From Pseudomonadota bacterium (GTDB lineage: Bacteria; Pseudomonadota; Gammaproteobacteria; Steroidobacterales; Steroidobacteraceae), in contig JAFEDS010000033.1 of NCBI GenBank assembly GCA_018241505.1, positions 26,735-90,734 of the forward strand: a stretch of 64,000 bases of DNA, read 5' to 3'. Below, piece by piece: positions 1-64,000 of the stretch. How positions within the stretch are numbered: the stretch's first letter is position 1; each line of letters opens with the position of its first letter. The notes below the pieces were generated by a model, which was not told the origin of the DNA, did no database searches, and saw only the letters and a program-made list of their open reading frames with translations. The position numbers and the translations under genes are program-made.

Positions 1-569
1 CATCCCTCGAAATACCTGGCAGCGTCTTGTGCCACCTCCGGGCAATTCTCGACCGCAACGCCCAGCTCCTTCACCTGTGTAATCGACTTCCAGTCCATGT
101 TCACGGACCCGAGATAGATGTGCAGGCCGTCAAAAATCCACAGCTTCTGGTGCATGATTCCAGAGCCGCCGTACCAGCTTCCCATGACCACTTCGAACAC
201 TGTGACCGCTTCCGGATATGCCTCCCGCAAAGTGGTCGATTCCGGCTTCGAGCTGCTGGAAAAACCGGGGCTCTCCAGAATGCGTATGCGCACACCACGC
301 GCTGCAGCCTCACGTAAGGCATCGAACAATGCGCGTCCGGCACCAGCGCCCATCTTGACGAACTGCTCATCCTTGAATCCGGACTCATCAACACTCTGCG
401 GATCTGGCAACAACGCCCAGTACATGGCGGTAAGGTCGATGCTGGTCCGCGCCCGCCGCGTGAGTGCTACGAGCACATCTTCCGTATAACGGACACCCGG
501 TGTGCCCCTCAGGTCTTCGAGCCCCTTGGGAATTGATTCGACCAGGTACGCACGGGCCTCGTTTTCCAT
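1..569 (-). CDS. Phospholipase D-family protein, C-terminus outside the window
   Basis: Reading leftward from an ATG at 569, the frame stays open to the window edge (about 189 residues), so the gene is partial at its 3' end. The visible part ends in an HxK(x4)D motif in the context MHQKLWIFDG (plus-strand bases about 130-155), followed by LGSVNMDWKSI. This is the hallmark of one PLD half-site; a second HKD half would be expected beyond the window. No signal peptide is seen at this start. The start lies 4 bp after the stop of the upstream metallo-beta-lactamase-fold gene, so it is the third gene of a leftward operon. Phosphodiester hydrolysis or transfer on lipid or nucleic acid is the family activity; the substrate cannot be told. 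Confidence 0.8.
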   Translation of the reverse strand, partial: MENEARAYLVESIPKGLEDLRGTPGVRYTEDVLVALTRRARTSIDLTAMYWALLPDPQSVDESGFKDEQFVKMGAGAGRALFDALREAAARGVRIRILESPGFSSSSKPESTTLREAYPEAVTVFEVVMGSWYGGSGIMHQKLWIFDGLHIYLGSVNMDWKSITQVKELGVAVENCPEVAQDAARYFEG

Positions 570-573
570 GAGG

Positions 574-1998
574 TCATTCCGGGAAAACGTAATCGATGTA
601 GATCTCGCCCTGCGAAAAATTCGCCGGTAGGCTGTCCAATTCCTGATGCGCTTCGGGGCTTGCCCGCGCGCTACCCGCCGCAATCCAGTCGCTGCGGACC
701 AACTTCCCATTGAGTTGCTTCTCGAGTGCGTCCATGAGCTTGGTGCGCGGCACTTCCGTTCCCTTGGCGATGCTTCCGTAAGTTCGCTTCGCACTCGGAA
801 AGCCCGTCTCGGTCGAACACATCGCCGCGCAGCGCGGGTTCAGCGCCTGCGCCGCAGGTATGGGCGTGGCATTCGTGCTGCCGTGGTGACCCACCTTGTA
901 GAAGTCGATTGAGCCCAGGATGTTCTTAGCGGGCGCGGTAATGCCCGGGGCCTGTCCCATAACCGGCTTGCCGTACAGCCAGTACTCCCAGTTTCCCCAC
1001 TGGGCGTCGCCGACAAACAGAAGCTTCTTGCCCCGACAGGTAAACAGCAACACGAGGCTTTGATTGTTCAGCGTGCCATCGAGTGCGTCCGCAGTGGCCG
1101 CCAGCGCATTGGGTTGCACTTCATGCAGCCGTGCTTCGAATTCCCGTGCAGTGCCGCGCTGGTGGTGTTTTATCTGCTCAGCGGTCTGATAGGGGTAAAA
1201 GACCTCCTTTGGATAGTCGCTGGCGCTTCCCATCCATTTTCCGAACGGGTTCAAATCATTCGCCACCGTGGGGTCTTCCTCGGAGGCAGCGGCCAGATAT
1301 TGCTCCGTCCGGTTGTCGCTGGCCGAATAGGCGCCTTTCGCTGATTTGGGAGGCGGCCCCAACACCTTCACCGTCAAGACATCTTTCAGAGAGTCGGGCA
1401 AGGTCGGATTGTCATCCGCCTCATAGTAGTAAACAGGCGGTTTGTTCTTGAAGCCCTCTGTCAGGAGTTGCAACGCCTTGGCGTTGCCGCCTCCATTGAG
1501 GCCGAGTGCGTTGTGCACCTTGTCGAGCGCCTGTTGCCCTTCGTGGTCGTCGTCCGCGCTCTCCTTCAGTTGCAGCGACAGCCGGTTCGCCAATGAAGTC
1601 ACTTGCTGCCGGAATTTGACTGTGCTGCTGTCCTTCGGGTCCAACCGGTTGGTTATCCAAACAGCACCGACCTCGCACTTCGCGAAGTCGGCATAGTGAG
1701 AGGCGAAGCCGGACAAATGGTCTGCGTGATAATGGGTCGCGACCACGAGCGCAAACTTTCCGCCGGTGGTGCTCATCAGGTCCTTCACACAGTCATCCAT
1801 GCTCCCGATATTCCCGGCATGCACGCCGCAGTCGATGAGAATGTGTTGCGGGCCTGCAGGGGAGGGCACCGTCAGCAAGAAGAAATCCCCGAATCCCACT
1901 CGATACATGCGCACCCGGAGGGAATTCCCGCCCGGATTCTTGCGCCCGGAGCCTGCGGGGGTCTTTGCGGGAGCTCGTTTCTTTTTCGCGCTACTCAT
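574..1998 (-). CDS. ComEC/Rec2-type metallo-beta-lactamase-fold hydrolase
   Basis: This 474-aa protein has the zinc-binding HxHxDH motif (THYHADH, residues 88-94), a later FVGDAQ segment and a KVGHHGS segment, the order seen in the soluble C-terminal hydrolase domain of ComEC/Rec2 and stand-alone relatives. No transmembrane channel part is present, so it is a free hydrolase and not the DNA-uptake channel. Family members cleave phosphodiesters, some of them DNA. The first ~25 residues are a Lys/Arg/Ala/Pro-rich tail (KKKRAPAK...). No signal peptide is visible. The start codon overlaps the stop of the upstream metallopeptidase (ATGA), which implies translational coupling, and a PLD-family gene follows 4 bp downstream. 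Confidence 0.85.
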   Translation of the reverse strand: MSSAKKKRAPAKTPAGSGRKNPGGNSLRVRMYRVGFGDFFLLTVPSPAGPQHILIDCGVHAGNIGSMDDCVKDLMSTTGGKFALVVATHYHADHLSGFASHYADFAKCEVGAVWITNRLDPKDSSTVKFRQQVTSLANRLSLQLKESADDDHEGQQALDKVHNALGLNGGGNAKALQLLTEGFKNKPPVYYYEADDNPTLPDSLKDVLTVKVLGPPPKSAKGAYSASDNRTEQYLAAASEEDPTVANDLNPFGKWMGSASDYPKEVFYPYQTAEQIKHHQRGTAREFEARLHEVQPNALAATADALDGTLNNQSLVLLFTCRGKKLLFVGDAQWGNWEYWLYGKPVMGQAPGITAPAKNILGSIDFYKVGHHGSTNATPIPAAQALNPRCAAMCSTETGFPSAKRTYGSIAKGTEVPRTKLMDALEKQLNGKLVRSDWIAAGSARASPEAHQELDSLPANFSQGEIYIDYVFPE

Positions 1999-3974
1999 GA
2001 AGAGATCCCCATGTGCAGAAGACCGAAGTCCGCCTGGAAATGCTTCGCATCGTCGGTCTTGCCGTTGCCCAGCCCCCTGGCCGCGTAATATTCACGTTGC
2101 CGCGCCTCACGCTGCTTCCCCGATTCCCCGGTCAGCGGCTTCCTGATCGCGAACCGCACATGAGGTTCACTGGCATTGCCGAATTTCACCTTGGGTGACG
2201 AGATGATGAGGGTTACCCCGCCTCTGAAGGGAAAGGTTCCCAGCTCCGGCAAGTCCGGATCGAAGGGCACGAGCTTGGTTTGTACGAGCTCGACCACCAT
2301 GTCGATGCGTAACCTTCCGTCTGCCCCGGTTCGAAATACCGTATGGAAGGACGGCGAGTAGGGCTTGGCATGCTCCGGCAACCCCCGATCACCATCAAAA
2401 CCCAACCTTGCCGCGTTGGCGTCTGCGTACTGCCGCAACACATCGCCGTTGATTTTGCTCTGTTCCAGCGTCGACCCGTTTGGATCGGCAAACACCAGCC
2501 CCGGCACCGGGGGCAGTGCGTCGGGGTCCGGAGGCCTGGGAAGGTGTGGCCAACACAGAGCATCCCTGGAGAAGTAACTGGCGCCCTCCGGAAAAATCCC
2601 ACGCACTCGAAATGCCTGCATCAGGGCATCACAGAATCCCTCATCGTCCCGCGGCATCAGATCCGCCACCACGGTAATCAGTGCGCGCAGATAGTCGCCA
2701 AAGGTGAGATCGACGGGCGGGCAATAGTCCACCGCGCGGGCACAGATCCGGAAGAACTCCGCCGCGGTCCTGGAAGCGGCCTCGGCAACCGACCGGGCTA
2801 ACGGCCCCGGGAGCTCATCTGCGTTCGGATTGCCCCCGCCGGCGCGATAGATGCGGAACAGATCGGAGGTCCGTTGCACGTAGATGGTGAAGTACGCATC
2901 GAACACCGCGGACACCAGGATGGACCCTCGAAAATGCACGTCATTCACGCGCGTGTTGATGTCGTGAGGATTGGCCGGATGGTCCAGGGCGGATCGAAGT
3001 CCCCGATTGATACCCGTCGCTTCGCCAAATTGCTGGGCAAGATCAATCAGGGGATTGCGCTTCCTGACTTCACCCGCCAGCACGGCATCGCTATCCCGAT
3101 CGCGTTTGCTGTCGGCCGCGCCCCCCGAGAGCGGTGCAGCCATGTCGGGCTTCAACTCGAACTGGTAAAGACGGCCGCCGGTCTTTTGAATGGTGTCCAG
3201 CAGCACTTCCGGATGGGAGAAATGGCTGAAGAGTGCGGACAGATCGGCAAACGCTTCATGGAAGGCCAGCACGTCGGGATTCGTGGGCTCCGTAAAGAAG
3301 GCGCGGATGCCATCGATGACTGCGTGCGTGACTTCGTGTGCGATGATGTCATGGGACAGACAAGTAAACACACACTGTCCCGGCAGATTTCGCCCCTGGT
3401 TGTTTTTGTTGGCGGCAAAATAACCAAACAGGATGCCTTTCGCCTCCGAGCTGTAGAAGGCGTTCGCCTGGACCATGGCATGGGGGAACAGGTTCAGGAT
3501 CCAGATGTCATCGCCTTTTTTCCAGGTGTCGGCTTCATCCGGGCCCCCGCCCCGAAAGCGATCCGCCCGATGCCAATGGATCGAGCGCCCGAGGGCCTGC
3601 TCGAATCGCTCAATGGTCTCCATGGCGACCGCGTAAACCATCTGCTGGTGAAACTGCGGGTTGGATTCTGAGGGGTCGAGACCGCCACGAGCGAGGACGC
3701 GATAGTCGTTGAGATCCACCGGCGGGTAGTAGCGCTGCTTGGCGCCATCGTAGTCAATGACCGCGATTTTGCTTCCGCAGGGTCCGGGCTTCAGGTCATC
3801 ATCCCAGGCCACCTCAATGTTCATGATGTTGCCGATGTAGTTTCCGGCGCTCGGATCCAACGCATAGGCTTTCAACGACCTTATGCGCGGTTTCGGAAGT
3901 TTCATCGCAGTTGTGGCGGCTCGTGACGCCGGACGCTTCTTCGTCTTGGTGTTCTTTGGATCGTCCTTGCCCAT
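1995..3974 (-). CDS. Thermolysin-like (gluzincin) zinc metallopeptidase
   Basis: The 659-aa protein carries HEVTH (residues 213-217) and, 23 residues on, HEAFAD, whose Glu240 is placed like the third zinc ligand of thermolysin-type peptidases. Unlike secreted M4 enzymes it shows no signal peptide or obvious pro-domain; it begins with a Lys/Arg-rich tail (KTKKRPASR). The frame is open further upstream to 4190, but the ATG at 3974 has GAAGG seven bases before it and was preferred. It is the first gene of a leftward three-gene operon and overlaps the hydrolase gene by ATGA. The family call is firm; substrate and location are unknown. The long C-terminal half was not recognised. Confidence 0.75.
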   Translation of the reverse strand: MGKDDPKNTKTKKRPASRAATTAMKLPKPRIRSLKAYALDPSAGNYIGNIMNIEVAWDDDLKPGPCGSKIAVIDYDGAKQRYYPPVDLNDYRVLARGGLDPSESNPQFHQQMVYAVAMETIERFEQALGRSIHWHRADRFRGGGPDEADTWKKGDDIWILNLFPHAMVQANAFYSSEAKGILFGYFAANKNNQGRNLPGQCVFTCLSHDIIAHEVTHAVIDGIRAFFTEPTNPDVLAFHEAFADLSALFSHFSHPEVLLDTIQKTGGRLYQFELKPDMAAPLSGGAADSKRDRDSDAVLAGEVRKRNPLIDLAQQFGEATGINRGLRSALDHPANPHDINTRVNDVHFRGSILVSAVFDAYFTIYVQRTSDLFRIYRAGGGNPNADELPGPLARSVAEAASRTAAEFFRICARAVDYCPPVDLTFGDYLRALITVVADLMPRDDEGFCDALMQAFRVRGIFPEGASYFSRDALCWPHLPRPPDPDALPPVPGLVFADPNGSTLEQSKINGDVLRQYADANAARLGFDGDRGLPEHAKPYSPSFHTVFRTGADGRLRIDMVVELVQTKLVPFDPDLPELGTFPFRGGVTLIISSPKVKFGNASEPHVRFAIRKPLTGESGKQREARQREYYAARGLGNGKTDDAKHFQADFGLLHMGISS

Positions 3975-4363
3975 GCGACCGCCTTCGTGAGTTGGAGAGA
4001 TGCCGACTCCACTTTCAGTGGCAGGATTCGAGTGATTATGAAACCCACTATAGCGCGGCGATTTTTCGCTTCGCAATCTCGATAATGCGCCCATCGCTTT
4101 TATCGATTTGCGTCCGACGTGTTGCATCGCGCCACCGACCGAGCCGCATGTAACAACCAACTCGTTAGGAGCCGATAACAACACCGGCACAAAAATTTAT
4201 GGCCGCGGCGATTGCCAAGCCGTAATTTACCGGCGCATACTGATTGTTAGAAGAAGAGCGGTGATTCGCTGCACCACGAGACGGCGAACACGAGGAATGT
4301 GAGGCGGGGGGTAATCATCAGGAAGAGCAGCCGCAATCCACGCTGAGACTCGAGGTGACGATC
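3975..4363. promoter_or_regulatory. Divergent intergenic region between two accessory operons
   Basis: This 389-bp spacer separates the leftward metallopeptidase operon from the rightward dehydrogenase-DNase II operon and must hold both promoters. I see no convincing ORF, tRNA or repeat. A GAGG Shine-Dalgarno element lies at 4352-4355, eight bases before the ATG at 4364. No pair of -35/-10 boxes stands out. Co-regulation of the two operons from here is inference. Confidence 0.45.
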
Positions 4364-5980
4364 ATGGGCCATGGCCGGTCATTCGTCGCAGTGCTCGCAT
4401 CTGCGATCGTCTTGATTTCGTTGACAACATTCCCGACTCCGTCGTCGTCCCAACCGGCAGCGTCTGGGACGACAGCGGCGCCTGCGGCAACTGCGCCGGG
4501 CTTGAAGTGCACGCCCGCCGCGGTGCGCAGTAGCCCCCCCAACCCCGATCCTCTGCAAGGCCAGAAGGATCCGTTCGTGGGAAGCCTGGTTGGCGCAACC
4601 CTTCCTCCCGGAATCCTTCCCATCAGCGACGCCACCCGGCAATCCATCATTGGCGTAGGTATGCCGTGTCAGGAGCAGGTGAGCCCGGGCGGACAGGAAA
4701 AGGTCGGGCTCGACAACCTGCAACGCGGTTTCGATTTCTATTCCTGGCGCACCTTCATTGCCATGAACTCACCTGCCGACGGCACCTCCATTGTGCAGTC
4801 GCAACCTGACACGCCGACCCGCTGGGAAGACATGGACAGCTTCAAGCAATTGCTGGATGTCATGCTGCCAGCCAGCCAGGCGCCCCCCAAATGGCCGGCG
4901 GACCGGGCCGGCATGGAGGCGGAGCGTGAGCGCCTGGTGCCGCAGGAATGCCGCGATCTGCACAAGGCGCAGCCTCACAGCATGATTGTGAAAATGATTG
5001 AGGAAAGCTTCAACGAGCCCTTCAAGACCGGGCCGTTGATTGACCAGCAAGGTCACTACGCCATCTTCGATATCCTGATGAACCGGCAGATGTTCAACTA
5101 CATCCTGTTGAATCATCTGAATACCAAGGCCGGGCAGGCGGCCAATGCCACTCTCGCGGTGGATTTTCCGGCCGGTCAGAATGCGACCAGCGAGCTCGGT
5201 GCCTTCATGCTGAAGGTATCCTGGCGGATCCTCTCGGACAGTGAGATCCAGGCCAAGGACTTCCACATGGTGAAGGCTCTCGTTCTGACCCCGCCCAGCC
5301 CGAAGGGGCGGCAATGTCTGTCCGAAACCTTAGGGCTCGTTGGGTTTCACGCCGTACATAAAACGGCCAGTCGCCCACAGTGGATCTGGACGTCCTTCGA
5401 GCATGTCAGGAACGTGCCGGCCCGGGACGAGGTCACCGCCCATAAGCTCCTCGCTTCCTACAATTTCTTCAGTGCCAACTGCAAGGGCGCTTGTACCGAG
5501 AACGCCACGCCACCCACCCCCTGGGATCCCGATCCGGCCCTGAAATTGAAGTTCCGCGCCGACGACTCGTTCAAGAGCCAGATTGTCCGCGAAACCCCGC
5601 TGACCAATGCGGCGAAGAACATGAACACCGTCTTTCACAGCATGTTGTCCAACACCGTCTGGAAGAACTACATGCTGCTCAGCACACAGTGGCCCAGCGA
5701 GTTCAGTTGCACCAAGTTGCAGTCGACCAGTGCCGCTGCCCCGAGCCCGAAGACTGATTTTATGAAACAACCCGATATGACCTGCTCGCCGGCGCCGACC
5801 TACCTGGCGAATTCCACGCTCGAGACCTATAGCCAGGGAGACATTCCGCTCGCCTCGTCGAGTTGCATTGCCTGTCACAGCAATGCCGTGGGCTTTCAAC
5901 GCAGCGCCTCGAATCCACAGCCGGGCCGGCCGAACCTGAACCAGTCCGATTTCACGTTCATGCTGGAGAAAGCACAGTAG
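4364..5980 (+). CDS. Exported single-CxxCH (cytochrome c-like) protein of dehydrogenase operon
   Basis: The 538-aa product opens with a Sec-type signal (hydrophobic FVAVLASAIVLISL) followed by an Ala/Pro/Ser/Thr-rich stretch, so it should be periplasmic. One heme c attachment motif, CIACH (C501, C504, H505), sits near the C-terminus. Several other Cys are scattered but none forms a second CxxCH, whereas the cytochrome subunits of known three-part FAD dehydrogenases usually carry three hemes. The gene precedes the small subunit by 10 bp, so an electron-acceptor role for the flavoprotein is the natural inference. ATG 4364 was chosen for its GAGG element; GTG 4355 is possible. The ~490 residues before the heme motif match no family I recognise. 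Confidence 0.6.
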   Translation: MGHGRSFVAVLASAIVLISLTTFPTPSSSQPAASGTTAAPAATAPGLKCTPAAVRSSPPNPDPLQGQKDPFVGSLVGATLPPGILPISDATRQSIIGVGMPCQEQVSPGGQEKVGLDNLQRGFDFYSWRTFIAMNSPADGTSIVQSQPDTPTRWEDMDSFKQLLDVMLPASQAPPKWPADRAGMEAERERLVPQECRDLHKAQPHSMIVKMIEESFNEPFKTGPLIDQQGHYAIFDILMNRQMFNYILLNHLNTKAGQAANATLAVDFPAGQNATSELGAFMLKVSWRILSDSEIQAKDFHMVKALVLTPPSPKGRQCLSETLGLVGFHAVHKTASRPQWIWTSFEHVRNVPARDEVTAHKLLASYNFFSANCKGACTENATPPTPWDPDPALKLKFRADDSFKSQIVRETPLTNAAKNMNTVFHSMLSNTVWKNYMLLSTQWPSEFSCTKLQSTSAAAPSPKTDFMKQPDMTCSPAPTYLANSTLETYSQGDIPLASSSCIACHSNAVGFQRSASNPQPGRPNLNQSDFTFMLEKAQ

Positions 5981-5990
5981 GGGAAATTCG

Positions 5991-6695
5991 ATGGATCGAC
6001 CTCGCGAACGCAATCCGCGCGCCACTCAGCCTCTCAACCCGCCACCAACCCTATCGCGTCGTGCCGTGGTCGCCGGAACGGTGGCAACGACGGCAGTGGC
6101 GGCAGTCCTGCCTCTTTCCAACTCCGCCCAGGCGCAGGCGCCTGACCCGCAATCGTCGCAGGACATGATGGCCTTCCTGTTGCTTTCAGAAGCACTGACA
6201 GGAGTGGACAAGCAGATTCTGGCCCCCGAATTCTCAAAGGGCACGGGCGACATCCTGGACGCCGATCCGGGCATCGACCCGATCAATGTCAAGAGCACCT
6301 ATTTCAAATGGCTGGCTGCACACGCGGCGCCCGCCTCGTTTGCCAAGGTGTTGCAGATTGCGAAGGACAACCGCACGGCTCCTGACAAGATCATCGCCGC
6401 AGTCACCGCTGGCGACGACGACACAAAGTTCCTCGGCCGCAGCATTGTCCTGCTGTGGTATCTCGGCTCGTGGTATGACCCGGCCGATCTGAAGAGATTT
6501 GCCACCGCACCGGCGCCGGTCCCCGGACCGATCCCGTCGCAAGTTGTTTCGGCCAAAGCCTACACACAGGGATTGGCCTGGCAGGTCGTGGGCGCGCACC
6601 CGATGGGCTATAGCAATCTGCAGTTTGGGTATTGGTCGCGTGAGCCGAGCGACCCGAATGATCCGAACGACCCCTTCCGCCCCAAGCAGTCCTGA
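5991..6695 (+). CDS. Tat-exported small subunit of membrane-type FAD dehydrogenase
   Basis: This 234-aa protein has a twin-arginine signal (SRRAVVAG followed by an Ala/Val-rich core and an AQA cleavage site near residue 43). The mature part begins with the FLLLSEALTG segment typical of the sorbitol/gluconate/fructose dehydrogenase small subunits (gluconate 2-dehydrogenase subunit 3 type). In that family the small subunit carries the Tat signal and takes the flavin subunit across the membrane with it. GGGGAAAT before the ATG is a good ribosome site. The gene lies between the CxxCH gene and the GMC gene, with 10- and 12-bp gaps. Confidence 0.8.
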   Translation: MDRPRERNPRATQPLNPPPTLSRRAVVAGTVATTAVAAVLPLSNSAQAQAPDPQSSQDMMAFLLLSEALTGVDKQILAPEFSKGTGDILDADPGIDPINVKSTYFKWLAAHAAPASFAKVLQIAKDNRTAPDKIIAAVTAGDDDTKFLGRSIVLLWYLGSWYDPADLKRFATAPAPVPGPIPSQVVSAKAYTQGLAWQVVGAHPMGYSNLQFGYWSREPSDPNDPNDPFRPKQS

Positions 6696-6707
6696 GGGAG
6701 CCGGTGT

Positions 6708-8612
6708 ATGACTGACACTTCCATCCGGTGCGACGTGGCAATCGTCGGCTCCGGATTCGCGGGATCGTTCATTGCCAATGAATTGAGCAAGCAGGGCGTC
6801 AAAGTCGTCATTCTCGAGGCCGGCCCGGGCGTTCAACCGAATTTCAACGCCTTCATGAAGACCTTCTATGAGGCCAATGCCAAGGTTCCGGAAAGCCCTT
6901 ATCCACCCGCGGTTCTCGCCCGGGGCAAGTTGATTGACCCGAAGAATGTGGCCGCGGGCAGGCCATCGGCCCTGACCACCGGCGGCCATAGTTGGAAGGA
7001 TCCGAGCCAGGCCTATCTGGATCAGAGCACGAGCCCGCGTCCGTTCAAAAGCACGTACGAGCGCCTTGCCGGCGGTACCTCCCACTGGATGGGGCTCACG
7101 CCGCGAATGGTCCCGAACGACTTTCGCATGAAAACCGCCTACGGCAAGGGGCAGGCCAACTTTCCGTTGCCCGACTGGCCGATCGACTACCAAACCATCG
7201 AGCCTTTCTACGAAAGGGCGGAAGCGGAGCTTGGTGTGGCTGCCGATGTTGCTGAGCAGCACTTTGCGAATATGACTTTCTCCGCCGGCTATGCGTACCC
7301 CATGCCGAAGATGCCACCGTCGTTGTTTGATCAACGCGTGGCTGCGGCGGTTGCGCATTTGACGGACGATCAGACGCGATTTCTCGGTATGGGCGCTCCC
7401 ATAACGGGTCTGAAGGTGGTCAGCCAACCGGCGGCTCGCAATTCCCAACCGTATCGCAATCGTCGCGCCTGCGCCGGCAATACCAACTGCATTCCCATCT
7501 GCCCCATCCAGGCCAAATACGACCCCACGATTACCCTGAATGAGGCGACCAACAACGGCACGCGCCTGATCGACCACGCCGTCGCCAATGAAATCCTGCT
7601 GCAGAACGATCGCGTCAGCGGCATCAATTTCATCACTTACGGTCACGAGGGCGGGCCGAAGACCGGCAGCGGTCGCCTCGAAGCCACTGTGTATGTCATC
7701 GCCGCCAACGGCATCGAAACGCCGCGGCTGCTGCTCATGTCAAAGAATGGCGGGCGCACACCCAACGGCGTAGCCAACAGCAGCGACATGGTCGGCCGCA
7801 ACCTCATGGACCATCCCCAATACCTGGCGTGGGGACTTCTGCCCAAGCCCGTATTTCCCTACCGCGGTCCCCTCGTGACCTCGTCCATAGGCGAGATCTG
7901 CGACGGTCCCTTCCGCTCCCAGCGCGCCGCCTTTCGGGTCAGCTTGGGCAATGAAGGCTGGAATTCCCTGGTCGGCAGCGGTCAATTCGGCCCGGATCCG
8001 CACGTCACCACGCTCGATCTGGTCAATGGCATGAACTGCAGTGGTCTCAACGGACCGTCGGGCAAGAGCCGTGCGCTGTTCGGTAACGATCTCAAAGGCA
8101 CCCTGAACAATCTGGTCACCCGGCAATTCAGGATTGCATTCCCGGTCGAGCAGAGCCCGGATCCCAACAATCGAGTGACTCTGTCAACTTCCGTGGACGC
8201 ATTGAACCTGCCTCGCCCAAAGATCAACTACGACATTTCCGAGTACACCCGCAGAGGGGTGGCCATCGCCTTTCAAATGAAGAACCTGATTTTCAAACAG
8301 CTTCAGGCAGTTGACTTCACGGCGCGCGCTCCCGGTGATCCCGCGGGTTTTGACGAGACGATTGAGGGTAAACAGGTCCAACTGACTTATGGTGGCGCCG
8401 GTCACGTCATGGGCACGTATCGCATGGGCCTCGATTCGAAGACATCCGTCGTCGATGCCTGGCAGCGCTCGCATGATCACCCCAACCTGTACCTGGTCGG
8501 AAGCGGAACATTTCCGACAGTAGGTACCTCGAATCCAACCCTCACGTTAACAGCCCTGGCCCTGCGGACGGTGCAGGACATCGTCCTGAAGCTCCGGGTG
8601 GTCAAATCATGA
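6708..8612 (+). CDS. GMC-family FAD oxidoreductase with [3Fe-4S]-type cysteine motif
   Basis: A 634-aa flavoprotein. The N-terminal GSGFAGS is the FAD-binding Rossmann loop; GHVMGTYRMG and TSNPTLT near the end are the GMC C-terminal active-site segments. Residues 255-265 read C-x5-C-x3-C-P, which matches the iron-sulphur ligand pattern of bacterial FAD glucose and fructose dehydrogenases. No export signal of its own is present, fitting Tat co-export with the preceding subunit. Its probable reaction is oxidation of a sugar, polyol or other alcohol, passing electrons to the CxxCH partner or quinone; the substrate is unknown. The stop overlaps the next gene's ATG. Confidence 0.85.
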   Translation: MTDTSIRCDVAIVGSGFAGSFIANELSKQGVKVVILEAGPGVQPNFNAFMKTFYEANAKVPESPYPPAVLARGKLIDPKNVAAGRPSALTTGGHSWKDPSQAYLDQSTSPRPFKSTYERLAGGTSHWMGLTPRMVPNDFRMKTAYGKGQANFPLPDWPIDYQTIEPFYERAEAELGVAADVAEQHFANMTFSAGYAYPMPKMPPSLFDQRVAAAVAHLTDDQTRFLGMGAPITGLKVVSQPAARNSQPYRNRRACAGNTNCIPICPIQAKYDPTITLNEATNNGTRLIDHAVANEILLQNDRVSGINFITYGHEGGPKTGSGRLEATVYVIAANGIETPRLLLMSKNGGRTPNGVANSSDMVGRNLMDHPQYLAWGLLPKPVFPYRGPLVTSSIGEICDGPFRSQRAAFRVSLGNEGWNSLVGSGQFGPDPHVTTLDLVNGMNCSGLNGPSGKSRALFGNDLKGTLNNLVTRQFRIAFPVEQSPDPNNRVTLSTSVDALNLPRPKINYDISEYTRRGVAIAFQMKNLIFKQLQAVDFTARAPGDPAGFDETIEGKQVQLTYGGAGHVMGTYRMGLDSKTSVVDAWQRSHDHPNLYLVGSGTFPTVGTSNPTLTLTALALRTVQDIVLKLRVVKS

Positions 8613-9883
8613 CAGTCTCCGCGCTCGACGAACGAGGCCAGCCGGTCGATTGGTTCTTCATCTACAAAGTCCCGCAACTCGCGGCGGGTGCCAACACCGA
8701 TATGACCACGGGCTACGAGTACGTTTACTACGACTCGCGCATTGATGAGCAGAAAACGGCGAACAAACGCAATATTGACAAGTCACCTTTCGTATTGAAC
8801 AGCGAGCAGGGCGCGCTCAATGAGACGCTCAATGCAGTGTTTGACAATCCAGAGGACACGACGGGTTGGATTCTCTATAACGACGAGAAGCCGGGAGATG
8901 TCACTGGCAAGGACAACGGCGCTCTTGGCCATACCAAGGGCGTGCTGGCCTTCGATACGAAGACCAAGACCGGCTATTGGCTGCTGCATTCCTGGCCGAA
9001 ATTTGCGGAGCCGAAAGCCAAAGGCGATCCGACACCCAAGTTTGGGCAGACCTATCTGTGTCTGTCCCTGACGTTCGACACCTTGGAGAAGATTGCCGCG
9101 CAGATGATCGACCGCCAACAGCCCCAGACCTATCTCAATCGAGTCGATTGCCTCGCCAACAACAAGGCCAGTCCTCTCTACAAGCTCTCGCAGACCATCA
9201 ATCCGAATGCCGTCGGCGCTTCCGGCACGCTTGACCTGAAGACCGCGGGCGGAATGGCATTCAAGGTGATTGCCAAGAACCGTTTGTGGAACCAGGACTT
9301 CTGGAACGGACTCGTAGGTCCCACTCTCGGTGACGACATGGACGTCGACACCTGGATACGAGGCGCGGTACCGCCGGTGGCCGACACCGACGGTGTCCAC
9401 AAGACCTTCGACATCAAGTACATCAACCTGGGCCCCCTGGGCATCCACATGGCGTGGCCCGAAACACACGACCACGCGAAGTGGGGTATCACCACCCATT
9501 CGAACTGGATCTGCGTCGGGGACATCAATCGCATGATTTCGCAGCGCAAGCGCGGCGGCGGCACCATTGCATTTCAAAACCAAACGCTGTGGCAGGGCCT
9601 GTCAAAAACCGACCTCCTGCTGGCGCCCCCAGGCCTGACGCGCGACAACGCCCGCGGTCTCATCCACTCCACCCACTTCGACCCGCACGACCAACTCGGC
9701 TCCTCCCCGCAACCCAAGATCCACTCGATGTCACACCTGCCCCCGCGCACCGGCGTGCCTTTCCGCGGCAAACCCATGCCGCTCGACCCGGACCCAGCTC
9801 AGCCGACCCGGCCACTGAGCCCGCGTGCTAATCGTTCGCGCCCGAAGAAGAGCGCCAAAAAGAGCTCGACCAGGAAAAAGTAG
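8609..9883 (+). CDS. Deoxyribonuclease II-family protein
   Basis: The 424-aa product resembles animal lysosomal DNase II along its length: an opening DERGQPVDWFFIYKVP block, GHTKGVL, then LLHSWPKF (His127), FGQTYLCLS, DHAKW (His289, Lys291) and CVGDINR followed by RGGGT. The last two are the conserved C-terminal HxK active-site region. DNase II cuts double-stranded DNA without metal, leaving 3' phosphates, and prefers acid pH. No signal peptide is visible, which is unusual for the family. The C-terminus is a Pro/Arg/Lys/Ser-rich tail (RPKKSAKKSSTRKK). The ATG overlaps the GMC stop, so it is coupled to the dehydrogenase operon. Family call from memory of conserved motifs; activity not proven. 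Confidence 0.85.
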   Translation: MTVSALDERGQPVDWFFIYKVPQLAAGANTDMTTGYEYVYYDSRIDEQKTANKRNIDKSPFVLNSEQGALNETLNAVFDNPEDTTGWILYNDEKPGDVTGKDNGALGHTKGVLAFDTKTKTGYWLLHSWPKFAEPKAKGDPTPKFGQTYLCLSLTFDTLEKIAAQMIDRQQPQTYLNRVDCLANNKASPLYKLSQTINPNAVGASGTLDLKTAGGMAFKVIAKNRLWNQDFWNGLVGPTLGDDMDVDTWIRGAVPPVADTDGVHKTFDIKYINLGPLGIHMAWPETHDHAKWGITTHSNWICVGDINRMISQRKRGGGTIAFQNQTLWQGLSKTDLLLAPPGLTRDNARGLIHSTHFDPHDQLGSSPQPKIHSMSHLPPRTGVPFRGKPMPLDPDPAQPTRPLSPRANRSRPKKSAKKSSTRKK

Positions 9884-9927
9884 CCGGCAGACTGATTCAG
9901 TTGTGAGCCGCACATCCTTGTGCACAC

Positions 9928-10353
9928 CTATTGCGGCACCCGCGTAACCTGCGCATACGTAGCCTTCCAACCCCCATCCCTCTTAGCCCAAACATACGCA
10001 ACCCGCAGCACCCGCGTCTGATGCTTCCCATCCTGCGTCCAGCTCAAATGCACGAGCCCACCAATCACCGCCCCGTCACCCCAAACTTTCCGCACCGGCT
10101 GTTCGATCACGTAAGGATCAATCTTGAATCCCGGCAGGTTGAAGTCAGCGAGGAACTGCTGTTTGTTTTCCACAGTGCCGTTCGAATTCACCAGCACATA
10201 GTCGTCGGCGACGAGCCGCTCGAGAGTCGGAATGTCGTTGCTGAACTGCGCCTGATCGTAGGCGTGAGCTGCATTCACCAGATCGGCCGGCAGCTCCACT
10301 GCGTGCGCCGGCGTCGCTGCGCTCAGTACGAGTATTGTGGCGGCAAGTTTCAT
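9928..10353 (-). CDS. Exported NTF2-like (SnoaL/DUF4440-type) protein
   Basis: From the ATG at 10353 this is a 141-aa protein with a short signal peptide (MKLAATILVLSAATPAHA). The mature part has the NTF2-like pattern: an early DIPTLERLVADDYVLVNSNGT segment, then VWGDGAVIGG and a closing GGWKATYAQVTRV. Such domains bind or convert small molecules, but many have no known role. The frame is open 11 codons further to 10386; the signal peptide decided the start. It faces the DNase II gene tail to tail over 44 bp and shows no operon partner. Confidence 0.65.
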   Translation of the reverse strand: MKLAATILVLSAATPAHAVELPADLVNAAHAYDQAQFSNDIPTLERLVADDYVLVNSNGTVENKQQFLADFNLPGFKIDPYVIEQPVRKVWGDGAVIGGLVHLSWTQDGKHQTRVLRVAYVWAKRDGGWKATYAQVTRVPQ

Positions 10354-10500
10354 GTTGGTTGGCCCTGAACCTGTAACCGCCGGCAACAGTGCACAAACTG
10401 AAGCCAGTCACAAAAGAGCCAATCCAGCCGAAGTCACATCACCACTTCGAAAGAACTTTTCGATTCGTAGTGCGCCGCGGCGGGCGGCGAGGCGAGTCCC

Positions 10501-11145
10501 TCACCGCCGCTGAAACGCATCCAACGAAGCCAAACTCTTCCTCCCCCCCGTGGACGAAAACTGCTCCGCCGCCCCATCCGCCGCCTGCGCCTCCAACGAA
10601 ACCGCCTCGGCCTCCGCCAGACACTTCAACCCGTCCTCCGACAGCTTGAAATACCACTGCGTCCCCCAAGGCACCGGCGCACTATAAGGCGCCCGCGACA
10701 AACTCAACTTCGACAGATCAACCTGGATGGCCTTCCCATCCGCGCCAATCCCAAAATTGCCACCTTTCCCCGTCTCAACAGACGCAGTTGACCCGGGCTC
10801 CTGGCTCAACGGCTGCAGATTCAACTCCTGCCCGTTGCACTTCACGCGCGGCTGTGTCAGTTGCCCCTGCGCCTGCGGCGTCGACACCCACAGGAACAAC
10901 TCCCGGCTTCCCATCCTGTTGGTCTCAAACGGCGCAATATATGCAAACGGATCCGTCTGCTTCGCCCGCGAATTCTGTGAAAACAGCTCAACCGGCTGAC
11001 TGAGCACGGTGATCGTGGTAGCCGTATCCGGATCCAGCTTCTCAGCCACCGGCTCCGTGACCGGCATGGAGGCACACCCAGCCATCACCACCGCGACTAG
11101 TCCAGCGCCCGCGAGACCCTTCAATTTGTTCATTCCCATCCCCAT
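10501..11145 (-). CDS. Putative lipoprotein of unknown function
   Basis: The product (about 214 aa) starts with a lipoprotein signal: MNKLKG, a hydrophobic GLAGAGLVAVVMAG core and Cys in an AGC context. The mature part has no family I recognise. It is rich in Gln/Ser/Thr in the middle and Ala/Glu near the end, with an LSEDGLKCLAEAEA segment. Start choice is open between ATGs at 11145 and 11133; upstream frame to 11325 is unlikely coding. The gene is divergent from the L,D-transpeptidase gene across about 180 bp. Confidence 0.55.
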   Translation of the reverse strand: MGMGMNKLKGLAGAGLVAVVMAGCASMPVTEPVAEKLDPDTATTITVLSQPVELFSQNSRAKQTDPFAYIAPFETNRMGSRELFLWVSTPQAQGQLTQPRVKCNGQELNLQPLSQEPGSTASVETGKGGNFGIGADGKAIQVDLSKLSLSRAPYSAPVPWGTQWYFKLSEDGLKCLAEAEAVSLEAQAADGAAEQFSSTGGRKSLASLDAFQRR

Positions 11146-11282
11146 AAAAGCCGAACCTGGACCGTGACCCTCGGTCGAACGAGTGAGCACCGCCTCAGGT
11201 TCCCCCCTTGCTTGTGCTCCGACCGGGCCTTTTCTTTTAGTACTTGTGACCAATGTACATCGCCTCGTAAACCATTGAGCCC

Positions 11283-11288
11283 TATAAT
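11283..11288 (+). promoter_or_regulatory. Possible -10 box for the L,D-transpeptidase gene
   Basis: A perfect TATAAT lies 37 bp before the ATG at 11325. No clear -35 box stands at the right distance, so this is a weak call. Confidence 0.3.
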
Positions 11289-11324
11289 CTGCTATACGTG
11301 TGCAAGTGCTTGTTTGACCACACA

Positions 11325-11870
11325 ATGAAGTTCATTTCAGGAAGGTGTTTAATTGTCGCTGCCCTGGCCCTGGCGCCTCTTGTGGCCCAGGCGGACACCC
11401 TGCCGCAGGTGTCCCAGGTGGCCATGCGCTCGACCGATAACCTTCCCGTCGTCGACAAAGTCGTGGTTCATAAGGCCGAACGTAAGCTCGAGCTGCTCCA
11501 GCACGGCACTGTGGTGCGTACTTATAAGATCGCCCTGGGGCTGAACCCCATCGGCACCAAGGAACGCTCCGGCGACTTCCGTACCCCCGAAGGCTCCTAT
11601 CGCCTCAACCGCCGCAATCCCCGCAGCGACTTCTTCCTCTCAATGCAGGTTTCGTACCCCAATGAGGCGGATTTGAAGCACGCCAAGCGAAATCACTGGG
11701 ATACCGGCGGCTCGATCATGATCCACGGCCTGCCCAACCAGTTGAAGCACGATCCGAGCTACTATGAGAGCCGCGATTGGACGGATGGCTGCATTGCCGT
11801 ATCAAATTCCGACATGCTCGAGATCTGGCTGCTGGTGCCGGACAACGCTCCGATCGAAATCCTGCCGTAA
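11325..11870 (+). CDS. L,D-transpeptidase (YkuD domain), exported
   Basis: A 181-aa protein with a signal peptide (LIVAALALAPLVAQA). The YkuD domain follows: VVVHKAERKLELLQHG, the GLNPIGTKERSGDFRTPEG segment, MIHGLP and the catalytic-Cys motif WTDGCIAVSNSDM (Cys near residue 160). Enzymes of this group act in the periplasm on peptidoglycan, making 3-3 cross-links or attaching or detaching proteins. The WTDGCIAV form is the YafK-like variant, so the exact reaction is open. An upstream GTG at 11298 is in frame, but the ATG gives the cleaner signal peptide. No strong ribosome site is seen. Confidence 0.8.
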   Translation: MKFISGRCLIVAALALAPLVAQADTLPQVSQVAMRSTDNLPVVDKVVVHKAERKLELLQHGTVVRTYKIALGLNPIGTKERSGDFRTPEGSYRLNRRNPRSDFFLSMQVSYPNEADLKHAKRNHWDTGGSIMIHGLPNQLKHDPSYYESRDWTDGCIAVSNSDMLEIWLLVPDNAPIEILP

Positions 11871-11940
11871 CGCGCAGTCTCCCCACTCCCGCATCTTGGG
11901 CGCCCCAGACGGCAGCCCAGTGCCATTCACTTAGACAATC

Positions 11941-13326
11941 ATGGACACCTCAGTATTAGTTTCAGAATTCGTTGACGCCCGGGTCGGTCCCCGCGGCTCG
12001 CTCGAAAACCTCTCCCAGGACGAGATTGGCAAGCTCCTGGACACCGGGCAGGGCGGTCTCTACCCCCTGTTCCGCAAGTGCGCCCTCGCGGTCTTGAACA
12101 GCGGTGCCGGCACCGATAACGCCAAGGAAATCTTCGATCGCTACAAGGACTTCGACGTCGCGATCCTCCGCCAGGCCTGGGGCGTGAAGCTCGAAATGCA
12201 CAACGCGCCCGCCGCTGCCTTCGTCGACGGCCAGATGATCCGCGGTATCAAGGAACACCTGTTTGCTGTGCTGCGCGATGTGGTCTTCATTTCAAACGAG
12301 ATCATCGCCAGCGGCCGATTTGACCTCAACGACTCGGCATCCATCACCAACGCCGTTTTCCACGTCCTGCGCAACTCGCGCGTCTTGGACTACAAAGCAC
12401 GTCCAAATCTGGTTGTGTGTTGGGGCGGTCACTCCATAGGCAGTGACGAGTACAAGTACACAAAGAAAGTAGGGTACGAGATGGGCCTGCGCGGGCTGGA
12501 TGTCTGCACCGGCTGCGGTCCCGGCGCCATGAAAGGTCCCATGAAAGGCGCGACCATCGGCCACGCCAAGCAACGCATCGAAGGCGGCCGCTACATCGGC
12601 GTCACCGAGCCCGGCATCATTGCCGCCGAGCCCCCGAACCCTATCGTCAACCAACTCGTGATCCTGCCCGATATCGAAAAGCGCCTCGAGGCCTTTGTGC
12701 GCCTGGCGCACGGCATTGTGGTATTCCCAGGAGGCGCGGGCACCGCGGAAGAGATCCTGTATCTCATTGGCATGCTGCTCGACCCCGCGAACCAAGATCA
12801 GCCTTTTCCCATTGTTTTCACGGGCCCCAAGGAAAGCGCTGCCTATTTCGATCACATCAAAATGTTCATCGAGGCAACCCTCGGTGCGGAGGCCTCGAAG
12901 CGCTTCACCGTGATCATCGACGACCCGGCCGAGGTCGCGCGCTACATGGTGCGCCACATGGCGGTGGTGCGCGAATTCCGCCGCCACAACAGCGATTCAT
13001 ACAACTTCAACTGGCTGCTGTCCGTCAAACCTGACTTCCAACATCCATTCGAAGTCACCCACGAATCCATGCGCGCCATCGAGCTCGATCGCAAGCAACC
13101 GACGCACGAGCTCGCCGCCAACTTGCGCCGGCTTTTCTCAGGAATCGTCACCGGCAACGTGAAGGAATCCGGCATCAAGGCCATAGAAAAACACGGTCCG
13201 TACGAAATTGCCGGCGACCCGCAAATCATGAAATTGCTGGACGATCTGCTCGCGGCCTTTGTCGCGCAGCGACGTATGAAATTGCCTGGAACGACCTACA
13301 AACCTGTATACAGACTGGTTGCCTGA
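11941..13326 (+). CDS. ppnN: Pyrimidine/purine nucleotide 5'-monophosphate nucleosidase
   Basis: The 461-aa protein matches the PpnN (YgdH) architecture and length: an N-terminal domain, a central LOG-type Rossmann domain with PGGAGTAEE (about residue 262) and a C-terminal extension. PpnN cleaves nucleoside monophosphates to the base and ribose-5-phosphate and in E. coli is stimulated by (p)ppGpp, so it shapes nucleotide salvage under starvation. The gene stands alone, followed by a hairpin at 13351-13372. Confidence 0.88.
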   Translation: MDTSVLVSEFVDARVGPRGSLENLSQDEIGKLLDTGQGGLYPLFRKCALAVLNSGAGTDNAKEIFDRYKDFDVAILRQAWGVKLEMHNAPAAAFVDGQMIRGIKEHLFAVLRDVVFISNEIIASGRFDLNDSASITNAVFHVLRNSRVLDYKARPNLVVCWGGHSIGSDEYKYTKKVGYEMGLRGLDVCTGCGPGAMKGPMKGATIGHAKQRIEGGRYIGVTEPGIIAAEPPNPIVNQLVILPDIEKRLEAFVRLAHGIVVFPGGAGTAEEILYLIGMLLDPANQDQPFPIVFTGPKESAAYFDHIKMFIEATLGAEASKRFTVIIDDPAEVARYMVRHMAVVREFRRHNSDSYNFNWLLSVKPDFQHPFEVTHESMRAIELDRKQPTHELAANLRRLFSGIVTGNVKESGIKAIEKHGPYEIAGDPQIMKLLDDLLAAFVAQRRMKLPGTTYKPVYRLVA

Positions 13327-13350
13327 AGGCTGAAAACCAGCGTCAAAAAA

Positions 13351-13372
13351 GCGACGTTACACATAACGTCGC
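13351..13372 (+). terminator. Hairpin after ppnN
   Basis: A perfect 9-bp stem (GCGACGTTA / TAACGTCGC) with a CACA loop lies 24 bp after the ppnN stop. Only a short T-run follows, so it may be a weak intrinsic terminator or an mRNA-stabilising hairpin. Confidence 0.45.
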
Positions 13373-13507
13373 GCACATTTCTCACCTGACTGCATTATTG
13401 CGTTAGCCATATCGCAGCGTCCGCTCGCTGCGACATGCGTGTGAACCAGTACCTCCATAGTTTCTGCCCACAACGTACTCTCACTCTCAATCATTTAGGG
13501 AGTGCGT

Positions 13508-13792
13508 ATGAGCAGTTCAGACAGGGGCAGAAGTGACATACCGGGCTTGCGTCCGGATCTCACTCCCTCTGCCAAGACCCCAGGTCCCGCGGACGTCGCC
13601 GACCCGTATGCAAATTGGCTCGATCGAATGCAGAAGGCGCGTGCGCGCCATGCAGCGATCACCAAGAATTTGTACACGTGGTCCAACTACAAGAATTGGG
13701 CGGACCGCATGAAAGACTCGTTCGAGGACGAGCCGTCCGCCAAGCCGGAACCCGGCCACGGCGTCTCCCGCGCGCCCGGACTCAAGCGCTAG
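13508..13792 (+). CDS. Small protein with duplicated Y-x-N-W-x-D-R-M motif
   Basis: A 94-aa charged protein with no signal or membrane segment. AGGGAG five bases before the ATG at 13508 is a strong ribosome site (an in-frame GTG at 13502 is less likely). Two copies of an aromatic-basic motif, YANWLDRMQKA and YKNWADRMKDS, occur about 32 residues apart. Both ends are Pro/Ser-rich and probably disordered. Function is unknown. Its stop codon shares a CTAG with the stop of the facing ParA-like gene. Confidence 0.6.
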   Translation: MSSSDRGRSDIPGLRPDLTPSAKTPGPADVADPYANWLDRMQKARARHAAITKNLYTWSNYKNWADRMKDSFEDEPSAKPEPGHGVSRAPGLKR

Positions 13793-14490
13793 GCCCCAAC
13801 AATCGCCGGTGTCGGCGGCCCATGCGCCGACTCCCGCGGGGCGGGTGCCTTGTCGAGCCACTGCACGAGCGGCTCCCATTGCTCCACATCTTCACGGGCA
13901 ATGTAGCTCTTCATCTCGTGTACGCCGATGCCATGCTCCGCCGCCCGCGCGTAATTCTGCGAGTCGCGGATGGTCGCAACTATCGGGATTCCCAGTGTCT
14001 GCAGGAAGCGGATCAACGCCTGATAGGTGAGGGTATTGCGCCGGATGCGGTTGGCCACGACCCCGATCCGGTCGTCCTCGCGACGAATCTTCGCAACCAG
14101 CAACAAATCGCGAATGGTGCGCGAGCACGTATGGATGTCTATATCCGACGGCAGCACCGGCACCAGGATCTTGTGAGCATCCCGCGTCACTTCCGGGAAC
14201 TGCTTTGAATCTACGGCCGCCGGTGTATCGATAATGACGTGTGTAGAATCCTCCGGCACGCGTAATTGAAACGCGCGTGTCGTACGACTGTCTTTTTCAA
14301 ATGCTGCAATGACCTGAATCGGTGCCTGAGACGGCTGCCGCTTCTTCACCCAACGCAGCGAGGACCCCTGCGGATCGAAATCCATGAGCACAGGCTTCTG
14401 CTGCTGCGAGGCGTAGTAGCCCGCCAGGTTGATTGCGATGGTCGTCTTGCCGGATCCCCCTTTGGGATTCAGGACGACGATACGCTGCAT
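13789..14490 (-). CDS. ParA/MinD-family ATPase
   Basis: A 233-aa protein with the deviant Walker A motif KGGSGKTT near residue 10, DFDPQGSS (Walker A') and HVIIDTPAAVDS (Walker B). It is an orphan ParA: no ParB-like gene or parS-like repeat lies beside it. Such ATPases position plasmids, chromosomes, chemosensory arrays or other complexes by gradients on the nucleoid. ATG 14490 has AAGGG five bases upstream; GTG 14496 is the alternative. The C-terminal tail is Pro/Ala-rich. It faces the small repeat-motif gene tail to tail. Confidence 0.8.
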   Translation of the reverse strand: MQRIVVLNPKGGSGKTTIAINLAGYYASQQQKPVLMDFDPQGSSLRWVKKRQPSQAPIQVIAAFEKDSRTTRAFQLRVPEDSTHVIIDTPAAVDSKQFPEVTRDAHKILVPVLPSDIDIHTCSRTIRDLLLVAKIRREDDRIGVVANRIRRNTLTYQALIRFLQTLGIPIVATIRDSQNYARAAEHGIGVHEMKSYIAREDVEQWEPLVQWLDKAPAPRESAHGPPTPAIVGA

Positions 14491-14636
14491 GGGCACCCTT
14501 GTTTAACAGTAACCGACCCGGTTCTGCAGGAGCGTACGCACCCTCTGTAGCCACCGCAAGGCACTGCATCGAGCTATTCGATACCTGTGATACCGAGCAC
14601 GCCAACTGTCACACACCCCCCGTACTCTGCCGCCCC

Positions 14637-14801
14637 ATGGAATTTCTACTGCTCTGGTGGGACAACCTCGACGATCTCACCCACGCCTGTCGTCACCTGG
14701 CGACCTCAGCCCTGTCCGAAGTAGCGGATGCCGCGAAGACCCCCTTCGCAGCCGCCACCACTTTCATGACGACCTGGCTGCTGATGGCCCTGCACCGCTG
14801 A
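14637..14801 (+). CDS. Small hydrophobic protein, 54 aa
   Basis: ATG at 14637 opens a 54-codon frame beginning with MEFLLLWWDNLDDLTHACRH and ending in a hydrophobic helix TFMTTWLLMALHR. An amphipathic or membrane-associated small protein is suggested. There is no clear Shine-Dalgarno sequence, and the same frame is open upstream to 14433, so the start is uncertain. I give it because the composition is unlike a chance GC-rich frame and it sits in an otherwise empty 450-bp gap. Confidence 0.4.
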   Translation: MEFLLLWWDNLDDLTHACRHLATSALSEVADAAKTPFAAATTFMTTWLLMALHR

Positions 14802-14940
14802 CGATCTAACACCGAAGACCCCGCTTCCTGCGTCCCGCTCCCGCGCGTACGCAAATACCCCTTGAATTTTCTGCGTGGATTCCCAAGATCCCGGAGGTTC
14901 CAACGCCAGGAAAGGCATTACACCTAGGGGATTTGCAGTC

Positions 14941-16857
14941 ATGTCCGAAGCAGCCGAAACCACAGCAGAAAAGCCGACCGAAAAACAGACATTGGGTTTC
15001 CAAGCCGAAGTCCGCGATCTGTTGAAACTGATGATCCACTCCCTGTACTCCCACAGGGAAATTTTCCTCCGCGAGCTCATCTCCAACGCCTCCGACGCCA
15101 ACGATCGGCTGCGCTTCGCGGCAATTGCCGACCCTACGCTTCTGTCCGACGGCACCGACCTCGACATCAAAATCGACGCGGATTCCAAGGCCGGCACCAT
15201 CACCATCCGGGATAGCGGCATCGGCATGAGCCGCGAGGACGCAATTGCCAACCTCGGCACGATTGCCCGCTCCGGCACCGCCGAGTTCTTCAAATCCCTC
15301 TCCGGTGATCAGCAGAAGGACTCCGCTCTCATCGGCCAGTTCGGCGTCGGGTTCTATTCGGCGTTCATTGTCTCCGACAAGGTAACGGTGGTGACCCGCC
15401 GCGCCGGCTCTCCCGCCGAATCCGGCGTGAAATGGGAGTCCAGCGCTGAAGGCGATTTCACGGTAGAGACACTGAACGTCCCCGAGCGCGGCACCGCTGT
15501 CACGCTGCACCTCAAGGAAGACGCGAAGGAATTCGCCGACGGCTGGCGCCTGCGCTCCCTGATCCGAAAATACTCAGACCATATCGGCTTCCCCGTCCGC
15601 ATGAAGAAGGAAGGCGAAGCTAATCTGGACTACGAAGCAGTCAACGAGGCGAAAGCCCTGTGGACGCTGCCCCGCACCGAAATCAAGGACGAGGAATACA
15701 AGCAGTTCTATCAGCACATCGGCCACGACTACACCGACCCGCTGGCCTGGAGTCACAACAAGGTCGAAGGCAAGCGCGAATACACCAGCCTCCTGTACAT
15801 CCCTGGCCGCGCGCCCTTTGATTTGTGGCAGCGCGATGCGGCTCGCGGACTGAAGCTCTATGTGCGCCGCGTCTTCATCATGGATGACGCCGAGCAGTTC
15901 CTGCCGCAGTACCTGCGGTTCGTCAAAGGCATCGTCGACTCGAGCGATCTGCCGCTCAACGTGTCCCGTGAGCTGCTGCAACAGGATCCGGAAGTCGATG
16001 CCATCAAGGGCGGCCTCACCAAGCGCGTCCTCGACATGCTCTCCAAGCTCATGAAGGATGACGCGGAGAAGTACGCCACGTTCTGGAAGGAGTTCGGTGC
16101 GGTCCTCAAGGAAGGCCTGGTCCAGGACCATGCCAACAAGGACAAGATCCTGCCGTTGCTGCGCTTTGCCAGCACCAACGATCCGGACAACAAGCCCACC
16201 ACGACTCTGGCGCAGTACGTGGAGCGCATGAAGCCCGATCAGGAACGCATTTATTTCATCATTGCCGAGAGCCTCGAAGCGGCGCGTTCCAGCCCCTACA
16301 TTGAACAGTTGAAGGAACGCGGTCTCGAAGTGCTGCTCATGGCCGAGCGCATTGACGAGTGGGTCATGGACCACCTCGATGAGTTTGAAGGCAAGAAGTT
16401 CAAGAACGCCTCGCGCGGCGATCTCGAGCTCGGAAAGCTCGAGAACGAGGACGACAAGAAGAAGCAGGAAGAGGTCAAGAAAGAGACTGAAGGTCTCACC
16501 AAGCGCATCAAGGACGCGTTGGGCGAGCGTGTGGAGGAGGTGCGGACCAGCGCGCGGTTGCGTGAATCGCCGGCCATTCTCGTGCTGAAAGAGCACGACA
16601 TGGGGGCGAGCATGCGGCGCATTATGGCCGCTGCGGGCCAGAAGGTTCCTGAGTCGAAGCCCGCGCTCGAGATCAATGCCAGCCATCCGATTGTGAAGTA
16701 CCTCGACAGCGAGCCCGATGAGGAACACTTCAAGGAGTTGTCACAGCTCCTGTTCGATCAGGCGTCGCTCGCGGAAGGCGGTCAGATTTCGAACCCCGCC
16801 GACTACGTGCAGCGCCTGAACCGCCTGCTCGTGCGCCTCGCGGGAGCGTCCCATTAA
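14941..16857 (+). CDS. htpG: Molecular chaperone HtpG (Hsp90)
   Basis: The 638-aa protein has the usual HtpG length and order: GHKL ATPase domain with [11 protein letters not shown] (about residue 45), DSGIGM and GQFGVGFYS; middle domain; C-terminal dimerisation domain. HtpG is a cytosolic ATP-dependent chaperone for late client folding. The ATG at 14941 starts the conserved Hsp90 N-terminus; upstream frame from 14875 is not conserved. A Lys/Glu-rich linker lies near residue 500. The gene is monocistronic or co-transcribed with the FKBP gene 43-170 bp downstream. Confidence 0.95.
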
Positions 16858-16900
16858 CGTACGCCGCTATGCACGTCGCGGCGCGCGCCGCTACGCACAT

Positions 16901-17392
16901 GTGAAATTGACACTGGCTGCTGCGCTGCTGACCGCAGCCAGCAGCCTGCCTCTCGTAGCCAAGCGCTTGCCGGATACGCCGGCAGCGACCGCGACCCCGA
17001 CGGCAACCGCCGTCAACCAGGAGAATAAGATGACTGCTACCGTGCCTACCGAGCTCGTAATAACAGACGTGAAGAAGGGCACGGGCCCCGCCATCACCGC
17101 CGGTCAGACTGCTGTAGTTCACTACACAGGCTGGTTGTACTCACCGGACGCGAAGGACCACAAGGGCAAGAAGTTCGACAGCTCCCGCGACCGCAATGAC
17201 CCTTTCAGTTTCAGCGTCGGTGGCGGCGAGGTCATTGGCGGTTGGGACCAGGGTGTGGTCGGAATGCAGGCCGGCGGTCACCGTACGCTCGTGATTCCGC
17301 CGTCACTCGGCTACGGCGCCCGCGGGGCAGGCGGCGTCATCCCCGGCAACGCCACGCTGTTGTTTGATATCGAGCTTTTGAAGATCCAATAA
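16901..17392 (+). CDS. FKBP-type peptidyl-prolyl isomerase
   Basis: The C-terminal ~110 residues form a complete FKBP domain: VVHYTGWLY, KKFDSSRDRNDPFSF, GGGEVIGGWDQGV, LVIPPSLGYG and LLFDIELLKI. It speeds proline cis-trans isomerisation. Two starts are credible. GTG 16901 gives 163 aa with a signal-like N-terminus (TLAAALLTAASSLPLVA). ATG 17030 has AGGAG six bases upstream, a much better ribosome site, and gives a 120-aa cytosolic protein. The coordinates give the longer form. A hairpin terminator follows directly. Confidence 0.88.
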   Translation: MKLTLAAALLTAASSLPLVAKRLPDTPAATATPTATAVNQENKMTATVPTELVITDVKKGTGPAITAGQTAVVHYTGWLYSPDAKDHKGKKFDSSRDRNDPFSFSVGGGEVIGGWDQGVVGMQAGGHRTLVIPPSLGYGARGAGGVIPGNATLLFDIELLKIQ

Positions 17393-17397
17393 TGAAA

Positions 17398-17428
17398 AAC
17401 CCGGCAAGGTATCGCTCCTTGCCGGGTT
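17398..17428 (+). terminator. Terminator hairpin after the FKBP gene
   Basis: Twelve-bp perfect stem AACCCGGCAAGG / CCTTGCCGGGTT with a 7-base loop, ending in TT, starting 6 bp after the FKBP stop. A second small hairpin (AGCCC / GGGCT, 17433-17446) follows. Confidence 0.75.
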
Positions 17429-17453
17429 GAATAGCCCTCGCGGGCTAAATCGC

Positions 17454-17475
17454 AAGGCCGCCGCAAGGCGGCCTT
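17454..17475. terminator. Bidirectional hairpin between FKBP and HU genes
   Basis: A 9-bp stem AAGGCCGCC / GGCGGCCTT with a GCAA loop, followed on the plus strand by a T-rich stretch, lies 15 bp beyond the leftward HU gene's stop. It can serve as a terminator for either convergent gene. Confidence 0.65.
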
Positions 17476-17489
17476 TGCTTTAGTGAATC

Positions 17490-17804
17490 TTAATTGTTCA
17501 CCATGGCCTTGAGGCTCTTCAAGGGCAGCACGCGAACCTTCTTGCTCGCCGGCTTGGCCTTGAACGTCATCTTCTCGCCCGTGAACGGGTTGATGCCCTC
17601 GCGCGCCTTGGTGGCGGGCTTCTTCACAACCTTCAACTTCATGAGCCCGGGCATTGTGAACAGCCCATTGCCGCGCAGGCTCTTGCGGATCACGCCGCTC
17701 AATGAATCGAACACAGAGGAAACCTGCTTGCGTGACAGGGCCGTGTCTTTGGAGATCTGAGTCAGGACTTCCGACTTCGTCGGTGCGCCACCTTTTTTCG
17801 CCAT
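17490..17804 (-). CDS. HU-family DNA-binding protein
   Basis: A 104-aa basic protein. After a short MAKKGGAPTK lead comes an HU/IHF fold: LTQISKDTALSRKQVSSVFDSL, then GLFTMPGLMKLKVVKKPATKAREGINPFTGEKM, with the GxNPxTGE beta-arm in recognisable form, and a KKVRVLPLKSLK end. It should bind and bend DNA as a nucleoid protein. The gene is longer than classic HU (90 aa) and diverged from it. AGGAG stands before the ATG. About 250 bp upstream to yggT hold no gene I can see, only A/T-tracts that may include its promoter. Confidence 0.8.
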   Translation of the reverse strand: MAKKGGAPTKSEVLTQISKDTALSRKQVSSVFDSLSGVIRKSLRGNGLFTMPGLMKLKVVKKPATKAREGINPFTGEKMTFKAKPASKKVRVLPLKSLKAMVNN

Positions 17805-18054
17805 ATTCCGCTACTCCTGGAAATTTAGTATCTGAGCGCGGTGCCGCCGCGCAAGTGAATCGCCGCGAAAAATAGCACAGTGCACAGCGAGCGCAAGTGT
17901 TTTTTTGATTCGAGTTGGTTCGAAAATGCCTTTTTTTTCAGGGTTTCCTCAAACCCGGGGCGCCGGCAACCGCACCCACAGCGCCTCTTCACACTTGTAG
18001 CAACAGCGTTTCCGCGGCTGTGAGCGTGGCTCCGGACGCTGGAAAAACAGGGGT

Positions 18055-18582
18055 TTACGGCAACAGCCGCAGAATGACCTGAATCGCGATCATGGCCCAC
18101 AGGGGCGACAGATCGATGCCGGCGATAGGTGGAATCAGTCTGCGGAAAGGACGCAGGATCGGTTCACACAGACTTGCCAGAAGCGACTGCAGCGGTGAAT
18201 AACCGCCGGGTGCAACGAGGCTGAGCAATGCGTACAGCAAAATCGCGTAGAAATAAGTGTTCAGCAGGGCCTGCAGCAGGTCCACAGCAACGCTGGTCAG
18301 CCAAACTTCCACTGCAGGTGTGCCGTAACCGGTCAGTGCGAAGAGAATGCCGCGCCGGATGATCTCGACCAGCAGTACCGCGATCACCGAGGCGGTGTCG
18401 ACTTTGCCGATGGGCGGCAGTACGCGCCGCAGCGGCAAAATCAGGGGATTGGTGATCTTCACAATCGCCTGCGCAATCGGGTTGCGGAAGTCAGCACGCG
18501 CCCACTGCAACAAAAGTCGTGCCAATACGACGAACAAGGCCAGCGACAGCAGCGTATCGACTAAATATATGAGCGCGGTCAT
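18055..18582 (-). CDS. yggT: YggT-family membrane protein
   Basis: A 175-aa, very hydrophobic protein made of two similar halves, each with two predicted membrane helices and the YggT signature: PLILPLRRVLPPIGKVD in the first half and PILRPFRRLIPPIAGIDLSPL in the second. The family is linked to osmotic tolerance and cell division or envelope assembly. It lies 33 bp after proC in the conserved yggS-proC-yggT order. Confidence 0.88.
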   Translation of the reverse strand: MTALIYLVDTLLSLALFVVLARLLLQWARADFRNPIAQAIVKITNPLILPLRRVLPPIGKVDTASVIAVLLVEIIRRGILFALTGYGTPAVEVWLTSVAVDLLQALLNTYFYAILLYALLSLVAPGGYSPLQSLLASLCEPILRPFRRLIPPIAGIDLSPLWAMIAIQVILRLLP

Positions 18583-18615
18583 GTCGTTTTCCGAAAAAGA
18601 GGTGGGCGAGTTGAA

Positions 18616-19455
18616 TCAGGATGCGCCGAATTGCTCCGCCAGCTCGCGACCGCGGCGGGTTGCGGCTTCGAGCGCCCGCGCGACAATGGCGCGCAAGTCC
18701 GCTGATTCCAGGGATTTGACGGCTGCCTCTGTCGTTCCGCCCTTGGAAGTGACTTCCGCGCGCATCTTCGCGAGATCGCCGTCACCCGTTTGCATCCCTG
18801 AATACGCGAGTTGGCCCGCACCATGCAGCGTTGCGATCGCCAACCGCCGTGCCGCGGTCGGCTCGAGGCCCAGGTCGGTGGCGCCCTGCGTCAGCAGCTC
18901 CGCCAGCAGAAAGAAATACGCAGGTCCGCTCCCCGACAGAGCAGTGACCACGTCGAGATGGTCTTCCTCGCTGACCCATACAACTTCGCCAACGGCCTGC
19001 ATCACCTTCTCGGCGATACTGCGCTGCGCGTTGGAGACGCTGGCCGGGGCGTAAAGGCCGGTCGCGCCAGCGCCGACCAGCGCCGGTCTGTTAGGCATGG
19101 CGCGTACGACCGGTACACCAGCGCCACACCAGCCTTCCAGTGCCATGGTCCGGATGCCCGCGGCGATCGATATAACCAGCGGTCGGGTCCGTTGTAGCAA
19201 TGGTTTGAGCGGTGCCAGCACCTCTCCCGCGATCTGCGGCTTGACGGCCACGACAATCACCGACGCCGTCTCGGCCGCGGCTGCGTTGTTGTCCGTTGCC
19301 TGGATGCCAAAGTCAGCCGCCAGCGACAGCCGTGCCGCCGCGAAACTCTCACCGACCGAGATGTGTTCCGGGCGGGTGCCGCGGCGGAGCAGGCCGCCGA
19401 TGAGTGCGCGGCCCATGTTGCCGCCGCCTAGAAATGCGAGTTGCCCGTTGCTCAT
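18616..19455 (-). CDS. proC: Pyrroline-5-carboxylate reductase
   Basis: A 279-aa enzyme with an N-terminal NAD(P)-binding GGGNMGRALIGGL and the C-terminal ALSGSGPAYFF signature. It carries out the last step of proline synthesis, reducing pyrroline-5-carboxylate with NAD(P)H. The open frame extends to 19662, but the conserved family N-terminus starts at ATG 19455. It follows yggS by 20 bp. Confidence 0.93.
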   Translation of the reverse strand: MSNGQLAFLGGGNMGRALIGGLLRRGTRPEHISVGESFAAARLSLAADFGIQATDNNAAAAETASVIVVAVKPQIAGEVLAPLKPLLQRTRPLVISIAAGIRTMALEGWCGAGVPVVRAMPNRPALVGAGATGLYAPASVSNAQRSIAEKVMQAVGEVVWVSEEDHLDVVTALSGSGPAYFFLLAELLTQGATDLGLEPTAARRLAIATLHGAGQLAYSGMQTGDGDLAKMRAEVTSKGGTTEAAVKSLESADLRAIVARALEAATRRGRELAEQFGAS

Positions 19456-19475
19456 GTGAGACCGATTGTAACTAT

Positions 19476-20210
19476 TTACTGCGGCGGCGCCGTATTTGTT
19501 GCACGCGGGCGCTCGCCAAAGAGCGCCGTTCCAATCCGGACGATGGTGGCGCCTTCCGCAATGGCCGCCTCGAAGTCGCCGCTCATTCCCATGGACAACG
19601 TATCGAGTCCGGCGCCTCCCGAATTGAGTTCCTCCAGCGCCCGGCGCATGGCCGCAAACCACATACGCTGGCGCGCAGGATCGTCTTCATCGGGGGGTAT
19701 ACACATCAACCCACGCAGCTTCAGGCGCGGTAAAACGGCCACGGCGGCCGCCAGGGCCGGCAATTCCGTTACCGTGACGCCTCCCTTGGACGCTTCACCG
19801 CCAATGTTGACCTGCAGGCAGACATTCAAAGGCGGAGCATGGAATGGCCGCTGCTCTGACAGGCGCTCCGCGATCTTCAGGCGCTCGATGCCGTGGACCC
19901 AGTCAAAATGGCTGGCAATCACCTTGGTTTTGTTGGCCTGCAGGCGCCCAATGAAGTGCCAGGTCAGGCCTGGATTCTGACTGACCTCCCGCAGTTCCTC
20001 GATCTTCCCCAGCGCCTCCTGAAAATAACTCTCACCAATGTCCCGAACGCCTGCCTCGGCAACCTGGCGGATGCTGTTGGCCGAATGACCCTTGCTTACG
20101 GCGAGAAGTGTGACGGAGTCGACACTTCTACCGGCGGCGCGCGCGGCCGATTCAATGCGATTTCGGATGTCTCGAACGTGCTGCAGCGAATTCTGCGGAA
20201 CCATTAACAT
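19476..20210 (-). CDS. yggS: YggS-family pyridoxal-phosphate homeostasis protein
   Basis: A 244-aa member of the PLPBP family. The PLP lysine is in LLAVSKGHS (near residue 40), and the later HFIGRLQANKTK and GMSGDFEAAI segments are characteristic. It binds PLP without a known catalytic role and keeps vitamin B6 and amino-acid pools balanced. The start at 20210 or the in-frame ATG at 20204 is equally possible. It heads the leftward yggS-proC-yggT operon, divergent from pilT. Confidence 0.9.
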   Translation of the reverse strand: MLMVPQNSLQHVRDIRNRIESAARAAGRSVDSVTLLAVSKGHSANSIRQVAEAGVRDIGESYFQEALGKIEELREVSQNPGLTWHFIGRLQANKTKVIASHFDWVHGIERLKIAERLSEQRPFHAPPLNVCLQVNIGGEASKGGVTVTELPALAAAVAVLPRLKLRGLMCIPPDEDDPARQRMWFAAMRRALEELNSGGAGLDTLSMGMSGDFEAAIAEGATIVRIGTALFGERPRATNTAPPQ

Positions 20211-20211
20211 A

Positions 20212-20238
20212 TTGGATACGGAACCCCTCCGTTATACT
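20212..20238 (+). promoter_or_regulatory. Possible promoter of the pilT-pilU cluster
   Basis: TTGGAT (20212-20217) and TATACT (20233-20238) are separated by 15 bp, about 80 bp before the pilT ATG. The spacer is short for sigma-70, so this is tentative. Confidence 0.35.
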
Positions 20239-20316
20239 CCTGTTGCGCTCAGATGCAGGTTTAGTGCGTCGCTTGCCGACACCTGCCTCGAGCCCCCTCG
20301 CGCTCTAGGAGCTTCC

Positions 20317-21357
20317 ATGGCTGTCGACATCGCGCAACTCTTGGCATTCGCCGTCAAGAACAATGCGTCTGACCTGCACCTGTCCGCCGGCGTCCCGCCC
20401 ATGATACGGGTCGACGGTGACATGAAGCGCATCAACATGCCTGCCCTTGCCCACAAGGAAGTGCACAGCATGGTCTACGACATCATGAACGACAAGCAAC
20501 GGAAGGCTTACGAAGAGTTCTTCGAGACCGACTTTTCGTTCGAAATACCCAAGCTGGCGCGCTTCCGCGTCAACGCCTTCAATCAGAACCGCGGCGCCGG
20601 CGCCGTGTTCCGCAACATCCCTTCCGTCATCATGTCCCTGGACGACCTGGGTTCGCCCAAGATCTTTCGCGACCTGTGCATGTTGCCCCGTGGCCTGGTC
20701 CTCGTCACCGGTCCCACCGGTTCCGGCAAGTCCACCACCCTGGCGGGCATGGTCAATCACTGTAATGACAACCGGCCCGATCACATCATCACCATCGAAG
20801 ACCCGATCGAATTCGTACACGAGTCCAAGCGCTGCCTGGTGAACCAGCGCGAAGTCCACCGCGATACCCTCGGCTTCACCGAAGCCTTGCGATCCGCCTT
20901 GCGTGAGGACCCGGACGTCGTGCTGGTCGGCGAAATGCGCGACCTGGAAACCATCCGACTCGCCCTGACCGCCGCCGAAACCGGCCACTTGGTGTTCGGC
21001 ACCCTGCACACCAGCTCCGCCGCCAAGACCATCGACCGTATCGTCGACGTGTTCCCCGCGGCTGAAAAAGACATGGTGCGCTCGATGTTGTCCGAATCGC
21101 TGCGCGCGGTCATCTCACAGACGCTGTTGAAGAAGATCGGCGGTGGCCGCGTGGCGGCGCACGAGATCATGATTGGCACGCCCGCCATCAGAAACCTGAT
21201 CCGCGAGGGCAAAATCGCCCAGATGTATTCGGCGATCCAGACCGGCCAGGCTGCCGGCATGCAGACACTCGACCAGTGTCTGACCGAGCTCATGAGCAAG
21301 GGCCTGGTGAGTAAGGAAGAAGCTCGCTACAAGGCCCAAAACAAAGACGCGTTGTAA
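20317..21357 (+). CDS. pilT: Type IV pilus retraction ATPase PilT
   Basis: A 346-aa hexameric ATPase. Conserved parts in order: NNASDLHLSAG, Walker A GPTGSGKSTT, Asp box (TIEDPIEF), Walker B (VVLVGEMRD), His box (GHLVFGTLHT) and the AIRNLIREGK end. PilT works at the inner-membrane base of the pilus and pulls pilin subunits back, powering twitching and DNA uptake. AGGAG precedes the ATG at 20317; upstream frame is not conserved. First of three related genes, 12 bp before pilU. Confidence 0.95.
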   Translation: MAVDIAQLLAFAVKNNASDLHLSAGVPPMIRVDGDMKRINMPALAHKEVHSMVYDIMNDKQRKAYEEFFETDFSFEIPKLARFRVNAFNQNRGAGAVFRNIPSVIMSLDDLGSPKIFRDLCMLPRGLVLVTGPTGSGKSTTLAGMVNHCNDNRPDHIITIEDPIEFVHESKRCLVNQREVHRDTLGFTEALRSALREDPDVVLVGEMRDLETIRLALTAAETGHLVFGTLHTSSAAKTIDRIVDVFPAAEKDMVRSMLSESLRAVISQTLLKKIGGGRVAAHEIMIGTPAIRNLIREGKIAQMYSAIQTGQAAGMQTLDQCLTELMSKGLVSKEEARYKAQNKDAL

Positions 21358-21369
21358 AAGGCGGGATCC

Positions 21370-22527
21370 ATGGATCGCGACCAGGCTATCAAGCTCATGC
21401 AGGATCTTCTCCGTCGTGTGACCGAGAAGAAGGCCTCCGATTTGTTCGTGACCGCAGGCTTCCCGCCTGCGATCAAAATCGACGGCGAAGTGCGTCCGCA
21501 AAGTGAGCGCGCACTCACCCCCGAACAATCCGCCACCCTGGTCCGCGCGATCATGAACGATCGTCAGACCAAGGAGTTCGACGCCTCCAAGGAGTGTAAC
21601 TTCGCCATCGCGCCGCCTGGCATCGGCCGGTTCCGCGTGAGCGCGTTCGTCCAACAAGGCGCCGTCGGCTGCGTCATTCGCCTCATCAACGCCAAGATCC
21701 CGAGCTTTGAAGAGCTCGATTTGCCGCCCATTCTCAAGGAAGTTGTGCTCTCAAAGCGCGGCCTCGTCATCCTGGTGGGCGGTACCGGCTCCGGTAAGTC
21801 GACCTCGCTGGCGGCGATGATCGGCTACCGTAATGAAAAGACCCGCGGCCACATCGTTACCATCGAAGACCCGGTTGAGTACGTCCATCAACACAAGGGT
21901 TGCGTCATCACGCACCGCGAGGTGGGCGTCGATACCGACTCTTGGCATACGGCTCTCAAGAACACCCTGCGTCAGGCGCCCGATGTCATCCTCATTGGCG
22001 AAATCCGGGACCGCGAGACCATGGAGTACGGCGTTCAGTTCGCCGAAACAGGACACCTGGTGTTGGCGACCCTGCACGCCAACAGCGCCAACCAGGCCCT
22101 CGACCGTATCATCAACTTCTTCCCTGACGAGCGTCGCGAGCAGCTCCTGATGGACCTGTCGCTGAACATCCGCGCCCTGATCTCCCAGCGTTTGATCCCC
22201 AGGGAGTCCGGCTCCGGCCGCATTGCCTCCATGGAGATTATGCTCAATTCGCCCCTGATCCAGGACCTGATCTTCAAAGGCGAGGTGGCCAAGATCAAGG
22301 AAGTCATGTCGCGCAGCACCCGCCTCGGCATGAAGACGTTTGACCAGTCCCTGTACGAGTTGTACGAAACCGGATTCATCTCCTATGAGGACGCCTTGCG
22401 CAACGCCGACTCCAAGAACGAGCTGCGCCTGCGCATCAAGCTGGAAAGCAAGCGCGAGGCAAAGAATATCGACGACGGCGGCGCGCTCCAGATTGTGGAT
22501 GAAGGCGACGAAGGCCGGTCGCTGTAG
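21370..22527 (+). CDS. pilU: Type IV pilus retraction ATPase PilU
   Basis: A 385-aa PilT paralogue with KKASDLFVTAGFPPAIK, Walker A GGTGSGKST, TIEDPVEY, VILIGEIRD and GHLVLATLHA. PilU cannot retract alone but forms co-complexes with PilT and adds force. The C-terminus is longer than PilT's, with a Lys/Arg/Glu-rich tail, as usual for PilU. Spacing of 12 bp to pilT and 11 bp to the next gene indicates one operon. Confidence 0.92.
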   Translation: MDRDQAIKLMQDLLRRVTEKKASDLFVTAGFPPAIKIDGEVRPQSERALTPEQSATLVRAIMNDRQTKEFDASKECNFAIAPPGIGRFRVSAFVQQGAVGCVIRLINAKIPSFEELDLPPILKEVVLSKRGLVILVGGTGSGKSTSLAAMIGYRNEKTRGHIVTIEDPVEYVHQHKGCVITHREVGVDTDSWHTALKNTLRQAPDVILIGEIRDRETMEYGVQFAETGHLVLATLHANSANQALDRIINFFPDERREQLLMDLSLNIRALISQRLIPRESGSGRIASMEIMLNSPLIQDLIFKGEVAKIKEVMSRSTRLGMKTFDQSLYELYETGFISYEDALRNADSKNELRLRIKLESKREAKNIDDGGALQIVDEGDEGRSL

Positions 22528-22538
22528 GAGCGCTTCCC

Positions 22539-23711
22539 ATGGATTCCAACTCACCGGCGGCCAAGAGTTCCTCAGCGCCGAAAGCCAGCCTGGATGCCAC
22601 GGGCCCCCAGGCGCATCTGCCCCAGGTTGACGCCGCCGGCAGCGGTCACCCGACCCTCAACACCAAGCCGCTGTTCAAATTGATGGTGGAGAAGAAGGCC
22701 TCCGACCTGTTCTTCACCTCCAACGCGCCCATCAAGATCAAGATCGAAGGCCAGATCCTGCCCGTCAACAAGCAGATCCTGACCCCCGAGACCGTGCGCC
22801 AGACCGCCTTCGCGCTCATGACCCCTGAGCAGCGCGAGCACTTCGTGAACGAGTTTGAGCTCGACTTCGCGATCTCCGAACCCGGCCTGGGCCGCTTCCG
22901 CGTCAACGTCTTCATGCAGCGTGGCTTCCCGGCCATGGTGCTCCGCTACATCACCGCCGACATGCCCCGGATCGAGTCCCTCGGCCTCCCGCCGATCATG
23001 TCCGACCTGGTGCTCATGAAGCGCGGTTTGATTCTGATGGTCGGCTCCACCGGCTCAGGCAAATCCACCTCGCTGGCGGCAATGATCAATTACCGCAACG
23101 AGAACGCCTCCGACCACATCGTTACCATCGAAGACCCGATCGAATTCCTGCACACCAACAAGCGTTCCATCGTGAACCAGCGCGAAGTGGGCATCGACAC
23201 CAAGTCCTACAACCGCGCCCTGCGCGGTGTGGTCCGCGCCGCCCCCGACGTCATCCTCATCGGCGAGATCCGCGACCGTGAGAGTATGGAGGCGGCGATC
23301 AACCTCGCAGGCACAGGACACCTGGTGCTCGCCACCCTCCACGCGAACAACTGCGCGGAGTCCCTGGACCGCATCATCAACATGTTTCCGCGCGAACAGC
23401 ATAGCCAGATCTTCCTCGACATGTCCCAGTACCTGCGCGCCATCCTGGCGCAGCGCCTGGTGATGGGCCGGGACGGCAAACGTTGCGCCGCTATCGAGGT
23501 GATGATCAACACCCCGCACATCTCGGAGCTCATCAAGAAGGGCGACGTGATGGCCATCAAGGAAGCCATCGCTTCCTCCGGCGAGCGCGGCATCCAAAGC
23601 TTCGATGTCTCGCTGCGCGATCTCTTCAAGACCGGACGCATTGAGCTGGAAGAAGCGCTCGGTGCCGCCGACTCGCGCGCCAACCTGGAAGCCAAAATCA
23701 ACTTCGGCTGA
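22539..23711 (+). CDS. Second PilU-like retraction ATPase
   Basis: A 390-aa protein with every ATPase motif intact: Walker A GSTGSGKST, TIEDPIEF, VILIGEIRD and GHLVLATLHA. It shares the KKASDLFFTSNAPIKIK N-terminus with PilU, preceded by a ~45-residue Ser/Ala/Pro-rich lead. It is closer to PilU than to PilT by eye. A third consecutive retraction ATPase is uncommon, though extra PilT-like genes exist in Xanthomonadales relatives. Role as another PilT helper is inference. Confidence 0.88.
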   Translation: MDSNSPAAKSSSAPKASLDATGPQAHLPQVDAAGSGHPTLNTKPLFKLMVEKKASDLFFTSNAPIKIKIEGQILPVNKQILTPETVRQTAFALMTPEQREHFVNEFELDFAISEPGLGRFRVNVFMQRGFPAMVLRYITADMPRIESLGLPPIMSDLVLMKRGLILMVGSTGSGKSTSLAAMINYRNENASDHIVTIEDPIEFLHTNKRSIVNQREVGIDTKSYNRALRGVVRAAPDVILIGEIRDRESMEAAINLAGTGHLVLATLHANNCAESLDRIINMFPREQHSQIFLDMSQYLRAILAQRLVMGRDGKRCAAIEVMINTPHISELIKKGDVMAIKEAIASSGERGIQSFDVSLRDLFKTGRIELEEALGAADSRANLEAKINFG

Positions 23712-23716
23712 CATGT

Positions 23717-23734
23717 GTCCGCTGCGCCGCGGAC
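23717..23734 (+). terminator. Small hairpin after the pilTU cluster
   Basis: GTCCGC / GCGGAC with a 6-base loop, 6 bp after the last stop of the pilus ATPase genes, followed by TCTTCG. There is no T-run, so it is a weak terminator candidate. Confidence 0.3.
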
Positions 23735-23783
23735 TCTTCGATCCTGGGCTGAACAGATGCGAGCGAATGTGCTCGTAGGCTGC

Positions 23784-24182
23784 TTACGTGCTTCGGCGGA
23801 GGTCCTTCAACGCATTCCAACGACTTTGTCCAGGCAATCTGTACTCCCAGAATGTCCACCCATTGACTGGATTTCGAGTAATACGCATTGCTGCCGCTGA
23901 CGGACTGTTGAATCGCTCGTCGTTGTAAATGAGTGCGCCAGAATCGACTCGTGCCAAATGAATTTGGCCCTTATATGTCGCTCGCAGTTCCGTGCCCGCG
24001 GGCAACCGCACGCCTTTGGTGACCCAATCCTCAGGGCGTGGACTATTTGATTTCACGGCGGCCGCACTCTGAGGTGGCAGGCGCAGTAGCTGCCGAAGCA
24101 CGTCATTCTCGCTTACGTCTTCGGTCGGGCGCCTGGCGATGAGGGCCTTATAGACTTCAAAATCGACGTCGATGCTTGGCAT
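23784..24182 (-). CDS. SeqA-N-like / RAMA-domain protein
   Basis: A 132-aa protein in two parts. Residues 1-35 (SIDVDFEVYKALIARRP...SENDVLRQLLRL) look like the ribbon-helix-helix oligomerisation segment of SeqA. Residues 55-130 (LPAGTELRATYKGQIHLARVDSGALIYN..., FNSPSAAAMRIT, GWTFWEY) look like a RAMA domain, which is found beside DNA methylases and restriction or defence proteins and may read modified DNA. The gene is divergent from an XRE regulator over about 110 bp with a dyad. Function is inferred from domain resemblance only. Confidence 0.6.
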   Translation of the reverse strand: MPSIDVDFEVYKALIARRPTEDVSENDVLRQLLRLPPQSAAAVKSNSPRPEDWVTKGVRLPAGTELRATYKGQIHLARVDSGALIYNDERFNSPSAAAMRITRNPVNGWTFWEYRLPGQSRWNALKDLRRST

Positions 24183-24199
24183 AGTGTGAGAATTCTAGC

Positions 24200-24225
24200 A
24201 CTAATAGCGCTATTGAACTATTAGT
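24200..24225. promoter_or_regulatory. Dyad operator between RAMA gene and XRE gene
   Basis: ACTAATAG (24200-24207) and its exact inverse CTATTAGT (24218-24225) are 10 bp apart. Nested in the left part is the palindrome AATAGCGCTATT (24203-24214). It lies between two divergent genes in an AT-rich stretch, a likely autoregulatory site for the HTH protein. Confidence 0.5.
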
Positions 24226-24295
24226 TTAGATGGAGCCCTCAGTTTGCAATCTTGATCCATTGGATGTTTAATAAATTTAACATCAGGTGGCTCCA

Positions 24296-24799
24296 ATGAA
24301 GCTCGAGGAAATTGGTCACGAAATCAGGCGCTCGAGGCTGAGCCTTGGCCTTACCCAAGGCGAGCTGGCGGCTGCATCAAATGTCACCCGAACTACTCTC
24401 AGCCAGCTCGAGAATGGAGTCATCAAGGACTTGGGGATTCGCAAAGTCGAAGCTATCCTCGAGCAGCTTGGTTTAACGTTTTTGATAGATCGAACGTCGG
24501 GGAAAAAGCCTCCAGATTTTCTTCGCCTGGCGAGCACGGCGGCTAGTGTGAGTTTTAAAACTCCAATCTCCGCCGATGAGCTAAGACGGATTCTTCTCAC
24601 TGGTAAAGTTCCAGCAGACCGTCGAGCTCAGATGCGAGCTCTGTTGGAAGAGTCTCCGAAAACACTGTTAAATGGACTGATCCAACAGATGCGTCGCTCA
24701 ACAGACCCCGGCAAGCTGGAAAGAAATTTGGCCAGGATTTTGGCTGCCCTCGGCTTGCCGGATGATTCAGGCCAATGGTTGGCGAGACCTGGTGGCTGA
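24296..24799 (+). CDS. XRE-family HTH regulator of a defence/toxin pair
   Basis: A 167-aa protein. Residues 1-60 form an XRE helix-turn-helix (IRRSRLSLGLTQGELAAASNVTRTTLSQLENG). The C-terminal half is helical and unrecognised (ISADELRRILLTGKVPADRRAQM...). CAGGTGG before ATG 24296 is the ribosome site. The following AbiEii-type frame begins inside its stop, the pattern of an antitoxin or regulator coupled to a nucleotidyltransferase toxin. With the toxin gene broken, it now probably acts only on its own promoter. Confidence 0.75.
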   Translation: MKLEEIGHEIRRSRLSLGLTQGELAAASNVTRTTLSQLENGVIKDLGIRKVEAILEQLGLTFLIDRTSGKKPPDFLRLASTAASVSFKTPISADELRRILLTGKVPADRRAQMRALLEESPKTLLNGLIQQMRRSTDPGKLERNLARILAALGLPDDSGQWLARPGG

Positions 24800-25300
24800 T
24801 CCAGATCTAACTACTTGGGAAACCCTGTTCCAACGAGCGCTCATTCTGATCGATGATGCTCGCTCTTCATCAATGATCCACAGTTTCTCGGTTATCTGAG
24901 CCCTCGACTGAGTACGGCTGCGGAGTCACTCACGTCCGACTATTCCGAAGACACCAACTTTGTAAAGCTCGCCTTTCCTGAGGGCGAAATAGACTTCGTG
25001 GCTGCGCCTCCAATTACATCGACTCCGGCGCAGCCGGAAATACTCTTCGGCCGGGAGTTTCTTGTGGAAACGTCGGCGGAAATTGTAGGTAAGAAGATCT
25101 GGCATCGAGGACCGCAGATCACGGCACGCGATATCTTTGATTTTGCCATGGTCGCCGAGCGGGAGCCGGAGGTGATGCAGGAGATCGCGGACATTCTGCG
25201 AACTCGGCGTGAGGCAGTCTTGGATCGTATTGGCAAGCACGAGCAATGGCTACGCTCAAGAGGGCTTAATTCGGAAAGTATCTCCAAATCGCGCCGGCTG
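24792..25300 (+). pseudogene. Broken AbiEii/AbiGii-type nucleotidyltransferase
   Basis: The frame from GTG 24792 reads ADPDLTTWETLFQRALILIDDARSS, then hits a stop at 24897-24899. From 24872 another frame continues the same protein: NDPQFLGYLSPRLSTAAE..., LAFPEGEIDFVAAPP, VETSAEIVGKKIWHRG and ARDIFDFAMVAEREPE. Between the two pieces intact relatives have the catalytic GGGTAL...DID segment, which is absent here. A deletion of roughly 80-100 bp, out of frame, explains both. The 3' end has no proper stop before the facing pyrK-like gene. Missing-segment comparison rests on recalled family pattern. The gene is surely inactive as a transferase. Confidence 0.7.
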
Positions 25301-25303
25301 ACC

Positions 25304-26185
25304 TCACCCCCCAAACACCGCATACCCATCAAACACCGGCCCATCCACACAAACCCGCTTCATAGCCGGCCCATCCGCCGTCTGCACCGCGACAGTGCAC
25401 CCCGCGCACCCACCCACAGCACAGGCCATAAACTCTTCCAGCGAAACCTGACACGGCACCCCATACGCCCGTGCCACCTTCACTGTGGCCTCCAGCATCG
25501 GCGTAGGCCCGCAAGCAAAAACCTCCACCTCCTGCAGCACAGACGGTTCCAGCGTCCTCAGCCACGAATCAGCGAGCTGAGTAACAAACCCATCAAAGCA
25601 CCCAGGAAAATCCGACCGCGTAGCGAGCCGGCTGGCGACCCCCCACTCATCCAGCAAAGGCATGCAAGCAATGCTGCCATCGGGAATCCCGCTAACAAAT
25701 ATCTTCGAAGGCCGCGTCCGGAAGGGAAAAGGAATCTCCGACCCCATCAGCACCAACGGCTGCCATCGGGCATCCGTGCGCGCCCGCAGCCGATCAGCCA
25801 GAAACACCATCGGCGGTATCCCAACACCACCGCCAATCAGCAGCGCCCGCGGCCGCTCCGGATGGGGCGTAAACCCGATCCCGATGGGCCCCAACGTGCT
25901 GATCTTCTCGCCAACCTTACGCGCGGCGAGATGCTGCAGTCCCGGCCCCTGCACCTTGTAGAGAATCTCAACCCAACCCTTCTCCGCGTCCACGCGCATG
26001 ATCGACAACGGCCGTCGCATGGGAATGGCGGGATCACATGTCAGGTGAACGAAGCTCCCAGGCACCGCGTGGGCAGCGCACTTGGGCGCCTCAACCCGCA
26101 GCACCATCTGCTCGCCATCAAAAGCGGTGTGCTGAAGCACCACCGCATCCTCGAGGAAAATAGTCCCGCGATTGTTCTTACTCAT
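25304..26185 (-). CDS. PyrK-type dihydroorotate dehydrogenase electron-transfer subunit
   Basis: A 293-aa ferredoxin-reductase-like protein. RRPLSI is the FAD-binding motif, GGGVGIPP begins the nucleotide-binding domain, and the C-terminus holds C-x4-C-x2-C (CAVGGCAGC) plus a later Cys (KRVC) as [2Fe-2S] ligands. PyrK passes electrons from a class 1B dihydroorotate dehydrogenase (PyrD) to NAD+. No pyrD lies in the window; the gene follows pyrB by 3 bp, which supports a pyrimidine role. Other oxidoreductase partners are possible. Confidence 0.85.
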   Translation of the reverse strand: MSKNNRGTIFLEDAVVLQHTAFDGEQMVLRVEAPKCAAHAVPGSFVHLTCDPAIPMRRPLSIMRVDAEKGWVEILYKVQGPGLQHLAARKVGEKISTLGPIGIGFTPHPERPRALLIGGGVGIPPMVFLADRLRARTDARWQPLVLMGSEIPFPFRTRPSKIFVSGIPDGSIACMPLLDEWGVASRLATRSDFPGCFDGFVTQLADSWLRTLEPSVLQEVEVFACGPTPMLEATVKVARAYGVPCQVSLEEFMACAVGGCAGCTVAVQTADGPAMKRVCVDGPVFDGYAVFGG

Positions 26186-26188
26186 GCC

Positions 26189-27172
26189 TCAGTCGTCGCC
26201 CTCAATGCTGCCGCCGCGCGACCCAATCACATCCGCCAATACCGCCATGCGAACCGCCACCCCATTGCGCACCTGATCGCGAATCACCGACTGCGGCCCG
26301 TCAGCCACATCGGACGCAATCTCAATCCCCCGATTCATAGGCTGCGGATGCATGACAATGGCATCCGGCTTCGCGTGCGCCAACTGCTCCGCGGTCAATC
26401 CATACTGCGCAAAGTACCGATCCGCATCAGGCAAATCCGCCTGCCCCATGCGTTCCCTCTGAATGCGCAACATCATCACAACATCCACCCCACGAACCCC
26501 GTCGGTGAGCGACGTATGCCGCGCACACCCCGCAAACTCATCGTCTGCCGGCATCAATGCGGGTGGTGCAATGATCCGAATATCGGGCGCCCCCAAAGTC
26601 CGAAACGCATGGAACGACGATCGCGCGACGCGCGAATGACGGATGTCGCCAACGATAGCGATCGACAGCCCTTCAAACCGCCGCTTGTATTGCCGAACAG
26701 TCAGCGCGTCGAGCAACCCCTGCGTGGGATGCGACACATGAGCCTCACCAGCGGATAGCACGCTGACATGTGGCGCAACATTCGCAGCTACGAGACCGGG
26801 CACACCAGGCTCAGCATCCCGAATCACCATCACATCAACGTGAAGGGATTGCAGCGTGTAAACCGTATCCAACATGCTCTCGCCCTTGGTGCGAGAAGAG
26901 AGCTGCATTTCCAGATTCACGACATCTGCGCCGAGCCGCTTGGCAGCCAATTCGAATGACACGCGAGTGCGAGTGGAGGGTTCGGTAAACAGATTGGCGA
27001 CCGTGACACCGCGAAGACCATCCCCAATGGGCGGCGCCACACCCAGCGGTCGAACGAACGTTTGCGCCTTGTTCAGCAGCCGCTCAATCTCGGCCCGCGA
27101 CAACGCCTCCAGCGTCAGCAAATGGCGCAGAGATCCATCCGATCGCCGCTGGTCAACCTCTGTATCACTCAT
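26189..27172 (-). CDS. pyrB: Aspartate carbamoyltransferase catalytic subunit
   Basis: A 327-aa enzyme with the carbamoyl-phosphate site EPSTRTRVSFELAAKRLGAD (near residue 65) and later HPTQGLLDALT. It forms carbamoyl-aspartate, the committed step of pyrimidine synthesis. Its ATG overlaps the ruvX stop (ATGA), and the pyrK-like gene follows directly. Neither pyrI nor an adjacent inactive dihydroorotase is seen. Confidence 0.93.
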   Translation of the reverse strand: MSDTEVDQRRSDGSLRHLLTLEALSRAEIERLLNKAQTFVRPLGVAPPIGDGLRGVTVANLFTEPSTRTRVSFELAAKRLGADVVNLEMQLSSRTKGESMLDTVYTLQSLHVDVMVIRDAEPGVPGLVAANVAPHVSVLSAGEAHVSHPTQGLLDALTVRQYKRRFEGLSIAIVGDIRHSRVARSSFHAFRTLGAPDIRIIAPPALMPADDEFAGCARHTSLTDGVRGVDVVMMLRIQRERMGQADLPDADRYFAQYGLTAEQLAHAKPDAIVMHPQPMNRGIEIASDVADGPQSVIRDQVRNGVAVRMAVLADVIGSRGGSIEGDD

Positions 27173-27633
27173 TTGATCAAACCCTCACCGGCGAACCAAC
27201 GCTCCAGAATCACTGCGGCCGCGGCACTATCGATGTCCTCGCGCCGGATCCGCTTTCGGCGCTCGCCACTGGCGCGCTGAGCTTTCAACGCTTCGTTCGC
27301 TTCCAGGGAAGACCAGCGCTCGTCCACCATGTTGACCGGTAACCCGAAGCGCTTTTCGAGCTCGGCGGCGAAGCGGCGCGCTGCGGGCGCTATCGTGCCC
27401 GGAGTGCCGTCCGCATTATACGGTGCTCCGACAATGAGAATTCGAGGACGAAGCGAGCGCAGCTCGCGCTCGATCGCGGTCCAATCAGGTCCACTGTGAG
27501 AGACGGCGACCGCAGAACGCGGCGCCGCGGTGCGAGTGAGGGTATCGCCGGAGGCGAGCCCTATCCGTTTGAATCCGAAGTCAAACGCTAGAACAATCGA
27601 AACGCTCGGGCCCGCCGATACGCCCTCAGGCAT
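27169..27633 (-). CDS. ruvX: RuvX/YqgF pre-16S rRNA nuclease
   Basis: From ATG 27633 a 154-aa RNase H-fold protein: AFDFGFKRIGLASGD near the N-terminus, ILIVGAPYNADGTPG, and NMVDERWSS with the catalytic acid. YqgF processes the 5' end of 16S rRNA; the Holliday-junction label is historic. The frame is open to 27666, but 27633 gives an 8-bp overlap with the yqgE stop and the usual length. The conserved yqgE-ruvX-pyrB order is kept. Confidence 0.88.
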   Translation of the reverse strand: MPEGVSAGPSVSIVLAFDFGFKRIGLASGDTLTRTAAPRSAVAVSHSGPDWTAIERELRSLRPRILIVGAPYNADGTPGTIAPAARRFAAELEKRFGLPVNMVDERWSSLEANEALKAQRASGERRKRIRREDIDSAAAAVILERWFAGEGLIK

Positions 27634-28264
27634 GCCCTGCCACAAGCGAAAGCCGCTCGACATCAATCCCCATCAACCGCCACGCCCCATGCCACCGCTC
27701 TTCGAACGGAAGTTCGAACACAACGCGAGCGTCCACAGGCATCGTGAGCCAGGCGTTCTCGCGCATCTCACGCTCCAACTGCCCGGACTCCCACCCAGCG
27801 TATCCAAGCGCGATGAAGGCGTCAGTGGGGCCTTCGCCCTTAGCCATCGCGGCCAGGACGTCGCGAGAAGTCGTCACCTGGATGCTGTCAGACACTTTGT
27901 GAGTGTGGTCCCACTTGCCGCCCGGACGATGCAATACGAACCCGCGATCCGTATTCACCGGACCGCCGCGCAGGACCGGCAGCTCCGCAATCGAATCATT
28001 CGTCGGCTCGAGCTTCATCTGCGAGAGCACGTCCGACAATTTCATGGGCAGCGGCTTATTCAAGACAATCGCCAACGCACCCTTGTCCGAATGCTCACAA
28101 ATCAACGCGACGGTCTGGGAGAAGTTGGGATCGGCGAGGGAGGGCATGGCGATCAACAAATGATTCGTCAGGCTCGCGCTGGGATCGGTGCTCGCCTCGG
28201 TGTCCTGCACATCGGTCAGCGGGGGTCCGCCGAGGATGCTGCTCCTGCTTTCTTTATCACCCAT
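27626..28264 (-). CDS. yqgE: YqgE/AlgH family protein
   Basis: A 212-aa protein with the family opening LTNHLLIAMPSLADPNFSQTV, CEHSDKGALAIVLNKP and the later ALGYAGWESGQLEREM segment. An extra ~30-residue polar lead precedes the domain. The biochemical role is unknown; in Pseudomonas AlgH affects alginate and virulence gene expression. It sits in the gshB-tonB-yqgE-ruvX-pyrB series. Confidence 0.9.
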   Translation of the reverse strand: MGDKESRSSILGGPPLTDVQDTEASTDPSASLTNHLLIAMPSLADPNFSQTVALICEHSDKGALAIVLNKPLPMKLSDVLSQMKLEPTNDSIAELPVLRGGPVNTDRGFVLHRPGGKWDHTHKVSDSIQVTTSRDVLAAMAKGEGPTDAFIALGYAGWESGQLEREMRENAWLTMPVDARVVFELPFEERWHGAWRLMGIDVERLSLVAGHA

Positions 28265-28295
28265 ACCCTCAGTATGCGGACGGCGGGCGGCTTGC

Positions 28296-29198
28296 TCAAG
28301 GAACTGTCGAGACGGCCCCGCCTTTCAGGCGTCCCCCGACGAACTGCCACTCGTAGGCAAAGCGCAACACGCGGTAATCGTGGGCCAATTCCGGCGGGAA
28401 CGGATCGAAAGGGCTTGCCAGCTTCAATATCTCCAAGGCCGCGTTATCGAGCTCCGGATAGCCGCTCGAGGTGCGGATGACGGCCCTGTCGAGCTTTCCG
28501 CTGGAATCGATGCCCACCTCAATGACCGGACTGGCCTTCACGCCCAATGTGCGCGCCGCGGTCGGATAGTGGATCGTGCCGACCTTCTCCACCTTGCGGC
28601 GCCAGGAATCGAGGTAGGGCGCCAGCGTAGCGGCCCGCGTATCTGGGGTAATCCACAGCTCGTCCCGCTTGGGCCCGCGCAGGGTCGCAGGCCCGTTCTC
28701 GTCCTCAGGCCCGGGCTGATTAGAATTCTGCTCCTGCAGCAGCAGCGGTCTGTTCTGCGCCACGCCGGCATTTCCGTTGTCCGCCAAATAGCGCACTTCC
28801 GCATGCCAGGCCGTTGTCGAAATGACGCGGTCGGCCCGATTGCCGGCCACCTCGCCTCGCTCCGACAAAGAATCTCCCCCCTCCATACCCTCATGCGCTG
28901 GAATCGGGATCGAAGAGGAGGGGTTACGTGGGGCGACGGATTCCTGGGTGTTTCCGGACCCCAGTTGCGTGCGCTGCGCGAGATACGTTGCCGAATCGTT
29001 GCGCTCCGCCTCCGGAACTTCGTCAGAGACGAGCAGCACCTGTAGCCCAGGGGCCGATTTAGTGCCGCCAATCGCTGAGTTGAACGTCAGCCCCAATATG
29101 ATGATCCCGTGCAAGAGCGCCGCCAGGAACAGCATCGTCAGCAACCGATCACGTGTCGGTGCCTTTCCTTCCCGCAGCGCTAGGGCACGAGGCGGCAT
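28296..29198 (-). CDS. TonB-family energy transducer
   Basis: A 300-aa protein with one membrane helix near residues 20-42 (MLFLAALLHGIIILGLTF), a long polar, Ser/Pro/Glu-rich periplasmic linker and a C-terminal TonB fold (KVGTIHYPTAARTLGV... SGYPELDNAALEILKLASPF). It should carry proton-motive energy to outer-membrane receptors. No exbB/exbD is beside it. The place between gshB and yqgE is conserved in several gammaproteobacteria. Confidence 0.85.
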   Translation of the reverse strand: MPPRALALREGKAPTRDRLLTMLFLAALLHGIIILGLTFNSAIGGTKSAPGLQVLLVSDEVPEAERNDSATYLAQRTQLGSGNTQESVAPRNPSSSIPIPAHEGMEGGDSLSERGEVAGNRADRVISTTAWHAEVRYLADNGNAGVAQNRPLLLQEQNSNQPGPEDENGPATLRGPKRDELWITPDTRAATLAPYLDSWRRKVEKVGTIHYPTAARTLGVKASPVIEVGIDSSGKLDRAVIRTSSGYPELDNAALEILKLASPFDPFPPELAHDYRVLRFAYEWQFVGGRLKGGAVSTVP

Positions 29199-29202
29199 AA
29201 CG

Positions 29203-30180
29203 CTACGCTCGACGTTCCGCGCGCGCTTTCAGCCGGCGCTCAATGGCCTGCATCAGCAGATCGCCGATGTTGAGACCGAATTGCTTATCCAACTCGCGAA
29301 TGCCGGTAGGGCTCGTCACATTGATTTCAGTCACGTAATCGCCAATCACATCGAGCCCCACGAACATCATCCCCTTGGCTGCCAACTCCGGCCCGATCTG
29401 ACCGGCGAGCCAACGATCACGCTCGTTCAGCGGTCGGCCCACGCCGGTCGCGCCCGCAGCGAGATTACCCCGATTGTCGTTATCCGAGGGTATCCGCGCG
29501 AGTGCATACGGCACAGGCTCGCCATCAATCAGCAGCACCCGCGAGTCACCCGTCTTGACGATATCCGGGATGTATCGCTGTGTAATCGCATAGCGGTGTC
29601 CGTAGTCAGTCAACGTCTCGAACACGACATTCATGTTTTTGTCATGCCGCTCCAGCACGAAGATGGACCGTCCGCCCATGCCGTCGAGCGGCTTGCACAC
29701 GATCTTCCCGTGCAGGGCCAGAAACGCCTCCATGTCTTTCATGTCGCGAGTAATGAGCGTTGGCGCGCAACATTGCGGAAACCATGCCGTGTAGACTTTC
29801 TCATTCATGTCGCGCAGGCCCTGCGGCCGGTTGACGACGAGACAGCCCTCCATTTCGGCTCGCTCGAGAATGTAGGTGCTGTAGATGTATTCTGTGTCGA
29901 AAGGCGGGTCTTTCCTCATGAGAATGGCGTCGAGTTGACCCAATCTCTCCAGGTGAGGTTCTCCTAACGTGAACCAGTCGTTGGCGTCGGGGCGGACAGT
30001 GAGGTTTCTACCGACCCCGAAGGCCACGCCGTCGCGCAGGGTCAGGTGACTCTGTTCGAAGTAGGTGAGATGGAAGCCGCGAGCGGCAGCAGCAAGGAGC
30101 ATGGCGAGAGTGGAGTCCTTGGCCCACTTGATGTGGCCAATGGGATCCATCACGACACCGAGACGTATGGGTTCAGTCAT
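29203..30180 (-). CDS. gshB: Glutathione synthetase
   Basis: A 325-aa ATP-grasp enzyme joining gamma-glutamylcysteine and glycine. Visible family segments: GVVMDPIGHIKWAKDST at the start, MRKDPPFDTEYIYSTY, KPLDGMGGRSIF (ATP loop) and the closing EINVTSPTGIRELD. GAGG lies before the ATG. First gene of the leftward operon that runs to the pyrK-like gene; divergent from pilG. Confidence 0.95.
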   Translation of the reverse strand: MTEPIRLGVVMDPIGHIKWAKDSTLAMLLAAAARGFHLTYFEQSHLTLRDGVAFGVGRNLTVRPDANDWFTLGEPHLERLGQLDAILMRKDPPFDTEYIYSTYILERAEMEGCLVVNRPQGLRDMNEKVYTAWFPQCCAPTLITRDMKDMEAFLALHGKIVCKPLDGMGGRSIFVLERHDKNMNVVFETLTDYGHRYAITQRYIPDIVKTGDSRVLLIDGEPVPYALARIPSDNDNRGNLAAGATGVGRPLNERDRWLAGQIGPELAAKGMMFVGLDVIGDYVTEINVTSPTGIRELDKQFGLNIGDLLMQAIERRLKARAERRA

Positions 30181-30343
30181 TACATTTCCTCGACAGGAGG
30201 TCTGATTATGCTCACGTCAGCGCGAATATGTCCGCCCCGGCGTCCCCGCCCGCCGACCTTCGAAAAACGTGACGCGCATGGCATAGCAGGGGGTGTACCG
30301 ATATGTTAAAACGCGAGCTGCGCTTGTCTGTGCTCCCCACACT

Positions 30344-30772
30344 ATGCAGCCAAGCAAAGGTAAGGAGTTGCCCCACACCGTGACCGGCAGCAACACGAAG
30401 CTCCAGGGCTTGAAGGTCCTGGTGATCGACGACAGCAAGACGATCCGCCGTACGGCCGAGACCCTCCTGGCGAAAGAGGGGTGCGAGGTCTTTACGGCCA
30501 TTGATGGGTTCGATGCCCTCGCGAAAATCGCGGATCATCAGCCTGACATCGTGTTCGTCGACATCATGATGCCGCGCCTCGACGGTTATCAGACCTGCTC
30601 GCTCATCAAGCACAACAAGGTTTTCCGCTCCATTCCCGTCATCATGCTGTCCTCCAAGGATGGCCTGTTCGATCGCGCGCGAGGCCGGATCGTCGGCTCC
30701 GAGCACTATCTGACCAAGCCGTTCACGAAAGACGAGCTCCTGAGCGCCATCGAGACGCATATCGGGAGATGA
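30344..30772 (+). CDS. pilG: Twitching response regulator PilG
   Basis: A single-domain receiver (142 aa): KVLVIDDSKTIRR, phosphoacceptor Asp in IVFVDIMMPRLDGYQ, and YLTKPFTKDE. PilG takes phosphate from the ChpA kinase and promotes pilus extension and cAMP signalling. ATG 30344 lacks a Shine-Dalgarno; a GTG at 30379 downstream of AAGGAG is an alternative that leaves the receiver intact. First gene of the Pil-Chp operon. Confidence 0.9.
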   Translation: MQPSKGKELPHTVTGSNTKLQGLKVLVIDDSKTIRRTAETLLAKEGCEVFTAIDGFDALAKIADHQPDIVFVDIMMPRLDGYQTCSLIKHNKVFRSIPVIMLSSKDGLFDRARGRIVGSEHYLTKPFTKDELLSAIETHIGR

Positions 30773-30776
30773 TGGA

Positions 30777-31142
30777 ATGCCGCTGATATTGATCGTCGAC
30801 GACTCTCCCACCGAAGTGCACGTCATGCAGAAGGCGCTCGAGAAGCACGGCTATCGCACGGCTGCGGCGGCCGACGGCGCTGAGGGTGTACGTCTCGCGC
30901 GCGAGATGAGTCCCGACCTGATTTTCATGGATATCGTCATGCCCGGCATGAACGGTTACCAGGCCACCCGGGCCCTGGCGAACGATCCGAAGACCCGCAC
31001 GATTCCCATCATCATGGTGACTTCGAAGGGCCAGGAGACCGATCGCATCTGGGGGCTGCGCCAGGGTGCCATTGATTACATGGTGAAGCCGGTGTCGCCC
31101 GACCAGCTCGTCGCCAAGGCCCAGGCGACGTTGTCCGCATGA
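30777..31142 (+). CDS. pilH: Twitching response regulator PilH
   Basis: A 121-aa receiver: LILIVDDSPTE, Asp in LIFMDIVMPGMNGYQA and MVKPVSPDQL. PilH is the second regulator of the system, thought to act as phosphate sink and favour retraction. It lies 4 bp after pilG and overlaps pilI by ATGA. Confidence 0.92.
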   Translation: MPLILIVDDSPTEVHVMQKALEKHGYRTAAAADGAEGVRLAREMSPDLIFMDIVMPGMNGYQATRALANDPKTRTIPIIMVTSKGQETDRIWGLRQGAIDYMVKPVSPDQLVAKAQATLSA

Positions 31143-31696
31143 CTGCTTCACTCAAGTCCTTACGCGATCGCCCCTTTGAGCTGCTGGCCGAGCTGGAAAG
31201 GCGCGGCCGCGCGGTTTCGGCCCAGGTCGCCCAGGAAGGCTCCTCCGGCAAGGAATGGGTTGGAGTTGCGCTGCGGATGGCCGGGGACCTTTACCTGGTT
31301 GCCCGCGAGGAAACGCGCGAGGTGTTGGGTGTACCCACGAGCATGACTCGCGTCCCCGGCGCCAAGAACTGGATAAAGGGACTTGCGAATGTTCGAGGAA
31401 CTCTTCTGCCGATCATTGATCTGCGCCTTTTTCTGGGAAGTGGCATGACGCCGCTGAGCCGGAACACGCGCATCGTGGTGGTGAACCACCGCGAAATCCC
31501 TGCAGGGCTCCTGGTAGATGAAGTGCTCGGTTTCCGACGCTTCGCCGAGGGTGAGTTTTCTGGCGATGCACCACCGACGGTTGCGCGCTGCGAGCGATAC
31601 CTGGCGGGCGCGTTCAAGCGCGCCAATGAACAGTGGCCCGTGCTCAATCTTCGCGCCGTGCTCGAGAGTACGGCCTTCTCCGAGGCCGCAGCATGA
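31139..31696 (+). CDS. pilI: CheW-like adaptor PilI
   Basis: A 185-aa adaptor. The CheW domain spans about residues 45-175: [37 protein letters not shown] and [13 protein letters not shown]. It couples the receptor PilJ to the ChpA kinase. Start and stop overlap the neighbours pilH and pilJ by ATGA each. Confidence 0.92.
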
Positions 31697-33750
31697 GCTC
31701 CGTCGGAACACCCAAAATCGGCGGGAATCTCACGATCCTCCTGGCCGCGGTGGCCGGACTGGTGCTGGCCAGTGTCATCGCCTACTACTTCGTCGGCGGC
31801 CGCAGCGCCGCGCCAGCGGCTCCAACGGTCCCCGTGGACTCTCTGTATGGACTGGCCATCGACGCTGAGAATGCCGTCGGTGGTGAGCCTGCAGCCATCA
31901 CCGCTTTCCAGAACCAGTTGGGTCAACTCAAGGATGAGGCCGCTCATGATACAGGCGCGCCCTATACAAAGGATCCGCGTTTCGGCCGTCTCTTGACCAA
32001 CGCCGGGGCCGTGTTGACGGCGCAAAGCTCCTTGGCTGATGCCAGCTCGGCAGCGCGCGACACCCGCATTCTGGTCCCCAAGTTATTGGCTGAAGTTTCA
32101 TCGGTTGCGAGCGGCTTGTCGGGCCCCAGCCTGGAGAATGCAACACGCGCCCTCGAGCGGTTTGAGTTGCGCGCTCAACGCCTGCAGCTCGACGTCACTG
32201 CGCTGGCTGCCGGGGCCGCGAATCCCAGCCAGGCAGCTCAGCGTCTGGCTGAAAGCGCTGACTATCTTGGTCAGGTGATACAGGGTTTGATGGGCACGAG
32301 CCCCAGCCTCGGTCTTCCGCGTCTGACCGGTGCAGAGGGCGAGAAACGCCTCAAGACTCTCGACAATCTGTACACAGAATTGAACGCTGCGGTGCGCCGT
32401 GCCGTTGCCGCCGCTCCTGCATTGCCCGCTGCTCAGGCTGCAGCGCGAGCTGTAACAACTGACGCCCGTGCTCTCGCTGCCGAAGGTGCGTCAACGGCTC
32501 CGGTCGCTGAGACCAGCAAGGTTCCAAAGTGGATTCCCGTGGTGATTGCGGTGCTCGCGCTGTTGGTCGTACTGGCGTGCATCGTGGCCGCCGCACGCCT
32601 GCGCCAGACTGTTGACCATCAACGGTTGGCTGTAGAGACGCAACGCAAGGAAAACGACCGCAACCAGCAGGCGATTCTCCGATTGCTCGACGAACTGTCG
32701 AGCCTCGCAGATGGCGATCTCACCGTGCAGGCAACGGTTACGGAAGACATTACCGGCGCAATCGCCGACTCTATCAACTATGCAGTCGACGCTCTGCGCG
32801 GACTGGTGACCACCATCAACCAGTCAGCCATCCAATTGGACAGCGCAACCCGGCAAACGCAGGCCCTCTCCGGACACCTGGCGAAAGCCAGCGGCGCGCA
32901 ATCCAAGCAGATCGCCTCCGCTACGGAGTCCGCGGGCGGAATGGCCTCGTCGGCTGAGGAAGTGTCTGGCAACGCTGAGCGTGCGGCGGACGTCGCGAGG
33001 CACTCGGTGGAAGTGGCGCACAAGGGCGGCGACGCTGTGCGACGCACTATCGATGGTATGAACACAATCCGTGAGACGATCCAGGAGACGTCGAAGCGCA
33101 TCAAGCGCCTGGGTGAGAGCTCGCAGGAAATCGGCAACATCGTTGAGCTGATCAATGACATTGCCGAGCAGACGAATATTCTGGCGTTGAATGCCTCCAT
33201 TCAGGCTTCGATGGCCGGTGAGGCGGGGCGTGGATTTGCGGTGGTTGCGGACGAGGTGCAACGGCTCGCGGAGCGGGCTGCGAATGCGACCAAGCAAATC
33301 GAGGTGCTGGTTCGCACGATTCAAACGGATACGAACGAGGCGGTTGTCTCCATGGAGCGGAGCACGACCGATGTCGTGGGTGGAGCGTTGCTTGCTGAGA
33401 ACGCGGGTGCCGCTCTGGAGGAGATCGAGCAGGTGTCGAATCAGATAGCCAGCCTGGTGCAGAACATATCCGGCAGCTCCCGTCAGCAGACGGGCGCCGC
33501 GCAGAACATTGCTCGCAACATGCAGGTTCTGAAGGAGATCAGTGCACAGACGGCCGAGTCGACCCATGCCACGTCGGCCGCTATCGCGAAGTTGGCCGAG
33601 TTGTCCGCGGGCCTGCGAAAAGCCGCCGCCGGATTCCGCTTGCCGGGCACGACTGCCGAGCCCATTGGCGCGACCGGTGCTTTCAAACGCCTGGACGAAA
33701 ACAAAGCTGCTGCCCCTGTACGCCCGGTTTCGGCGTACGGCGGCACCTGA
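31693..33750 (+). CDS. pilJ: Methyl-accepting chemoreceptor PilJ
   Basis: A 685-aa receptor. Membrane helices lie near residues 10-33 ([21 protein letters not shown]) and 278-302 ([19 protein letters not shown]), with a helical periplasmic sensing part between. A HAMP-like region and a cytoplasmic coiled coil follow, whose tip ([27 protein letters not shown], about residues 493-520) is the kinase-contact hairpin. PilJ senses the pilus or surface contact and controls ChpA. The pilI stop overlaps its ATG; upstream frame from 31633 is not needed. Confidence 0.93.
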
Positions 33751-33768
33751 ACCCGCTCGAGAGTTTTC

Positions 33769-36700
33769 ATGCCGGAAGTCGCTTCCCAGACGCTGGATTT
33801 CGTCGGCCGCGAGCTGAATGTCACGCTCGCGGAGGCGCGTACGGCGCTCGAAAACTACGTCGAGCAACCTGACAACATCAACCTGCTCGAACGCTGTACC
33901 CAGGAGCTTCACCAGGTCCAGGGTGTGCTGCGGGTGCTGGAAATCTACGGCGCCGCGCTGTTGGCCGAGGAAATGGAGCAGGTGGCGAGCTACCTGTTGC
34001 AGACCGCTTCCGAGCGCAAGAGCCAGGCGGAGAGCCTCGATGCGCTGATGCGCGCGATGGTGCAGTTGCCGAGTTATCTGGAGCGCGTCCTGGCCGGTGG
34101 CCGCGACCTGGCGCTCGTGTTGCTGCCTCTGTTGAATGATCTTCGGGCCGTGCGCGGCAGCGCGCTGTTGTCCGAAGGTACCTTGCTGCTGCTCAACCTG
34201 AAGTCCGACAAACAGGCCCAACCCGTCGCAGCCGCCCCCGGCGAACCGCCGTTGACGGTCGAGCAATGGGGTCGCCGCCTGCGCGCGCGATTCCAGGTGG
34301 GCCTCATCGGTTGGATCCGCGGTGAGCGCGTTGAGCAGAATCTCGACATTCTGGCGGCGGTTGCCCAGAAGCTCGAACAGATTGCGACCCGCCAGCCGGT
34401 GTTTCAGTTGTGGTGGGTGACTGGGGCGGTTATTGAGGCGTTGCAGGAGAACGGGCTGGAAGGCGGCGTGTCCGTCAAACGCCTGTTGGGCTTGGGCGAT
34501 CGTGAAATCCGCCGCTTGTATGAGCAGGGTGAAGCGCGTTACGCGCAAACGCCCGCCGTTGAGCTGCTGAATAACTTGTTGTATTACGTCGGCCGCGCCG
34601 AATCGAACGGCCCGCGAGTACAGGCTGTCAGGGCCTCCTTCCGGTTGCAGGAGCTGCTTCCGGTCGACGAAAGCATCGAGCAGGAGCGCGAGAACCTGTC
34701 TGCGCCGAGCGTCAAGCTCATGCAGACCGTGGCTGTCGCGATCCGCGAAGACCTGTCGAAGGTCAAGGACGTTCTGGATATCTTCGTCCGCCGCGGCGCG
34801 GGCCAGCCGAAGGAGCTCGCTCCCCAGGTGGAGATGCTCCGCAAGATCGGCGACACCCTGGGCGTGTTGGGTCTGGGCGAGCTGCGCGGCAACGTTCAGG
34901 TTGAGACCGAACGCCTGGAAAAGATTGTCGACGGAACACTGCCCGCCGACGAATCCACGCTCGTTCAGATCGCCGCCACTCTCATTGGGGTGGAGGACAA
35001 ACTCGACAGCCAGCTCGTCGGCCTGATCCGGCCGAAGCAGGCGACCGATCTCGAAGAGGACGAGGACAACGATTTCCAACAGGTACAGGCCGCGGTACTG
35101 CGCGAATGTATCCTGAACCTCGCGCGCATCAAGGAATCCATCAGCCAGAATGTCGGTGGCACCTTGGACGCCGCCGGCCTCGATGCCTGGCAGGAGTTGA
35201 TGCGCGGACTCAAGGCCGGCCTGCTCATGTTGGGCAAGGCTCGCGCGGTTGAGGTCATTGAGGGCATCACCGGTCAGTTGAAGCGGGTAATGCAGCCGGG
35301 CGGGCAGGGTCTGCCACCCGGGTTCATGGACCGCCTTGCGGATGCGATTGTCAGTGTTGAGTACTACATGGAGACGCTGCAGGCCGGCCGCAGCGACCCG
35401 TGGTACATGCTCGACAACGCCCAGGCGTGCGTGCAGGCGCTGGAGCAACAGGCGACTCCGGTCGTCCCGACGCTGCCACCCGTTGAGCCGTCCGCCTACG
35501 CCAAGACCCTGCAGATTTCGCCGAAGGTCGTGTTTGGAGCGGAATCCGACCCAGCTTCGACCCTGGTCGGCGCCCAAACACAGGCGCATACACGTACCAG
35601 CGTGCCGCTGACCGAAACAGCCGACCCCGAGCTGGTGAAGTTGTTTATTGAGGAAGCGCACGAAGAGCTGGCCAAGATCAAAAAGTTCTTCCCGGCCTGG
35701 GATCTGAATCCCATGGAGCGCGAGGCCCTGGTCACGGTGCGCCGCTCCTTCCACACCCTGAAAGGCAGCGGCCGCATGGTCGGCGCCCGCGAGCTGGGTG
35801 AGTTCGCCTGGTCCATTGAGAATTTGTTGAATCGCGTGTTGGACAACACGCTGACGCGCTCACCGGCGATTGTGGATGTGTTGCGCGACTCCGTGAACGC
35901 GCTGCCGGAGATGATTGAGCAGCTCGAGACCGGCCGCGCGCCGCGCATCGATCCGGCCGCGATCGCTGCGCGAGCTAACGCGCTTGCTTCAGGTAAGCCG
36001 GCGTCTGCCGCTGGCGCTGCGCCTGCTAGTGGCACGCTCACGGCCGCAATTCCGTCTCTCAGCGGCGCGACGGAAAAGACGCAAGTCATTCCGCCGCCGG
36101 CCGCCGCCTCCGCGGGTGGCGGGTCGTCCGCCGGGCACGATGCGAGGCACGGCGCTGCCACCGCCGGCCACGGCCCTGGCGCCGCCGGCCACGCCCCTGC
36201 CACCGCCGGCCACGGTGCCGCCGATTCGTTGACCGCCACTGTCAGCGCCACCAACGTGGTGCCGATGCCCGTTGCGCCAAAGTCGGGCGCGGCCGCTCCC
36301 ACGCCGCCCGTGGCTCCCGTTGCTCCCGGCGTCACGCCACCGAAGGGCCCCACGTTCGCCCAAAGCGTAACCGCCTCCGACTTCGCTCATACACAGACAA
36401 TTGTCAGCGCTCAGCCGCCCCAGTCCCTGCAAGGGCGGGACGCACAGCCGTCGATTGCGGAACCCTTCAGCGCCGATGCCAAGTACAGCGCTGACTTCAG
36501 TTCAGAAGGCGATTTGGACCTCGAATTCCCGGGGCCGACCGAAGCGCAACCCGAAACTGAATCCGCCCCGACCGGGGACAGCCTCACCGCCGATCTCAAC
36601 AACCTCGACCTGCTGCTGCCCGAAGAGCCGTCTGCTGAAGCGCCCTCGGCTGAAGCGTCGTTTGTGTTGGGGGAGAATTTTCTATCGGGTGATGGTGAGG

Positions 36701-39700
36701 GCGAAGGTATCGTTGGCTCCGCCGGGCACGCCGCTAGCGCTGCCCCCGCTGCTGGCGCAGACGCCGACCACGGCGCTTCTGACCATGATGCCTCCGCATC
36801 CGCTGACCGCGCTGCCCATGGTGTCGGTGCCCACGGTGCTTCTGACCATGATGCCTCCGCAGCCGCCGACCCCGCTGCTCATGGTGCCGGTGCCCACGGC
36901 GCTGCTGACTATGGCGGCGCTGATGCTGCCCACGCGGCTCCAACTCACGGTGATGCGGCCCATGGTGCTGCGGCTCGCGGCGATGCGCTCCACGGTACCG
37001 CTGGTGCCGCCGCGGCTGCCGCTGCTTCGAATGTCAGCGCTGCTGACCATGGTGCCGCCGCGGCCGCTGGCCGTGCCGCTCACGAAGCTGCAACTCACGG
37101 TGATGGGACGCTCGGCTCCACTGGTGCCGCCACCCATGGCGCCCCCGGCGACGCCCATGCCCCAGTCGCCCACAGCGCTGTCGACCACCGTGTCGCTGAC
37201 CACGGCGCCCAGGTCGAAGATCCAGTAGCCGCGCAGTCCGGCCCCGATGATGTCCTACGTGACATCTACTCCCGCGAAACGGCGAACCATGTCGCGACCG
37301 TGCGCGCCTACCTCGACCGCGAGGAAGGCATGCCGGAGGCACATGCCATTCCCGAAGAAGTTTACCGAGCCTGCCACACGCTGTCGGGCAGCTCGAAAAT
37401 GGCTCAGGCGCGCCACGGCATCCGCCTCGCCGAGCCGCTCGATCATTGGTTGCGCCGCGTATTCAACAGCGGCCTGGGACTCCTGAATCAGGATCTACAC
37501 CTGTTGTCCGATTGCATGATGGCCATGGAAGCCGTCGTCACGCATCTGGACGAAGTGACAGGTTATTTCCAGAACCACCAGGTCCTGATGGATCGCATTG
37601 CCCAGGCCGAGAAAGTCCTCGACCAACGCATTGCGCAGGCGTCTGAAGAGCAGGCCGACACGTCTGTGTCGGGCGAAGAGGACGAGCTGTCCGAGGACGC
37701 CGGTGATTTCGATCCTGAAGTGGCATCGATCTTCTGCGAAGAAGCGATGGAGCTCATTGAGGTCTGCGAAAGCGCGCTGGCCGAATGGCGATTGGAGCCC
37801 AGCAGTGCCGATTACCGATCGGCCCTCAAGCGTCCGCTACACACATTGAAGGGTGGCGCCCGCATGGCGGGCATCACGGCGATGGGCGACTTGTCACACG
37901 AGTTGGAAACGCTCGTCATGCAGGTCGACAACGGTTCCGTTCCCATCACAGACGCCGTGTTTGATGTCATCCAGGCGAGTCTGGATGAGTTGGCCCGGAT
38001 GCGCGAGGCTGTTGCGAATGGCCGGCGCGTTTCTTCCGCGCGGCAAATGATCGCGCGCATTCACGCTTTGTCGAAGCCCGGCAGTGCCGCTGCTGCTCCT
38101 CCCGCGGCAGCCGCTCCGACCGCCAAACCGGTAGCACCTAAGGGTGAGCTGTTCAGACGCGCCAGCAATCAACCAACGGCAGCACCCCCAGCCCCACAGT
38201 CCTTTGCTCCGCCGCCACCCGCGCTGACACCGGCGGAGCAGGAAACGGCAGCGGCTGACGACGAGTCCGAAGTTGCGGACGACGGCCCCGCTGGTGTCGA
38301 GCTGCGCTTCGATGACCCCGAGGCTGCTGCCGACTTCGAGGCCGCACGCGCTGAAATAGCCGCCGCTGATAGCGAAGCCGCCGCCGCGGAAGCTGACTTG
38401 CACGGCACGGATCTGCCCCCCGACGCCGAAACCCAACTCAACCGTGCACTGCCTCCGCAGCCGTCACTGCCCGACACACTCGTCGCGCAGATGCCCGATT
38501 TCGAGCCCGTACAAACCGCCGAGCCCGCTCCCGAATTTGACACGGCCGCCACTTCTGAGCCCACGAGCGGCGATCTTGCCGCCGAGCTGCTCGCCAGTTA
38601 TCCGACGACGGAACAATCAGGCGAAGTGCAGGTTGCCGGTGAGACCGACTCCGGCAGCTACGATTTGAGCGGAAGCGAGCTCGCTGACCTGACCAACGAT
38701 CTCTCAGCGTCCTTCGCTGACCGCGGCGCCGGCGATGGGCACGGCGAACGCGAAGCCAGCGGTGACCATGCCGCCGACGCTGAGCACGCAGCCGACGGCC
38801 AGGACGCACCTGACGGCCAGCACGCTGCCGACCGCCACGTTGCAACCGACTACATGACAGCCCGCGATTCCGCGGCGAACGAGGAAGTCAGCCCCGTTCA
38901 GTCGTGGACTCCCGAGTCAACGCAGGAAACCCCGAACCTCGGCGACATCGATTCCGGCCGCAGTGGCTTCTCTGCATTCGCGCAAGAAACTCCGCTGTCG
39001 GAGGATCAACCTGCTTCCTCCGAGCCAGCAGTAGCGTCCTTCGAGTCATCCGACGGCAGCACTCACGACGCCGCAGAATCGCTGCTTGGAAACTGGGCGA
39101 ACCCCGGTGGCGGAGAGCCCGCGCCAATCTGGCCAGCCGAAGCCGAGCCCGCACCACACGAGGGACATGCGACCGACGAAGCGTCCGCTTCCGAGCGCGA
39201 GTCCGGCACCGCGCATGACGGTGCATTTACTCCCGAGCACTCAGAGTTTGATGCTGCGGCAGCATCGGCTGAAGCCGAGCACGGGGCTCCCGAAGCATAC
39301 GCATCGCTCGAGGCGTACGCGCCCGAGGCCCATGGGCTGCCGCATACCCAACAGGCTGCCGCCGCATCGCAAGCAGCAGACAGCCCGTCAGCGTATGACC
39401 GGTCAGCACACGACCAGTCAGCGAGCGAACGGTCAACGCATGAGCAGTCGACGCCCGAGCAGTCTGCGAGCGCCCACGCGCATCAGCAGCCAGCGCACGA
39501 CCGCCCAGCGAGCGAACAGTCAGCGTATGACCAGCCAGACACGCAGCAGTCATCAGCGCCGACACCCGCCGGCGCTACCACCGCAGCCAAGTCCGTCTCG
39601 GCCAATCTGACCCGCGGCGACTCCAAGAGCGAAGATGGCTTGGTAGCTCCCCAGGCCGTGCCGCCAGGCCGCGACCCCGTCGCTCCCGCCGAACGGCAGG

Positions 39701-41553
39701 AGATGGCGCGCGTCGACGCGGAGTTGCTCGACCAACTTCTGAACATCTCGGGCGAGGCGAGCATTGCACGCTCCCGTCTGGAGCAGCAGCTCGGCTCAAT
39801 CGACTTCAACCTCGGCGAGCTGTCACGTACGGTGACGCGCTTGAAGGAGCAGTTGCGCAACCTCGAAATCGAGACGGAAGCGCAGATCCTGCACCGTCAC
39901 GAGGACGAGTCCAGCCACCGCGGCGATTTCGATCCGCTGGAGCTCGACCGCTACTCTTCGATCCAACAGTTCTCCCGCGCACTGGCCGAGACCGCCAACG
40001 ACGTCGGCAGCATTCAGCAGTTGCTCGAGAATCTGGGTAAAGAGACCCAGAACCTGTTGCAGCAGCAAGCGCGAACCATCACCGAGCTGCAGAACGGCCT
40101 CATGCGCACCCGCATGGTTCCGTTCCAGCGTCACGTTCAGCGTCTGTCACGTATCGTCCGCCAAGCCGCGGCCGACACGGGCAAAAAAGCAGAGCTGGTA
40201 GTGGAGGGCGCCTCCGGCGAACTCGATCGTCAGGTGTTGGAGCGCATGTTGCCGCCGTTTGAGCACATGCTGCGTAATGCTGTGGTCCACGGCATTGAGA
40301 AGCCGCTCGCGCGCGCTGCTGCGGGTAAACCTGAGGCCGGCAAGATCGTCCTCGAGCTGCATCGCGAAGGCGCCGAAGTCATGGTGCGCTTGATCGACGA
40401 CGGCGCCGGCATGAACCTCAAGGCTATTCGTGACAAGGGCGCGGCACTCGGTCTCATCACCCCTGGCCAGACCATCAGCGACGAAGACGCCATGCAGCTC
40501 ATCCTCGAGCCGGGTTTCTCGACCGCTGGGACGATCACACAACAGGCCGGCCGCGGTGTCGGCATGGACGTGGTCGCGACCGAGATCAAACGTCTCGGCG
40601 GCGCGCTCCATATGGAGACAAAGCTCGGGCAGGGCACTGTCTTCACGATTCGGCTGCCGTTTACCCTCGCGATCAGCCACGCGCTCGTCGTACGTACCGG
40701 CGACGAATTCTACGCACTGCCACTTCCGACGGTCGAAGGCGTGTTGCGTCTATCGAAGGCGGAAGTGCTGGCTCACCTCGGCAAAGACGCATCGGCGTTC
40801 GACTACGGTGGCCAGAAGTACCGATTCCAACATCTCGCGGCTTTCGTTCAGCTCGAAGCGTCTCCGCTCCCCGAACAGGACGTCACCATTCCAGTGGTCC
40901 TGGTACGCGCTGGCGAGCACTCGACGGGTCTCGTTGCCGACGAGTTAGTCGGTAGCCGCGAAATCGTGGTGAAGTCCGTCGGTCCGCAGATCTCCAGCAT
41001 CCGTGGAATTTCTGGCGCGACCATTCTCGGCGATGGCCGCATCGTCATCATTCTCGACATCGGCGCGTTGGTGCGTGCAGAGTGGCGCGGACGTTCACAG
41101 ACTGCGCCGGTCGCGCTGAAAGACAAGAGCGACAAGCGCACGTTCGCAATGGTCGTCGACGACTCGATTACCGTCCGCCGCGTGACGCAGCGCTTGTTGG
41201 AGCGCAACGGGATGCGCGTGCTGACTGCGCGCGATGGTATGGACGCCGTGACCCTCCTTCAGGACAACGTTCCAGACATCATCCTGCTCGATATCGAGAT
41301 GCCGCGTATGGACGGGTACGAAGTCGCCGCGCATGTGCGCAACGATCCGCGACTCAAGGATGTTCCGATCATCATGATTACGTCGCGCGTAGGCGAGAAG
41401 CATCGCGCACGCGCGATCGAGCTGGGTGTGGATGACTACCTCGGTAAGCCATACCAGGAAGCGCAGTTGCTGGACGCGATCGCCCCGCTGGTCGAGCGCA
41501 ATCGCGCGCAAAGCGGCTCGTACGAACGCCTCAGCGGCGACGCGCGGGTCTAA
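33769..41553 (+). CDS. chpA: ChpA/PilL hybrid sensor kinase, 2594 aa
   Basis: Very large CheA-type kinase of the twitching system. The N-terminal ~600 residues resemble the FimL/ChpA region, with a Hpt-like HQVQG near residue 45. Three canonical phosphotransfer domains carry His662 (HTLKGSGRM), His1203 (HTLSGSSKM) and His1358 (HTLKGGARM). Long low-complexity linkers lie between, including a His-rich 21-residue repeat near 1003 and a Ser-x-x-Glu-Gln repeat near 1874. From about 1985: dimerisation helices, ATPase (N-box 2165-2175, DDGAGM 2210-2215, GRGVGMD near 2260), CheW-like domain from 2303, and a receiver with Asp2508. The family member in Pseudomonas is of similar size. Confidence 0.93.
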   Translation: MPEVASQTLDFVGRELNVTLAEARTALENYVEQPDNINLLERCTQELHQVQGVLRVLEIYGAALLAEEMEQVASYLLQTASERKSQAESLDALMRAMVQLPSYLERVLAGGRDLALVLLPLLNDLRAVRGSALLSEGTLLLLNLKSDKQAQPVAAAPGEPPLTVEQWGRRLRARFQVGLIGWIRGERVEQNLDILAAVAQKLEQIATRQPVFQLWWVTGAVIEALQENGLEGGVSVKRLLGLGDREIRRLYEQGEARYAQTPAVELLNNLLYYVGRAESNGPRVQAVRASFRLQELLPVDESIEQERENLSAPSVKLMQTVAVAIREDLSKVKDVLDIFVRRGAGQPKELAPQVEMLRKIGDTLGVLGLGELRGNVQVETERLEKIVDGTLPADESTLVQIAATLIGVEDKLDSQLVGLIRPKQATDLEEDEDNDFQQVQAAVLRECILNLARIKESISQNVGGTLDAAGLDAWQELMRGLKAGLLMLGKARAVEVIEGITGQLKRVMQPGGQGLPPGFMDRLADAIVSVEYYMETLQAGRSDPWYMLDNAQACVQALEQQATPVVPTLPPVEPSAYAKTLQISPKVVFGAESDPASTLVGAQTQAHTRTSVPLTETADPELVKLFIEEAHEELAKIKKFFPAWDLNPMEREALVTVRRSFHTLKGSGRMVGARELGEFAWSIENLLNRVLDNTLTRSPAIVDVLRDSVNALPEMIEQLETGRAPRIDPAAIAARANALASGKPASAAGAAPASGTLTAAIPSLSGATEKTQVIPPPAAASAGGGSSAGHDARHGAATAGHGPGAAGHAPATAGHGAADSLTATVSATNVVPMPVAPKSGAAAPTPPVAPVAPGVTPPKGPTFAQSVTASDFAHTQTIVSAQPPQSLQGRDAQPSIAEPFSADAKYSADFSSEGDLDLEFPGPTEAQPETESAPTGDSLTADLNNLDLLLPEEPSAEAPSAEASFVLGENFLSGDGEGEGIVGSAGHAASAAPAAGADADHGASDHDASASADRAAHGVGAHGASDHDASAAADPAAHGAGAHGAADYGGADAAHAAPTHGDAAHGAAARGDALHGTAGAAAAAAASNVSAADHGAAAAAGRAAHEAATHGDGTLGSTGAATHGAPGDAHAPVAHSAVDHRVADHGAQVEDPVAAQSGPDDVLRDIYSRETANHVATVRAYLDREEGMPEAHAIPEEVYRACHTLSGSSKMAQARHGIRLAEPLDHWLRRVFNSGLGLLNQDLHLLSDCMMAMEAVVTHLDEVTGYFQNHQVLMDRIAQAEKVLDQRIAQASEEQADTSVSGEEDELSEDAGDFDPEVASIFCEEAMELIEVCESALAEWRLEPSSADYRSALKRPLHTLKGGARMAGITAMGDLSHELETLVMQVDNGSVPITDAVFDVIQASLDELARMREAVANGRRVSSARQMIARIHALSKPGSAAAAPPAAAAPTAKPVAPKGELFRRASNQPTAAPPAPQSFAPPPPALTPAEQETAAADDESEVADDGPAGVELRFDDPEAAADFEAARAEIAAADSEAAAAEADLHGTDLPPDAETQLNRALPPQPSLPDTLVAQMPDFEPVQTAEPAPEFDTAATSEPTSGDLAAELLASYPTTEQSGEVQVAGETDSGSYDLSGSELADLTNDLSASFADRGAGDGHGEREASGDHAADAEHAADGQDAPDGQHAADRHVATDYMTARDSAANEEVSPVQSWTPESTQETPNLGDIDSGRSGFSAFAQETPLSEDQPASSEPAVASFESSDGSTHDAAESLLGNWANPGGGEPAPIWPAEAEPAPHEGHATDEASASERESGTAHDGAFTPEHSEFDAAAASAEAEHGAPEAYASLEAYAPEAHGLPHTQQAAAASQAADSPSAYDRSAHDQSASERSTHEQSTPEQSASAHAHQQPAHDRPASEQSAYDQPDTQQSSAPTPAGATTAAKSVSANLTRGDSKSEDGLVAPQAVPPGRDPVAPAERQEMARVDAELLDQLLNISGEASIARSRLEQQLGSIDFNLGELSRTVTRLKEQLRNLEIETEAQILHRHEDESSHRGDFDPLELDRYSSIQQFSRALAETANDVGSIQQLLENLGKETQNLLQQQARTITELQNGLMRTRMVPFQRHVQRLSRIVRQAAADTGKKAELVVEGASGELDRQVLERMLPPFEHMLRNAVVHGIEKPLARAAAGKPEAGKIVLELHREGAEVMVRLIDDGAGMNLKAIRDKGAALGLITPGQTISDEDAMQLILEPGFSTAGTITQQAGRGVGMDVVATEIKRLGGALHMETKLGQGTVFTIRLPFTLAISHALVVRTGDEFYALPLPTVEGVLRLSKAEVLAHLGKDASAFDYGGQKYRFQHLAAFVQLEASPLPEQDVTIPVVLVRAGEHSTGLVADELVGSREIVVKSVGPQISSIRGISGATILGDGRIVIILDIGALVRAEWRGRSQTAPVALKDKSDKRTFAMVVDDSITVRRVTQRLLERNGMRVLTARDGMDAVTLLQDNVPDIILLDIEMPRMDGYEVAAHVRNDPRLKDVPIIMITSRVGEKHRARAIELGVDDYLGKPYQEAQLLDAIAPLVERNRAQSGSYERLSGDARV
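36775..36900 (+). repeat. 63-bp tandem repeat in chpA (21-residue, His/Ala-rich)
   Basis: Two near-identical units begin at 36775 and 36838. Each encodes ASDHDASA-x-AD-x-AAHG-x-GAHG; a decayed third unit and further AHG/THGD-type copies run to about 37200. The reading frame is kept throughout. Confidence 0.75.
39388..39462 (+). repeat. 15-bp tandem repeat in chpA (S-x-x-[DE]-[RQ])
   Basis: Five 15-bp units encode SAYDR, SAHDQ, SASER, STHEQ and STPEQ (residues 1874-1898). Related but less regular units continue to about 39550, just before the kinase dimerisation helices. Confidence 0.75.
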
Positions 41554-41570
41554 CATCGTGAGCAACCACC

Positions 41571-42044
41571 ATGGCTGAGCGCGTCACTGAAATCTACAGT
41601 CTGCTCGTCCCTATCACTGACGGCCGACTCATCATCCCGCGCGCCTGTGTGGCCGAAGTCGTGGGCTTTCAGGTCCCATCGGAAATGACCGGTGCCCCGC
41701 CCTGGTACATTGGCACCTTCCCCTGGAGCGGGAAAGCCATCCCGCTGGTGTCATTTGAAGGCGCCTGCGGCCAAATGATCCCACCCGCTTCCGGCCGGAC
41801 CCGTATCGTGATCTTCCACGCCCTGGGTACCCGTGTTGAAGGTGGCAACTTCGGCATCGTCTCTCAAGGCTTCCCACAGTTGGTGCGGGTCAGCTCGGAC
41901 GTCGTCCGCCCTGACAACTCGCGCGTCTTCCCGGATCGCGCGCCCATCATCTGTCAGGTCAGAATGGTGAACGAGACGCCGATGGTTCCTGACCTCGAGC
42001 GCCTGGAAGAGATGATCGCGGACGAGACGCGCGTTTCCAATTAA
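41571..42044 (+). CDS. chpC: CheW-like protein ChpC
   Basis: A 157-aa CheW-domain protein (YSLLVPITDGRLIIPRACVAEVVGF, GAPPWYIGTFPWSGKAIPLVSFEGACG). ChpC is the second adaptor of Pil-Chp systems, linking other receptors to ChpA. It lies 17 bp after chpA and ends the operon; pilK (methyltransferase) and chpB (methylesterase) are absent here. Its stop overlaps the stop of the facing hydrolase gene. Confidence 0.85.
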   Translation: MAERVTEIYSLLVPITDGRLIIPRACVAEVVGFQVPSEMTGAPPWYIGTFPWSGKAIPLVSFEGACGQMIPPASGRTRIVIFHALGTRVEGGNFGIVSQGFPQLVRVSSDVVRPDNSRVFPDRAPIICQVRMVNETPMVPDLERLEEMIADETRVSN

Positions 42045-42580
42045 CCGATTGAGCGGATGTCCCGGGCAACCACACTCAACTCATTGTTGAGTTGGTGATC
42101 GCCGCGTTCAATTACGCGAACGACGGCGTACGGCATCGCTTTCGCATACAGATGAACATGCGCGACGGGCGCCGTCTCGTCCTGGTCCCCATGATATAGA
42201 AAGGTGGGAGCGCACTCCGGGAAGTGAGCGCGAGCCGCAAATTCATCGCTCGGCCAGCCACCCGCGCCGATAAAGGGCGCAGCAATGAGAAATATTCCTC
42301 TGAGTTGAATCTTCGGCTTTCGCTCGGACAAAGCGTGGATCAATATGGTGCCGCCCACGGAATGGCCTACCACGATCGCGCCGTCCTCCAGCGAATCGAG
42401 CTCATGGAACAACGCGTCCGTCCAGGCGGCGTATTGAGGATCCCCCTCGTTTGGCATTCGTGGGTAGCGAATGTCATACATATGGCCGAGTCCGCGCGCG
42501 AGGCTGTCCACGAGCTTGTTGTCCCAATGGTCGTGGGTGCCTTCCCCGCCACCCTGAATGAATAGGACCGGTGTGGGCAC
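42041..42580 (-). CDS. RBBP9-like serine hydrolase (alpha/beta fold)
   Basis: From GTG 42580 a 179-aa protein starts VPTPVLFIQGGGEG, has the nucleophile elbow GHSVGG (Ser near residue 78), then YHGDQDETAP with the Asp and ERGDHQL with the His of a catalytic triad. Small hydrolases of this kind often act on esters; no substrate is evident. A longer start (ATG 42610) would overlap the upstream gene by 28 bp. The family N-terminus decided for the GTG, which stands directly after that gene's stop. Confidence 0.75.
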   Translation of the reverse strand: MPTPVLFIQGGGEGTHDHWDNKLVDSLARGLGHMYDIRYPRMPNEGDPQYAAWTDALFHELDSLEDGAIVVGHSVGGTILIHALSERKPKIQLRGIFLIAAPFIGAGGWPSDEFAARAHFPECAPTFLYHGDQDETAPVAHVHLYAKAMPYAVVRVIERGDHQLNNELSVVARDIRSIG

Positions 42581-42581
42581 G

Positions 42582-43370
42582 TTAGCGCTTGCCGGGCCCG
42601 CCGGGTCCATACACTGACGCAATTCCCTTGGGCACATCCCCAGTGGCAGGCGTCGTGCTCCCAGCATGAAACGGCTGCGGTGGATGAAACCCAATCGGTA
42701 CGGTGTAACCCGATTCAACGCGCGCGAACGGCAGCCCGTTCACCGACGCCATCGTTCCCTCACACAGCTCCAGTTTGGGTAGCTTCGGCCAGGCAATCTG
42801 CGGCTTCGGCACATCAACCTCCACCTGCGATACCTTCACGCCGAGCGCTGAAGCCAGGTGCTCCACCAGCCGCTGCAACTCTTCCGCAAAATCACCCTGC
42901 AGCGAAGGATCCCGCGCCAGGAAGTAGGCAGTCAGGTAACGCGCAATCGGCGAAGCCTTGCCAATCTCGTGATTCACCAGCTCCTGCTCGTTTGCAAAGG
43001 TAAAAATGGAAGTCGTCGACAGGTAGTCCATGAAGTCGGTTGGCACGGACGGCTCGTTGGGGTGGATGTCGGCCGTGCGCACCTTGATGACCGTTCCGAC
43101 CCGCGTCACCTGCACGTCATTCAACTCCAGCTCGTAGGAAAGCTTGGCCGGGTAGGCAATGAACATCTGCGGTGTTTTTCCCAACACCGACGGGCAGGCC
43201 CGGTACCAGATGGCGAGTTGCCGCTCGTGCGAAATAATGGCGTGGGTCTTCAACTGGGTGACAATGACCTGCACCGGGTCGACCGGCTGCTCTTTCTTTT
43301 CGCCCCAGATCGCCTTGCCGACCAGGCCGCCCAGGATGAGTGCCAGCAACATGATGACCACATATTTCAT
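42582..43370 (-). CDS. Membrane-anchored DUF4230-like protein
   Basis: A 262-aa protein: N-terminal helix (MKYVVIMLLALILGGLVG) as anchor, then a domain with KTHAIISHERQLAIWYRAC and LSYELELNDVQVTRVGTVIKVRTADIHPNEP that resembles DUF4230. The C-terminal 60 residues are Pro/Gly-rich. ATG 43370 follows the rsmE stop by 2 bp. Function is unknown; a periplasmic role is inferred from the anchor. Confidence 0.65.
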   Translation of the reverse strand: MKYVVIMLLALILGGLVGKAIWGEKKEQPVDPVQVIVTQLKTHAIISHERQLAIWYRACPSVLGKTPQMFIAYPAKLSYELELNDVQVTRVGTVIKVRTADIHPNEPSVPTDFMDYLSTTSIFTFANEQELVNHEIGKASPIARYLTAYFLARDPSLQGDFAEELQRLVEHLASALGVKVSQVEVDVPKPQIAWPKLPKLELCEGTMASVNGLPFARVESGYTVPIGFHPPQPFHAGSTTPATGDVPKGIASVYGPGGPGKR

Positions 43371-43372
43371 GG

Positions 43373-44098
43373 CTACAGATCCCCGAATTTCTGCTGTAGC
43401 AAGGTCAGCGCGCACACGGCCGCGGTCTCCGTCCGCAGCACTCGCGGACCCATTCTGACAGCCGTAAATCCTGCCCTCAGGGCTGCGTCCTGCTCAACCT
43501 GCGCCAGTCCGCCTTCCGGCCCGATCAACACGGTAGCTCCCGCGCCGGCCTGAGCATCTGTAATTCGCAGCGACGCTCCGGGCGAGAGCAGCAGCGCGGC
43601 GCCCGTCACACCCTTCTCGAGCAACTCGTAAACAGTCATGGGCGGGTCAATGACAGGCACAACATTGCGTCCACACTGCTCACAAGCGGCAACGGCGATC
43701 CCCCGCCAATGTTGAACCTTTTTTGCAGCCTGCTTCTCATCCAGGTGAACGACACTGCGCTCCGTAAACACGGGAGCAATCCGAGTAACACCCAGCTCGG
43801 TCGCCTTTTGCACAACCCAATCCATGCGTTCGCCTCGGGAGATTCCCTGTGCCAGAGTCAGATCAAACGCCGACTCCCGGTCCGTGTCCCGATGCTCCAG
43901 AACGTTGAGCAGGACCGTGTCGCGCCGGATTTCATCGATGGCGGCTGCATGCTCACCGCCGCGCCCGTTGAACACGGTCAGTCGATCTCCAACGCGCGAC
44001 CGCAAGACACGCACGATGTGATTGCCGGCACCGCCGTCGACCGTCAGCTTTTGCCCGGCCTGCAAGTCACCATCGACAAATACGCGTGTCAATCGCAT
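43373..44098 (-). CDS. rsmE: 16S rRNA m3U1498 methyltransferase RsmE
   Basis: A 241-aa SPOUT methyltransferase. N-terminal PUA-like part (HIVRVLRSRVGD), then the knotted domain with ALAQGISRGERMDWVVQKATELGV, RWRGIAVAACEQCGR-type segment, LLSPGAS and VLIGPEGGL. It methylates N3 of U1498 in the 30S decoding centre. The ATG overlaps the bioA stop by 10 bp. Confidence 0.92.
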   Translation of the reverse strand: MRLTRVFVDGDLQAGQKLTVDGGAGNHIVRVLRSRVGDRLTVFNGRGGEHAAAIDEIRRDTVLLNVLEHRDTDRESAFDLTLAQGISRGERMDWVVQKATELGVTRIAPVFTERSVVHLDEKQAAKKVQHWRGIAVAACEQCGRNVVPVIDPPMTVYELLEKGVTGAALLLSPGASLRITDAQAGAGATVLIGPEGGLAQVEQDAALRAGFTAVRMGPRVLRTETAAVCALTLLQQKFGDL

Positions 44099-45444
44099 GT
44101 AGCCAGCTCAACTCCTTCGCGCGCGACCGTCACCATCAACTCGATTTCCTCGGGCGTAATCACGTACGGCGGCATGAAATAAATCACACTCCCAATCGGG
44201 CGCAACAACAGCCCCCGCTCCAACGCATGACGATACACCCGCATCCCGCGCCGTTCCTGCCACGGATAAGGCGCACGGCTCGCCTTGTCCTTGACCATTT
44301 CAATGGCCAGGATCATTCCCCGCTGACGAACTTCAGCGACATGCGGATGGTCCTCCAACTGCCGCGCCAGCGACCCCATATGTTCTGCTAACGCCCGGTT
44401 CCGTTCCAGTACGTTGTCGTCGGAGAAGATTTTCAGAGTTTCCACGGCCGCCGCGCAGCACAGAGGGTTGCCGGTAAAGCTGTGCGAGTGCAGGAACGCG
44501 TTGAGTTTTACATACTCATCGTAAAACGCTGTATACACATCCTCCGTGGTGACGACCGCTGAGAGAGGAAGGTACCCCGACGTCAGGCCCTTCGATAGAC
44601 AGACAAAGTCGGGCCGGATTCCTGCCTGTTCACAGGCGAACAAGGTTCCCGTCCGCCCAAAACCAACCGCGATCTCATCGGCGATCAGGTGCACTCCATG
44701 CCTGTCGCAGGCGTTCCTCAACATCTGCAGATAGACCGGGTCATACATGCGCATGCCGGCAGCGCATTGAACCAGCGGCTCGATGATGACTGCAGCGGCT
44801 TCGCCGGCGTGGCGGGCCAAGGTCTCTTCCATGTGCGCGAACATCCGCCGGGAGTGATCCGCCCAGCTTTCTCCCGGCTCACGCTCGAAGCAGTCCGGTG
44901 ACGGCACAGTGATCACATCCATCAACAACGGTTGGTAGATCTCTTTGTACAACTGCACATTGCCAACAGCGAGCGCACCGAGCGTCTCACCGTGATAGCT
45001 GTTTGATAGGGTGATGAAGCGCCGCTTGGCCGGCTTTCCCACGTTGCGCCAGTAGTGAAAGCTCATCTTCACGGCAACTTCAACGGCGGACGAACCGTTG
45101 TCGGCATAGAAACAGCGTGTGAGCCCGGCAGGCAAAACCTCGACCAGGCGTTCCGACAGCTCAATGACCGGTTCGTGAGTGAAGCCGGCCAGAATGACGT
45201 GCTCCAGCTTCTCGAGCTGGTCGCGCACCGCGGCGTTGATGCGCGCATTGGAGTGACCAAACAGGTTCACCCACCAGGAGCTGACGCAGTCCATATACCG
45301 GCGGCCGTCAAAGTCCTCCAGCCAGACTCCTTTGCCGCTGCGGATGGGGATGAGCGGAACCTGCTCGTGGTCCTTCATCTGTGTGCAGGGGTGCCAGACG
45401 TGCGCCAGATCGCGCTTTACGTAGGGGGAGTTTGCAGTGTTCAT
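44089..45444 (-). CDS. bioA: Adenosylmethionine-8-amino-7-oxononanoate aminotransferase
   Basis: A 451-aa class III aminotransferase with the BioA opening HVWHPCTQMKDH, SSWWVNLFGHSNARIN, ADNGSSAVEVAVKM, ADEIAVGFGRTG and the PLP lysine in CLSKGLTSGYLPLSA. It makes 7,8-diaminopelargonate in biotin synthesis using SAM as amino donor. ATG 45444 is the conserved start and overlaps the previous gene by ATGA. No other bio genes are nearby. Confidence 0.94.
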   Translation of the reverse strand: MNTANSPYVKRDLAHVWHPCTQMKDHEQVPLIPIRSGKGVWLEDFDGRRYMDCVSSWWVNLFGHSNARINAAVRDQLEKLEHVILAGFTHEPVIELSERLVEVLPAGLTRCFYADNGSSAVEVAVKMSFHYWRNVGKPAKRRFITLSNSYHGETLGALAVGNVQLYKEIYQPLLMDVITVPSPDCFEREPGESWADHSRRMFAHMEETLARHAGEAAAVIIEPLVQCAAGMRMYDPVYLQMLRNACDRHGVHLIADEIAVGFGRTGTLFACEQAGIRPDFVCLSKGLTSGYLPLSAVVTTEDVYTAFYDEYVKLNAFLHSHSFTGNPLCCAAAVETLKIFSDDNVLERNRALAEHMGSLARQLEDHPHVAEVRQRGMILAIEMVKDKASRAPYPWQERRGMRVYRHALERGLLLRPIGSVIYFMPPYVITPEEIELMVTVAREGVELATCD

Positions 45445-45896
45445 GCCCTCGATTGTGGCACAGCAGGGGTCACCGCTGCTTGATACCTTCCCCCTGCGCC
45501 AGCGTCGTCCAATGGCCATTGTCGCCGGATAGCTCGCTCGGCTCCGCTTCCGTCGGAGTCAAACATCTCATAGTGCCAGTAGCTTTGGTCGCTGAAGTTG
45601 TATGTGCTCACGGCGAGCGAATTGACCGTCTTGTCAGGATTGTTCATGGTGAAGCTACACGCCATGAACGCCCTGGTGACAGACCATCCGCACTCTTCGC
45701 GCCAGGTCCACTTGCCGCCTTTCTGATTGGCCACAGCCAGATTTTCTCCTTGATACAACCAGGTGCCGGCGGCGACGTCCAGGCGCTGAAGTTCGGGAGA
45801 TGCAGGCGGTGTATCAGCGAGCCCTGCCGATGACGCCAGGACTAACGCAGTGAGGGCGGCCACTGCGGGTGGTTTGGTGAGGACCGCGGCCGGCAT
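45441..45896 (-). CDS. Exported small protein, lipocalin/DUF1579-like
   Basis: A 151-aa protein with a signal peptide (VAALTALVLASSAGLA) and a middle part of alternating beta-type segments (LQRLDVAAGTWLYQGEN, WTWREECGWSVTRAFMAC, TYNFSDQSYWHYEMFDSDGSG) that resembles DUF1579-type barrels. The last 35 residues (RRQWPLDDAGAGG...) look out of character; another frame there gives GDNGHWTTLAQGEGIK, so a frameshift near 45535 is possible. The stop overlaps bioA (ATGA). Confidence 0.55.
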   Translation of the reverse strand: MPAAVLTKPPAVAALTALVLASSAGLADTPPASPELQRLDVAAGTWLYQGENLAVANQKGGKWTWREECGWSVTRAFMACSFTMNNPDKTVNSLAVSTYNFSDQSYWHYEMFDSDGSGAERAIRRQWPLDDAGAGGRYQAAVTPAVPQSRA

Positions 45897-46713
45897 GTCA
45901 ATTCACACCGAATCCATCGCAACCGTCGATGTGCGGCGGTTGGATACGATCATTGTAGTCGGCGGCGCCACAGTTGCCGAAGCGATGCGCGATACAGCGC
46001 TGATCGAATGGATCGCAAACGCTTCCACCGTGGTGAGGCGAACTTGCAGCGTGTGCACGGGTGCCTTTCTGCTGGCTGCGGCACGCTTGTTGGATGGGCG
46101 CCGTGCTGTAACCCATTGGGCGTCCGTGGAGGATCTGTTGGCTCAGTTTCCCGCGGTGGACGTGCAGCTCGATCCCATCTATGTCAACGACGGCAATATC
46201 TGGACATCCGCCGGCATTTCCGCGGGCATCGACCTGGCACTCACCCTGGTGGCCGCCGATCATGACCGCCGCCTGAGCCTGGCCGTCGCGCGGGATCTCG
46301 TCGTTTTTTTGCACCGCCCAGGAGGGCAGGCGCAGTTCAGCCGCACGCTGGCGGCGCAGGCGGACACCCATACGCGCAGCATCAAATCTCAGCTCGACAC
46401 CTTGCACGCCTGGATCGTCGAACACCTGGATGAGAATCTCGGTGTCGAGCGCCTTGCCGCGCGCATGAAGATGACGCCACGCACCTTTGCGCGAAAGTTT
46501 GTCGACGAGTATGGCCGCACCTCAACCAAGCTGGTCGAGGATCTGCGTCTCGAAACTGCATGCCGGCACCTGGAGGAAAACCGGGTTTCCATCAAACAGA
46601 TTGCTTGCCTTTGTGGCTTCGGGGACGAGGAGCGCATGAGAAGGGTGTTCGTGCGGCGCTTGCGTGTACATCCTGCCGGCTATCGCGAACAGTTCGCCGC
46701 GGGTGTGGCATGA
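45850..46713 (+). CDS. GlxA-type AraC regulator, N-terminally truncated
   Basis: About 287 aa. The first 165 residues are a DJ-1/PfpI-like domain entered part way: GGLVRTAAGMSIHTES, DTIIVVGG, SVCTGAFLLAAARLLDGRRAVTHW, IWTSAGISAGIDLAL. The AraC helix-turn-helix pair follows (LAARMKMTPRTFARKF and IKQIACLCGFGDEERMRRVF). Full-length relatives have about 45-60 more residues before GG-V. The start is unclear: GTG 45850 overlaps the divergent gene by 47 bp; ATG 45895 shares CATG with that gene's start. Confidence 0.7.
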   Translation: MRAATAGGLVRTAAGMSIHTESIATVDVRRLDTIIVVGGATVAEAMRDTALIEWIANASTVVRRTCSVCTGAFLLAAARLLDGRRAVTHWASVEDLLAQFPAVDVQLDPIYVNDGNIWTSAGISAGIDLALTLVAADHDRRLSLAVARDLVVFLHRPGGQAQFSRTLAAQADTHTRSIKSQLDTLHAWIVEHLDENLGVERLAARMKMTPRTFARKFVDEYGRTSTKLVEDLRLETACRHLEENRVSIKQIACLCGFGDEERMRRVFVRRLRVHPAGYREQFAAGVA

Positions 46714-46722
46714 TCGTCCCTC

Positions 46723-47316
46723 ATGCAGTCACCACTGAAAATCGAGCCGGCGACCGGCCTTTTGTCCGATACCCGTCAGGTCCTATCGCCCTTCTACGAC
46801 GCCCGCCCCACGGGCGTGCTACCTGAGCTGATCGTTGTACACGGCATCAGCATGCCGCCAGGCGAGTTCGGGGGGCCGTGGATTGACCGTCTGTTTACCG
46901 GCAATCTGCCACCCGACGCGCATCCGTACTTCAAAGAGACGTCGAAGCTTCGCGTTTCCGCCCATGCACTGATTCAACGCGATGGGACCATTGTTCAGTA
47001 TGTGCCCTTCGGTCAGCGGGCATGGCATGCGGGCCAATCACACTACCGTGGGCGTGCGGGGTGCAACGACTTCTCGATTGGTATAGAGCTCGAGGGTACG
47101 GGTGAGGTGCCTTACACCGAAGCCCAATACAGTCAGCTCGCAGTGTTGGTTGGGGCGTTGCTGGCGACGTACCCGTCGCTTTCGATCGACCACATTGCGG
47201 GTCACAGCGACATTGCGCCCGGACGCAAGACAGATCCCGGCCCGTCGTTTGAGTGGGAGCGATGGCGGTCGATTCTTCGTGCTCAGGGCCAGGTTCCAGA
47301 GCGGCGGAAGCGCTAG
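46723..47316 (+). CDS. ampD: 1,6-anhydro-N-acetylmuramyl-L-alanine amidase AmpD
   Basis: A 197-aa cytosolic zinc amidase: LIVVHGISMPPGEFGG with the first zinc His, RVSAHALIQRDGTIVQYV, AWHAG, IGIELEG and HSDIAPGRKTDPG. It splits anhydro-muropeptides during cell-wall recycling and so lowers AmpR-dependent beta-lactamase induction where present. It lies 9 bp after the regulator gene. The C-terminus is a short basic tail. Confidence 0.93.
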   Translation: MQSPLKIEPATGLLSDTRQVLSPFYDARPTGVLPELIVVHGISMPPGEFGGPWIDRLFTGNLPPDAHPYFKETSKLRVSAHALIQRDGTIVQYVPFGQRAWHAGQSHYRGRAGCNDFSIGIELEGTGEVPYTEAQYSQLAVLVGALLATYPSLSIDHIAGHSDIAPGRKTDPGPSFEWERWRSILRAQGQVPERRKR

Positions 47317-47349
47317 CCCCGCCGCCGCGCCAAGCGCTACCGCGCCGCG

Positions 47350-47913
47350 CTAGGCCTTCTTCCCTCGATCATGCCTCCACAACACCTCCGTGCCGCGCTC
47401 ATGACGCGCCAACACCCGCGCCATCACAAACAACAAGTCTGACAGCCGGTTCAAATACTTGATGACTTCCGGGCTGACCGACTCCACACGGGACAAAGTC
47501 AACACGCGACGCTCAGCACGACGCGCAATCGTCCGTGAAACGTGACAGGCCGCGGCCGCCGGGCCGCCTCCGGGCAGAATGAACTCCTTCAACGGCGGCA
47601 GCGTATCGTTGAACTCATCGAGCACCGTCTCGAGTCGCGAAGCATGCTCTGCCTTGATGACTGTGTGACCCGGGATGCAAAGCTCTCCGCCCATATCGAA
47701 CAGCTCGTGTTGAATCTCGGTCAGGCAGCTCGTCACATTTGACGGCAGCCCTGGCACCGCGAGCAGCACCCCGATCGAGCTGTTCAGCTCATCGACCGTC
47801 CCATACGCCTCGACCCGCTCTCCATCCTTAGGCACGCGTGTGCCGTCCCCGAGCCCGGTCGTGCCGTCGTCGCCGGTGCGCGTATAGATTTTGCTCAGGC
47901 GGTTGCCCATCAT
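47350..47913 (-). CDS. PduO-type cob(I)alamin adenosyltransferase
   Basis: A 187-aa enzyme with the ATP motif KIYTRTGDDGTTGLGDGTR, VEAYGTVDELNSSIG and the later RRAERRV...YLNRLSDLLFVMAR. It transfers adenosyl from ATP to cob(I)alamin. GGAGACGG lies before the ATG pair. Divergent from the hisN-like gene. Together with the BtuD-like and BtuC-like genes in this window it suggests imported corrinoid use. Confidence 0.92.
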   Translation of the reverse strand: MMGNRLSKIYTRTGDDGTTGLGDGTRVPKDGERVEAYGTVDELNSSIGVLLAVPGLPSNVTSCLTEIQHELFDMGGELCIPGHTVIKAEHASRLETVLDEFNDTLPPLKEFILPGGGPAAAACHVSRTIARRAERRVLTLSRVESVSPEVIKYLNRLSDLLFVMARVLARHERGTEVLWRHDRGKKA

Positions 47914-47951
47914 CCGTCTCCGTTAATTCTCATCGGGAATAGTGCCAGACA

Positions 47952-48719
47952 ATGCCCTCCAAAGAGCTCCAGGCAGCGCGCGACGCAGCAGAAGCCGCCG
48001 CGGTCGTCATCCGTTCCATGTACCAAAAGAACCTGCAGATCACGACCAAGGCGGACGCCACGCCCGTGACCGAGGCGGACGTTCGGGCGGAAGAGGCCAT
48101 CAAATCGGTACTGACCGAGCGATTCCCCAGTTACGGGTTCTATGGCGAAGAAACTGGAAAGCACGCGCTTGATGCCGAAAGCGTGTGGCTGGTCGATCCC
48201 ATTGATGGCACGAAGTCATTTGTCCGTGAGACGCCGTTTTTCTCCACCCAGATCGCGCTCATACGCGGCGGGCGGTTCGTATTGGGTGTGTCCAGTGCTC
48301 CTGCCTATGGCGAGATCGCCTGGGCAGAAGAGGGCGGTGGCGCCTTTCTGAACGATAAGCCCATACGGGTAAGCCGGGTGGCCGATCTCGCGGGCAGCAT
48401 CCTCTCTGGCGGCAACCTCAAGACGCTGACGCGCTCACCTGCCTGGGATCGCTACGGCGGATTGATCCAGAAAGTCAGTCGCGTACGCGGCTACGGCGAC
48501 TTTGTGCATTACCACCTGCTGGCGCGCGGCGCCCTGGATATCGTCGTCGAATCCGACGTACACGTCTTGGACGTCGCAGCACTGACGGTGATCATCCGTG
48601 AGGCGGGTGGCATGTTCACCGACCTCCATGGCCATCCCGTCGGCCTGGATACGACGACAGTTCTGGCGACCAATGGGGCATTGCACGCAACAGTGCAGCG
48701 GGAGCTGGGTCTCGACTGA
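47952..48719 (+). CDS. Inositol monophosphatase-family phosphatase, HisN-like
   Basis: A 255-aa enzyme: PVTEADVRAEEAI, FYGEETG, WLVDPIDGTKSFVRE (metal-binding motif 1) and VLDVAALTVIIREAGG (motif 2, with Leu where Trp is usual). The pattern is closest to histidinol-phosphate phosphatases of the HisN type. CysQ-like or general sugar-phosphate activity cannot be excluded. Confidence 0.82.
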   Translation: MPSKELQAARDAAEAAAVVIRSMYQKNLQITTKADATPVTEADVRAEEAIKSVLTERFPSYGFYGEETGKHALDAESVWLVDPIDGTKSFVRETPFFSTQIALIRGGRFVLGVSSAPAYGEIAWAEEGGGAFLNDKPIRVSRVADLAGSILSGGNLKTLTRSPAWDRYGGLIQKVSRVRGYGDFVHYHLLARGALDIVVESDVHVLDVAALTVIIREAGGMFTDLHGHPVGLDTTTVLATNGALHATVQRELGLD

Positions 48720-48783
48720 TCAATGGAACACGGGTGGGAGGCTCGCGTTAATCGCTTACCCATTTGCGAGGCAGGGCCCATCC

Positions 48784-49104
48784 ATGAGTACCGATAATCC
48801 TCACGCCAGAGACATTGCACAGCAGGAACTGCGCGACATGCTGGCGAGCACCGAAGCGTTGCTTGCGGCTTTAGGTGACCAGAATGGCGAGGCCATTGAT
48901 GAATTGCGCGCGCGCCTGACATCGACGATCTCGGACGTCAAAAGAGAGCTCAGCAACTCCTTCGTGATGGGTGCGCGCGAGAAGATCGCGCAAGCTCGTG
49001 ACACGGTCACGCAAGTGAACGAGTTCGTGACCCAGAGGCCTTGGACGTCCGTTGCGATCGGCGCGGGCATCGGTTTGATCGCCGGAATGCTGCTGAAGGA
49101 CTGA
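48784..49104 (+). CDS. DUF883/ElaB-YqjD-type membrane protein
   Basis: A 106-aa protein: a long amphipathic helix (DIAQQELRDMLASTEALLAAL...) and a C-terminal membrane helix PWTSVAIGAGIGLIAGMLLKD, the signature of ribosome- or membrane-associated ElaB/YqjD proteins that appear in stationary phase. ATG 48784 is preceded by GAGGCAGGG. It follows the hisN-like gene by 64 bp. Confidence 0.85.
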   Translation: MSTDNPHARDIAQQELRDMLASTEALLAALGDQNGEAIDELRARLTSTISDVKRELSNSFVMGAREKIAQARDTVTQVNEFVTQRPWTSVAIGAGIGLIAGMLLKD

Positions 49105-49114
49105 CGGTCGTGGA

Positions 49115-49882
49115 TCACGCCGGCACAAAAATCCGGCGCCCGTCCTGCCGCACCTCGATCATCGGCGTCAGATACAAACTGCTGAGTCTCTCGGCGGTGA
49201 TCGATTCACTCGCCACTCCCATACTCCAGCGTCCATCTCCAAACAGCAGCAACGCACGGTCGGAAAACCGAGCCGCCAGCGTCGGGTCGTGAAGCGTCGC
49301 GATCACCGTGCTGCCACTCCGCGTCAACTCACGGAACAGCTCCAGCACAGCGAGCTGATGGTGCGGATCGAGGTGATTGGTCGGCTCGTCCAGCAGATAC
49401 ACGGCAGGCGCTTGCGCCAGCAACGACGCAATAGCCACTCGCCGCTGCTCCCCGCCTGACATAGTGTCGGTACGTCGATCGGCGAAGTCGGCAAGATCGA
49501 CAGCGCTCAATGCCTTGCGCGCCAGTTCCCCATCCTGCGCGTTTTCCCACTGCCAAAATTTGAGGTGAGGGTGCCTCCCAATCAGCACCGTCTCGGTTGC
49601 AGTGGTGACGAACCCCTCATCGAGATCCTGCGCCAATAACCCGAGTCGCCGTGCGACTGCACGCCGGTCCCGTTCTTCCACGGCGCTACCGTCGAGCAAC
49701 ACCGTGCCAGCAGCCGGCTTCCGCAACCCGGCCAGCGTGTGCAGCGTAAGCGTCTTGCCGCACCCGTTGCGCCCCAAAACCGCGACGAATTCGCCAGGGG
49801 AGAAGCTGACGCTCAACCCGCTGACCAACTGCCGCGCCCCTACGCTGACCGCGACGTCCTTCGCTTCTAGTGGCTTGCCCAC
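49115..49882 (-). CDS. ABC transporter ATP-binding protein, FecE/BtuD type
   Basis: A 255-aa ATPase: Walker A GRNGCGKT, Q-loop LAQDLDEG, signature MSGGEQRRVAIA, Walker B VYLLDEPTNHLDP and H-loop TLHDPT. The family imports cobalamin, heme or siderophores. Its likely permease is the BtuC-like gene at 53757-54761, also leftward but 4 kb away. The ATG lies within the end of the upstream metalloprotein gene (16-bp overlap). Confidence 0.85.
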   Translation of the reverse strand: MGKPLEAKDVAVSVGARQLVSGLSVSFSPGEFVAVLGRNGCGKTLTLHTLAGLRKPAAGTVLLDGSAVEERDRRAVARRLGLLAQDLDEGFVTTATETVLIGRHPHLKFWQWENAQDGELARKALSAVDLADFADRRTDTMSGGEQRRVAIASLLAQAPAVYLLDEPTNHLDPHHQLAVLELFRELTRSGSTVIATLHDPTLAARFSDRALLLFGDGRWSMGVASESITAERLSSLYLTPMIEVRQDGRRIFVPA

Positions 49883-50640
49883 CGGATCTCCAATGCGGTA
49901 GCAGGCCCCACAACAACCGTATTCAACCCTTCCGGCATCTCCGCACTCTGTGTGCTCACAGCCCGCCGCCCGGCCATGATCTCCGCCTGATCTTGCGGAT
50001 ACAGGGGCTTGCGCGACGGGTCAGCGAATCCAATGGGAAACAACGGCACTCCAGTGGAGTAGTCGTACTTGTCAGTCGCACCCAATGTATGCAGCAACTC
50101 ATGCGTAACTACGACGTTGTTGGTCCGAGCCATCTGCTTCGAAGCAAACGCATGGGTCACCCCAATCAACCCCTTCTGCATCCCATGCGAATCCGGCACA
50201 GTCTGCAGCGTGGATGGATCATGGAAGAGCACGAACATTCGAACGTGCGGCGGTGCGCGCCCATGCGTATCAGCGTTTCGCGACGCATACCATCGAAGCT
50301 TCAGACTCCACCAAACGGTGCCGAGAACGCCGGCATCGCGCGGAAGCTCTGGCGGGGGTTTTCGCACTTGTGGATACACCACAATGTGCACGGGCTCCGC
50401 TAACGACTTGCCATAGCGGTGCGCCTCGCGCGCCATGAAATCGCCTATGTCAGCGAAGTCCCCAATATCAATACCGTCGACATAACTCTGCGCGGTGGTC
50501 GTCCCGTCGGCGTTGACGGGAAAGATGCCAACCCACAACGGATCCTTCCAACGGGTGCTGCCGTACCGCTCAAACGACGTGTGAACAGCGGCCCACAGCA
50601 GCACGATCAGCAGGATCGCGATCCGGATGTTCCGCCACAC
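49867..50640 (-). CDS. Membrane-anchored putative zinc metallopeptidase
   Basis: A 257-aa protein with one N-terminal helix (IAILLIVLLWAAVHTSF) and a periplasmic domain. Its key motif is THELLHTLGATDKYD, that is HExxHxxGxxD (residues about 180-190), like metzincin zinc sites with Asp as third ligand. The rest (VGIFPVNADGTTTAQSYVDGID..., HIVVYPQV) matches no family I know. Overlap with the ABC ATPase gene suggests co-translation. Peptidase activity is inferred from the motif alone. Confidence 0.6.
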   Translation of the reverse strand: MWRNIRIAILLIVLLWAAVHTSFERYGSTRWKDPLWVGIFPVNADGTTTAQSYVDGIDIGDFADIGDFMAREAHRYGKSLAEPVHIVVYPQVRKPPPELPRDAGVLGTVWWSLKLRWYASRNADTHGRAPPHVRMFVLFHDPSTLQTVPDSHGMQKGLIGVTHAFASKQMARTNNVVVTHELLHTLGATDKYDYSTGVPLFPIGFADPSRKPLYPQDQAEIMAGRRAVSTQSAEMPEGLNTVVVGPATALEIRWASH

Positions 50641-50690
50641 GTTCGGCTCAGGCTCGAAGGCGCGTCATGTGACCGAGGCTCGTCGCGGGC

Positions 50691-51404
50691 TCACGGCTGC
50701 AGCCGCGTTGACTTCCAAGGTCCCACGTCAAACGTCCCATCGGCTTGCTTCTTCAGCGTCCGCGTCCAGCGGGCGCGATCATGAATCCGGCCAGCCCCTT
50801 CGACCCACAATTCCACACTCTCTGCCCAAATGCGAAATCCGCCCCAATGAGGTGGTCGCGGCACGTCCACAGTCGAGGCGGCGGGCGCGTCGAGATTGGC
50901 GCTCAGCGAATCGACCGGAGCATCCGGGACGGGCGTTCCGAACCGCTTTGCCGCTGCCACAACGGCGGCCTGTAATTCGTCGCGCGAGCCAATGGGCTCG
51001 CTCTGCTGACTGGCCCATGCGCCGAGTCGGCTCTGCCATGCGCGCGAAGCGAAATATGCGTCGCTGTCCGCCTCCGGCGCCTTCACCACGGGCCCTTCGA
51101 CCCGGACCTGCCGATGCAGCGCGTCCCAATGAATCACCGCGGCCGCACGCGGGTTCTGCGTGAGCTGTCGACCCTTCCGCGATTGGTAGTTCGTAAAGAA
51201 AACCAGGTAGCCCGGAGTGGGGACGATGCTTTTGCACAGGACGACCCGTGCGGAGGGCTGCCCCTCGGGGTCGACGGTCGCTACGACCATTGCGTTCGGA
51301 TTGGGCTGCTGAGCGGCCTTCCAGGCCTCGTCCTGCCAGCGGCTGGCGACGGCAAGGGGTTCCACAGGCAGCGGATCGGATAGAAGCTCGGTATGGTGGC
51401 GCAT
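50691..51404 (-). CDS. pdxH: Pyridoxamine 5'-phosphate oxidase
   Basis: About 237 aa from ATG 51404. Family segments: NAMVVATVDPEGQPSARVVLCK, GYLVFFTNYQSRKGRQL, FASRAWQSRLGAWASQQS and the C-terminal RIWAESVELWVEGAGRIHDRARW...RLQP. It makes PLP with FMN. Between WASQQS and the C-terminus is a Pro/Ala/Asp insert (VPDAPVDSLSANLDAPAAS) that is longer than usual. GTG 51422 is an alternative start. Confidence 0.9.
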   Translation of the reverse strand: MRHHTELLSDPLPVEPLAVASRWQDEAWKAAQQPNPNAMVVATVDPEGQPSARVVLCKSIVPTPGYLVFFTNYQSRKGRQLTQNPRAAAVIHWDALHRQVRVEGPVVKAPEADSDAYFASRAWQSRLGAWASQQSEPIGSRDELQAAVVAAAKRFGTPVPDAPVDSLSANLDAPAASTVDVPRPPHWGGFRIWAESVELWVEGAGRIHDRARWTRTLKKQADGTFDVGPWKSTRLQP

Positions 51405-51479
51405 TGCGTAATCGTAAACCACCCGATAAAAAGGGTGGTCACTTCCCTGATAAACCTAAACCCGTAAGACCCTTCAGCC

Positions 51480-52604
51480 ATGGCGACCGATGATGTGACC
51501 TTGGATGGCCTGCGCCAGCGTGTGACTGACATAGACCGTCAGATGATCGCCCTTGTTGCGGAGCGCAAGCGCGTCAGCGGCGAGATCGCCCGCGTCAAAC
51601 GGTCTACGGGTCATCCCACGCGCGACTATGAGCGTGAAAGGGAGGTCATCCTCGGCGTTCGAAAGATGGCCGCTGAATTGGGGCTCTCGCCGGCTTTGGC
51701 CGAGGACATCCTCAGGCTCCTCATCCGCTCATCGCTGACCACCCAGGAGCACGCGAGCGTCGTTGCCCGAGGCACAGGATCAGGGCGCCGCGCGCTGGTG
51801 ATCGGAGGTGCCGGAAAAATGGGCCGATGGTTTGTCGAATTCTTAACGTCCCAAGGCTTCAGTGTGGAGGTCGCGGATCCCGGCACGGTTCCTGCCGGAG
51901 TCGCTCGTGTGGACGACTGGCGCAGCACGGACCTCAAGCATGATTACATCGTGTTGGCGACGCCGTTGGGCGTGACGGATGCAATCTTGCGCGAGCTTGC
52001 ACTTCGCCGTCCGACCGGTGTCATCTTTGACGTCGGGTCGCTCAAGTCGCCGCTGCGCGCGGGTTTGATGGCACTGAAATCATTGGGGTGTAAAGTCACG
52101 TCCGTGCATCCGATGTTCGGACCTGATACGGAGCTGCTATCGGGACGCCACGTTGTGTTTGTAGATTTGGGCTCACCCGAGGCTCTCACAGCGGCTCGTG
52201 AGTTGTTTTCGCCCACGATGGCTGAGCAAGTTGTGATGAGCCTCGATGATCACGACCGTCTGATCGCGTATGTTCTGGGTCTGTCCCACGCGTTGAATAT
52301 TGCATTCTTCACCGCGTTGGCGGAAAGCGGCGAGGCCGCGCCGAAGCTGGCGAAGATGTCGAGCACGACTTTCGACTCCCAGCTCGATGTAGCAGCACGA
52401 GTGGCACAGGAGAGCCCAGACCTGTATTACGAGATTCAAAGCTTGAACGACTACGGTGCAGAATCCCTCGAAGCACTCTCGCGGGCCGTGGAACGAATCC
52501 GCGCGGCAGTCATTTCGCAGGATCATGAAGCGTTCGTTGCACTAATGCGCCGAGGGCGCGACTACCTGGAAGATCGGCGCAGCGTGGCGGAGCGCCGCGC
52601 CTGA
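51480..52604 (+). CDS. tyrA: Chorismate mutase / prephenate dehydrogenase
   Basis: A 374-aa fusion. Residues 1-90 are an AroQ-type chorismate mutase ([27 protein letters not shown]). From about residue 100 an NAD-binding prephenate dehydrogenase domain follows ([42 protein letters not shown]). It leads chorismate to hydroxyphenylpyruvate for tyrosine. The order matches E. coli TyrA. The cyclase gene follows 8 bp downstream. Confidence 0.93.
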
Positions 52605-52611
52605 TTTCAGC

Positions 52612-53760
52612 ATGCGCCGTACTACTGAGCGCCACACGACTGCTTCCGACCGGATTGCGCAACTCAGTGCGGAGGTGCAGTCGCTTCAGGGGCGCCTGGC
52701 CGAGCTGACCGACGAGGTCAGTCGCAACGATGCGATTCTAAAGAAGACGCAGGAGCGTGAGCTCGAGCTGCTGCGCGCCGGCTCGCTCGCCCAATTGTTG
52801 GAAAAGCTGATCCATGGTCTGCGGGCGTCCTTTCAGCTCGACTCCGTGAGCCTGCTGCTCCATGACCCCAATCACGAGATTCGCCATCTGTTGACCGGTG
52901 ACGGTTTTCCGTTGGAGGAGCTGCCCGAGGTTCAGTTTGTCGATGTACTGGCGGCAATCGCGCCCCGGCTCGGCAATCTCGAGCGTCCCTGGTTGGGCCC
53001 GTTCCGCATGGCTGACCACGAGCTGATTGTCCCCAAAACGAGCCAGAGCGGCAGTCTTGCGTTGATACCCCTGCGTCGCAGCGGACAGCTCGATGGCGTG
53101 CTGGTGTTTTCCAGCTCGGACCGCTTTCGCTTCAACCGCGAGCTCGCGACGGATTTTCTCGCCCATCTCGGCGGTGTTGCTGCGATATGTCTGGAAAACG
53201 CGGTCAACCGAGCTCGCGTAGTCCGAAGCGGCCTTACCGACTTCCTCACAGGGTTTCACAACCGCCGGTATCTGCATGCACGTCTGTGCGAAGAGTTGGC
53301 GCGTGCGAAGCGCGACCACTTGCCGATTGCGTGCTTGATGATCGACGTCGATCACTTCAAACGCATCAACGACGAGTACGGACACCTGGCAGGTGACGCC
53401 GTGCTGCGCGAGGTGGCTCAGCGCATTGATGATGAAATGCGTCTCAGCGATACAGGCGCACGCTTTGGCGGCGACGAGTTCGCAATCGTATTGCCTCACG
53501 GGTCTTTGACCGACGGTGAGCGAGTGGCATCGCGTGTGTTGGAGGCAGTTCGTGGCTCGCCTGTGGTCGTCGCCAACCAACGCACCGAGCAGATAACACT
53601 CTCCATTGGGGTCGCCGCTGCGCGCCCCGACGGCAAAACCCAAAGCGACTATAGTGAGTTGGCTGAGAAGCTCATTGCCGAAGCCGATGCCGCCCTATAT
53701 CGCGCCAAAAGCGCCGGTCGCAACAGGGTCGAAGTCTCAACAGACGAAGTAGTCACCTAA
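52612..53760 (+). CDS. Diguanylate cyclase with DUF484/GAF-like sensor
   Basis: A 382-aa soluble protein. Residues 10-50 are a coiled coil (IAQLSAEVQSLQGRLAELTDEV), about 50-210 a DUF484/GAF-like domain, and about 215-378 a GGDEF domain with FGGDEF intact. RLSD five residues before GGDEF is an inhibitory RxxD site, so product control by c-di-GMP is likely. It should make c-di-GMP, fitting a pilus-bearing, surface-living cell. The ligand of the sensor part is unknown. Confidence 0.88.
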   Translation: MRRTTERHTTASDRIAQLSAEVQSLQGRLAELTDEVSRNDAILKKTQERELELLRAGSLAQLLEKLIHGLRASFQLDSVSLLLHDPNHEIRHLLTGDGFPLEELPEVQFVDVLAAIAPRLGNLERPWLGPFRMADHELIVPKTSQSGSLALIPLRRSGQLDGVLVFSSSDRFRFNRELATDFLAHLGGVAAICLENAVNRARVVRSGLTDFLTGFHNRRYLHARLCEELARAKRDHLPIACLMIDVDHFKRINDEYGHLAGDAVLREVAQRIDDEMRLSDTGARFGGDEFAIVLPHGSLTDGERVASRVLEAVRGSPVVVANQRTEQITLSIGVAAARPDGKTQSDYSELAEKLIAEADAALYRAKSAGRNRVEVSTDEVVT

Positions 53761-54761
53761 ATAACCCGTCCTCCGCGCCCCCTCAACAGCGCAATAAATA
53801 CCGGCGCCCCCACCAACGCCATGATCGCCCCCACCGGCAACTGCCGGGGACTGGCCACGGTCCGCGCCAACAAATCCGCCGCGGCGAGAATCGTTCCTCC
53901 CAACACCACGGAAGCCGGCGCCACCAACCGATGATCGCTGGTCCGAAACGCCAATCGAACCAGGTGCGGCGTAATCAATCCCACGAACCCAACAGTCCCT
54001 GCGTTAATGACCGCGATCGCAGTCAACACTGCGCACGCCACAAACAAAATAGTCCGCCACAGCTCAATCTGCAGCCCAACAATCCGCGCCCGAAGCTCAC
54101 CGGCCGCCAGCACATTGAGCGGTCGGGCAACCAGCAACGCGAGCCCTGACGCAAAAACAGCAGCCAGCAAACTGCTCCAGGGACTCAACGCCCACCCAAG
54201 GTCGCCGGCCAGCCAGAACACCATCCCGCGCAGCCGTCCCGTATCCGCGAGAGCAAGCAACACACTGACGAGCGCTCCACACGCGCTCGCAATCACAACC
54301 CCTGTGAGCAACAACCGTGACGTCCCGCCCCCACGCGCAAGCAGGTAGACGATAGTCACCGCCCCCAACGCGCCGAGCACAGCGGCAGACTGCACACCGG
54401 CCGCGGCCGCGCCAGCGATCATGGCAAGCAATGCCCCAACCGCAGCACCACCGGACACACCCATGACAAAAGGGTCCGCCAGAGGATTGCGAAACAAGGC
54501 TTGCAGCAGCACACCGGACAGCGCCAGCAGCCCACCCACCCCAAAAGCCGCAAGCAGCCGAGGCAGCCGCACCTCCATCATCACATTGCGGGCAGCCTCA
54601 TCCCCCGCACCGAGCAGTGCGGAAATCGCCTGCTTGGGGCCAATACCCGAACCGCCACTGACCAGGGAAGCCAGAGATATGGCGAGAGCCAAAAAAAGCA
54701 GCAGCATGAGTCCCCTCATGCGGCTGCTGTCGAATGCTACGTGTTTCACAAACCGTATCAT
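53757..54761 (-). CDS. FecCD-family ABC permease, BtuC-like
   Basis: A 334-aa permease with about ten membrane helices and family motifs RLPRLLAAFGVGGLLALSGVLLQALFRNPLADPFVMGVSGGA and FVGLITPHLVRL. It imports cobalamin, heme or ferric siderophores with a FecE/BtuD-type ATPase, here probably the gene at 49115-49882. No binding protein is in the window. ATG 54761 was chosen; the frame is open much further but overlaps divergent rppH. Confidence 0.87.
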   Translation of the reverse strand: MIRFVKHVAFDSSRMRGLMLLLFLALAISLASLVSGGSGIGPKQAISALLGAGDEAARNVMMEVRLPRLLAAFGVGGLLALSGVLLQALFRNPLADPFVMGVSGGAAVGALLAMIAGAAAAGVQSAAVLGALGAVTIVYLLARGGGTSRLLLTGVVIASACGALVSVLLALADTGRLRGMVFWLAGDLGWALSPWSSLLAAVFASGLALLVARPLNVLAAGELRARIVGLQIELWRTILFVACAVLTAIAVINAGTVGFVGLITPHLVRLAFRTSDHRLVAPASVVLGGTILAAADLLARTVASPRQLPVGAIMALVGAPVFIALLRGRGGRVI

Positions 54762-54801
54762 CCCGCATACGCATCGCCTTGTGGCAGACTGAACGCGACT
54801 C

Positions 54802-55371
54802 ATGAGTGACGTCATCGACTCGGACGGCTTTCGCGCTAACGTCGGCATCGTTTTGATGCGTGGCGCTGGCGACGTTTTTCTCGGAAGGCAGGTCGGAGGT
54901 CGCGGTTGGCAGTTTCCCCAGGGTGGGTTGCTCACGGGGGAGCGGGTGCAACAGGCGGCATACAGGGAGCTGTACGAAGAGATCGGGCTGGCGAGGTCGG
55001 ACGTCGAGCTGGTGGGGCAGACTTCTCGCTGGCTGCGGTATCGGCTGCCGCCGAAATACGTGCGGCGAAACAAATTCCCGATGTGCATCGGGCAAAAGCA
55101 GAGATGGTTCCTGTTACGACTGAAGCGGGAAGAGGCACAGTTCGACTTCGGGCGCACCTCTGAGCCCGAGTTCGATCAGCACCGCTGGGTCAATTACTGG
55201 GAGCCGGTCCGTGAAGTCATCTATTTCAAGCGCGCGGTGTACGTGAAGGCACTGACGGAACTGGCGACGTTCGCTTTCCCGGACGGTCCGCCGCCGCATC
55301 CGGAGTGGTGGGCGGAAACAACGAAGGGTGCGCAGAATCCGGCGCGGCCCGCGACCGCACCTGTCGGCTGA
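54802..55371 (+). CDS. rppH: RNA pyrophosphohydrolase RppH
   Basis: A 189-aa Nudix enzyme: DGFRANVGIVLMRG, WQFPQGG, the Nudix box G-x5-E-x7-RELYEEIGL, and the RppH-specific RYRLPPKYVRR, GQKQRWFLLRL and EFDQHRWVNYWEPV. It removes pyrophosphate from mRNA 5' ends and so starts decay. The C-terminal 25 residues are a Pro/Ala-rich extra tail. Confidence 0.93.
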   Translation: MSDVIDSDGFRANVGIVLMRGAGDVFLGRQVGGRGWQFPQGGLLTGERVQQAAYRELYEEIGLARSDVELVGQTSRWLRYRLPPKYVRRNKFPMCIGQKQRWFLLRLKREEAQFDFGRTSEPEFDQHRWVNYWEPVREVIYFKRAVYVKALTELATFAFPDGPPPHPEWWAETTKGAQNPARPATAPVG

Positions 55372-55386
55372 CCCTTCCGCGAGTCC

Positions 55387-56121
55387 ATGCGCAGCTCCGA
55401 CGGCAGGCCCAATCTCGTCATTCGCGCGCATTCCCCTACGCGCCGCCTTCTGTTCTTCGGCACGATCCTCGTTATTGCCGCGCTAGCGCTCTACATCGTC
55501 TACGAGTACGGGCGATTCAACGCGGGGTACGATCGGCTGGCTGCTGCACAGCAGCGAACTGAGCTCGAAGTCGAAATTGAGCGGCTCTCCAAGTCCAATC
55601 GCGAATTGCGGACCCACCTTGCCGAGCTCGACACAATCCGTATCGGCCGGGCCCGCGAGCAGGCAGAGGTCACCCGGACCATCAGCGACCTGCAGGCACA
55701 GGTCGCCAAGCAGACCCAGGAGCTCGCGTTCTACCGTGGGATCGTCGCGCAGGGCGCGACGGCGGTGGGCGTGAAGGTCCAGCAGGTACACATTACCGCC
55801 GGCACGAAAGCTCGCCACTTCATCATGCACGTCGCACTCGTGCGCACAGTGCGTCCGGACAGCGTAGCCATAGGAAGCGTTGCCTTGAGCGTTGATGGCA
55901 CGACGGCGGATGGCACGCCACAAACATTGGATCTACCGGCACTCACAGCCGCGAAGCAGAAGGAGCTACCCTTCAACTTCAGGTATTTCGAGAACCTCGA
56001 CCAGGACGTCGCCCTGCCCGCAGGGTTCAAGCCGGAGAAGATGGCCGTCGAAGTGCGCTCCAATAAGAAGGATGTCGCACCCGCGAGTCAATCATTCCCC
56101 TGGGCGGTCGAGGCGTCCTAG
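55387..56121 (+). CDS. DUF6776-like single-pass membrane protein
   Basis: A 244-aa protein: cytosolic lead, membrane helix near residues 20-42 (LLFFGTILVIAALALYIVYEY), a coiled coil to about residue 120, then a beta-rich periplasmic domain (VHITAGTKARHFIMHVALVRTVRPD, FRYFENLDQDVALPAGF). It precedes a bactofilin gene by 20 bp, a pairing seen in related bacteria, so a role with the bactofilin in envelope organisation is inferred. Confidence 0.7.
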   Translation: MRSSDGRPNLVIRAHSPTRRLLFFGTILVIAALALYIVYEYGRFNAGYDRLAAAQQRTELEVEIERLSKSNRELRTHLAELDTIRIGRAREQAEVTRTISDLQAQVAKQTQELAFYRGIVAQGATAVGVKVQQVHITAGTKARHFIMHVALVRTVRPDSVAIGSVALSVDGTTADGTPQTLDLPALTAAKQKELPFNFRYFENLDQDVALPAGFKPEKMAVEVRSNKKDVAPASQSFPWAVEAS

Positions 56122-56141
56122 ACTGGATCACCCGAGAAACC

Positions 56142-56528
56142 ATGTTTAGCCGCGACAACAAACAAGCTCGAATCGACACTCTCCTTGGCAAGGCCTCGCG
56201 GGTCCATGGCGACATGGAGTTCGCCGGCGGCCTGCATCTCGACGGCACCATTGCCGGCAACCTCCGCGCCGATCCCGTCGAAGGATCGAGCCTCTCCGTC
56301 AGCGAGACCGGTTTCATAGACGGGAATGTCGAGGTGGGGAACCTTATGTTAAATGGTGCAGTGCGGGGGGACATTGTCGCCCGTGGGCGGCTCGTCCTCG
56401 GTGCCACGGCCCAGGTCCAGGGAAACGTCTACTACGGGGTCATTGAAATGACACTGGGCGCGCAGATTATGGGTAAGTTGACCCGAATTACCGAGGCTGC
56501 CCCGGAAGGTGCGGCCGACCCCACGTGA
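56142..56528 (+). CDS. Bactofilin (polymer-forming cytoskeletal protein)
   Basis: A 128-aa protein with the bactofilin beta-helix: LGKASRVHGDMEFAGGLHLDGTIAGNL, GFIDGNVEVGNLMLNGAVRGDIVARGRLVLGATAQVQGNVYYGVIEM. Short polar ends flank it. Bactofilins form nucleotide-free filaments that place wall enzymes or pili. It is followed 32 bp later by erpA. Confidence 0.9.
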   Translation: MFSRDNKQARIDTLLGKASRVHGDMEFAGGLHLDGTIAGNLRADPVEGSSLSVSETGFIDGNVEVGNLMLNGAVRGDIVARGRLVLGATAQVQGNVYYGVIEMTLGAQIMGKLTRITEAAPEGAADPT

Positions 56529-56560
56529 TAGACTGAAGAGCAGTCGATCAGAGGCAAGTG

Positions 56561-56917
56561 ATGAGCACTACCGAAGCCGCCATTGAAATACCCGCGCTCC
56601 AGTTCACGGACGCGGCCGCACGCAAGGTGGGCGATCTCATTCGCGGGGAAGGCAATCCGAACCTCATGTTGCGCGTGTTCGTGCAGGGTGGGGGGTGCTC
56701 CGGCCTGCAGTACGGATTCGAGTTCGACGAGACCGTCCAGGACGGTGACACCTGCGTCGAAAACCTCGGTGTGAAGTTGCTCGTCGACCCCATGAGCTTT
56801 CAGTACCTCTCGGGTGCCGAGATCGACTACCGCGAGGGTCTCGAAGGTGCGCAGTTCGTGATTCGCAATCCGAATGCGACGACGACCTGCGGCTGCGGAT
56901 CTTCCTTCACAGCCTGA
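56561..56917 (+). CDS. erpA: Iron-sulphur cluster insertion protein ErpA
   Basis: A 118-aa A-type carrier. The three cluster Cys are visible: [12 protein letters not shown] and the C-terminal TCGCGSSF. It delivers [4Fe-4S] clusters to target proteins including those of isoprenoid synthesis. GAGG before ATG 56561 sets the start. Confidence 0.93.
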
Positions 56918-56920
56918 CGT

Positions 56921-58429
56921 TTGCCAGCCCCGCTTCCTGATGTCCTGGCGGCTGTCGACCTTGGGTCGAACAGCTTCCACATGGTCGTTGCGCGCTATTC
57001 GCACGGCCAGCTCGTCATCGTTGATCGATTGCGCGAGATGGTTCGCCTCGGCGCCGGTGTTGAGGAAAACGGGCGCATCGACAAAGAGGTCGCGGCACGT
57101 GCCCTCGGTTGCCTTCAGCGCTTCGGTCAACGGTTACGGGATATGCATGCGGAGAGTGTGCGTGTTGTGGGCACCAACGCGTTTCGCGTAGCGCACCGCA
57201 AGCAGGCATTCCTAGAGCGCGCGCGCGAGGCCTTGGGGCATCCGATTGAAATCATTTCCGGCATGGAAGAGGCGCGCCTCATCTACGCAGGCGTCGCTCA
57301 CACGATGCCGAGCGAGCCCGGTCGGAGACTCGTCGCTGATATTGGTGGTGGCAGCACCGAGCTGATCATCGGTGATGGCCTCACGCCGCTGCAGCTCGAG
57401 AGTTTACAGATGGGTTGTGTGTCGCTCAGTGAGCGCTTCTTCCGCGACGGCAAAATCTCGGAGAAACGTATTGAGCGCGCGAAGATGGCAGCGCGCCTGG
57501 AGCTCGAGCCCGTGCAGGCTGCGTTTCGACGACGTGGTTGGGAGCACTGTGCGGGAAGCTCCGGAACCGTGCGCGCTATCGGTGAAGCAATCAAAGAGCT
57601 GGAGCCGCAGAACCTTACGATCACCGCGCCGGGCATTCAGCGCGCACTCAAATACATTGCCGACGCCGGCCACGTACGCGAGCTGCGACTCACAGCAATT
57701 ACCGACGATCGGCGGCCGGTGTTTCCGGGCGGCACGGTCATTCTCTCGCAGATCTTCGAAGTGCTGGGCGTGCAGGAAATGCGCATCGCCGACGGCGCCA
57801 TGCGCGAAGGTCTTCTGTACGACATGCTGGGGCGCGCGAAAAACGAAGACGCGCGCGACCGCACGGTGCGCGCCATGCAGAAGCGCTACCACGTCGACGA
57901 GGCGCAAGCCGAACGGGTCTGCGCAACGGTGTTGGATTTCCTTTCCCAGGTGCGTGAAACGTGGAAGCTGGAAGCGCCGCTGGCTGACTTCGCTCTACGT
58001 TGGGCCGCGCAACTTCACGAGATCGGCCTCGACGTCGCGCACAGCGGCTATCACCGCCACGGCGCGTACTTGCTCGAAAACGCAGATATGCCGGGTTTCC
58101 CTCGAGAAGAGCAACGACTGCTGGCCCGCCTGGTCGGCGGCCATCGGCGCAAGCTCGATCTCGAAGGCGTCGAAGAGTTGCTGCCGCCCTGGGATACGCG
58201 CGTGCTGTATCCGATCGTGTTGCTGCGACTGGCCGTACTGCTGCATCGGGGGCACAACAGCGCCGCCTTGCCGCCGATTGAGCTCAACGCCACACCGAAG
58301 TCGCTGGAAGTGCAGTTTCCCGGCCGGTGGCTGAAGGATCATCCGCTCACGTCAGCCGATCTGCAGCAGGAGTTTGAATACCTGCGGGATGTTGGATTCC
58401 GCTTGCGGGTGTTCAGCCGCGGGCGCTAA
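56921..58429 (+). CDS. ppx: Exopolyphosphatase (Ppx/GppA family)
   Basis: A 502-aa protein: AVDLGSNSFHMVVARY (phosphate 1), RVVGTNAFRVA, DIGGGSTELIIG (phosphate 2), SSGTVRAIGE, and a C-terminal HD-like helical part (LHEIGLDVAHSGYHRHGAYLLEN). It removes phosphate from polyphosphate or pppGpp. The start is a rare TTG three bases after the erpA stop; no ATG is near. It faces ppk1 with one small gene between. Confidence 0.9.
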   Translation: MPAPLPDVLAAVDLGSNSFHMVVARYSHGQLVIVDRLREMVRLGAGVEENGRIDKEVAARALGCLQRFGQRLRDMHAESVRVVGTNAFRVAHRKQAFLERAREALGHPIEIISGMEEARLIYAGVAHTMPSEPGRRLVADIGGGSTELIIGDGLTPLQLESLQMGCVSLSERFFRDGKISEKRIERAKMAARLELEPVQAAFRRRGWEHCAGSSGTVRAIGEAIKELEPQNLTITAPGIQRALKYIADAGHVRELRLTAITDDRRPVFPGGTVILSQIFEVLGVQEMRIADGAMREGLLYDMLGRAKNEDARDRTVRAMQKRYHVDEAQAERVCATVLDFLSQVRETWKLEAPLADFALRWAAQLHEIGLDVAHSGYHRHGAYLLENADMPGFPREEQRLLARLVGGHRRKLDLEGVEELLPPWDTRVLYPIVLLRLAVLLHRGHNSAALPPIELNATPKSLEVQFPGRWLKDHPLTSADLQQEFEYLRDVGFRLRVFSRGR

Positions 58430-58897
58430 CTAACGACTCTTTTCTGGCAAGTCGTATCCAAGTGTTGTACGGGTGTGATAGACCCCACCGACCGCCGCAA
58501 CGAGACTCGCGATCTGCTCCGACGCCTTTGCCGTTCCTACGAACGTGAAGTCCAGGAGCCGTAACTGTTTGGTAGCGATCGAACGGAAGGCATCGCTGAT
58601 TACCTGTAGGGTCTTTGCTTCCGATTTCCCCGCTACGATCACTCGAACCGGAGTACTGTCTGCGGCCGCGAGTCCCTCGGCCAGTTTACGCGAAAGGGCT
58701 GAATACCCGGCACTCTTTGAGAGTGTGATGAAGGTCCGATCCGCCACCCACCCCGATGACGGCACAAAGAATACGAGCTCGCCGGTGTTTGGCGCCGGCG
58801 CTGGGGGAGCGGAATCCTGCGCAAATGCCACTGTGCTCCACGTATTGCCCCATAGAAAAGTCAGGAGCGCGATCACAAACAAACGTGAACAGTTCAT
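58430..58897 (-). CDS. Exported protein of unknown function
   Basis: A 155-aa protein with a signal peptide (LFVIALLTFLWGNTWSTVAFA), a short Pro/Ala stretch and a domain of alpha/beta look (LVFFVPSSGWVADRTFITLSKSAGY..., VRVIVAGKSEAKTLQVISDAFRS, QLRLLDFTFVG). No family is recognised. It begins 74 bp from the ppk1 stop and ends against ppx. Confidence 0.6.
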   Translation of the reverse strand: MNCSRLFVIALLTFLWGNTWSTVAFAQDSAPPAPAPNTGELVFFVPSSGWVADRTFITLSKSAGYSALSRKLAEGLAAADSTPVRVIVAGKSEAKTLQVISDAFRSIATKQLRLLDFTFVGTAKASEQIASLVAAVGGVYHTRTTLGYDLPEKSR

Positions 58898-58971
58898 TGC
58901 AGAAGTACCTCAACGGGTCCGATGCGTGATTTCTTGTTGTGACCCGACGTTACACAGGGCCCCGCCCGGCG

Positions 58972-61059
58972 CTACGCCGTGAACAGCGGCGTCATTCCCG
59001 GCGCGTAATACGCCAGCATCTCACTCTGCGCAATCACCGCCTTCTCGTCCGCCTTGCGCTCCACTCTCTTATAACTCCCATCCGCCTGCAGCTCCCACGC
59101 CTGCACATTGTCCTGCAGACACAAAGTCAGGTCCCGCAAAATCCGCTGCCGGTGGGTATCCCGTTGAATGGGGAAAGCCACCTCCACCCGGCGGAAGAAG
59201 TTGCGCTCCATCCAGTCCGCGCTGGCGCACCACATCTCCGGCTCTCCGCCATTCTCAAAATAAAACACGCGCGAGTGCTCGAGGAATCGCCCGACAATCG
59301 ACCGCACCGTGATGTTCTCCGACACCCCCGGCACCCCCGGCCGCAGTGCGCACACGCCGCGGATGATCAAATCAACCTTCACCCCAGCGCAAGAAGCCCG
59401 ATACAGCGCCTCAATCGCCTGCGGTTCCACGAGCGCATTCATTTTCGCAATCACCCGCGCCGGCCGCCCCGCGCGCGCGTGCTCTGCTTCACGAGCCAAC
59501 TTGGCGATAATCGCGTCATGCATGCCAAACGGCGACTGAATCAGCTTGTTCAGTTTCGGCGTCTGGGTGAGCGAGGTGAGCTGCAGAAACAACTCATGCA
59601 CATCCTGGCCGATCTCATCATTGCAAGTTAACAGGCCATAGTCCGTATAAGCGCGCGCCGTCTTGGGGTGATAGTTACCCGTGCCCAGATGGCAATACCG
59701 TCTGATCCCGCCCGGTTCGCGTCGAACGACGAGCGTTACTTTGGCGTGGGTCTTATAACCCACAACGCCGTACATCACGTGCGCCCCGGCTTCCTGAAGC
59801 CGGCTGGACAGCTCGATGTTGGCCTCCTCATCGAACCGTGCTCGCAGCTCAACAATGACAGTGACGTCCTTGCCGGCGTTGGCCGCGGCAACCAGCGCTT
59901 CGACAATGGGAGACTCGTTGCCCGCCCGGTACAGCGTCTGCTTGATGGCCAACACCTGAGGGTCGGCGGCCGCCAACCGCACAAAATCCATCACAGGCGC
60001 GAAGCTCTGGTAAGGATGGTGCAACAACACATCGTTCTGCCGGATAACGGAGAACATGTCGCTGTTGGCAATCAGCCGTTTGGGCATGCCCGGCGTAAAT
60101 ATCGGGTACTTGAGATCCGGCCGCTGCACCAGGTCATAAATCGCGGACAACCGATTGAGGTTGACCGGCCCCGGCATCCGGTACATGTCGACATCAGTCA
60201 GCGCGAACTGATGCAACAGAAACTGCACAATGTCCTCAGGGCAATCGCTCGAGGTTTCGAGGCGTACGGCGGCCCCGTAGCGCCGATGCGCCAATTCGCC
60301 TTCCAGCGCGCGGCGCAGGTCGTCGATTTCCTCCTCGTCCACAAACAGATCGCTGTTGCGGGTCACCCGGAACTGATAGCAGCCGAGCACCTCGATGCCT
60401 GCAAACAGTTTCTGTACAAATGTGTGCACAATGACTGACAGCAACATCAAAGTCCGCTCGGTGCCCTCATGGGGCACGGGCACAACGCGCGGCAGCGAGC
60501 GCGGCGCCTGCACGATGGCATGTTCGCTGTCGCGGCCGAATGCATCGATGCCGCGCAGGCGGACGATGAAATTGAGGCTCTTGTTCTGAATGCGCGGGAA
60601 CGGACGCGCCGGATCCAGCCCCAGCGGACTCAACACCGGCTCAATCTCATTCTCAAAATACCGTTCCAGCCACTTCTCGGCGGCGGCGCTCCATTCCGAG
60701 CGGCCCTGCAAGGAAATCCCCTGTTTCTCCAGTGCCGGCATGAGAATGTCGTGCAGACAACGATATTGTTCGCTGCACAGGCGCATGGCCCGCTGATGAA
60801 TGGCCGCAAGCTGCTCCTGCAAGGACAGCGTGTCCGTGGCGAACTGGCCCGAGCCCAGCTCCAGAAGCTGTTTCAGGCCCGCGACCCGGATCTCAAAGAA
60901 CTCATCCAGGTTGCTCGAGGAAATACACAGGAAGCGCAGCCGCTCGAGCAGCGGCACAGTCGCATCGAACGCCTGCGCCAGCACTCGTTGATTGAATTCT
61001 AGAAACGACAGCTCGCGATTGATGTAGTTCTGGGAAGCCTTGAGATCGGGTGAGTCCAT
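58972..61059 (-). CDS. ppk1: Polyphosphate kinase 1
   Basis: A 695-aa enzyme of usual Ppk1 size. The N-terminus ELSFLEFNQRVLAQA, LRFLCISSSNLDEFFEIR, the phosphohistidine in YKTHAK (His438) and GTGNYHPKTA (His464) and the later HSRVFYFENGG are diagnostic. It builds polyphosphate from ATP reversibly. Facing ppx, it makes a polyphosphate balance pair. Its ATG touches the stop of the M23 gene. Confidence 0.95.
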   Translation of the reverse strand: MDSPDLKASQNYINRELSFLEFNQRVLAQAFDATVPLLERLRFLCISSSNLDEFFEIRVAGLKQLLELGSGQFATDTLSLQEQLAAIHQRAMRLCSEQYRCLHDILMPALEKQGISLQGRSEWSAAAEKWLERYFENEIEPVLSPLGLDPARPFPRIQNKSLNFIVRLRGIDAFGRDSEHAIVQAPRSLPRVVPVPHEGTERTLMLLSVIVHTFVQKLFAGIEVLGCYQFRVTRNSDLFVDEEEIDDLRRALEGELAHRRYGAAVRLETSSDCPEDIVQFLLHQFALTDVDMYRMPGPVNLNRLSAIYDLVQRPDLKYPIFTPGMPKRLIANSDMFSVIRQNDVLLHHPYQSFAPVMDFVRLAAADPQVLAIKQTLYRAGNESPIVEALVAAANAGKDVTVIVELRARFDEEANIELSSRLQEAGAHVMYGVVGYKTHAKVTLVVRREPGGIRRYCHLGTGNYHPKTARAYTDYGLLTCNDEIGQDVHELFLQLTSLTQTPKLNKLIQSPFGMHDAIIAKLAREAEHARAGRPARVIAKMNALVEPQAIEALYRASCAGVKVDLIIRGVCALRPGVPGVSENITVRSIVGRFLEHSRVFYFENGGEPEMWCASADWMERNFFRRVEVAFPIQRDTHRQRILRDLTLCLQDNVQAWELQADGSYKRVERKADEKAVIAQSEMLAYYAPGMTPLFTA

Positions 61060-62327
61060 TAACGCGATACCAGTGTCGGGCCGATGGGCGCCTCGAGCGT
61101 CGCCAGCAGGGGCGCGGATTTAGTAAGGAAATCCTCACGAAATCCGGGCTCGATAGGGGAGGCGTCGGGCAATGGTACCGTCTGAGGATTCTTAAAGACA
61201 CCGCCGACACGATATTCATAGTGAAGGTGCGGACCCGTCGCCAGCCCCGTCATGCCGACATAGGCAATGACCTCTCCCTGGGTGACGTGAGCTCCGCTCC
61301 GAATCCCTTTCGCAAATCGCGATAGATGTCCATAAACGGTGGTAATGCTGCGCGAGTGATCCAGCTCCACGACGTTTCCATAGCCACCCTTGGGTCCCGC
61401 GTAGGCAACGCGTCCATCGCCCGCTGCCCGTACCGGAGTTCCCATCGGCGCGGCATAGTCCGTGCCCTTGTGCGCCCGGATGAGATTCAAAATGGGGTGA
61501 TAACGGCTGCTGTTGAATTTGGAGCTGACACGGCTGAATTCAACCGGCGCCCGCAGAAACGCCTTGTGCAGGCTGCGGCCGTCGGGTGTGAAGTAACGGG
61601 CCGCGCCCTGCGGATCGACATAACGGACGGCGCGGTAAGTGCGGCCCTGGTTGACAAAGGAGGCTGCCAGCACGGGGCCGTCTTTGACATACACCCCGTT
61701 CTGATACAACTCGCGATACGTGACCACAAACGAGTCTTTGGGCTGGATATCCAGCACAAAATCAATGTCCCACTGGAAGATGTCGGCCATGTTGACGGCC
61801 GTTTGATCGTGCGCGCCGGCACCGGTGACGGCTTCAAACAATGACGAGTTGATGACTCCGCGAATGGTCCGCGTACGGCCCTCGAGTGGGTTTTGCAACA
61901 CCTCCGCGTGCAACCCGGCGTCGCCCCGCTCAACTTTCAACGTCTCATCTTCATTCAGACGCCGCTCGAAGCCGTCCAGCTCGTCGTCGCGGTAGACGAA
62001 GTGCAGAGACTCACCCAGTCGCAGGTTGTCCAGGTGAGTTTTGATGCCCGGTTGCGCGCGCAGGTTGGCGAGGTCCGTGAGATTCAGGTTCAGTTTGCGG
62101 AAAATCCGGTCGAGCGTGTCATTGCGGGCGACGACGATGTCGGTCGTCACGGCGTCCGGTTTCGGCGGCGGGCCCGGAGGTGCGTCGGAGTTCGGTGCCG
62201 CGGGCGCCGCTGCGGGCGGGGGCGTTTTTGCGGCGGGCGGTGGTTCTGGATGACAGGCGGCCAGCGTTGCGGATAAGAACCCTAGAGTGGCCAATTTGGC
62301 TAGGGCGCGCTTCAATCTGCAGATCAT
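61059..62327 (-). CDS. M23-family peptidase, lipoprotein-like, MepM type
   Basis: A 422-aa protein. A lipobox-like LSATLAAC ends the signal at about residue 25, followed by Pro/Ala-rich linker. A LysM/OapA-like part ([19 protein letters not shown]) comes next, a middle Csd3-like domain, then an M23 domain with zinc motifs HKGTDYAAP and TGPHLHYE. It cuts peptidoglycan cross-bridges in the periplasm. Divergent from tyrS, as in several gammaproteobacteria. Confidence 0.9.
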
Positions 62328-62383
62328 CGACTACACTTACCACGGTCGCCGCGTATTTTCATCAAGAGGTCTTGCACAGCGCC

Positions 62384-63592
62384 ATGAGTGATTTCGAAGC
62401 CCAACTCGCCGAGCTGCTCAGAGGCACACAAGAGGTGCTCGTTTCGGCCGAGCTGGTCAAGAAGCTGCGCCGGGGGAAGCCCCTGCACATCAAGGCCGGC
62501 TTCGATCCGACCGCGCCCGATCTGCACCTGGGCCACACCGTGCTGCTGAACAAAATGCGGCAATTCCAGCAATTCGGTCACGATGTCACTTTCCTGATCG
62601 GCGATTTCACCGGAATGATCGGTGACCCCACCGGCCGCAATGTCACGCGCCCGCCGCTCACACCCGAGGCCATCCAGGCCAACGCCAACACCTACAAGGA
62701 ACAGGTGTTCAAGATTCTCGACCCCGTCAAGACCCGCGTTGATTTCAACTCGCGCTGGTTCGGGCCGATGCCCGCGGCTCAATTGATTCAAATTGCCGCG
62801 CATCAAACAGTGGCCCGCATGCTGGAAAGAGACGATTTCGCGCGCCGCTACGCGGAGCAGCGGCCTATCGCCATACACGAGTTCCTGTATCCGTTGGTTC
62901 AGGGTTATGACTCCGTCGCCATGAAGGCTGACGTTGAGCTCGGCGGTACGGACCAGAAATTCAACCTGCTCGTGGGCCGGCACCTGCAGGAAACCTACGG
63001 CCAGGAGCCCCAGGTGGTCATGACGATGCCGCTGCTCGAGGGCACCGACGGCGTCAACAAGATGTCGAAGTCACTCGGCAACTACATCGGCATCACCGAG
63101 GCGCCCGGCACGATGTTCGGCAAGATCATGTCCATCTCGGACGAGATCATGTGGCGCTACTTCGAGCTGCTCAGTTTCCGCCCGTTGGGGGATATCGCCG
63201 CACTGCGGCAGGCCGTTCAGGAAGGCCGGAACCCCCGCGACGTGAAGTTCGAGCTCGCCCGCGAGATCGTGGCCCGATTCCACGATGGGGCGGCCGCGGA
63301 TGCCGCCCAAAGGGAATTTATTGCCCGGGTGAGCGAGAAGAGCGTCCCCACCGACCTGCCGCCCAAGGTCTTTTCCGTGGAAGCGGCGGGAGTCCGCCTC
63401 GGCAACCTCTTGAAGGAGGCTGGACTGGCCGCCAGTACGTCCGAGGCCAACCGGAAAATCGACGAAGGCGCGGTGCGAATTGACGGCCAGAAGGCCACCG
63501 ACCGGGGGCTCTTGCTGCAGGCCGGCGCCGACCACGTGATTCAGCTCGGCTCGAAGCGCTTCGCGCGCGTTCAGCTAGTGCTAAAGGCTTGA
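62384..63592 (+). CDS. tyrS: Tyrosyl-tRNA synthetase
   Basis: A 402-aa class I synthetase of the TyrRZ subgroup: the HIGH-type motif HLGHT (in [13 protein letters not shown]), QLGGTDQ-type GGTDQKFN, the KMSKS loop exactly conserved, and a C-terminal S4 RNA-binding domain ([20 protein letters not shown]). It charges tRNA-Tyr. ATG 62384 is the conserved start although no strong ribosome site is adjacent. Confidence 0.95.
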
Positions 63593-63628
63593 AATTCCAA
63601 GGAAAGCCCTCACTTCCAGCGCACCCGC

Positions 63629-63677
63629 AAATATTTTCATGACAATGCGTTGACAGTCCCCGATGGGCGGCTATACT
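63629..63677 (+). promoter_or_regulatory. rRNA promoter P1
   Basis: TTGACA (63650-63655), a 16-bp spacer and TATACT (63672-63677), followed by the GC-rich discriminator GCGCGCCC. An AT-rich stretch at 63629-63640 has the place of an UP element. The GC-rich discriminator is typical of promoters shut by ppGpp/DksA. Confidence 0.8.
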
Positions 63678-63753
63678 GCGCGCCCTCTCGCAGCCACAGC
63701 GTCGCAAGCGCGGTGGTGGCGCCGCAAGCGCAGCGAGAATGCTGAAATAGCAG

Positions 63754-63781
63754 TTGACGGAATATTGGCGAGGGCTATACT
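63754..63781 (+). promoter_or_regulatory. rRNA promoter P2
   Basis: TTGACG (63754-63759), 16-bp spacer, TATACT (63776-63781) and again GCGCGCCC. P1 and P2 share spacing, -10 box and discriminator and are 104 bp apart. Confidence 0.8.
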
Positions 63782-63787
63782 GCGCGC

Positions 63788-63887
63788 CCCCTGACTGAGG
63801 GGACGCACGAAAGTGCGCCAAAATCCTGGCCCCAGCGACCAGGAAGCTATTTAAAAGTTTGGCAGGTAATTTGTGTGGGGACTCGCG
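63788..63887 (+). promoter_or_regulatory. rRNA leader with hairpins and boxA/boxC-like antitermination signals
   Basis: Two small hairpins (CCCCT/AGGGG at 63788-63802; CGCAC/GTGCG at 63804-63817) are followed by a boxA-like GCTATTTAAAA (63846-63856) and a boxC-like AATTTGTGTGGGGACTCG (63868-63885). The order matches E. coli rrn leaders, where NusB/NusE bind boxA to prevent early termination. The remaining ~90 bp to 16S show only A/T-rich tracts. Confidence 0.65.
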
Positions 63888-63975
63888 TTGATGCCTTTAG
63901 TGCAAAAACCGAGTGACCAAGAAAGTCCAGCAATGAGTCTTTTTTGAGCCATTCATTTCGATGTTTCAAGTTCTT

Positions 63976-64000
63976 CAAGTGAAGAGTTTGATCCTGGCTC
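63976..64000 (+). rRNA. rrs: 16S ribosomal RNA, 5' end only
   Basis: The last 18 bases, AGAGTTTGATCCTGGCTC, are the universal 16S start (E. coli positions 8-25). Counting back puts the mature 5' end at about 63976. The gene continues beyond the window. Confidence 0.95.

What the first reader, a model, noticed from the sequence alone, without database searches (positions are those of the whole stretch)
8609..9883. A eukaryote-type DNase II gene translationally coupled to a bacterial dehydrogenase operon
The protein keeps the DNase II landmarks (GHTKGVL, LLHSWPKF, DHAKW with His289 and Lys291, CVGDINR plus RGGGT). DNase II is known mainly from animal lysosomes and is sporadic in bacteria. Here its ATG lies inside the stop of a GMC flavoprotein gene, so the two are made together. 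No signal peptide is visible, and a Lys/Arg/Ser tail ends the protein. What a metal-independent acid nuclease does with a sugar-type dehydrogenase (local acidification by aldonic acids is one idea) is undescribed to my knowledge.
Basis: partly seen in the sequence, partly recalled or inferred. Interest (0 to 1): 0.78.

Follow-up and report, generated by a model that had tools for sequence, protein, structure and literature searches.

The report
Bacterial DNase II on mobile island
A bacterium carries a gene for a known kind of DNA-cutting enzyme, DNase II, on a stretch of imported DNA; it overlaps a sugar-dehydrogenase gene, but that pairing was not seen in any relative checked, and the more telling neighbours are a set of other breakdown enzymes that resemble immune genes of bacteria.

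Summary
Window 8609-9883 encodes a 424-residue DNase II (PF03265, 254 bits) with both HxK pairs (H108/K110, H289/K291), no signal-like N-terminus and a basic tail. Its ATG overlaps the GMC stop (ATGA).

The closest solved relative is the bacterial Burkholderia thailandensis enzyme (57% identical).

The wider setting is more informative. The gene lies on a 26-kb island missing from four of four congeners compared. GMC belongs to a three-gene, apparently exported dehydrogenase complex. Six genes (that complex plus PLD, M4-like peptidase and MBL genes) also sit together on a conjugative Bradyrhizobium plasmid, without DNase II. Peptidase-MBL pairs were adjacent in 8 of 8 fetched plasmid loci, several among defence genes, and an nSTAND1 NTPase gene follows the PLD gene here.

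I read DNase II as a nuclease added recently to a mobile multi-hydrolase cassette, possibly a conflict effector; its place behind GMC is probably incidental. Identity, island and cassette sharing are shown; activity and conflict role are inferred.

The parts
8609..9883 (+). DNase II (PF03265), 424 aa, no signal-like N-terminus, K/R-rich tail
8930..8938 (+). first HxK (H108-T-K110)
   Evidence: invariant in the 9 aligned sequences
9473..9481 (+). second HxK (H289-A-K291)
   Evidence: invariant in the 9 aligned sequences
8609..8612 (+). ATGA start/stop overlap between GMC and DNase II
6708..8612 (+). GMC oxidoreductase, nearest solved relatives glucose and fructose dehydrogenase large subunits
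5991..6695 (+). small (gamma) subunit, FAD-SLDH family, twin-arginine-like N-terminus (SRRA)
4355..5980 (+). CYT541: 541-aa protein with a hydrophobic N-terminus and one CxxCH motif; probably the electron-transfer partner (inference)
1995..4190 (-). M4-like metallopeptidase (HEVTH...HEAFAD); the true start is probably near 3977 (inference from the Bradyrhizobium homologue)
   Evidence: no Pfam hit, no PDB profile hit
574..1998 (-). MBL-fold hydrolase (HYHADH, GHHG), weakly similar to LmuA, Avs1a and RTasMBL
1..557 (-). PLD-like protein, cut by the window edge (whole gene about contig C26 25891-27291); 68% identical to the Bradyrhizobium plasmid copy
9928..10386 (-). DUF4440 gene, inside the island
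1..10512 (.). right part of a 26.2-kb island (contig C26 about 11070-37246) absent from the four congeners compared

Best explanation
The gene encodes a genuine bacterial-lineage DNase II, by family a phosphodiesterase that needs no metal and uses two HxK pairs. It was acquired on a 26-kb island as an extra gene at the end of an exported dehydrogenase operon. That operon is itself part of a mobile cassette with a PLD-like protein, an M4-like peptidase and an MBL hydrolase. DNase II is probably made together with GMC by ATGA coupling but works apart from it. It most likely stays in the cytosol and degrades DNA as one of several hydrolytic effectors of a conflict (defence or self-killing) locus that may be governed by the neighbouring nSTAND1 NTPase. 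Shown here: family, catalytic residues, overlap, island, cassette sharing and lack of the GMC link at the loci checked. Inferred: activity, cytosolic location, conflict role, control by nSTAND1.
For: Family and fold. Island absent in 4 of 4 congeners compared. Six-gene set shared with a conjugative Bradyrhizobium plasmid: CYT541 67%, gamma 60%, GMC 66%, PLD 68%, M4-like 55%, MBL 55-57%. That PLD is rare: besides its own source, the 5 other plasmid records matched are at 24% identity, and besides this genome the 11 other matches in 219 class genomes are weak, E 2.5e-12 at best. nSTAND1 NTPase about 0.6 kb downstream of the PLD gene on the same strand: (PF20703, 90.8 bits). Peptidase and MBL genes adjacent in 8 of 8 plasmid loci fetched (not a random draw); of the 7 annotated, 3 have clear defence genes (TIR and SIR2; CBASS cyclase and DarT; McrC) and 3 suggestive ones. 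MBL resembles LmuA (57.6 bits) and Avs1a (29.7 bits). No signal-like N-terminus.
Against: The six-gene set was seen in only two places and DNase II with it in one, so co-inheritance rather than function may join them. No relative of the nSTAND1 protein was found on the Bradyrhizobium plasmid (annotation). An exported dehydrogenase is an odd member of a cytosolic immune locus, and its three genes also occur alone. DNase II is described as most active near pH 5 (passages), a poor fit to cytosol. PADLOC has no hit for DNase II, gamma, CYT541 or the peptidase, and only low-scoring hits for MBL, PLD and nSTAND1. One of the seven annotated peptidase-MBL loci has no defence-like neighbour. By eye, several other DNase II loci lie beside ordinary metabolic or hypothetical genes.
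Confidence: 0.5

Rival explanations
1. DNase II is a scavenging or biofilm DNase that leaves the cell by lysis or an unknown route and feeds on DNA; its neighbours are accidental island cargo.
For: DNase II loci elsewhere have very different neighbours, as expected of a free-standing gene; the island also carries unrelated genes (Asn-synthase/transglutaminase pair, FecR, sigma factor).
Against: No signal-like N-terminus; the gene sits inside a tight operon; two DNase II loci share neighbours (Desulfobulbus and B. pyrrocinia).
Confidence: 0.22
2. One reading: the dehydrogenase makes aldonic acid, and the acid activates the coupled DNase II outside the cytoplasm.
For: ATGA overlap; the GMC protein is close to glucose and fructose dehydrogenases, and its partner subunits look exported; DNase II is described as an acid enzyme (passages).
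Against: No GMC gene at 10 of 10 other DNase II loci with flanks; no DNase II at the four GMC-complex loci inspected; DNase II lacks a signal-like N-terminus.
Confidence: 0.1
3. A recent passenger without a role, expressed by read-through and on its way to loss.
For: Not found in the other genomes sampled from the order, island absent from four congeners; a DNase II copy in another genome of the class (G034) matches in pieces with stops.
Against: The reading frame is intact and the residues invariant in the alignment are kept.
Confidence: 0.13

Closest known systems
Burkholderia thailandensis E264 DNase II (PDB 5i3e, 5unb)
   Same: 57% identical over about 357 residues, both HxK pairs in the alignment
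   Different: the window protein has 67 residues beyond the aligned part, ending in a K/R-rich tail; the genome neighbourhood of the B. thailandensis gene was not checked
Animal lysosomal DNase II
   Same: Pfam family PF03265; HxK motifs (animal ones recalled)
   Different: animal enzymes are secretory glycoproteins of the lysosome (recalled); this one has no signal-like N-terminus
Bradyrhizobium quebecense plasmid pBq66S1MBa cassette
   Same: six genes shared at 55-68% identity
   Different: all six in one direction, no DNase II, no nSTAND1 relative; CHAT, patatin and S8 genes upstream
FAD-dependent glucose and fructose dehydrogenase complexes
   Same: GMC large subunit and an FAD-SLDH-type small subunit
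   Different: third protein CYT541 has a single CxxCH; the known complexes use a multi-haem subunit (recalled)
Avs1 and Lamassu MBL-type defence systems
   Same: MBL hydrolase with a protease and an NTPase as a theme (system make-up recalled); MBL weakly hits LmuA and Avs1a
   Different: peptidase is M4-like, NTPase is nSTAND1, scores far below family level for Avs1a, only a 15-bit Avs4 hit for the NTPase

Membership tests
DNase II (PF03265) | match to the family profile over nearly its full length | tested here: met
   254.4 bits, profile positions 3-318 of 326
DNase II (PF03265) | two HxK catalytic pairs | tested here: met
   H108/K110 and H289/K291
DNase II (PF03265) | DNase II fold | tested here: met
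   AlphaFold model of modest confidence (mean pLDDT 59.5, pTM 0.68) has 5i3e as top match, E 2.5e-36, rmsd 7.8; the 57% sequence identity carries most of the weight
DNase II (PF03265) | metal-independent acid nuclease activity | not testable with these tools
   needs an assay
   0 of 10 DNase II loci with flanks; 0 of 4 GMC-complex loci inspected carry DNase II
Avs1 (AVAST type 1) | Avs1a-type MBL at family-level score | tested here: not met
   36.4 bits against a cut-off of 420; 29.7 bits in PADLOC
Avs1 (AVAST type 1) | Avs-type STAND protein | tested here: not met
   only Avs4 at 15.2 bits; Pfam says nSTAND1
Lamassu (MBL type) | LmuA effector | tested here: inconclusive
   57.6 bits over residues 26-379, no curated cut-off given
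Lamassu (MBL type) | LmuB SMC-like protein beside LmuA (recalled) | tested here: inconclusive
   none of the neighbours scanned with PADLOC gave it; not every ORF was scanned
FAD-dependent sugar dehydrogenase complex | GMC large subunit with an FAD-SLDH small subunit | tested here: met
   the FAD-SLDH match covers only profile positions 1-53 of 163

The most novel reading that the evidence does not exclude
The island holds an undescribed immune or self-killing locus in which an nSTAND1 NTPase, an M4-like peptidase, an MBL hydrolase, a PLD-family protein and an exported redox complex act together, and which has recruited an animal-lysosome-type nuclease, DNase II, as an additional DNA-degrading effector, perhaps switched on when the dying cell acidifies.
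Probability: 0.2. Interest if true: 0.68.

Novelty: new member of a known kind. Interest (0 to 1): 0.38.

Why it matters
Bacterial DNase II has a solved structure, but no paper on its role in bacteria turned up in my searches (a library of open-licence papers only). If the hydrolase cassette is a conflict system, DNase II would gain a role in bacteria parallel to its DNA-clearing role in animal immunity. The cassette itself, shared by this island and a conjugative plasmid, is a concrete lead for defence-system screens. If it is only cargo, the case warns against reading function from one ATGA overlap.

Tried and rejected
GMC-DNase II as a conserved pair: rejected on neighbourhoods. DNase II as replacement of the cassette's PLD gene: proposed, rejected, which found the PLD gene running out of the window's left edge. 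Contaminant contig (genome contamination 5.67%): rejected, because DNA on both sides of the island aligns with four congeners and PpnN is 77-89% identical in the congeners with a full-length match. R-body link (RebB genes near the B. pyrrocinia copy): rejected as general, since RebB was found in 2 of 10 genomes or records searched, the Desulfobulbus one not being held, and in one of the two it lies on a separate 4.5-kb contig. Phage origin: no match in 50,697 phage records or in viral contigs (which reaches close relatives only). Survey of the PLD gene in one family: 0 of 228 genomes, an empty answer without a positive control. PDB profile search for the M4-like peptidase: nothing. P0005 and P0002 in viral contigs: nothing. 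CYT541 in the phylum: 12 of 299 genomes, this one included; the three best others were fetched with flanks, and in one of them, G1255, no GMC match lies near. In one search the line for P0001 was computed on a gapped alignment row and is replaced; may have used the same gapped row as query, but their coordinates came out ungapped (1-424 on the window).
Full report
What is there. The 424-residue ORF at 8609-9883 (+) is as described. Its ATG overlaps the GMC stop as ATGA. In L006 and L003 the first in-frame start codon falls at the same column, as does the RefSeq start in B. pyrrocinia; L002 and L004 have an earlier in-frame start. Pfam gives DNase_II at 254.4 bits. phmmer and Foldseek both give the B. 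thailandensis 'putative deoxyribonuclease-2' (5i3e, 5unb) first, at 57% identity. The model behind the fold search is of modest confidence (mean pLDDT 59.5, pTM 0.68, 7 sequences; rmsd 7.8), so the sequence match carries the argument. H108/K110 and H289/K291 are present and invariant in the nine aligned sequences. There is no hydrophobic N-terminus, and the last 40 residues carry 13 K/R.

How rare. PF03265 rings in 1 of 296 genomes sampled from the order, this one only. In the class it rings in 4 of 369, this one included; one of the other three matches in pieces with stops and two score 46 and 59 bits. It rings in 2 of 392 genomes of Undibacterium's family, Undibacterium included. One of 72,556 plasmid records has it, and none of 50,697 phage records. 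The scan of genome contigs with the single protein, which reaches close relatives only, gave 6 loci, in records titled Melioribacter, Acidobacteriota, Undibacterium, Burkholderiales, Pedosphaera and Desulfobulbus. Sporadic presence under such different titles fits horizontal spread (inference; several are metagenome bins).

The GMC link. tblastn of the GMC protein over all fetched loci longer than 4 kb found no GMC gene at any of 10 other DNase II loci (L002, L003, L004, L006, L007, L013, L026-L029). Of these ten, L027 and L028 hold remote relatives found by profile only and L029 a broken copy. L005 was left out because it has 32 bases upstream; an earlier search of it found no GMC either. By eye, several of these loci have ordinary or hypothetical neighbours (whose output was cut). 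Two, Desulfobulbus (L007) and B. pyrrocinia (L013), share two further genes beside DNase II; the larger in B. pyrrocinia has a PNP_UDP_1 domain. The limit of this test: from the GMC side I inspected flanks of only a few relatives (2 of the 571 plasmid records with a match), though the only plasmid record with DNase II, B. pyrrocinia, has no GMC gene within 9 kb.

What the GMC gene belongs to. It is the large subunit of a three-gene complex: CYT541 (one CxxCH, hydrophobic N-terminus), a gamma subunit with a Tat-like SRRA stretch, and GMC. The GMC protein is closest among solved structures to glucose and fructose dehydrogenases. Eight further GMC relatives in the order (38-39% identity), fetched with flanks, have no CYT541, and one of them has a gamma gene (a ninth, L075, is a 4.1-kb contig).

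The cassette. A conjugative plasmid of Bradyrhizobium quebecense has CYT541-gamma-GMC-PLD-M4-MBL in one direction. All six have counterparts here at 55-68% identity: CYT541, gamma and GMC on the plus strand; M4-like, MBL and PLD divergently on the minus strand, the PLD gene running out of the window's left edge. I first took DNase II for a stand-in for the PLD gene; finding the PLD gene itself ruled that out, so DNase II is an addition. About 0.6 kb past the PLD gene, on the same strand, is a 1095-aa nSTAND1 NTPase gene (PF20703, 90.8 bits); no relative of it was found on the Bradyrhizobium plasmid. nSTAND1 was named as a STAND clade seen in conflict systems (one passage of PMC8195603). Of the 58 plasmid records matching the peptidase and the 34 matching the MBL, I fetched 8, chosen for varied hosts and not at random. 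In 8 of 8 the peptidase and MBL genes are adjacent, and in 0 of 8 is there a match to GMC, CYT541, this PLD or DNase II. In three of them the peptidase match lies in a protein labelled S8 family serine peptidase. Three of the seven annotated ones have plain defence genes (TIR and SIR2; CBASS cyclase and DarT; McrC), three have suggestive ones (patatin with ThiF; Mov34/MPN; caspase), and one has none. The eighth is unannotated. The name M4 rests on HEVTH...HEAFAD and the RefSeq label of the Bradyrhizobium copy; Pfam and a PDB profile search gave nothing.

The island. In four congeners (G661, G577, G684, G682) DNA matching the gene left of the island (by eye a LysM/lytic-transglycosylase-like protein, contig C26 8483-11083) is followed closely by DNA that here lies right of it. 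In the closest, G661, 13 bases separate the two alignments, which end at contig 11069 and resume at 37247 (window 10513). In the other three the alignment resumes at 38159-38293, after 273, 354 and 987 bases. So about 26.2 kb, contig 11070-37246, is an insertion here relative to these four. It carries a transglutaminase-like/Asn-synthase pair, FecR and sigma genes and by eye a TonB receptor, then nSTAND1, PLD, MBL, M4-like, the dehydrogenase complex, DNase II and a DUF4440 gene. A TraD-like coupling protein, MobA and an integrase lie further left on the contig. G+C does not set the island apart.

Reading. DNase II is a known kind of enzyme in a new place. Translation coupling with GMC is plausible but looks like the last gene to land at the end of an operon. 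The company it keeps, hydrolases without signal-like N-termini beside an nSTAND1 NTPase, and relatives of that peptidase-MBL pair among defence genes, makes a conflict effector the likeliest role, at about even odds. Against it stand the small number of cassettes seen, the weak PADLOC scores, and the acid optimum given for DNase II (passages of PMC11799398 and PMC11430429).

Literature. Seen as search listings; searches without a hit: 23, 25, 76, 115. Seen as passages: PMC11799398, PMC10783504, PMC8195603, PMC11430429. The 2003 'family history' paper and the 2017 acid DNase structure paper were seen only as references; the latter is not held. I found no paper in these searches that links DNase II with GMC or with this cassette.

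Noticed in passing
L014 (B. pyrrocinia plasmid NZ_CP091309.1) 10716-14251: Four RebB R-body genes, a sigma factor and a Crp/Fnr regulator lie close to a gene row of tyrosinase, DNase II, PNP-domain protein, metallophosphoesterase and ferritin-like protein.
   Followed up: partly
L007 3739-7943 and L013 10131-13852: Desulfobulbus and B. pyrrocinia share two further genes beside DNase II (33.7% over 486 aa and 28.4% over 282 aa), a possible second DNase II gene set.
   Followed up: partly
L030 4999-8286 (contig C26 21998-25285, -): 1095-aa nSTAND1 NTPase with a 182-aa membrane-like protein after it, left of the window.
   Followed up: partly
L076 11478-15636 and L030 to 2367 (same island): Transglutaminase-like and asparagine-synthase genes with FecR, sigma factor and, by eye, a TonB receptor: looks like a lasso-peptide cluster (inference).
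   Followed up: partly
L076 756-7438 (contig C26): TraD-like coupling protein, MobA/MobL relaxase and three tandem tyrosine recombinases (one tested with Pfam, two by eye) near the contig's left end.
   Followed up: partly
G034:C1 790015-790987 (L008, L011, L012): A DNase II copy of this genome matches in pieces with stops inside; it looks like a decayed gene.
   Followed up: no
L058 8201-17923 (Bradyrhizobium plasmid): Upstream of the six-gene cassette: S8 peptidase, patatin, DUF2252, a second PLD protein (DrmC/MkoB-like), a hypothetical protein and two CHAT proteins.
   Followed up: partly
whole genome G000: 7.9 Mb with 5.67% contamination, larger than every congener listed (1.8-6.9 Mb).
   Followed up: partly
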